Positions 1 to 28,094 of a stretch of 28,094 nucleotides of DNA are shown here, one piece after another. The translations under genes were made by a program, and so were the position numbers. The stretch comes from Peptococcaceae bacterium BRH_c23 (GTDB lineage Bacteria > Bacillota_B > Desulfitobacteriia > Desulfitobacteriales > Desulfitobacteriaceae), in contig LADV01000302.1 of the NCBI GenBank assembly GCA_000961805.1, positions 1-28,094 on the forward strand, in the 5' to 3' direction. The first letter of the stretch is position 1. Each line of letters starts with the position of its first letter. Below the pieces are notes generated by a model. That model was given only the letters and a program-made list of their open reading frames with translations, searched no databases and was not told where the DNA came from.

Positions 1-39
1 AACGTATCAGAAAGTATAAGTTTAGGGTCCCCCCTTTAC

Positions 40-1380
40 TTGCGAATTTGGTATTATAGAAGTATGAAAGAGAACATTTTAAGAGAAATATTTTTCGATA
101 AACATAAGCATTGGGAAACGTTCTCAGAAAAGCATAAAGAACGTTTACGAGCCATCGTTATAAAAGAGGTGGAGAAATTTCACAGATGCGGGGATCCAAA
201 AAATGGTTTCAAGCTTCTGGTATGTGAAGGTTGCCATGATGTAAGGATCGTGCCGTATCGCTGTAAAGGACGGTTTTGCACAACTTGTTCGAGTGGCGAG
301 ACCGAGGAATGGAGCCGAATGATCGTGGAAGAGGTCGTACAAGTCAATCATCGTCATGTCATATTTACCATAGACGAAGGACTAAGAGTCATCTTCCAAA
401 TGCATCGAGAACTCCTAAAAGATCTCATGGATGAATCCGTAAAGATTGTTCAAGACTGGTTTAAGAAGAAACATAAAGTGACACCCGGCATAATAGCTGG
501 TTTACATACCTTTGGAGCACGAATGAATTTCAATCCACATGTTCATTTGCTAGTAACTATGGGAGGGATGAAAAAACAAGGAGAATGGAAAGTCTACGAC
601 TATATACCGTTTCCCATGTTGCGAAAACAATGGCAGACAGTTGTCTTGAAATTAATACGTCGTTCACTAGACGAAAGTGAGAAGAAGAAGGTTCAACACC
701 TATTGCAAAAGGCCTTTAGCGCTAATGGAGAAGGGTTTTATGTTCATGCACCGAAACAGAAGGGGAATGTTAAGGTACAAATAGGATACATAGGTCGGTA
801 TATACGCCGACCAGCCATAGCGTTGCATCGAATTGAGGATTATGATGGTCAGTATGTAACCTTTCGATATCATGATAAAAAGGACGGCCAAGAAAAACTG
901 GAAACCATAACGGTGGAAGAATTTATTAAAAGATTAATCGTTCATATACCCGATGAACAGTTCAAAACGATCAGATATTACGGGATTTATTCACGACGAA
1001 TTAAAGCAATTAGCAAGAAACTAATTTCTAATTGGCAAAAAGAAGTTAGGAAATGGATCGTCAACATTAAGAAGGTCGTCAAACGTAGAAACTGGCAGCA
1101 GCGGATCAAGGAACAAACGGGTAAAGACCCGATGATATGTCCACATTGTGAGAATTGCTATGAATACAGGGGAGAAGTGTGTCTGAAAGACGGCCAATTG
1201 GAGATCAAATATGCCAGTGATGATACAGCAAAAAGCTACATGGAAAGGATGATTTACAATTTCACCGGTATCGAAGTCGCGAAACCCCAAAAAGAAGAAG
1301 AAAAGAGACCAAAGCTCAAACTTCAGGAGGATAGAGGAAAAGCAGGGTGTGATCAGTTATATATGTTTGGAGTGTCGTGA
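40..1380 (+). CDS. IS91-family (Y2/HUH) transposase
   Basis: Rolling-circle type transposase that would nick and rejoin single strands of its element. The N-terminal zinc-binding region has cysteines at about residues 50, 62, 65, 75, 80 and 83. The HUH metal motif is H-V-H at 167-169, inside N-P-H-V-H-L-L-V. The two catalytic tyrosines are Y250 and Y254 in Y-I-G-R-Y, the spacing known for IS91. A further C-P-H-C pair lies near the C-terminus. At 446 aa it is about full length for the family. The first possible start is TTG at 40; ATG at 64 (438 aa) is at least as likely, and neither has a convincing ribosome binding site. The end overlaps a small zinc-ribbon ORF. The left end of the element is outside the window or not recognisable. 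No target duplication is expected for this family. Confidence 0.9.
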   Translation: MRIWYYRSMKENILREIFFDKHKHWETFSEKHKERLRAIVIKEVEKFHRCGDPKNGFKLLVCEGCHDVRIVPYRCKGRFCTTCSSGETEEWSRMIVEEVVQVNHRHVIFTIDEGLRVIFQMHRELLKDLMDESVKIVQDWFKKKHKVTPGIIAGLHTFGARMNFNPHVHLLVTMGGMKKQGEWKVYDYIPFPMLRKQWQTVVLKLIRRSLDESEKKKVQHLLQKAFSANGEGFYVHAPKQKGNVKVQIGYIGRYIRRPAIALHRIEDYDGQYVTFRYHDKKDGQEKLETITVEEFIKRLIVHIPDEQFKTIRYYGIYSRRIKAISKKLISNWQKEVRKWIVNIKKVVKRRNWQQRIKEQTGKDPMICPHCENCYEYRGEVCLKDGQLEIKYASDDTAKSYMERMIYNFTGIEVAKPQKEEEKRPKLKLQEDRGKAGCDQLYMFGVS

Positions 1381-1552
1381 AAATGAGGAGATACCCTTAG
1401 ACGTCGTTAGAACAATGGATGCGATGGATGATGGGGATTCCATGGTACCTCCACAGTTTAGTTGTGAGAAATGTGGTGGCACCATGTATCCGGAGTATTA
1501 TAAGGGTCTTCATGGGAATGAGTATAAAATTACAGATGTCCTAGATGAATAA
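1349..1552 (+). CDS. small zinc-ribbon protein overlapping the IS91-type transposase
   Basis: A 67-aa acidic protein with two C-x-x-C pairs (C-L-E-C near residue 6 and C-E-K-C near residue 39), a likely zinc ribbon. It starts with GTG inside the 3' end of the transposase gene (32-base overlap, different frame), with AGGAGG at 1325-1330 and a purine-rich stretch closer to the start. Overlap and shared strand suggest translational coupling and that it is a passenger or accessory gene of the element. Its function is unknown; a role in binding the element's end or the transposase is a guess. Confidence 0.6.
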   Translation: MISYICLECRENEEIPLDVVRTMDAMDDGDSMVPPQFSCEKCGGTMYPEYYKGLHGNEYKITDVLDE

Positions 1553-1556
1553 AAGG

Positions 1557-1579
1557 ACCGAGGCGCAGCCGAGGTTTTT
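1557..1579 (+). terminator. hairpin with T run after the IS91-type genes
   Basis: The sequence can pair as ACC/GGT and GGC/GCC around a GCA loop with two G-A mismatches between, followed at once by TTTTT (1575-1579). It starts five bases after the stop of the small zinc-ribbon ORF. Likely a weak intrinsic terminator; it could also be the subterminal hairpin that IS91 elements carry near one end. A GAAC tetranucleotide, an IS91-type target, occurs at 1598-1601. Confidence 0.45.
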
Positions 1580-1595
1580 CTTATTATACCTGCTG

Positions 1596-1823
1596 ATGAA
1601 CTCAAACGAGATGATACTCACGAAAACGGAAATAACTATCGTCTGAGGAGTTACAGAGAACATTGGTTTTGGGGGAGACCTAGTCTTCGGTTTATCCTTC
1701 ATTAAAATAAACGACAGCAAAGTCGTTTTGCATGCAGCGTGGCCTAATGTAGCGTCACTACCCTGGGAAGTGAGCGATCTTGTTAATAAAGCTGAGGAAA
1801 GTGCCCGTTCGCAGAGCATTTAA
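1596..1823 (+). pseudogene. remnant of an unrecognised gene, 3' part, with an in-frame TGA
   Basis: This fills most of the 313-base stretch between the IS91-type genes and korD. One frame runs from ATG at 1596 to TAA at 1821-1823, broken only by TGA at 1644-1646. The 58 codons after the TGA read like real protein (hydrophobic strand, then H-A-A-W-P-N-V and a charged C-terminal helix), but I do not recognise the family. No ribosome binding site precedes 1596, and the frame begins close to where the IS91-type element should end, so it is best read as the 3' stump of an interrupted gene. A selenocysteine reading of the TGA is not supported, because no suitable hairpin with a G-containing loop follows at the right distance. 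Confidence 0.35.
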
Positions 1824-1865
1824 TATCGGATTAGTATTCGGGAAGCATAAGGAGATGTTTAGGCT

Positions 1866-2081
1866 TTGGTACTAGCAATACAGACTGCTACCATTTTGGT
1901 CAGTCAAGATTGGTGTAAGAAATGTGGAATATGTATAGCATTTTGCCCTAAAAAAGTTCTGGAAAGCGACGAATTTGGGAAGGTTGTGGTGGCTAAGCCA
2001 GAGCAGTGCATAGCCTGTAAGATTTGTGAACGGCTTTGCCCAGACTTCGCCATTAATATCGAGGTGACTAACGATGAGTAA
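1866..2081 (+). CDS. korD: 2-oxoacid:ferredoxin oxidoreductase delta subunit (2x[4Fe-4S] ferredoxin)
   Basis: A 71-aa dicluster ferredoxin with two C-x2-C-x2-C-x3-C-P motifs (C-K-K-C-G-I-C-I-A-F-C-P near residues 17-28 and C-I-A-C-K-I-C-E-R-L-C-P near 48-59). It would pass electrons from the thiamine enzyme to external ferredoxin in the cytoplasm. It begins with TTG; AAGGAG lies 11 bases upstream, and the only nearby ATG (1854) runs into a stop. It overlaps korA by 8 bases, so it is the first gene of the kor cluster. Similar small ferredoxins serve pyruvate and branched-chain oxoacid enzymes; the 2-oxoglutarate assignment rests on the neighbouring alpha and beta subunits and on sucCD. Confidence 0.85.
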   Translation: MVLAIQTATILVSQDWCKKCGICIAFCPKKVLESDEFGKVVVAKPEQCIACKICERLCPDFAINIEVTNDE

Positions 2082-3198
2082 AGCCAGATTAATGCAAGGG
2101 AATGAAGCAGTAGCCGAAGGGGCTTTGGCGGCCGGAGTTCTTTTTTATGCAGGTTATCCAATCACACCTTCTACAGAAATAGCCGAAATAATGGCCGAGA
2201 GATTGCCATTGATCGGGGGTACTTTTATCCAAATGGAAGACGAAATAGGAAGCATGGCAGCGATCATTGGGGCTTCCTTAACAGGGCTAAAAACCCTGAC
2301 CGCAACGAGTGGGCCAGGATTCTCACTCAAACAGGAGAACCTAGGCTATGCCATTGCGACAGAAGTTCCTTGTGTTGTGGTCAACGTCCAAAGAGGGGGT
2401 ACCAGTACCGGATTACCGACGTCCCCAGCCCAAGCGGACGTTATGCAAGCGAGGTGGGGCACTCATGGCGACCATCCGATCATTGCCTTAACGCCCTCCT
2501 CCGTGCAAGAGTGTTATGAACTTGCCGTAACAGCCTTTAATTTTGCCGAGGAGTTTCGGATTCCCGTCATTTTACTCATGGATGAAGTGATCGGGCATTT
2601 GCGTGAAAAGGTCATCTTACCTCAAGAATTAACCATCGTCGATAGAAAAAGGCCAGCCGTACCTCCGAGTGAATGTATTCCTTATGAAAACAATGCGAGC
2701 ATGATCCCGGCCATGGCGAACTTTGGCGACGGTTACCGTTACCATGTCACAGGGTTAACGCATAATGAAAAGGGCTTGCCCATCGGGAACCCGGAAGTAA
2801 CAAAAAAGTTCATGGAGCGTTTAAACCAGAAGCTAAATCCTTATTTAGAGCGGATCCAATTAGTCGAAGAGGTCCAGCTTGACGATGCCGAACTGATCGT
2901 CGTCGCTTACGGCTGTACCGCCCGTTCTGCCTTGGAGGCGGTTCGTATTGCCCGAAGCCTTGGCCTAAAGGTTGGACTCTTTCGCCCCATCACGATTTGG
3001 CCCTTTCCGCAAAAACAGCTGGAGACCTATTCTAACCGGAAGTACTTAGTTGTGGAGATGAACTGCGGTCAATTAGTCGGCGAAATCGAACGAATCTTTG
3101 GTTATAAAGCAGTCGAACGCCTAAACCGCATTGACGGAGAATTAATCACTCCCCAAGAAGTTTTGGGCAGGATTCGGGAGGTTTTACAAAATGTTTAG
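2074..3198 (+). CDS. korA: 2-oxoacid:ferredoxin oxidoreductase alpha subunit
   Basis: The 374-aa subunit carries the pyrimidine-binding and transketolase C-terminal domains of a multi-subunit 2-oxoacid:ferredoxin oxidoreductase. Typical stretches are G-N-E-A-V-A-E-G-A near residue 9, Y-P-I-T-P-S-T-E near 28, and the G-P-G-F-S-L-K-Q-E loop around residue 80. Length and order match KorA. The complex oxidatively decarboxylates a 2-oxoacid with CoA and reduces ferredoxin. The ATG start overlaps korD by 8 bases and the end overlaps korB by 8 bases, consistent with fixed subunit ratios through coupling. 2-oxoglutarate is favoured as substrate because sucCD, which uses succinyl-CoA, lies downstream; other oxoacids cannot be excluded from sequence alone. 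Confidence 0.92.
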   Translation: MSKARLMQGNEAVAEGALAAGVLFYAGYPITPSTEIAEIMAERLPLIGGTFIQMEDEIGSMAAIIGASLTGLKTLTATSGPGFSLKQENLGYAIATEVPCVVVNVQRGGTSTGLPTSPAQADVMQARWGTHGDHPIIALTPSSVQECYELAVTAFNFAEEFRIPVILLMDEVIGHLREKVILPQELTIVDRKRPAVPPSECIPYENNASMIPAMANFGDGYRYHVTGLTHNEKGLPIGNPEVTKKFMERLNQKLNPYLERIQLVEEVQLDDAELIVVAYGCTARSALEAVRIARSLGLKVGLFRPITIWPFPQKQLETYSNRKYLVVEMNCGQLVGEIERIFGYKAVERLNRIDGELITPQEVLGRIREVLQNV

Positions 3199-3997
3199 TG
3201 ATATTGCTCAATATTTCCGGACCGAGACCTTACCGCATATCTGGTGCCCGGGTTGCGGCATAGGAACCATCATGGCCGCCATCGTCCGGTCCATCAAAAC
3301 CTTGCAGCTTGACCAAAATAAGGTGATTTTTGTGTCTGGGATTGGTTGTTCCTCGCGCATGCCAGGCTATCTAGACTTTATTACCATCCACACGACCCAT
3401 GGGAGAGCATTGCCCTTCGCTACGGGAATTAAAGCGGCTCGACCAGAGTTAGATGTCTTCGTGATCATGGGAGATGGAGATTCCACGGCCATTGGGGGTA
3501 ATCATTTAATTCATGCCGCCAGGCGCAATATTGATCTAACCGCCATAGTCATAAATAACAGCATTTACGGGATGACGGGTGGTCAGACTTCCCCTTTAAC
3601 CCCTCACGCCAAACGGGGAACGACCTCTCCCTTTGGCAACCTGGAGAGACCCTTTCAAATTCTGGAGTTGGCTAAAGCAGCGGGTGCTACTTTTGGGGCA
3701 AGAGCCACGGCTTATCATAATCAACTCCTGACGAAATTAGTCATGGATGCCTATAACAATCCGGGTTTTTCCCTCGTGGAAGCCATTTCCCAGTGTCCTG
3801 TTTCTTACGGACGAAGAAATAAATTTAAAACTCCAGCCGATATGCTGATCTGGCAAAAGGAGCATGCCTTCAAAGCAGGTAAGCAGCCTGTAAGCGAGGA
3901 AGATTTTCAAATTGGCGAGATTTTTAAGCGACAGGCACCAGAGTTTACGCAAGAATATGAGAAACTAAGACAGAAGTTAAGGGAGGGCAATCTCTGA
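3191..3997 (+). CDS. korB: 2-oxoacid:ferredoxin oxidoreductase beta subunit (TPP-binding)
   Basis: The 268-aa thiamine diphosphate-binding subunit. W-C-P-G-C-G-I-G near residue 18 is the conserved N-terminal motif. G-D-G-D-S-T-A-I-G-G-N-H near residue 95 with N-N-S-I-Y-G-M-T-G-G-Q-T-S-P downstream is the GDG...NN diphosphate/magnesium motif. It pairs with KorA to form the catalytic core. It has an ATG start within the end of korA, and its TGA stop shares one base with the korC ATG. Length is normal for KorB and no catalytic residue appears lost. Confidence 0.93.
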   Translation: MFSDIAQYFRTETLPHIWCPGCGIGTIMAAIVRSIKTLQLDQNKVIFVSGIGCSSRMPGYLDFITIHTTHGRALPFATGIKAARPELDVFVIMGDGDSTAIGGNHLIHAARRNIDLTAIVINNSIYGMTGGQTSPLTPHAKRGTTSPFGNLERPFQILELAKAAGATFGARATAYHNQLLTKLVMDAYNNPGFSLVEAISQCPVSYGRRNKFKTPADMLIWQKEHAFKAGKQPVSEEDFQIGEIFKRQAPEFTQEYEKLRQKLREGNL

Positions 3998-4584
3998 TGG
4001 CTAAACAAGAATTTCTGTTAACCGGAACGGGCGGACAAGGCCTGATTTTAGCGGCGATCATGTTGGCTGAGGCAGGAATTAATGCCGACCAAAATGTCGC
4101 GCAGAGTCAAAGCTATGGTCCGGAGGCCAGGGGCGGTGCCAGTCGGGCGGAAGTCATCATCGGCAACGAAGCGATTTATTACCCGAAAGTCGAAAACCCT
4201 GATTTTGTCTTAACCCTCAGTCAAGAAGCTTATAAAAAGTATGGCTTACATCTTAATGAAGAGGCCATCCTGATTGTGGATAATTCTCAAGTGACAGAAG
4301 TTAAGCCACGAAGTATCAATTTTTATTCTTTGCCGATCACAAAAGCTGCTCGCACTCAATTTGGTTCTGAACAAAGCGCTAATGTCGTGGCTTTGGGAGT
4401 CGTGGCTTCATTAAGTGGACAAATTCCTTTAGAGCATGTATTGCAGGCAGTTGAGCATCGGGCACCCAGAGGGACAGCGGAACTCAACATCAAAGCTCTG
4501 GAATTAGGGTGGCAGATGGGAATGGAAGCTGGGAAGGTGATGAGCAGTGGCGGAATTAAAGTTAATGAAATGGGACTGGACTAA
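3997..4584 (+). CDS. korC: 2-oxoacid:ferredoxin oxidoreductase gamma subunit
   Basis: The 195-aa gamma subunit. It starts with the glycine-rich T-G-T-G-G-Q-G-L-I-L-A-A motif at about residues 9-20 and has S-Y-G-P-E-A-R-G-G-A-S-R-A-E near residue 40, both hallmarks of the family. It completes a four-subunit enzyme in the order delta-alpha-beta-gamma. Its start shares one base with the korB stop (ATGA-type junction). Its last 38 bases are overlapped by the next gene if that starts at GTG 4547, or 20 bases if it starts at ATG 4565. Confidence 0.92.
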   Translation: MAKQEFLLTGTGGQGLILAAIMLAEAGINADQNVAQSQSYGPEARGGASRAEVIIGNEAIYYPKVENPDFVLTLSQEAYKKYGLHLNEEAILIVDNSQVTEVKPRSINFYSLPITKAARTQFGSEQSANVVALGVVASLSGQIPLEHVLQAVEHRAPRGTAELNIKALELGWQMGMEAGKVMSSGGIKVNEMGLD

Positions 4585-5971
4585 GCATGATTTAAACAGC
4601 TTAAAGGAAAGCCTGGCCGCCGTTTTATTAGAGGAATGGGGTGGGCCTAGAAGTCCTCTTGCTCTTAAATATATCAATGAAACGATTATTCCAGATCTCG
4701 TCAATTGTTTTTGCAACAATGCGGACTTACTGACCAATTCCACCTTTGCCGAGATAATTCAATGGAAATTAAAAAACCAGTTTGCAAACCCTTCCGCTGT
4801 GGTTGTGGATTTAGCCCAAGACTTACTAATACCAGCGCAAAAGATTCTCAACCGTCCGCAAATTATGGATCCTAAGGAACCCTGGCGCCGAATTTTCCGC
4901 CTCTGGATCGGGGACGAATCCCTGCCCAATATCGCCGAAAGGACTGGCTATCCTTTAGATTATCTTGATCTATTGGTATTAAGATTAAAAAAAGTCAAAG
5001 CGTTTACGGCGAATACCAGGGCAAGCCTCTTAGAATGCCAACAAAACTCCGAGTTGAGGGAATTTGGCTTCGCACAGCTAAGTTTCTTCTACCAATTCCA
5101 CACTGCTGTTGCTGGAGAACCTTTATATAAGGAACACCTAAAATTGGAACAGATAATTTGGGATCTGGGAATGCCTTTGCAAGTCCAAGATTTAGTCACT
5201 TTGCTTGAAATTATTCATACTCATGAAGGCCAGTTGGATGAAGACTCGTTAATTTCAGCCATGGGCGAAGCTGCCGGAATATGGGGATACGGAATGGGGG
5301 CCTCTGGTGGAGACCAACGAGGTAATCTATTTTCGTGCGTCATAGATGGACTAATTTCACTGCATTATATTCAGAAGAACAAAGCCGGCAATTTAACCCT
5401 TAGTGAAAAAAGCGCTCAAACCATTGCCGGTTATCTGCTCCCTAAACTTGGGGAACAGTTGAAGAGGGCAATTTCAATTCATGATGTTGACTTGTCCAAA
5501 CGAATTCTACTGAATCAAAATCAGGAAGTTTTAATTCGACTGATTGATTGGACTTTGCGTGAATTAAACAAGGAACAGGCCTTGGAAGTACTAAGCAGTA
5601 TCTATCAAAAAATTAGCAGACGAGTCGATATCTACTTACTAAAGGTGTTCGCCAACTTTCCCCTAGCCTTTGATCTACTGATGAAATGCTTAGGAGACAA
5701 TGACAGCTTAATTCGAGCGAGATCTTGTGAAGCATTGGGGCGTATTGGCAATAAAGGCGCTGTTTTTTCGTTAATCCAATTGCTGCGAGATCCTGTGGTT
5801 GGAGTGAGGGAAATGGCTGCCCAGGCACTTGGGGAACTGGGAGCTATTGTAGCTGCCAAAGAATTATTAAGAGTTGCTGAGGATTATGGAGAGTCGATTA
5901 ATGTAAGAGAACGAGCTCGGGGAGCAGTCCGAAAAATTGAAAGTCGTAGTGGGGAGGGCTTTTCCACTTGA
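4547..5971 (+). CDS. HEAT-repeat protein with a helix-turn-helix-like segment, function unknown
   Basis: A soluble, mostly helical 474-aa protein with no signal peptide or membrane segment. The last 110 residues contain at least two recognisable HEAT (PBS-lyase type) repeats: D-N-D-S-L-I-R-A-R-S-C-E-A-L-G-R-I-G, then D-P-V-V-G-V-R-E-M-A-A-Q-A-L-G-E-L-G. Around residues 120-155 a segment with S-L-P-N-I-A-E-R-T-G-Y-P resembles a helix-turn-helix. Either GTG 4547 or ATG 4565 could start it; AAGGTGA upstream favours the GTG. It overlaps korC and precedes sucC, so it is embedded in the 2-oxoglutarate module. A scaffold, assembly or regulatory role is possible but not shown by sequence. Confidence 0.75.
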   Translation: MAELKLMKWDWTKHDLNSLKESLAAVLLEEWGGPRSPLALKYINETIIPDLVNCFCNNADLLTNSTFAEIIQWKLKNQFANPSAVVVDLAQDLLIPAQKILNRPQIMDPKEPWRRIFRLWIGDESLPNIAERTGYPLDYLDLLVLRLKKVKAFTANTRASLLECQQNSELREFGFAQLSFFYQFHTAVAGEPLYKEHLKLEQIIWDLGMPLQVQDLVTLLEIIHTHEGQLDEDSLISAMGEAAGIWGYGMGASGGDQRGNLFSCVIDGLISLHYIQKNKAGNLTLSEKSAQTIAGYLLPKLGEQLKRAISIHDVDLSKRILLNQNQEVLIRLIDWTLRELNKEQALEVLSSIYQKISRRVDIYLLKVFANFPLAFDLLMKCLGDNDSLIRARSCEALGRIGNKGAVFSLIQLLRDPVVGVREMAAQALGELGAIVAAKELLRVAEDYGESINVRERARGAVRKIESRSGEGFST

Positions 5972-6028
5972 ACAATAAATGCCTCGAAGTTGTTAAAGGT
6001 ATACTGACAGAGGGGAGAGATTCGGGTA

Positions 6029-7144
6029 GTGAAAATGTTTGAATATATGGGTAAGGAAGTTTTCGCCAAGTTCGCCCTTCCGGTACCAAAGGGGAGAATG
6101 GTTACCAATCCGGATGAGGCGTTCCGGGTAGCAACGGAAATTGGGGGTCCTGTGGTGATCAAGTCCCAGGTTCTGTCCGGTAAGCGGGGTAAAGCTGGTG
6201 GTATTAAATTTGCCGATCATCCGGAAGGAGCGAGAGCTGCTGCTCAGGAACTGTTGGGCATGACCATCCAGGGCCTAGCGGTAGATATTCTTCTTGTGGA
6301 AGAAAAACTGCAAATTGATCGAGAACTATATTTGTCCATCACCATCGACGCAGCGACTAAAATGCCGGTGCTTATTGCATCGGCCCACGGTGGTATGGAT
6401 ATTGAAGAAGTTGCTGAGGAGTACATTGTTAAGAAGCATATCGATGTAGAACTTGGTATGCAAGGATTCATCGCCAACGATGTTGTCAGAAGAATGGGTA
6501 TACCTTTGAATACCCCCCAAGGCAAGGAATTGGTCAAGATCATAAAAACCTTGTACCAAATCTTTACTCAAAAAGATGCTGATCTAGTGGAAATAAATCC
6601 GTTAGTGATCAGTGGAGACCACGTCATTGCTGCAGATGCTAAGGTGACGATAGACGACGAGGCGCTCTATCGTCAATTAGATTTACCTAGGGTGGAAGAA
6701 CGTACCTCTGCCGAAAAGATAGCTCATGACCTGGGTCTTTCTTTTGTGGAACTGGACGGAGACATCGGAGTAATGGCCAATGGTGCCGGTATTACTATGG
6801 GTACACTGGATACTCTCACCTATTACGGAGGAAAACCGGCCAACTTCCTTGACGCGGGCGGCGGAACAGGAGAGGAAGGCACGGCCAAGGCGCTTGAACT
6901 CATCTTGTCTAGAAACCCTAAGTCTATCATCATTAACATATTTGGGGGCATTACCCGTTGCGATGATGTGGCAAGAGCCTTTGCCTCCGTCAAAAAGAAT
7001 AGAGGGATCCCGGTTCCAGTGGTAATTCGCCTGGTGGGCACTAACCAAGAAGCCGGACGAGCTATACTGAAGGAAGTCGGCATTGAGGCCTATGACTTCA
7101 TGCAGGATGCTGCTAAGAAAGCAGTTGAATTGGCCAATTCGTAG
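6029..7144 (+). CDS. sucC: succinate-CoA ligase (ADP-forming) beta subunit
   Basis: A 371-aa ATP-grasp subunit of succinyl-CoA synthetase. The N-terminal ATP-grasp fold begins with the variant M-F-E-Y-M-G-K-E. The C-terminal ligase domain has the family stretches G-G-G-T-G-E-E-G-T-A-K-A-L and N-I-F-G-G-I-T-R-C-D. Slightly shorter than the usual 385-390 aa. The GTG start at 6029 has AGGGGAG about 11 bases upstream; ATG at 6035 is the alternative. In this direction it would convert succinyl-CoA, made by the kor enzyme, to succinate plus ATP. It has the normal partner sucD 135 bases downstream. The stop codon lies inside a heptamer tandem repeat. Confidence 0.92.
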   Translation: MKMFEYMGKEVFAKFALPVPKGRMVTNPDEAFRVATEIGGPVVIKSQVLSGKRGKAGGIKFADHPEGARAAAQELLGMTIQGLAVDILLVEEKLQIDRELYLSITIDAATKMPVLIASAHGGMDIEEVAEEYIVKKHIDVELGMQGFIANDVVRRMGIPLNTPQGKELVKIIKTLYQIFTQKDADLVEINPLVISGDHVIAADAKVTIDDEALYRQLDLPRVEERTSAEKIAHDLGLSFVELDGDIGVMANGAGITMGTLDTLTYYGGKPANFLDAGGGTGEEGTAKALELILSRNPKSIIINIFGGITRCDDVARAFASVKKNRGIPVPVVIRLVGTNQEAGRAILKEVGIEAYDFMQDAAKKAVELANS

Positions 7145-7175
7145 TTCGTAGTTCGTAGTTCGTAGTTCGTAGTTC
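7141..7175. repeat. five tandem copies of the heptamer GTAGTTC covering the sucC stop codon
   Basis: Five perfect GTAGTTC units in a row, preceded by a partial unit TTC (7138-7140) that supplies the last sucC codon; the first unit supplies the TAG stop. Decayed units rich in TTCG, CGAAG and GGTTC continue to about 7250. The array fills most of the gap between sucC and sucD. Seven-base units put stop codons in every frame and are prone to slippage. Confidence 0.9.
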
Positions 7176-7279
7176 GATGCACGAAGTACGAGATTCAGGT
7201 TCGAGGTTCACACATCACACAGCGTAAATCGCACTTCGAGTTCGTGGTGAACAAGTTTTGACAAGGAGGGCTAGTTGAA

Positions 7280-8149
7280 TTGGCTATAATAATCGATGAA
7301 AATACGCAAGTATTAGTCCAGGGCCTTACCGGTAAACAGGGCCTTTTCCATACTAAGCAAATGCTCGCTTATGGCAGCAAGATTGTCGCTGGCACTTCCC
7401 CAGGCAAGGGCGGTACCACAATCGAAGGTATCCCGGTATACGACAGTGTGCACGCGGCCAGTGAAAATCATCGGATCAATGCCTCAGTCATCTTTATACC
7501 GGCAGCTTTTGCCAAGGATGCTGCCTTGGAAGCCCTTGAAGCAGGTATAAAAGTCGTTGTAGTAGTGACTGAGCATATTCCGGTCCATGATGAAATGGCA
7601 GTTGTGGCTTATGCCAAACGTGTAAATGCTTCCGTAATCGGTCCGAATACCTTTGGCATTGTGTCCTCAGGGAAATGCAAGATGGGTATTCCACCAAATC
7701 AGTTTTTCATTCCCGGATCGGTGGGAGTTGTGGCCCGCTCAGGGACTCTGACCTACGAAATCGTTGGCAATCTCACCGCTCAGGGTATCGGTCAGTCCAC
7801 AGTGGTAGGCGTGGGTGGCGATAAAGTCGTGGGTCTGAGCTTTGTGGACGTCTTAAAGAAGTTTGAGGAAGATCCAGAAACTAAGGCTGTTGTATTAATC
7901 GGTGAGATCGGAGGTAACTCCGAAGAAGAGGCCTCTCTTTATATTAAAGAAATGACCAAGCCGGTGGTAGCCTATATTGCTGGAAAGAGTGCCCCTGCCG
8001 GAAAACGGATGGGGCATGCGGGAGCTATTATCGAACGCGGTATGGGAACCTATGAGGGTAAAGTTAAGGCCTTGCTTGAAGCGGGTGCAAGGGTAGTGGA
8101 AATGCCTTTTCAAGTTCCGGAAGTCATTAAAGAAGTATTAGGCAGATAA
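7280..8149 (+). CDS. sucD: succinate-CoA ligase (ADP-forming) alpha subunit
   Basis: The 289-aa CoA-binding and phosphohistidine subunit of succinyl-CoA synthetase, normal in length. It has the N-terminal Rossmann-like CoA domain with [10 protein letters not shown] near residue 12, G-P-N-T-F-G-I near residue 121, and the active-site histidine in G-H-A-G-A-I near residue 245. The TTG start at 7280 has AGGAGG (7264-7269) ten bases upstream; a closer TTG at 7275 is out of frame and stops quickly. Together with SucC it recovers ATP from succinyl-CoA. I see no clear terminator after it. Confidence 0.93.
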
Positions 8150-8213
8150 TTAATTGAATTGGCTGAGGTCCAAGCTAATACAGGGTGGGAATTGCTCAGA
8201 CGGATATCCATAA

Positions 8214-8294
8214 ACCTTTGCCCCGACCGAGGAGGAATTGGCTCTGTTCGAAAAGGTTGACCCTAACCGTATTCGAGATATTACTTCTTCGTAG
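8214..8294 (+). pseudogene. possible C-terminal stub of a lost gene
   Basis: A 26-codon open stretch ending in TAG reads like a real protein tail (acidic helix with [13 protein letters not shown] then R-I-R-D). It has no start or ribosome binding site and is closed upstream by a TAA at 8211-8213. The 168-base gap between sucD and the chemotaxis gene otherwise holds nothing I recognise. Weakly supported. Confidence 0.2.
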
Positions 8295-8317
8295 CTAATG
8301 AAAAAGGGGGTATTTTT

Positions 8318-10033
8318 ATCAAGATTAATGATCTAAGAGTTTCATCTAAAATATTAATTCTTATTATCTGTTCTTCGGCATTTCTATTAATAAGTAACCT
8401 TATAAGTTATTATGAATTGTCTATCACAAATAATTATGTTGATACAATGTATAACAAAGAGTTAAAACAAATTCAGACCATAAGTGATCTTCGCAAACTA
8501 AATAGTGATAATGAGGTAGAATTATTGTTATTAATTTTATCCTCAAGTGAAGAACAGAGTAAGTTTTCATCCAAAATTGCAGAAAACAAGAAAAAAATCT
8601 TTGAATTAGTGGACCAATACCAAAGCCTGGATATAGATACATATCAAAGTGATCAACTAACAGCATTTAAGGCTAATTTCCAGGCCTTTGATTCCTTTGG
8701 AAAATCAATCATGCTTGTTGCCCAAACAAACGGTACTTCTGCAGCATTCGCTACCTTTAAAACCGGGAATATGATTTATGCTGGGTTAGATAATGGTTTA
8801 CTCAGTTTAGCAAATCACAGTGCTGAAAATGCCAATAAGCTTAAGAATCAAATACAGAACAACTCAGAACTTTCTTCAAAAATATTAATCATAGTGCTCA
8901 TTTCTTCCATACTTTTATGTGCGATTATCGGCTGGCTAATTACGACTTCTATTTCTAAACCACTTAATAGGGTAGTTGCCATCGCCAATGAAATAAGTAA
9001 CGGGAAACTAAAATTGGACCAAATCGTGACCAATCAGAGTAAGAATGAGATAAATACTTTAAATATTGCAATGAATATGATGAAAGATAATTTGCGAGCT
9101 ATTATCAATGATGTTTCCCGACGTTCTGACGAAATTTTAATTTTCTCCCAACAACTTGCCGATGCCTCAGGTCAAATAGCAAGCTCAACAAATCAAATTG
9201 CTATGACGACGAGCCAATTGGCAAATGGCTCTACCGAACAAACTCAATCAAGTGTACTCATCGTACAGATGATGAAAGAAACTAGATCTCAAGTAGAAAT
9301 CGGATATCAAGAAGCGAATACAACAGTTATGGAAGCTAAAAAATCTACAATAGTTGCAATTGAGGGGCAAGATTCAATCAATAAGGCGATTGAGCATCTA
9401 ACTATCATAGCGGAATCCGTAACAGAAGCCTCTAAATTGATTGATGACTTAGGAAACCAATCCAACAAAATCGGCGAAATTATTACTTTAATTACTGAAA
9501 TATCTAACCAAACGAACTTATTAGCCCTCAATGCTGCCATTGAGGCGGCCCGTGCTGGTGAGGCTGGACATGGTTTTGCTGTCGTGGCTGATGAGGTCAG
9601 AAAATTGGCAGAAGAGTCGAAAGATGCATCGAATAAGATTATTGGTTTAGTTAAAGGAATTCAGATATCATCGAAGGATAGCATGATTATCATGCAGAAT
9701 AATAAAAAGTCAGTTGAAGAACAAGTATTTTTAAATGAAATTAGTGGAAGTTCATTATCAAAGATTGTGGAGCACGTTAAACGGACAGAATTCGATGCAC
9801 AGCACATTAGCAAGATGTTTGAAGGATTGAACGAGGATGCATATAAGGTGTTAAGTCTTACACAAAATATATCGGATTTAATCCAAGCATCTGCAGCATC
9901 TTCCGAAGAGATTGCCGCTACGACTGAGGAGCAAACCTCAATCGTTGAATATATGGCTGAAAGTTCAAAGGATTTGGCCAAATTAGCTCATAACCTCAAG
10001 GGAAATCTCAATAAATTTTCAGTCGAAGAGTAA
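8318..10033 (+). CDS. methyl-accepting chemotaxis protein with a non-standard or damaged start
   Basis: Transmembrane chemoreceptor. In order: a first membrane helix (about residues 12-33 when counted from 8318), a four-helix-bundle type extracellular sensor, a second membrane helix ([17 protein letters not shown]), HAMP, and the long coiled-coil signalling domain. The hairpin tip [22 protein letters not shown] is intact. The usual receptor opening, K-I-N-D-L-x-V-S-S-K-I, is encoded from 8321. The codon before it is ATC at 8318, seven bases after AAGGGGG (8304-8310). The first standard in-frame start is TTG at 8417, which would delete the first membrane helix. Either ATC is used, an ATG was mutated, or there is a base error. 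The gene stands alone. Confidence 0.8.
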
Positions 10034-10074
10034 ATGAAAAAATTTTATTTGACAAAAATACTATCACACCTTGC

Positions 10075-10111
10075 AATGCCAGTATACCACGGGAGGGTAT
10101 ACTGGCATTTT
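10075..10111 (+). terminator. intrinsic terminator after the chemotaxis gene
   Basis: A perfect 14-bp inverted repeat (AATGCCAGTATACC, 10075-10088, with GGTATACTGGCATT, 10096-10109), a 7-base loop, and a short T run TTTT at 10108-10111. It separates the chemotaxis gene from the rhodanese gene. Confidence 0.85.
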
Positions 10112-10138
10112 GACATAATTTATTGATAGAGAGGAATT

Positions 10139-10543
10139 TTGAGTATGAATCAGACCGTGACGACAGTAATTTTGTTAGTAGGAGTACTAGTAATCTGGGC
10201 ATATATGAAGAATTCTGGGAAGGTTAATAAATTAAGAATCGACCCATTAGAAGCAAAAAAGAGAATAGATTCGGAAAAGGGAATCATTCTGCTGGATGTC
10301 AGAACCCAAGAGGAATATATCGAAAATCACATCCCCAGAGGCACATTGATTCCTTTAAGTGTTTTGGCAAGGGTCGCTAGCAAGAAATTGCCGGACAAAC
10401 AAGCCACTATTTTCATCTATTGTAGGAGTGGGAATCGGAGTAGAGCTGCTGTAAGGATGTTATTAAAGCAGGGTTATACTAATATTTTTGATTTGGGGGG
10501 CATAATACGCTGGCCATACAAGACGGTTTCTGGCAAGAAGTGA
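10139..10543 (+). CDS. membrane-anchored single-domain rhodanese (sulfurtransferase)
   Basis: A 134-aa protein with an N-terminal hydrophobic segment (about residues 7-22), likely a membrane anchor, followed by one rhodanese domain. D-V-R is at 53-55. The active-site loop C-R-S-G-N-R-S has its cysteine at about residue 95, so the enzyme is expected to be active as a persulfide carrier. The start is TTG 10139 or ATG 10145; GAGAGGA lies just upstream of both. It has a terminator upstream and a converging gene on the other strand three bases after its stop, so it is probably a single-gene unit. The substrate cannot be read from the sequence. Confidence 0.85.
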   Translation: MSMNQTVTTVILLVGVLVIWAYMKNSGKVNKLRIDPLEAKKRIDSEKGIILLDVRTQEEYIENHIPRGTLIPLSVLARVASKKLPDKQATIFIYCRSGNRSRAAVRMLLKQGYTNIFDLGGIIRWPYKTVSGKK

Positions 10544-10546
10544 GGA

Positions 10547-11236
10547 TTACTGATCTTTTTCTAGGACATATAAACCATCTTCCTCCCTCCATTCAGCAAA
10601 AAAAATATTATTGACATTATCAAACCCTTGTTTTTTTAGTTTAGTTTTAAGCCAAGATTCATTTTTGCTGATTGTTAGTAAGTTATCGTTAAGTATTATT
10701 CCATCACTTACAAGAAGCATAGGGAGGGATTTGCGATTTAAAGGAATATTAAGATCTTTAAGTGTCGGGGTATCGAATTCAGGTTTTCGTATAACAGTTA
10801 GGGACCCGTTTGGTTCGAGTATAGCATATTCAACTTCTCGAACGGAAAATACATCCTTAATTCTTAATAGATTTTGAAGCTCATTGAGGTTCATGCGATT
10901 TTTCTTAAGTGCTTGGCGATCAATAACCCCTTTTTGAATAACTAAGGCAGGTTTACCTTCTAAAAAGTTCCTTAATGTAATGGACTTTTGACCCACAAGT
11001 TGTATACCAAAGATTAGGAGGCCCCAAATTGTAACAGCAAACAAAATTTTTACAACGCCAGTGTCATCATCATAGATTGCATTACCTAAAAGCTCACCCA
11101 AAATTAGCGCTGAAATAAAGTCAAAAGCAGTAAGTTGTGTGATTTGAGTTTTGCCTAAAACCCTAGTAATAAGTAATAAACTGAAAAAACCTACAATCAG
11201 TTCTACTGTTAACTGTCCTAAACCCATAAAATACAC
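10547..11236 (-). CDS. DUF421 (YetF-like) membrane protein
   Basis: A 229-aa protein with about three N-terminal membrane helices (first around residues 8-26, then 38-55 and 62-82) followed by a soluble alpha/beta DUF421 region. Typical features are R-V-L-G-K-x-Q-I-T-Q-L-T-A-F-D-F and, later, E-Y-A-I-L-E-P-N-G-S-L. The family is common in spore-forming Firmicutes; its molecular role is not firmly established. The ATG start has AAAGGAG eight bases upstream on the minus strand. It converges on the rhodanese gene with a 3-base gap and no clear terminator between them. Confidence 0.88.
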   Translation of the reverse strand: MYFMGLGQLTVELIVGFFSLLLITRVLGKTQITQLTAFDFISALILGELLGNAIYDDDTGVVKILFAVTIWGLLIFGIQLVGQKSITLRNFLEGKPALVIQKGVIDRQALKKNRMNLNELQNLLRIKDVFSVREVEYAILEPNGSLTVIRKPEFDTPTLKDLNIPLNRKSLPMLLVSDGIILNDNLLTISKNESWLKTKLKKQGFDNVNNIFFAEWREEDGLYVLEKDQ

Positions 11237-11425
11237 TCCTTTAGTATTACGTCTAATTGGTAGATTAAACGTTATTCTATGGAATATACATTAAAAATTA
11301 ACAGTCAAACGTAATTTATTAAATTGTAGTTTACCGCACAACAGGGCGACCCTATGCAATTTAATTCACAAGAGAAAAAGGATTTTAAGACCCCTGCTTA
11401 GAATTAAGTGATAGGAGTTTTCAAA

Positions 11426-11462
11426 CCAAATTAAACGTCAATAGCAAAAGTTTGCTATTGAC
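11426..11462 (-). terminator. terminator of the trehalose/hexokinase operon
   Basis: A perfect 12-bp inverted repeat GTCAATAGCAAA/TTTGCTATTGAC (11437-11448 and 11451-11462) around a 2-base loop, 37 bases beyond the hexokinase stop. On the minus strand it is followed by GTTTAATTTGG, a loose T run. The rest of the 11237-11498 gap is AT-rich; I see nothing else in it beyond the DUF421 ribosome binding site. Confidence 0.65.
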
Positions 11463-11498
11463 ATAAAATCCGACATAGTTCTTCTTGCGAATGCTGAA

Positions 11499-12857
11499 CT
11501 ATTTATCGAGCTTTGCCAGAGCCGCTGCAATCGCTGCCCCTGTTAGGGAGCCTCCGGCTGACATTTTAACGGTGACCAGTCCCGCTTTACTCTCTAACGC
11601 TTCGCTTAAGGCAACCGTTAATTCCTGGGCGTAGCCAGGCATTCCTTTGTATAGGGAGCCGTCAATTGCAACAGTGTGACGATGGTCGAGGTGCGGGTCG
11701 AGATGTCGGACAACTCCGATGAAGCTGGCCGCCACCAGCTGGGCTGACCGTTTTGTGAGCAGATGCGCGATGCGTTTAAGAGCAAAGCACTCATCTCTTG
11801 GCACAAGGCGTGAGTGACTGTCCTCCTCAAGAAGGATTAGGGCCAAGTCTTTGCCGCTTATGGAATAGGGTTGGTTCCAGCGGGCAGGGGCAGGGGGGTT
11901 ATTAAGTCCACTAAACAGCCCCCGCTGGGAAAAATCTAGGACAATCCGACGAAAAAGCTCTCCGAGGTATTTGCCGGAGAGCTTTTTTTCGAAGCGTTGC
12001 TCCCCGGGGTTATCGCTTTCCAGGTCAAGCCTTTGATCGTAGGGGGTATCCGGAGCGTCGGAGAAGTTCCCGGACTCGGTGTTTATGATGACAGGAGCCT
12101 CAAATCCCGGTGCTTTCTGTTCAAGGTAGCAGGTGTTATGCCCGGTGCCGATGATCGAGGCGATGTCTAGGCTGGGGTCTTGATAGGCTGCGGTTAGGAA
12201 GGTGGTCACAGTGTCGTTGATAATGGCAGTAAGGCTTACGACACTGCCAAGTCCTCGGCGCTCAAGTGCTGCAGAGAGCAAGTGACCGACGTCTTTGCCG
12301 ACCACCCCGGACGTCTCAACTTCTTTGTTCCAGTAAAGGAGAAACCCTTCCCCGATCGTTTGTTGGCGATAGGGAAAGGAGAAGGCAAAACCCAGGGGAA
12401 GTGGTCCTGAAGTGCTAGACTTCAACGTGGGATGCGCAGAAGAATTCGAGAGCACTTCCTGAATAATCCCTGCCAGGAAATCAAAGAGCTCTTCAGCCGT
12501 CACGCTTGCAGCCCGGTAGTCGCGCCCGGACTCGGGGTCTGACAAAGGCCGACTTAGCTTATGTAATTCTAGAAAATTCCCTGCTCCCCTAAGCTCGACG
12601 ACAGCAGCCCGAGCATTCGAACCACCAAAATCAAGGGCCAGAAAGGTTCCGGCTTCATAGCCGTTCGGAGCCTGGAGATAGGAGGGAAACATCTTAAGCG
12701 AGCTTACACGCCCGCTTAAGCTTTGCTCCATGTGCTCCTGAAAACGGGAGGCTATCGTTAAGGTCATATTCAGAGAGATTGATAATTCGTTTTCCAATTG
12801 TTTTAAACCTTGCTCTAACAAAATACACATCCTCCCAATGCACGATTCTAAAGCCAA
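11499..12857 (-). CDS. eukaryotic-type hexokinase
   Basis: A 452-aa protein of the large hexokinase family (Hexokinase_1/Hexokinase_2 domains), known mainly from eukaryotes and rare in bacteria. It has the phosphate-1 loop L-A-L-D-F-G-G-S-N-A-R near residues 73-83, the sugar-binding F-A-F-S-F-P, and catalytic aspartate in I-I-N-D-T-V-T-T-F near residue 215. Further hallmarks are G-T-G-H-N-T-C-Y, I-N-T-E-S-G-N-F, K-L-S-G-K-Y-L-G-E and D-G-S-L-Y-K. It would phosphorylate glucose to glucose-6-phosphate. Possible starts are TTG 12857, ATG 12830 and TTG 12821; GGGAGG sits nine bases before the last. It ends an operon with a glucosidase and a trehalose synthase/phosphatase, so its glucose likely comes from their products. 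Confidence 0.88.
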   Translation of the reverse strand: MALESCIGRMCILLEQGLKQLENELSISLNMTLTIASRFQEHMEQSLSGRVSSLKMFPSYLQAPNGYEAGTFLALDFGGSNARAAVVELRGAGNFLELHKLSRPLSDPESGRDYRAASVTAEELFDFLAGIIQEVLSNSSAHPTLKSSTSGPLPLGFAFSFPYRQQTIGEGFLLYWNKEVETSGVVGKDVGHLLSAALERRGLGSVVSLTAIINDTVTTFLTAAYQDPSLDIASIIGTGHNTCYLEQKAPGFEAPVIINTESGNFSDAPDTPYDQRLDLESDNPGEQRFEKKLSGKYLGELFRRIVLDFSQRGLFSGLNNPPAPARWNQPYSISGKDLALILLEEDSHSRLVPRDECFALKRIAHLLTKRSAQLVAASFIGVVRHLDPHLDHRHTVAIDGSLYKGMPGYAQELTVALSEALESKAGLVTVKMSAGGSLTGAAIAAALAKLDK

Positions 12858-12898
12858 AGAACTCCAGGTGCTTTTTTATTCACTGACTGTTCTACGGG

Positions 12899-14593
12899 CT
12901 AATTCAGCAAATACACGCGCGCTTCGTACGGGCGCAAGGAGAATTCCTTAAGGTCATCGGCAACAATTTTAGCTTTAGTGTCCGAGTAATTGGCAATGAT
13001 CAGTCTGCCGGTTTGGAAGATGACCTTTTTCGGAAGGGTAAAAGCGGTACTCTTATGGAAGAAATTCAGAATAACCAAGAGGGTTTCCTCCTCCCAATGG
13101 CGCAGATAGGAATAGATCTTGGTGTGCATAGGCAAAAGCAGATGATAATCCCCGTACACAAAGAGGGGGTATTGGCGGCGAAGTTCAATGAGCTTGCGGT
13201 AATAGTGCAAGATAGAAGTCGGATCTTGTCGGGCCTGCTCAACATTAATGTCTGGGTAATTGGGATTAACGGGGATCCAGGGAGTGCCCTCCGTAAAACC
13301 GGCATTAGGACTGTTATCCCACTGCATCGGAGTGCGGGCATTGTCTCGTCCTTTTTCATAAATGACTTCAGTCAGTTCCTGAAGGTCTTTGCCGTTCTTC
13401 AGACCTTCTGCATACATGTTGAGCGTTTCAATGTCTCGATAATGCTCAATGCAATCGAAACAGACATTGGTCATGCCGATTTCTTCCCCTTGATAAATGT
13501 AAGGTGTCCCTTGGAGGGTATGAAGTAACGTAGCCAGCATTTTTGCCGACTCCACCCTGTAGGTGCTGTCATTGCCAAAACGGGAAACCATGCGGGGATG
13601 GTCGTGGTTGCTTAAAAAGAGGCTATTCCACCCGAAGTCTGCGAGCTTGGTTTGCCAGTCGCTGATTATGCGTTTAAAGTCTGCCAGTTCCCAGGGTTTT
13701 TTCTCCCACTTGCCGCTGGGTCCGTAATCCAGTTCCAACAGCTCAAATTGAAAGAGCATGTTCAGTTCATGGCGGCACTCATCCACAAAAACGCATGCCA
13801 GGTTTGCATCAACCCAACGGGTCTCTCCCACGGTCATAATGTCGTATTTAGACAAAACTTTCGTATACATTTCTCTGAGGTAATATTGCAAGCGCGGGCC
13901 GTTAATGAAGAACTGCCCTCCCCATTGATAAGGAGAGCTGTCTTTGGCAGGGGCATCAGGTAGCATAGGGTCTTTGGCAATCATGTTGATTACATCCATG
14001 CGAAAGCCGTCAACGCCCTGATCCAGCCACCACTTCATCATATCATAAATTTCGTAACGCACTCTTTTGTTTTCCCAATTAAGATCGGGTTGGTTTTTAG
14101 AAAAGACGTGTAAATAATACTCCTCGGTCAAAGCATCATACTCCCAAGCTGAACCACTAAATTCCGAAGACCAGTTATTGGGCTCTTTGCCGTCTTTGCC
14201 CGCCCGCCAAATATAATAATCGCGGTAGGGGTTGTCTTTGCTTGAGCGGGACTCTAGAAACCAGCGGTGTTGATCTGAGGTGTGATTGACGACTAAGTCC
14301 ATCACTAACTTCATGCCACGGCTGTGCAGCCCGTCCCGTAGATCCTCCCAGTCTGCCATGGTACCCATCTCATCCATGACTCCCCGGTAATCACTAATGT
14401 CATACCCATTATCTACATTGGGGGAACGATAAATTGGGCTGATCCAGAGCACATTAACTCCTAAGTACTGCAGGTAATCAAGCTTGGAGATGATTCCTTT
14501 AAGATCTCCGGTGCCATCCCCGTTGCTGTCTTTAAAGCTGCGGGGATAGATTTGGTAAACAACGCTTTCTTTCCACCACTTTTTTTTAGGCAT
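12899..14593 (-). CDS. GH13 alpha-glucosidase (oligo-1,6-glucosidase type)
   Basis: A 564-aa cytoplasmic alpha-amylase-superfamily hydrolase without a signal peptide. The N-terminal Y-Q-I-Y-P-R-S-F and calcium-loop D-S-N-G-D-G-x-G-D are intact. The catalytic residues appear as D200 (G-F-R-M-D), E257 (V-G-E-T-R) and D331 (S-N-H-D-H-P-R). The residue after D200 is Val, which in this subfamily is associated with alpha-1,6 specificity. Trehalose-6-phosphate hydrolases are close relatives, so a trehalose-linked substrate is an alternative that fits the operon. It starts inside the end of the OtsAB fusion gene (8-base overlap), so coupling is likely. Full length, no apparent damage. Confidence 0.88.
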   Translation of the reverse strand: MPKKKWWKESVVYQIYPRSFKDSNGDGTGDLKGIISKLDYLQYLGVNVLWISPIYRSPNVDNGYDISDYRGVMDEMGTMADWEDLRDGLHSRGMKLVMDLVVNHTSDQHRWFLESRSSKDNPYRDYYIWRAGKDGKEPNNWSSEFSGSAWEYDALTEEYYLHVFSKNQPDLNWENKRVRYEIYDMMKWWLDQGVDGFRMDVINMIAKDPMLPDAPAKDSSPYQWGGQFFINGPRLQYYLREMYTKVLSKYDIMTVGETRWVDANLACVFVDECRHELNMLFQFELLELDYGPSGKWEKKPWELADFKRIISDWQTKLADFGWNSLFLSNHDHPRMVSRFGNDSTYRVESAKMLATLLHTLQGTPYIYQGEEIGMTNVCFDCIEHYRDIETLNMYAEGLKNGKDLQELTEVIYEKGRDNARTPMQWDNSPNAGFTEGTPWIPVNPNYPDINVEQARQDPTSILHYYRKLIELRRQYPLFVYGDYHLLLPMHTKIYSYLRHWEEETLLVILNFFHKSTAFTLPKKVIFQTGRLIIANYSDTKAKIVADDLKEFSLRPYEARVYLLN

Positions 14594-16847
14594 TCACGCC
14601 AATCCCTTCATTTATTATGTCTTTCCTAGCTGCCAGTTCCTGGAGCATTTTCCTCACTTCCCTATAATCAGGCAGGAAGTAGCTAGCCTGAGACTTGTCT
14701 GTGCCAACGCGAATGGTAAACGTCTTTGGCGCCAACCCGCCGGGCCAGGAATGCTCAAGTGCGAGAATAGCAAACAAGTCCTCATCCGTAGTATCATCCC
14801 CAATGGCCAGAATAAAATCATAGTCTTGGGTGAGCGCAAGAGAGAGGCCAGTCGATCCTTTGGTCACCTCAGAGTTCCTGACTTCAATTACTTTGTTGCC
14901 TTGTAGTATATGAATATCAACGTTGGAGGTGAAAGCTACCAACCCGTCCATGAGTTCTCGAGCACAGGCGGCGCTAAGCTCTGGATTAGCTTGACGAAAG
15001 TGCCAAGCCAGAGAAAATTCTTTCTCTTCGATAAATGAGCCCGGGAGTCTGTCGGCATAAATTTCGAGCATCGGCAGGAGTTGACGTTTCCAGGAGTTGA
15101 CCAGAGGTTTGCTCAAGCGCCACTGCTCCCCCCGCCGTTTGAGCCAGGCTCCATGCTCGGCCACTAGGGTAATATTTAAGAAACCCAGCCAAGTTTCAAG
15201 GGTTGCTCTATCCCTGCCACTAATAATAACGACGTCCGTATTCGTGTTCGTTAATTCCTTCAGAAGATCGAGAAGTTCCCGATCAGGCTTTGCTTGGTCA
15301 GGGTTGTCTGTGAAGGGAACTAGAGTTCCGTCATAGTCAAGCAGCAGCAAGTGTCTATCGGCCCGATGGAAAGCAGTGTATAAGGTCTGTTTGTGTCGAC
15401 TTAGGGGGAGGGCCTGGGATTGTCCTTTCTGCACCTGCAACAGTTCCTGAATAAAATCGCCCGACCAGCGTACCACATCGTAGCGTTTGAGTCGCTGTTG
15501 CATGACCTGGTTGCGCTTTTTCTGCTCTGTCTCAGGCATTGCCAGAGCTTGCTGCAAAGCCTCAGCAATGGTTTCTAGGTTGTTGGGATTAATGATTAGA
15601 GCCTCTCCCAGTTCTTTGGCGGCGCCGGCCATTTCGCTCAGAATAAGCACACCGGTTTGATCCGTGCGAGCAGCTACATATTCTTTGGCAATTAAGTTCA
15701 TACCGTCCCGTAGGGGAGTGATTAGGGCGACGTCACTTTGTCGGTACATAGCCAGCAGAGAGTCAAGCGGCAAAAACTTGTATTGGTAAATAATTGGGGT
15801 CCAGTAAAACGTGCCGAAGCGACCGTTTATTTCGCCCACAAGTTCATCAATCTGCCGTTTCATTTGTTGGTAATGGGCAACTCCAACGCGAGAAGGAACC
15901 ACGATCATGAGCAGAACTACTTGCTCTCGCCACTGGGGATTGTTCTCCAAAAACAGCTTGTATCCCTGCAAGCGGTTGCTGATTCCTTTACTGTAATCTA
16001 AGCGGTCGACCGAAAGAATAGCCTTGAAGCCGTCCAGTAGTTGTTCCAAATCCTGCATATCTTCCCCAAACTCTGAACTAGTGGGGGTTGAGTGGTAGCG
16101 TTGATAGTCAATGCCCATAGGGAAGGTGTCAACTTTAACAGCATGATCTTGGGATAGGATTTGCCCGAGCTTGTGTTCATAGCCTAAAATTCGTAGCACA
16201 GATCGTAAGAAATACTGAGCATATTCAGGCGTGTGGAAGCCAATGAGATTAGCACCTAAGAGTCCGCGCAGGATTTCTCGGCCCCAAACAGGCGGCAAAA
16301 GTCGGTAGAGCTCATAGGATGGAAAGGGTATATGCAGGAAAAAGCCGATTGGAGTGTCAGGTAATTTCTCCCGGAGCAGGCTCGGCAGGAGCATAAGGTG
16401 GTAATCGTGCACCCAGATTACATCCCCTGGCTGGATTACCTCCAACACTGCATCCCTGAAAATTTTGTTAACATCTTGATACTGAAGCCAGTACTCCTTG
16501 TCATAGACAGTATAGGTTGGGAAATAATGAAACAAGGGCCAAATAATCTTATTACAAAAACCTAGATAAAATTTGTCCATCGCCTTTTCCGATAAGAATA
16601 CCGGAGAAGCATGGAGATCCACTAAAACGCTCTTCACTTCAGATTGCATCTTGTCAGGCACCGTGATTCCTGGCCATCCGATCCAGACATATTCGATGTC
16701 CTGGGCCGAGGTGCTTTTCAACAAATCTAAATAGGCACTTAAGCCAGAGACTAAACCTCCAGCGCTTTGCTCAAAGATGAGTTTGCCGTCCTGTTGAACT
16801 CCGTTCAACGGCAGCCTGTTCGAAACAATTAGTAACCTCATAATCAC
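14586..16847 (-). CDS. otsAB: bifunctional trehalose-6-phosphate synthase/phosphatase (OtsA-OtsB fusion)
   Basis: A 753-aa fusion. Residues 1-470 are a GT20 OtsA domain with S-N-R-L-P-L near 9, the G-G-L loop near 30, H-D-Y-H-L-M-L-L-P at 148-156, D-R-L-D-Y-S-K-G-I at 281-289 and R-D-G-M-N-L-I-A-K-E-Y at 380-390. Residues 495-745 are a HAD-type OtsB phosphatase with D-Y-D-G-T at 504-508 and G-D-D-T-T-D-E-D at 683-690. It makes trehalose from UDP-glucose and glucose-6-phosphate in one polypeptide. GTG at 16847 is the first start, but ATG at 16841 gives the typical M-R-L-L-I-V-S-N start, with GGGAGG about ten bases before. It is the first gene of the operon, behind a hairpin leader. Two active sites appear intact. 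Confidence 0.93.
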   Translation of the reverse strand: MIMRLLIVSNRLPLNGVQQDGKLIFEQSAGGLVSGLSAYLDLLKSTSAQDIEYVWIGWPGITVPDKMQSEVKSVLVDLHASPVFLSEKAMDKFYLGFCNKIIWPLFHYFPTYTVYDKEYWLQYQDVNKIFRDAVLEVIQPGDVIWVHDYHLMLLPSLLREKLPDTPIGFFLHIPFPSYELYRLLPPVWGREILRGLLGANLIGFHTPEYAQYFLRSVLRILGYEHKLGQILSQDHAVKVDTFPMGIDYQRYHSTPTSSEFGEDMQDLEQLLDGFKAILSVDRLDYSKGISNRLQGYKLFLENNPQWREQVVLLMIVVPSRVGVAHYQQMKRQIDELVGEINGRFGTFYWTPIIYQYKFLPLDSLLAMYRQSDVALITPLRDGMNLIAKEYVAARTDQTGVLILSEMAGAAKELGEALIINPNNLETIAEALQQALAMPETEQKKRNQVMQQRLKRYDVVRWSGDFIQELLQVQKGQSQALPLSRHKQTLYTAFHRADRHLLLLDYDGTLVPFTDNPDQAKPDRELLDLLKELTNTNTDVVIISGRDRATLETWLGFLNITLVAEHGAWLKRRGEQWRLSKPLVNSWKRQLLPMLEIYADRLPGSFIEEKEFSLAWHFRQANPELSAACARELMDGLVAFTSNVDIHILQGNKVIEVRNSEVTKGSTGLSLALTQDYDFILAIGDDTTDEDLFAILALEHSWPGGLAPKTFTIRVGTDKSQASYFLPDYREVRKMLQELAARKDIINEGIGVNA

Positions 16848-16865
16848 TTCTCCTCCCTTTCTATA

Positions 16866-16894
16866 TAAAACAAAAGAACCGCGTTAGGCGGTTC
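16866..16894 (-). promoter_or_regulatory. terminator-like hairpin in the otsAB leader
   Basis: On the minus strand GAACCGC/GCGGTTC forms a perfect 7-bp stem with loop CTAAC (16876-16894), followed by TTCTTTTGTTTT. It lies about 20-30 bases before the otsAB ribosome binding site (GGGAGG) and after a probable promoter, so read-through past it would be needed for expression. Attenuation or a 5' stabilising hairpin are both possible; no matching antiterminator is evident. Confidence 0.5.
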
Positions 16895-16907
16895 CGCAAG
16901 GTCCTCA

Positions 16908-16916
16908 ATTATATCA
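16908..16916 (-). promoter_or_regulatory. extended -10 promoter candidate for otsAB
   Basis: The minus strand reads TGATATAAT, a perfect TATAAT with the TGn extension; no good -35 lies 16-18 bases upstream (TTCTTA at best). The start point would be about 16901, giving a short leader that begins with the hairpin. The rest of the 397-base gap to the PAS regulator is AT-rich with a few small palindromes (CATCAA...TTGATG at 17058-17077 and GTTTC-AGT-GAAAC near 17090) and no gene I can support. Confidence 0.4.
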
Positions 16917-17244
16917 GTCAATAGCGAATCCTAAGAAGATTGAAAACTTGTGTAATCAAGAAGACCTTGTAAGAGACTTTACTTATTTTACCTAACAACT
17001 TAATAATAACATCTAAGTTGCCTTATGTCTACCAAAATAAGGTATGAAAAAATAGAACATCAACAATTCAATTGATGAGCCAAAATGTTTGTTTCAGTGA
17101 AACTTGATGGTAATTGGAATATGTTGTATTCAAATAAAAATTTTCAGAAAAAAGGAACAGCTCTTGTTTTGTAAAAGGATATAGAATAGTCATCAACGAA
17201 TATAATTATACAAAATGTCGATTGGCGTGGAAACTGAGGTATAG

Positions 17245-19038
17245 ATGATGGCGGTGGACGAACAGAAGCAAGTTTTAGGTATAGTTAGACCAAGTGATTT
17301 GGCATCTGATGCCAGTCTAAGCGGTTCAAAGTTGCAAGAACGAATCCGTAACATATTTGATGTAGCTAATAGTGGAATAATTGTCGTGGACGAACATGGA
17401 ATTATTGTCATTGCCAATCGTGTCGTGGCTGATATCGTTGGCGTAGCTAATAATGAACTTGTTGGTCGACTGATAACTGATGTCATTCCGAATTCTTTAT
17501 TACCGAAGATTCTTGAATCTGGGCAAGCATTATACGGTCAGAAAATTGTCATCAATGCCATACCGGTGGTCGCGAATTACTCACCCATGCTTGAAACGGG
17601 GGTTATTCGTAACGCAGTATGTGTTTTCCATGATTTATCCAGTATAGACCATCTTTCGAAGGAACTAAACTCTGTTAAACAACTGTTCAGAGAATATGAA
17701 GCAATAATTAATTCTTCCTACGATGGGATCTTTATCACTGACGGCAACGGTCTTGTCTTACGACTCAACAACGCATACGAACGTATAACTGGTATACAAG
17801 CCAACGAAGTGGTCGGTAAGACAATGAAACAGTTGGTTAGTGAAGGCGTTTATGATCAGTCAGCAACCTTGCGGGTTATTGAGAAGAGACATACTATTAC
17901 CATCGCCCAAACAATTAAACGTACCAACAAGCAGATACTGGTGACAGGTAATCCAGTTTTTGACGAAGAGGGTAAGTTATCCCGTGTTGTCACTAATGTT
18001 CGCGATATTACAGAACTTAACTCTTTGCAAAATCAGTTACAAGAAACAAAAGAACAGACATTGAAATATGAAGCCGAATTAAACCATCTACGCTCATTAC
18101 AAATTCAAGATACAGGAATTATCTTTGGCAGTGAATTAATGGCTCGGGCTATACAATTAGCGATGAAGGTCGCATGCGTTGATACCACTGTATTGATAAC
18201 AGGAGAGTCGGGTACAGGTAAAGAACTATTTGCTAAATTGATTCATGAACAGGGCAAAGGCATTAGTAAGCCGTTTATTAAAATTAATTGTGCGGCCATA
18301 CCTGAACAACTATTAGAATCGGAATTGTTTGGCTATGAGGGAGGAGCCTTTACTGGTGCCAAAAAAGAAGGTAAGCCAGGTCTTTTGGAATTGGCCCATA
18401 AAGGGACACTATTTTTGGATGAAATGGGTGAGATGCCTTTACTACTGCAGGTTAAGCTTTTGCGCGCAATTCAGGAGAAAGAAATTGTAAGGGTTGGAAG
18501 CACCAAAACTATACAAATAAATGTAAAGATCATCACTGCAACCAATCGAGATCTTGCTAGAATGGTTGACAACGGTACTTTTCGCGAAGATCTTTTTTAC
18601 CGTTTGATGGTTGTACCCATTCAAGTTCCTCCTTTAAGGGAGCGAAAGGAAGATATTCCTTTATTGGTTAAGTATATTGTCGATAAGTTAAATAAACGAT
18701 TTGCTTTTAATCATAGGATTTCGCCGCATTTGCTTGATAAACTGTCAGAACACTCCTGGCCGGGAAACGTACGTGAATTAGAAAATGTCCTTGAACGTAT
18801 GATGATTACATCATCTGAGGAGGAGCTTACTGTTAATTTGCTACCAGATACGATACGACATCAAGCTATATTACCGAAGCGCGGGACAAAATTAAAGGAC
18901 GCAGTGGCCCAAACTGAAGCTTATATATTAGAAGAAACATATAAAGAATATCAATCATGGCAAAAGGTGGCGGAAGTTTTAGGAGTTGATCGCACAACCA
19001 TTTTTCGAAAATTAGGTAAGTATGGTTTGAAAAAATAA
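17245..19038 (+). CDS. sigma-54-dependent PAS/AAA+/Fis transcriptional activator
   Basis: A 597-aa enhancer-binding protein. Residues 1-20 look like the tail of a CBS domain. PAS domains follow at about 32-135 and 148-258, then a short coiled coil, then the sigma-54 AAA+ domain with Walker A G-E-S-G-T-G-K-E at 320-327, the sigma-54 contact loop G-A-F-T-G-A at 367-372 and Walker B L-F-L-D-E at 389-393. A Fis-type helix-turn-helix lies at about 560-595. It starts at ATG 17245 or 17248, with GAGG five bases before the first. It lies upstream of, and in line with, the 4-hydroxybutyrate genes, whose promoter is of the -24/-12 type, so it is the likely activator. The ligand sensed by the PAS domains is unknown. 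Confidence 0.92.
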   Translation: MMAVDEQKQVLGIVRPSDLASDASLSGSKLQERIRNIFDVANSGIIVVDEHGIIVIANRVVADIVGVANNELVGRLITDVIPNSLLPKILESGQALYGQKIVINAIPVVANYSPMLETGVIRNAVCVFHDLSSIDHLSKELNSVKQLFREYEAIINSSYDGIFITDGNGLVLRLNNAYERITGIQANEVVGKTMKQLVSEGVYDQSATLRVIEKRHTITIAQTIKRTNKQILVTGNPVFDEEGKLSRVVTNVRDITELNSLQNQLQETKEQTLKYEAELNHLRSLQIQDTGIIFGSELMARAIQLAMKVACVDTTVLITGESGTGKELFAKLIHEQGKGISKPFIKINCAAIPEQLLESELFGYEGGAFTGAKKEGKPGLLELAHKGTLFLDEMGEMPLLLQVKLLRAIQEKEIVRVGSTKTIQINVKIITATNRDLARMVDNGTFREDLFYRLMVVPIQVPPLRERKEDIPLLVKYIVDKLNKRFAFNHRISPHLLDKLSEHSWPGNVRELENVLERMMITSSEEELTVNLLPDTIRHQAILPKRGTKLKDAVAQTEAYILEETYKEYQSWQKVAEVLGVDRTTIFRKLGKYGLKK

Positions 19039-19061
19039 CATGTTGCATTTTTGCGATACGT

Positions 19062-19076
19062 TGCAATAATGCCCAA
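19062..19076 (+). promoter_or_regulatory. candidate activator site 1 (TGCAATAATGCCCAA)
   Basis: A 15-base motif that recurs with one mismatch at 19121-19135 and, in looser inverted form, at 19193-19207, all between 175 and 205 or fewer bases upstream of the -24/-12 promoter. Position and repetition fit upstream activating sites for the adjacent regulator. An additional TTGCA/TGCAA pairing exists with 19043-19047. Confidence 0.5.
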
Positions 19077-19120
19077 TCCACAATTTGCAAGGGCTTAGAG
19101 TGATTATTCAGAAAACTATG

Positions 19121-19135
19121 TGCAACAATGCCCAA
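19121..19135 (+). promoter_or_regulatory. candidate activator site 2 (TGCAACAATGCCCAA)
   Basis: Second copy of the motif at 19062-19076, 14 of 15 bases identical and in the same orientation, 59 bases (start to start) downstream. About 115 bases upstream of the -24 element. Confidence 0.5.
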
Positions 19136-19138
19136 ATA

Positions 19139-19194
19139 TAATAAGTTAATGCCTGATTAGTTAAAAACAAAAAGGCATTAACTTATTACTTTTT
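19139..19194 (+). terminator. terminator of the PAS regulator gene
   Basis: A perfect 15-bp inverted repeat (TAATAAGTTAATGCC at 19139-19153 with its complement at 19174-19188) around a 20-base loop, then TTTTT at 19190-19194. It would isolate the regulator from the downstream sigma-54 operon. Its right end touches the third candidate activator site. Confidence 0.7.
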
Positions 19195-19207
19195 GGGCAA
19201 ATATGCT
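19193..19207 (-). promoter_or_regulatory. candidate activator site 3, inverted and weaker
   Basis: TTGGGCA-N5-GC, matching the reverse complement of site 2 in its conserved blocks. It lies 44 bases before the -24 element. Less certain than the other two. Confidence 0.3.
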
Positions 19208-19250
19208 GATTTTTAGGAGCTCAAGAGATGTTCTTAACTTTTTTAGAACT

Positions 19251-19266
19251 TGGCATAGGAGTTGCA
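19251..19266 (+). promoter_or_regulatory. sigma-54 (-24/-12) promoter of the 4-hydroxybutyrate operon
   Basis: TGGCATAGGAGTTGCA: the GG and GC elements are separated by exactly ten bases and both blocks fit the TGGCAC-N5-TTGCA consensus (one mismatch). It lies 132 bases before the permease start and downstream of a sigma-54 activator gene and repeated sites. A transcript would start near 19277. Confidence 0.85.
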
Positions 19267-19398
19267 ATATTCACATCTTAGTAACAAAAATCCCGGGGAA
19301 CTTCCGATAAATCTTCTGGAGGGGGGAGTCAAGACTTGCAGGTTGTTGGTAAACGTAATTTCAACCAGGTGCTACGATTTTAGAAAGGGAGTGTTAGC

Positions 19399-20871
19399 AT
19401 GAGTCTACTCGGTCCTGTTCGCAAGCGAAAAGTAGGTCAAGTTCAACCTTATATCCCGTTTGGTCCTTTCCAGCTTAGACTACCCATTTATCACTATCGC
19501 TTTGAAATTCCCGACTTCATTCAAGGATTACTCATGTGTGCGGTTTGTCTGGGCGCAATCCCCTTGCTTCAAGAATACCTCGGTATGCCATTTGAGGTCG
19601 CACTCACTATTGTTATTTTAAACGGTTTCTTCTATTTATTACATTCACATTTGGGAGATCCTATCGTACCCGGCTGGATTACACCGGCTATTCCCTTATT
19701 GTTGATCTATCTGAAAACATTCCCTGAAGGTGTTCCCAGAATGCATGCTTTAATTGCTTTTGAACTGGAACTTGGTCTATTCGCATTCTTTCTTGGGGCT
19801 ACTGGTTTAGCTAAAAAATTTGTTGATATTGTACCTGATGCCCTAAAATCCGGAATATTACTGGGAGCTGGTATTGCAGCTATCAAGCTGGTGTTTGACA
19901 AAGGGCAGAGGTTTGATACCTATCCTTGGACTATTACGATTGCCATTGGTCTGGCATTCTATCTTTTATTCTCCAATCACTTTAAAAAACTAAGAGAAGA
20001 TCATAAACCACTTAAGTTTATTTCAGACTTAGGTTTAGTACCAGCACTCTTACTGGCGATTATTATCGCACCTTTATTAGGTGAATTACCGTGGCCCAAT
20101 GTTCAGTGGGGTTTTACCGTACCACAGTTTTATACTTTGTTTACCGAATGGACTCCTTTTTCTGCACGTATCGGGTGGCCTGCCTTAAGCTTGTTCGTAA
20201 GTTCGGCACCCCTAGTAATTTCGGTCTATATTGTCCTATTTGGTGATTTGATTCAGGCTGAAGCACTGATTGATGAGGCCAGAGAATTCCGGAATGGGGA
20301 TGAAAATGTACATTTTGACCCAAATCGTAACAACATCATAGTAGGTATTCGTAATATGTCAATGTCCATGTTAGGACCTGACTTAACTATGTGCGGACCA
20401 ATATGGGCAGCAATGCAGGTCGTCACTTGCGAGCGTTATAAACAAGGGCCTGAAGCTATGGATAGTTTGACCGGTGGAGTCGCATCATTCCGGTTGGGAA
20501 CTTTTACAGGGTATTTCTTAACGCCAATTGTCACTTTAGTAAAACCTATTTTGCCGATTGCGCTTGCCCTGACAATGCTGGTACAAGGTTATGTTTCCGT
20601 CCGGGTTGGAGTATTAAAAGCCCGCACCTTCAATGACCTAGGTATAGCGGGGATAGTGGCAGCAGTATTAATTTCTCGTGGTGCAGGGTATGCTTTGGCC
20701 GTTGGTACTGTCCTATGTGTGCTTATTTTTGGTAGAGACTTCTTCCGCAACTGGCCGAATTATGATAAGAAAAAAGACCCGGTATTTAACAGTAGAATTG
20801 AAGCGGAAGAGGTACCCGAGTTCAAAAGCAGAATTGAAGTTGAAGAGGTTACCCAATTCAAAAATATTTAA
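19399..20871 (+). CDS. multi-spanning permease, xanthine/uracil (NCS2/SLC23)-like
   Basis: A 490-aa integral membrane protein with roughly 11-13 hydrophobic segments between residues 33 and 450, a basic N-terminus and a hydrophilic charged tail. The fold pattern (P-G-W-I-T-P-A-I-P near 93 and the conserved late segment with M-L-G-P-D-L-T-M-C-G-P) resembles the NCS2/SulP transporter superfamily, but I cannot place it in a characterised subfamily. It starts at ATG with AAAGGGAG eight bases upstream. It is the first gene after the sigma-54 promoter and precedes abfD, so its cargo may be 4-hydroxybutyrate or a related C4 acid rather than a nucleobase; this is inferred from context only. The last 28 residues hold a tandem 12-residue repeat. 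Confidence 0.75.
   Translation: MSLLGPVRKRKVGQVQPYIPFGPFQLRLPIYHYRFEIPDFIQGLLMCAVCLGAIPLLQEYLGMPFEVALTIVILNGFFYLLHSHLGDPIVPGWITPAIPLLLIYLKTFPEGVPRMHALIAFELELGLFAFFLGATGLAKKFVDIVPDALKSGILLGAGIAAIKLVFDKGQRFDTYPWTITIAIGLAFYLLFSNHFKKLREDHKPLKFISDLGLVPALLLAIIIAPLLGELPWPNVQWGFTVPQFYTLFTEWTPFSARIGWPALSLFVSSAPLVISVYIVLFGDLIQAEALIDEAREFRNGDENVHFDPNRNNIIVGIRNMSMSMLGPDLTMCGPIWAAMQVVTCERYKQGPEAMDSLTGGVASFRLGTFTGYFLTPIVTLVKPILPIALALTMLVQGYVSVRVGVLKARTFNDLGIAGIVAAVLISRGAGYALAVGTVLCVLIFGRDFFRNWPNYDKKKDPVFNSRIEAEEVPEFKSRIEVEEVTQFKNI
20785..20856 (+). repeat. in-frame 36-base tandem duplication at the permease C-terminus
   Basis: Two 12-codon units, F-N-S-R-I-E-A-E-E-V-P-E and F-K-S-R-I-E-V-E-E-V-T-Q, followed by a third start F-K-N-I at the stop. 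The units differ at several bases, so the duplication is not brand new. The tail is acidic and cytoplasmic by prediction. Confidence 0.85.
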
Positions 20872-20918
20872 AATTTATTGAACTAATATTTTTGAAGTAA
20901 ATCAAGGAGGTATGTTGA

Positions 20919-22367
20919 ATGAAAACTGCTGCAGAGTATGAAGAAAGTTTGCGAAATCTTAATTTTAAAATTTACCTTCAAGGCGAACTGGTGGATAATA
21001 CGGTTGATCACCCCATAATCAGGCCTTCGATGAATTCTGTCAAAGCCACTTATGCCTTTGCCGAGGATCCACAGTATGAGGAATTAATGACAGCTACGTC
21101 TCATCTTACTGGAAAAAAGATTAACCGTTTTTGCCATTTGCATCAAAGCACCGATGATCTAGTCAAAAAAGTAAAAATGCAGCGCCTCTTAGGGCAAAAA
21201 ACAGCTGCCTGTTTCCAGCGCTGTGTAGGGATGGATGCCATTAATGCAGTTGACAGTGTTACTTTTGAAATGGACCAAAAACTGGGAACAACTTATCACG
21301 ATAGATTCACAAAGTTTTTAGTAAATATGCAGGAAGAAGATTGGACTGTAGATGGTGCAATGACTGATCCTAAAGGGGATCGAAATCTATCGCCCAGCAA
21401 ACAGGCAGATCCGGATCTGTTTTTGCATGTTGTTGAGAAAAGGGAAGACGGTATTGTCGTTCGGGGTGCAAAAGCCCATCAAACAGGGGCGATCAATTCT
21501 CACTGGATTCTTGTTATGCCTACTATCGCTATGGGAAAAGATGATGCTGACTATGCTGTTTCTTTTGTCGCCCCAGCAGATGCAGAAGGCATAGTCTATA
21601 TCTATGGTCGCCAGTCTTGTGATACTCGCAAACTAGAGGGCGGAGATATTGATGTGGGAAATAAACAGTTCGGTGGACATGAAGCATTGATGGTGTTTGA
21701 GAATGTATTCATTCCCTGGGAAAATGTGTTCATGTGTGGGGAAACCGAATTCAGCGGTGCTTTGGTCGAGCGGTTTGCTGGTTATCATCGTCAAAGCTAT
21801 GGTGGGTGCAAAGTCGGCGTAGGTGATGTCTTGATTGGGGCGACAGCACTGGCCGCTGATTATAACGGCGCAGCTAAAGCGTCTCACGTCAAAGATAAAC
21901 TTATAGAAATGATGCATCTTAATGAAACATTATACTCCTGCGGGATTGCCTGTTCAGCGGAAGGCAATAAAACAGCATCAGGCACTTACATTATTAATTT
22001 ATTATTAGCCAATGTTTGTAAACAAAACGTAACTCGTTTCCCATATGAAATTGCCCGCTTGGCTGAAGATGTCGCTGGTGGCTTAATGGTTACTATGCCA
22101 TCTGAAAAAGATCTACATCATCCGGAAATCGGCAAGATCGTTGAAAAATATTTCTGTGGGGTGGCCTCAGTTCCAACTGAAGACCGCATGCGCATCCTCC
22201 GTTTAATTGAAAATATCACCTTAGGTACTGCTGCAGTTGGTTACCGGACTGAATCTATGCATGGCGCAGGTTCGCCACAGGCTCAGCGCATCATGATCTC
22301 TCGCCAGGGTAATCTTGAACAGAAAAAAGAACTGGCTAAAGCCATTGCAGGGATTGCTACGAAATAA
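20919..22367 (+). CDS. abfD: 4-hydroxybutyryl-CoA dehydratase / vinylacetyl-CoA delta-isomerase
   Basis: A 482-aa FAD and [4Fe-4S] enzyme of the 4-hydroxyphenylacetate 3-hydroxylase superfamily that dehydrates 4-hydroxybutyryl-CoA to crotonyl-CoA through a ketyl radical. The cluster ligands known from Clostridium aminobutyricum AbfD (C99, C103, H292, C299) have clear counterparts here at C98 and C102 (C-F-Q-R-C) and at H290 and C297 (Y-H-R-Q-S-Y-G-G-C). This separates it from plain flavin hydroxylases of the family. ATG start with AAGGAGG eight bases upstream. Oxygen-sensitive cytoplasmic enzyme; the product would enter butyrate-type metabolism or beta-oxidation. Confidence 0.94.
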   Translation: MKTAAEYEESLRNLNFKIYLQGELVDNTVDHPIIRPSMNSVKATYAFAEDPQYEELMTATSHLTGKKINRFCHLHQSTDDLVKKVKMQRLLGQKTAACFQRCVGMDAINAVDSVTFEMDQKLGTTYHDRFTKFLVNMQEEDWTVDGAMTDPKGDRNLSPSKQADPDLFLHVVEKREDGIVVRGAKAHQTGAINSHWILVMPTIAMGKDDADYAVSFVAPADAEGIVYIYGRQSCDTRKLEGGDIDVGNKQFGGHEALMVFENVFIPWENVFMCGETEFSGALVERFAGYHRQSYGGCKVGVGDVLIGATALAADYNGAAKASHVKDKLIEMMHLNETLYSCGIACSAEGNKTASGTYIINLLLANVCKQNVTRFPYEIARLAEDVAGGLMVTMPSEKDLHHPEIGKIVEKYFCGVASVPTEDRMRILRLIENITLGTAAVGYRTESMHGAGSPQAQRIMISRQGNLEQKKELAKAIAGIATK

Positions 22368-22385
22368 CTTTTTAAGGATTGATGA

Positions 22386-22697
22386 GTGAAGATAACTATG
22401 TTGGATAAGAAGGTCAGCATTAGTTTCTGCGGTGGATGCAATCCATTGATTAATCGAGGTGAGGTTGCTAACGAGGTACAAGAGTTACTTTCTGCAACGG
22501 GTATTCAGGTTACCTTTAACAGTTTTGATACTGATTTGGTGATTTATCTTAGTGGGTGTTCTGCCAATTGTGCTCAAAGGTATGGTCAGAGAGTAAGCCC
22601 GTGTGTCGTTGTAGCTGCAGCAACTATAGATGCCATGGAGGTTGACGAAAAGCAACTTGTCGATCAAATAGTAATAAGAGTGAGGAATCTTTTATGA
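22386..22697 (+). CDS. small cysteine-rich protein (CGGCNP motif), function unknown
   Basis: A 103-aa soluble protein with F-C-G-G-C-N-P near residue 14, a second pair in S-G-C-S-A-N-C-A near residue 57 and a further cysteine in S-P-C-V-V. Five spaced cysteines suggest metal or Fe-S binding or thiol chemistry. Starts with GTG, with AAGGA seven bases upstream; ATG at 22398 is the alternative. It ends in an ATGA overlap with abfT and follows abfD by 18 bases, so all three are almost certainly co-transcribed and coupled. A role in maturing or reactivating the Fe-S dehydratase is an attractive guess with no direct support. Confidence 0.8.
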   Translation: MKITMLDKKVSISFCGGCNPLINRGEVANEVQELLSATGIQVTFNSFDTDLVIYLSGCSANCAQRYGQRVSPCVVVAAATIDAMEVDEKQLVDQIVIRVRNLL

Positions 22698-23989
22698 ACG
22701 ATTGGAGAAGTGTTTATCAAGATAAGATCGTAAGTGCTGATCAAGCTGTGGAAAATATTAAAACCGGTCATAGAGTAGTCATAGGGCATGCTTGTGGTGA
22801 ACCGCCTGCCTTGATTGAAGCCTTGGTGAATCGTGCACCGGAAGTTAATAATGTGGAAATCGTTCATATGGTAGCCATGGGACCTGCCAAATATGCTCAA
22901 CCAGAATTAGAGAAGAGTTTTCGTCATAATGGTCTGTTTATCGGAGCACCAACGCGAAAGGCTCTTGAGGAGAAAAGAGCGGATTATACACCATGCTTTT
23001 TTTCCGAAATCCCACGGTTATTTAAGGATAATAGTCTGCCTGTCGATGTGGCATTGATTCAGCTTACACCGCCTGACGAGCAGGGGTTTTGTAGTTTTGG
23101 TATCTCGGTTGATTATACTCAGGCAGCTGCGGAGTGTGCTCAACTGGTCATCGCGCAGATGAATAATAATATGCCCCGAACCGGTGGGAGCAAAATTCAT
23201 CTGGATGAACTAGACTTTATTGTGGAAAAGGATGAACCATTAATTGAGCTTAAACCACCGAAAATTGGGGAAGTGGAAAAAGCTATCGGTGAAAACGTGG
23301 CGACATTGGTTCAAGATGGAGCTACGCTTCAGTTAGGGATAGGGGCAATCCCAGATGCTGTATTGCTGTTTTTAAATGATAAAAAGGATTTAGGTATTCA
23401 CTCGGAAATGTTTTCTGACGGCGTGGTGGCTTTAGCTGAGGCAGGTGTCATTACGAATAAAAAGAAATCTATCAATCCTGGAAAATTTATTGCCACCTTC
23501 CTGATGGGAACACGTAAACTGTATGATTTTGTGGATAATAATCCAGATGTCGTGATACTTCCTGTCAACTATGTCAATGATCCTTATGTGATCGGGCAAC
23601 ATGAAAACATGGTATCGATTAATTCAGCTATACAGGTGGACTTAATGGGCCAGGTCAATGCTGAAATGATTGGTTCTAGGCAATTTAGCGCAGTGGGTGG
23701 ACAGGTTGACTTTGTCCGGGGAGCAAGTCGTTCACTAAAAGGGATTTCGATCATCGCTTTACCTGCAACGGCGTCGGGTGGTAAGATATCACGAATTACC
23801 TGTGATCTTGACCGAGGGGCGGCGGTAACAACTTCACGCAATGACGTCCAGTACGTTGTTACAGAATACGGCATAGTTAATTTACGGGGCAAGTGCCTTC
23901 GAGAACGGGCTGAGGCATTAATTAGTATCTCTCATCCAGATTTTAGGACGGGTTTGATTAACGACGCTAAGGAAAAAGGAATTCTCTGA
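22694..23989 (+). CDS. abfT: 4-hydroxybutyrate CoA-transferase
   Basis: A 431-aa CoA-transferase of the acetyl-CoA hydrolase/transferase family. The catalytic glutamate lies in G-I-H-S-E-M-F-S-D-G, at residue 238, the same number as in the C. aminobutyricum enzyme. The CoA-binding loop Q-L-G-I-G-A-I-P lies at 213-220. It moves CoA from acetyl-CoA or butyryl-CoA to 4-hydroxybutyrate, providing the substrate of AbfD. ATG start overlapping the previous stop by 4 bases. Related transferases act on other short acids; the adjacent abfD makes 4-hydroxybutyrate the best call. No terminator with a strong T run follows; a structured leader does. Confidence 0.93.
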   Translation: MNDWRSVYQDKIVSADQAVENIKTGHRVVIGHACGEPPALIEALVNRAPEVNNVEIVHMVAMGPAKYAQPELEKSFRHNGLFIGAPTRKALEEKRADYTPCFFSEIPRLFKDNSLPVDVALIQLTPPDEQGFCSFGISVDYTQAAAECAQLVIAQMNNNMPRTGGSKIHLDELDFIVEKDEPLIELKPPKIGEVEKAIGENVATLVQDGATLQLGIGAIPDAVLLFLNDKKDLGIHSEMFSDGVVALAEAGVITNKKKSINPGKFIATFLMGTRKLYDFVDNNPDVVILPVNYVNDPYVIGQHENMVSINSAIQVDLMGQVNAEMIGSRQFSAVGGQVDFVRGASRSLKGISIIALPATASGGKISRITCDLDRGAAVTTSRNDVQYVVTEYGIVNLRGKCLRERAEALISISHPDFRTGLINDAKEKGIL

Positions 23990-24019
23990 CATATCTTAGA
24001 ATCAGGTAGATTTATATGG

Positions 24020-24094
24020 CGCCACAAGAGACAGTCAATTGACACTGGTCTTAGGATAAGTGTGCAGTGACTATCCTTGTTTGTCCTTGTGGTG
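24020..24094 (+). ncRNA. possible structured leader (three-way junction) before the helical protein and selenoprotein genes
   Basis: Three helices can form together. P1 pairs CCACAAG (24022-24028) with CTTGTGG (24086-24092). P2 pairs AGACAGT (24029-24035) with ACTGGTCT (24044-24051), with one bulged G. P3 pairs AGGATA plus GT (24053-24061, one bulged A) with ACTATCCT (24070-24077). It ends about 12 bases before the AAGGAG of the next gene. No strong T run follows, so it is not a plain terminator. It may be a leader regulatory RNA, a processing site or chance pairing. Confidence 0.35.
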
Positions 24095-24116
24095 AACTAT
24101 ATACTTAAGGAGCAAA

Positions 24117-24761
24117 GTGCGTTATACTTTCTGGGAAATCTTGAAAAGAGGGTACCTTATGCAAGCCATTTCATTTATACAAGATGTACTGGATTCTTTT
24201 AAGATCCCTTATAAACGTTATGTAGGTAGGCATACCTTGAGATTTAATCGTCGAGCTATAAAAAAGGCGGCTAATGATTCTCAAAAGAGGTTATGGCTCA
24301 CTGCTAGTATTGCAGCAGAAGAATTAGTAGTAGCTTTGCTTCAACTGGATAATAAGATTAATGTGGAACCGCTAAATAAAAGACTATTAAGAAAAAAGAT
24401 CGATAAGAAGCAAGTCCTCTCTGTTTTACATGCTTATTTATCGGCTGTTGTCGTTCTAATCAGCACTTATAAAGAACAAATTTTAGAAAGCACCGCTATG
24501 TCGGAACAAAAATTTTTACAGGACTGGTGTTCGGTATTTGAATATCAACTGGAAGATATGAAAGTATTTGACGAAATGATGTTGACGGCATACAGCCAAT
24601 TTGGATCTATCGGACTGATCAGGGAAGCAGGAGAAATTATTGTTGACAATTTTTATCAAGAGACTAGCGGACTAACGCAAAAAGAAATTTTGGTACTTGA
24701 GGGTATTTTGTTAAAGGATGTGTCAGCAATACTTCAGTATCTTAAACTACCGTCTATCTAA
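24117..24761 (+). CDS. uncharacterised mostly helical protein
   Basis: A 214-aa soluble protein, rich in Leu, Lys and Glu, with no signal peptide or clear membrane segment. It has a basic stretch near residues 45-60 and several predicted amphipathic helices. I do not recognise the family. GTG at 24117 has AAGGAG (24107-24112) four bases upstream; ATG at 24159 with AGAGGG is a second credible start (200 aa). It follows abfT after 127 bases and precedes the selenoprotein gene by 24 bases, the latter with its own GGAGG, so these two are probably one transcript. Confidence 0.65.
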   Translation: MRYTFWEILKRGYLMQAISFIQDVLDSFKIPYKRYVGRHTLRFNRRAIKKAANDSQKRLWLTASIAAEELVVALLQLDNKINVEPLNKRLLRKKIDKKQVLSVLHAYLSAVVVLISTYKEQILESTAMSEQKFLQDWCSVFEYQLEDMKVFDEMMLTAYSQFGSIGLIREAGEIIVDNFYQETSGLTQKEILVLEGILLKDVSAILQYLKLPSI

Positions 24762-24785
24762 TACATTTAAACTGTTGGAGGTTTT

Positions 24786-25118
24786 ATGTTTATCTTAGAC
24801 ATGGATGCCGCACAATATATAAAGTTAAAGTCAGGGTCCGTGGTTATTAACCTGGAACTCCAACCTACTGCCGGTGGCTGACCATGCTCAGGTGATAGCG
24901 TAACAGGTAGTTACGTACCGAAAATATATATCGGAGAGCCGAATATTGAAGAGCGATATAAATATAAGGTTATGCAGGTAGAGACAATTATTATATACTA
25001 TCCGTCCAGACTAAAAATTAAAAATGGTTTTATTGCAATTAGAATTACCTTGAAAAAGATGTTGTTCGTTAAGTGGTTAGAGTTAGAAGGAGCTATGGGG
25101 ATAGTCTGTGAACATTAA
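24786..25118 (+). CDS. CC/Se-motif (HesB-like) selenoprotein, UGA at codon 32 read as selenocysteine
   Basis: A 110-residue frame from ATG 24786 to TAA 25116-25118, broken only by TGA at 24879-24881. GGAGG lies four bases before the ATG. The TGA falls in G-G-U-P-C-S-G, giving a U-x-C redox pair, and coding character continues for 78 codons beyond it. The overall pattern matches the small bacterial CC/Se (HesB-like) selenoprotein family as I know it: N-terminal D-x-x-A-x-x-Y-I, the GGU motif, then a C-terminal basic segment ending in F-V-K-W-L-E-L-E-G. A hairpin with a G-containing loop follows 23 bases after the TGA. Function is unproven; iron-sulfur handling or thiol redox is suggested by the HesB resemblance. 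A conventional gene call would stop at codon 31 or skip the gene. A plain nonsense mutation is the alternative but is less likely given the hairpin. Confidence 0.85.
24891..24919 (+). promoter_or_regulatory. bacterial SECIS element for selenocysteine insertion
   Basis: CGTAAC (24899-24904) pairs perfectly with GTTACG (24910-24915) around the loop AGGTA, extended by a G-T pair. A lower GGT/ACC helix (24891-24893 with 24917-24919) is set off by a GATA bulge. The loop starts 23 bases after the UGA and has G at its second position, matching the bacterial SECIS rules for distance, stem length and loop. It lies inside the coding sequence, as bacterial elements do. Confidence 0.8.
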
Positions 25119-25206
25119 TATGTGAATCGAATTGGTGAAAACCAGTTGCTTTTTTACTTATCTTTTATACCTAAAGAAATTCACTAATGTTTTTCCTTAA
25201 ACAAAG

Positions 25207-25248
25207 AACCCTCCCGTTGCCGAGAGAATTCGCGGCTACGGGAGGGTT
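25207..25248 (-). terminator. terminator between the selenoprotein gene and the SemiSWEET-like gene
   Basis: A perfect 11-bp inverted repeat AACCCTCCCGT/ACGGGAGGGTT, with inner GCCG/CGGC pairing. On the minus strand it is followed by the T-rich CTTTGTTT, directly after the minus-strand stop at 25257; on the plus strand by TTGTTCATCTC. It probably ends the minus-strand gene and may also stop the selenoprotein transcript. Confidence 0.75.
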
Positions 25249-25256
25249 GTTCATCT

Positions 25257-25571
25257 CTATTTAGCGGATACTGCAGGTCGAGACATTTCTGGCTTATATC
25301 GGTGAGAAGAGGTAGCGGCAGCAATTTTACTGTTGCGAACATAAATCAGGAGATCTATTAAGACCATCATGAAATTGAGTAAGTATAAATAGACGACCAT
25401 ATCATACTGATTAAAAACTTTATTCAAGATCCCGGCAACATACCCAATCAGAATAACGATGAGAAAAGATACGCTTTTACCTTTGGTTGATCGAGAGATG
25501 TAAGACTTATAAATGGATAGGGGCCACGCAGCGCCGAAACAAATCAACATAATAACTTCAAAGATACTCAT
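25257..25571 (-). CDS. small three-helix membrane protein, SemiSWEET/PQ-loop-like
   Basis: A 104-aa protein with three hydrophobic helices (about residues 3-17, 35-53 and 58-78) and a polar tail. W-P-L-S-I-Y-K-S-Y followed by K-G-K-S-V-S-F resembles the PQ-loop core of SemiSWEET-type proteins, with W-P in place of P-Q. Such proteins are half-transporters that dimerise; the substrate is unknown here. ATG start; purine-rich sequence upstream on the minus strand (GGTGGGG) may serve as ribosome binding site. Single-gene unit, diverging from the ABC exporter locus. Confidence 0.65.
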   Translation of the reverse strand: MSIFEVIMLICFGAAWPLSIYKSYISRSTKGKSVSFLIVILIGYVAGILNKVFNQYDMVVYLYLLNFMMVLIDLLIYVRNSKIAAATSSHRYKPEMSRPAVSAK

Positions 25572-25737
25572 GAAAAAACCACCCCACCTAAGTTGTATGT
25601 ATCTACTTTCACAATCGATGATCTTATTATACTACGTTTAGGAGCTAAATAGTTCTGTTTTACTAAAGTTCCACTTTTCGAAAAAGATTGAAAAAGGCAT
25701 ATATAGAACAAAATCTATTGAATTCCACACTCGCTAT

Positions 25738-25763
25738 GTATATAGTATTAGCTGGATATATAC
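25738..25763 (+). promoter_or_regulatory. candidate PadR-type operator before the ABC exporter genes
   Basis: A perfect inverted repeat GTATATA-N12-TATATAC, 31 bases before the ATPase start. PadR-family repressors bind AT-rich dyads of this general kind, and a PadR-like gene ends this locus. The -10 region is probably inside or beside it. Confidence 0.4.
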
Positions 25764-25794
25764 TTTTAGCTATAGGGGCAGAAAGGATGTAACT

Positions 25795-26535
25795 ATGGTT
25801 GAAATAGCAGTGACTAAAAGTAGAGAATCGCTGGGAGAGAAGCAGATCAGGGGATGTGAGGTTAGGCTAGATCACGTCAGTAAACAATACACCCAGGGCA
25901 AGGAACAGGTAGTAGGTCTGGATAACGTGAGTATAGAAGTCAAAGCGGGCGAATTCCTAGCAATTATGGGGGCAAGCGGGTCAGGCAAGTCCACACTCTT
26001 AAATTTAGTGGCCGGCTTAGACAAGCCAAGTCAAGGGGATATTTTCCTCAACAACCGGAAAATTTCCGACTGGAAGGATAATCAGCTCACCCTGTTTCGT
26101 CGCCAGGAAATCGGTTTTATCTTTCAGTTGTTCAATCTGATCCCCACCTTAAGTGCCGAGGAGAATGCCGCCTTGCCTTTACTGATGGCCGGCCAGCCCC
26201 GCTCCGTTTGGCAACCCAAAGTGAGTGACTGGCTGAAGCGGGTGGATCTTGAAGGCCGACGTAAACACTATCCAGCAGAATTATCAGGGGGCCAAATGCA
26301 AAGGATAGCCATCATACGGGCTCTCATTCACCAACCTTCCCTTATTTTGGCCGATGAACCTACGGGTAACCTGGATTCTAAAACCGGGGATCAGATGCTC
26401 TTTATACTAAAAGAAATTACTGAAGACCTGGGAGTTACAGTCATTATGGTCACTCATGATCCCATGGTTGCCGCGTACGGTCACGCTCTGATCAGCCTGA
26501 AAGACGGACGAATCCTTGATTCGACAGCGAGGTGA
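25795..26535 (+). CDS. ABC transporter ATP-binding protein (MacB/LolD type)
   Basis: A 246-aa nucleotide-binding subunit with an intact Walker A G-A-S-G-S-G-K-S-T at 59-67, Q-loop F-I-F-Q-L-F-N-L-I-P-T-L, signature L-S-G-G-Q-M-Q-R and Walker B L-I-L-A-D-E-P-T-G-N-L-D. It carries about 20 extra residues at its N-terminus compared with typical members. ATG start with AAAGGA upstream. Its stop overlaps the permease start (GTGA-type junction at 26532). It would energise an FtsX/MacB-type exporter, but the paired permease is broken, so it may no longer work as an exporter here. Confidence 0.9.
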   Translation: MVEIAVTKSRESLGEKQIRGCEVRLDHVSKQYTQGKEQVVGLDNVSIEVKAGEFLAIMGASGSGKSTLLNLVAGLDKPSQGDIFLNNRKISDWKDNQLTLFRRQEIGFIFQLFNLIPTLSAEENAALPLLMAGQPRSVWQPKVSDWLKRVDLEGRRKHYPAELSGGQMQRIAIIRALIHQPSLILADEPTGNLDSKTGDQMLFILKEITEDLGVTVIMVTHDPMVAAYGHALISLKDGRILDSTAR

Positions 26536-27519
26536 GAGAGTTGTTAAGCATAAAGTTAGCTCTAGCCTATTTTCGCCGTCGAAAATTGCGGGCGATTTTA
26601 AATACGCTGAGTGTGGCAGTAGCGATAGCGGCGTTGGTGGCTTTGCAAGGGTTGAATGTTACGGGGGAAGCCGGTAAAAGTGGGGAATATCTGGCAGATC
26701 CAGACTATGCTGGGAATGCAGGATTTTACCCTGATCGGAATCTTGGAAGACAGCGGAGTGGCCCAGACCAATGGCGGTGCCGTGGTCTTTATGCCCTTGA
26801 CAACGGCTCAGAAGGCTTTCGAGCTGGAGGGCAAATTATCGTACATCAGCATTGTCCTGCAAAACCCGGACAATGTACTGGCGGTGCAAAAAGCCTTACA
26901 GGAAAGCTTGGGTAATAGAGTAGAAGTGCTCACCCCCTTGGGACGAAACGGGAATAAAGACAAAATGTTGGGTTTCATTAAGAGCCTTAATAATGTTTAT
27001 GGGTTCATGGGCTTGTTCCTGGCTTTGTATGTCATGTATAACTCCATGAGAGTTGCGGTATCCGAACAACGTCGTCAACTTGGAATCCTGCGTGCCTTGG
27101 GTTGGCGACGCTGGGAAATCCATAAATTAATCATAGCCCAATCAATATTAATCGGTGTAATTGGCAGTACGCTGGGGCTCCTCTTAGGGACATATTTGGC
27201 TCAAGGTTTGCTCAGCACAGTGAGCGATACTTTGAACGAAGTGTTCAAGGTTTCTATTCCCCGCATTCGTTTTACGATGCTTAATTACGCCATAATATGG
27301 CTAACGGGCGTGCTGTCATGCCTTTTCTCTGCTTGGCTACCCGCTTGGAAGGCTGCCAATATCGCGCCGATCGAGGCCATGAACAGCCGATACTCGATCC
27401 CTTGGGCCAAAAACATTGGCGTTGCCATCGTCATGGCTTTGGTCGTTGGTCTGAGTACAGTGTACCCAGCTTGGTTGGCCTCAAAGGTTGACCCGGTCAG
27501 AGCGTTGCGTTCAGAGTAA
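26532..27519 (+). pseudogene. decayed FtsX/MacB-type ABC permease
   Basis: The frame starting at GTG 26532 encodes a normal N-terminus (basic segment, first membrane helix with S-V-A-V-A-I-A-A-L-V-A-L), then turns to nonsense after L-N-V-T. Permease sequence resumes in another frame from about 26660 (V-K-V-G-N-I-W, then F-T-L-I-G-I-L-E-D) to the stop at 27519. Most of the extracytoplasmic domain between is missing. After the first FtsX domain (W-K-A-A-N-I-A-P-I-E-A-M), the sequence runs almost at once into a second-domain ending (V-Y-P-A-W-L-A-S-K-V-D-P-V-R-A-L-R-S-E). So the second core domain appears to be deleted too. Intact relatives of this architecture run to about 750-850 aa; about 330 codons remain here. 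The 287-aa downstream frame (ATG 26656) is open but incomplete. Confidence 0.8.
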
Positions 27520-27583
27520 ATTATAAAATTGGTTAAACTTATACATAAAAGAATAAACAGAATTATAAGGAGAGTAGTTTGTC

Positions 27584-28024
27584 ATGCCGGTTAGGCAAAT
27601 CTATACCACACTGGACAGGCTGGATAAAGAAGGATTCGTTAGTGGAACTGAAGAAGAGCAAAGTTTCCGACCAGACAAGAAGGTGTACGATATTAGCCCG
27701 AAAGGGGTCCGGGAGTTAGAGCGTTGGCTCCAAGAACCGGCTACCAAACCAAGGGCTCTGCGAGATGAACTCTTTATAAAACTAGTGTTCATTAGCAGGG
27801 AGAATCCGGAGCTTGCGCTCCATCTCCTTGAACGACAGACTCAAATATACATGGAGCAAATGAGAGAACTGACAGAAACCAAGTATCGCCTGAGCAAAGG
27901 CGGGATCAACCGGGAGAATATGATGACTGATCTTCTCACGGATGCGGCATTGTTTCACGCGGAAGCCGATGTGCGGTGGTTGAGCCATGTAGAAGCCAAG
28001 ATCCTTGAGTATGCCAGGACGTAG
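27584..28024 (+). CDS. PadR-family regulator lacking the start of its DNA-binding domain
   Basis: 146 aa. It begins in the middle of the PadR winged helix, just before Q-I-Y-T-T-L-D-R-L-D-K-E-G-F-V, the recognition-helix and wing segment. About 30-40 residues that normally come before it (first helix and L-L-x-x-P-x-S-G-Y-D-L-type stretch) are absent. The C-terminal Vir_C-like helical dimerisation region is complete. AAGGAGAG lies about eleven bases before the ATG, so it may still be translated, but it should not bind DNA normally. It follows the broken permease gene by 64 bases, consistent with decay of the whole locus. Confidence 0.75.
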   Translation: MPVRQIYTTLDRLDKEGFVSGTEEEQSFRPDKKVYDISPKGVRELERWLQEPATKPRALRDELFIKLVFISRENPELALHLLERQTQIYMEQMRELTETKYRLSKGGINRENMMTDLLTDAALFHAEADVRWLSHVEAKILEYART

Positions 28025-28046
28025 GTGTTCCTTTTGCCTGAGTTTT

Positions 28047-28092
28047 CCTTCGGTCCCCTTATCCATTTGGAGAAGGGGACCGAAGGTTTTTT
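28047..28092 (+). terminator. intrinsic terminator of the ABC/PadR locus
   Basis: A perfect 14-bp stem CCTTCGGTCCCCTT/AAGGGGACCGAAGG (28047-28060 and 28073-28086) with a 12-base loop, then TTTTTT at 28087-28092. Textbook intrinsic terminator 22 bases after the PadR stop. Confidence 0.92.
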
Positions 28093-28094
28093 CA

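Follow-up and report, generated by a model that had tools for sequence, protein, structure and literature searches.

A gene cluster for fermenting 4-hydroxybutyrate (GABA/succinate) that includes abfD and abfT is known from Clostridium aminobutyricum; AbfD holds a [4Fe-4S] cluster and FAD. The A-type Fe-S carriers have three functional cysteines, two of which lie in a C-terminal Cys-x-Cys. Among small selenoproteins, the CC/Se motif family NF041239 is listed with the motif CxxU, and its type member is called a hypothetical protein, in the available portion of a 2026 review, which also gives the motif of the HesB-like selenoprotein as UxGP (PMC13188914). According to the accessible part of PMC1088965, bacterial selenoprotein genes carry a stem-loop right after the UGA, with a G in a small apical loop. 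A literature search found no paper on the CC/Se subclade or the operon described here.

In the window, by which we mean the whole 28,094-nt stretch of DNA analysed, a frame of 110 codons followed by a TAA stop runs on the forward strand from 24786 to 25118. It is preceded by a putative ribosome binding site read from the sequence, GGAGG at 24777–24781, 4 nt upstream of the ATG. The sole TGA in the frame is codon 32 (24879–24881), within the motif GG-U-P-C-S-G, and the codon of Cys34, the presumed partner of Sec32, lies at 24885–24887. The sequence and its translation with TGA as U gave the frame, the coordinates, the single TGA and the ribosome binding site just as the preliminary description had given them; it had also called the gene overlooked, and no conventional ORF of at least 80 aa spans 24786–25118. 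Taken alone, the frame does not rise above chance: the window holds eight frames of comparable size that read through a single TGA, the present one counted among them, and the 51-nt fold does not stand out from dinucleotide shuffles (z −0.76; 47 of 200 shuffles as good). It is comparison with relatives that lifts it above chance, through a frame kept on both sides of the TGA, a third-position bias and frozen hairpin codons.

A protein search gave eight relatives, of which four are full length with Trp at codon 32 and four are shortened, starting after the TGA. Judged from the proteins alone, the printed Trp suggests a gene call with TGA as Trp. P0007, a named relative, was deposited as a 64-residue fragment starting past the TGA. 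When one genome per species was scanned, TGA was found at codon 32 in all seven related loci (four Desulfosporosinus, two soil Bacillota MAGs and one Spirochaetaceae MAG). The family resemblance claimed past the TGA was recovered in these relatives, which retain the frame on both sides, and differences from the window 3′ of the TGA favour third positions in five of five pairwise comparisons. A pseudogene or chance frame, in which the TGA would be an ordinary stop, would fit the number of read-through frames, the weak fold z-score of the window's own hairpin region and the use of TGA as stop in six of the 23 window genes; it is already contradicted by a protein conserved on both flanks of a TGA kept at 7/7 loci, by the third-position bias and by the frozen hairpin, and we regard it as extremely improbable. 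The same six TGA stops, together with the 89 TGG codons of the window genes, speak against tryptophan (code 4) or leaky readthrough, rather than selenocysteine, at this TGA. Such a reading would agree with the four database copies that print Trp; against it, where operon relatives lack TGA at site 32, as five do, the residue is always Cys and never Trp, and most relatives have SelA and SelB, so that we give it hardly any credence. The in-frame UGA aligns with Cys in the homologues G364, G475 and G486, and no close homologue lacking both Cys and Sec at codon 32 was found. On these comparisons, 24786–25118 is very probably a functional selenoprotein gene with UGA 32 decoded as selenocysteine.

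The candidate SECIS-type hairpin lies at 24898–24916 on the forward strand and starts 16 nt after the UGA. Its 7-bp stem, GCGTAAC/GTTACGT, consists of the upper stem CGTAAC/GTTACG and a seventh pair, G-U, and its loop AGGTA (24905–24909) starts exactly 23 bases after the TGA, as had been described. It is thus a stem-loop just past the UGA with a G in a small apical loop, the bacterial SECIS feature given in the accessible part of PMC1088965. A search of the hairpin against Rfam gave no match. Of the lower helix and bulge that had been noted with it, a 3-bp GGT/ACC helix with a 4-nt bulge is present in the window's fold but is not conserved among relatives: in single-sequence folds of 14 clade sequences, window included, it recurs only in L001 and L089, and therefore only the upper hairpin is the conserved feature. 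Twelve of these sequences (the 14 minus two near copies) were used for tests of synonymous codons and hairpin energy. Synonymous codon identity was 0.884 in codons 38–43, which lie under the hairpin, vs. 0.494 elsewhere, with 1 in 100,000 column permutations as high. The mean hairpin energy was −7.66 kcal/mol compared with −3.30 (sd 0.52) in codon shuffles, none of 1000 being as low; sequence by sequence, 10 of 12 fell below 0.05, with L007 at 0.058 and L088 at 0.215. All 70 stem cells in 10 distinct rows are standard pairs. L005 shows a compensatory GC to AU replacement, the only one, and L007 is among the sequences with G-U changes. Shuffling of the pairs alone was not decisive (56/500).

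The selenium machinery was sought in the genomes of the relatives. SelA is present in 13 of 14 genomes, namely 13 with a Sec-coded clade member and the Cys-bearing G364, the one in which it was not seen being the spirochaete MAG (G007); it is over the cut-off in 1 of 14 controls. SelB is over the cut-off in five of a first seven genomes, falling below it in G001 (partial match) and G007, and in 7/7 of a second set, while 2 of 14 controls also pass. For tRNA-Sec, six of seven genomes are over the cut-off, five of them with at least 65 bits; the same model exceeds it in 5 of 14 controls as well, and at more than one place in some genomes. The best score in G007, 47.8 bits, barely passes, and for these reasons tRNA-Sec in that genome is weak evidence.

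The window protein matches NF041239 with 40.6 bits against a curated cut-off of 40, which is narrowly passed. In an alignment of 42 relatives the residue-32 column is at least 90% Cys/Sec; all 42 match NF041239 at E ≤ 0.1, which adds little as most of them were found with that same model. Members at E ≤ 0.001 occur in 41 of the 73 genomes of the order that includes G001, G002 and G014 (31 over the cut-off), in 90 of 398 genomes of the phylum sample (86 over the cut-off) and in none of 14 controls. From the collected loci 111 CC/Se members were taken, with motifs including GGU, UC, UxC, CC, CU and UU. In a family tree of 89 columns, in which many forks are unresolved, the window falls within a 15-row clade (support 99/97) made up of 11 U-x-C, three U-C and one C-C-C form; operon relatives aligned beyond the tree add C-x-C, C-C and C-U forms. 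A second U-x-C group (L090, L091, L092, L102 and L109; GGUKCS/GGURCS) stands elsewhere in the tree. The suggestion that the U-x-C form may be a subtype is therefore upheld as to a real clade, but the spacing does not define it, since the clade also holds U-C and C-C-C and U-x-C recurs in the separate group. In common with NF041239 the window protein has a score above the curated cut-off, the same Sec/Cys column and a similar length, whereas it differs in barely exceeding that cut-off, in a longer loop after the motif, in U-x-C instead of the CxxU found in the available portion of PMC13188914 and in lying in an operon with AbfD, AbfT and p214 (see below). The subclade is a newly seen form of the already known CC/Se family. 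Together with the TGA kept at every related locus, the constrained hairpin, the Sec machinery of the relatives' genomes and the Cys at site 32 in relatives, this placement bears out the original proposal of a CC/Se selenoprotein. Two side observations were made in the family: L104–L108 are members with two adjacent TGA codons (U-U), forming one clade with support 97/96, and in L123 (G449:C13:28701-34967) the CC/Se matches are broken by TAA or TAG, not TGA, and are possibly decayed copies.

The gene had also been described as HesB-like. This is in keeping with the predicted structure, the top fold matches of which are IscA and SufA, but not with the TIGR01911 model (HesB-like selenoprotein), which the window protein did not match up to E 1; among the 42 relatives there was one TIGR01911 match, E 0.011. 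Sec in a Gly-rich loop, and probably the fold class, are shared with the HesB-like proteins, from which the window protein differs in the missing model match and in having no U-x-G-P. The PF01521 profile likewise left the window protein unmatched up to E 1, with seven of the 42 relatives at E ≤ 0.1 (best 8.8e-5). Compared with IscA, SufA and ErpA (PF01521), the window protein has neither a sequence match nor the C-terminal Cys-x-Cys, and its loop has Sec-x-Cys where the carriers have one Cys; in the alignment, with the E. coli IscA sequence for comparison, no C-terminal Cys pair is conserved in the clade. The predicted structure puts the U-x-C pair in a loop that lies between the first two long strands and was modelled with low confidence.

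The selenoprotein gene appears to be the last of an operon whose upstream members all lie on the same, forward strand. These are a PAS/sigma-54 dependent transcription activator (17245–19038; Pfam), which has the same position in L002 and G014; a permease (19399–20871), conserved in the operon, with only a weak Pfam match, MFS_MOT1; AbfD, the 4-hydroxybutyryl-CoA dehydratase/vinylacetyl-CoA isomerase (20919–22367; PDB 1u8v, 776.8 bits); p103, a Cys-rich protein of 103 aa with family unassigned (22386–22697), which is also kept in the L002, L007 and G014 operons; AbfT, the 4-hydroxybutyrate CoA-transferase (22694–23989; PDB 3eh7, E 2.8e-162, and 3gk7, E 1e-140); and p214, a predicted all-helical protein encoded by a conserved partner gene (24117–24761, likely start ATG 24159), the stop of which is 24 nt ahead of the selenoprotein start. 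The structure model of p214 has a pLDDT of 88.7; no family match was found for the protein and no fold match for its model. The adjacent relatives of AbfD 1u8v and AbfT 3gk7/3eh7 are shared with the Clostridium aminobutyricum cluster, to which the window cluster adds p103, p214 and the selenoprotein; to our knowledge none of the three is known from described 4-hydroxybutyrate clusters. Outside the operon, the window has a transposase-like ORF (by eye) at its left end (40–1380), an ABC permease (FtsX-like by eye) spread over two overlapping frames at 26532–27519 that looks disrupted and, between sucC and sucD, a microsatellite-like short repeat (7138–7177, unit about TTCGTAG). In the family to which Desulfosporosinus sp. 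UBA5188 belongs, similar short stretches are scattered through many genomes. The sucCD stretch of the window found matches in 33 of 45 genomes of this family, some of them through a short repeat only; identity reached at most 84–85% over sucC or sucD and 77% over the full stretch. On this basis the host is taken to be a Desulfosporosinus-like member of the family.

In the order of the window's relatives p214 was found in three of 73 genomes (G001, G002 and G014), always immediately upstream of the U-x-C gene, and in the phylum sample in three of 398, one match being doubtful. The gene order of the window is repeated in L002 and in G014, the latter with an inserted NifU-domain gene, and in L007 p103-AbfT-p214-UxC make up the entire 3.2-kb contig. 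L004 and L006 start at p214-UxC, after which come genes of a butyrate-type series; a family match was obtained for the thiolase and the acyl-CoA dehydrogenase of L004, and Etf, hydroxybutyryl-CoA dehydrogenase and crotonase were assigned by eye. In the order of G364, p214 occurs in seven of 61 genomes and is 42–78% identical to Megasphaera and Caecibacter proteins, on account of which this order is taken as Negativicutes, a probable assignment. Six of its seven p214 loci combine p214 with AbfT, the permease and an iron-containing alcohol dehydrogenase; AbfD is there too in five of them, i.e., wherever the contig reaches far enough; the seventh, G479, has AbfD, AbfT, permease and p214. A CC/Se gene follows the alcohol dehydrogenase in five of the seven and was not found in G479 (12 kb examined) or G488 (8 kb examined). 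A Cys-bearing relative in G364 (L129:11703-14738) adjoins Se_S_carrier, TusA, sulfur-transport and class-V aminotransferase-family genes. By gene content, versions of the cluster occur in Desulfosporosinus relatives, the probable Negativicutes order and a spirochaete MAG.

Alignment of the operon versions places U/C at sites 32/34 in the window, L001, L002, G014, L004 and L007, C/C in G364, G486 and G475, and C/U in G476 and G480, where the Sec aligns with Cys34 of the window. The exact C-x-C spacing is found only in G486; G364, G475, G476 and G480 have a motif shorter by one residue, so that their site assignment depends on the alignment. In both C-U genes a hairpin is predicted past the TGA (−17.0 and −13.0 kcal/mol). 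G364, G475, G476 and G480 encode SelA, in G480 as two parts on separate contigs, while SelA was looked for and not found in G486, G479 and G488, G486 being the relative with Cys-x-Cys at the motif. As aligned, the Sec/Cys exchange affects both positions of the motif in the subclade, which argues for a joint action of the two residues.

The place of the selenoprotein in the 4-hydroxybutyrate operon might be incidental, its role being general and unrelated to AbfD. Clade members at L003, L005, L084, L085, L086 and L088, which have no p214 or AbfD alongside, would agree with this, as would the L086/L131 member lying 63 nt after a molybdenum hydroxylase gene (L131:12533-15181); L087, where the upstream side is off the contig, was not counted. 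Against it, the same cluster with p214 recurs in distant hosts with changed gene order, and AbfT was found at all 11 p214 loci with enough contig, as was AbfD at all nine, L001, L004 and L006 ending at p214 and being uninformative. We consider an incidental place unlikely. Counting likewise against a tight tie to AbfD, the enzyme is present at 85% identity or more in nine of the 73 genomes of the window relatives' order, three of which have a recorded U-x-C gene; the absence of a U-x-C gene from the rest is not firm, since the family search overlooked the known gene of G005.

Comparison establishes, at the level of sequence, the reading of the gene, the hairpin constraint, the Sec/Cys exchange and the conservation of the operon. 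We propose that the hairpin would help to decode UGA 32 as selenocysteine and that the product is a small CC/Se motif family protein with a predicted IscA/SufA-like fold. It may act with p214 to maintain AbfD, the [4Fe-4S] flavoenzyme of the operon, which is sensitive to oxygen; it might carry the Fe-S cluster of AbfD, repair it or hold the enzyme in its reduced state, with the selenol-thiol pair as a metal- or redox-active site. As a whole, from selenoprotein and IscA-like fold to operon end and AbfD maintenance with p214, this explanation appears likely, while the maintenance role taken singly, with its substrate and chemistry, is put forward tentatively. Fe-S/redox maintenance of AbfD would be the most likely role given the IscA-like fold, the Fe-S enzyme in the operon and the NifU-domain genes, which lie inside the cluster in G014 and, by tblastn, near it in six genomes of the G364 order. 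Nearly as likely, and likewise tentative, is a plain thiol/selenol oxidoreductase, thioredoxin-linked and acting for example on peroxides or disulfides, for which the IscA-like fold would be a mere scaffold. Two redox-type residues two apart, the Cys/Sec exchange and the missing C-terminal ligands of IscA are in keeping with such an enzyme, and among the neighbours of the wider family thioredoxins come up most often (six of the 56 proteins scanned out of 84 same-strand neighbours, proteins being counted and not lineages). It is opposed by the likeness to A-type Fe-S carriers, in the predicted fold and weakly in the profile, by the Fe-S enzyme of the operon and by the NifU-domain gene that several relatives add. 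With still less assurance than for AbfD maintenance as such, the U-x-C protein and p214 can be envisaged as a maintenance system that uses selenium, is encoded within the operon and serves specifically the [4Fe-4S] radical dehydratase AbfD, common to distant anaerobes, in which selenium would have been shifted between two positions or lost in evolution.

The locus is a reminder for annotation that such selenoprotein genes get dropped or cut short, as with P0007. The CC/Se family is widespread in the sampled phylum, and the subclade described here links it to a particular pathway and to one particular enzyme, AbfD, which makes its putative role directly testable.
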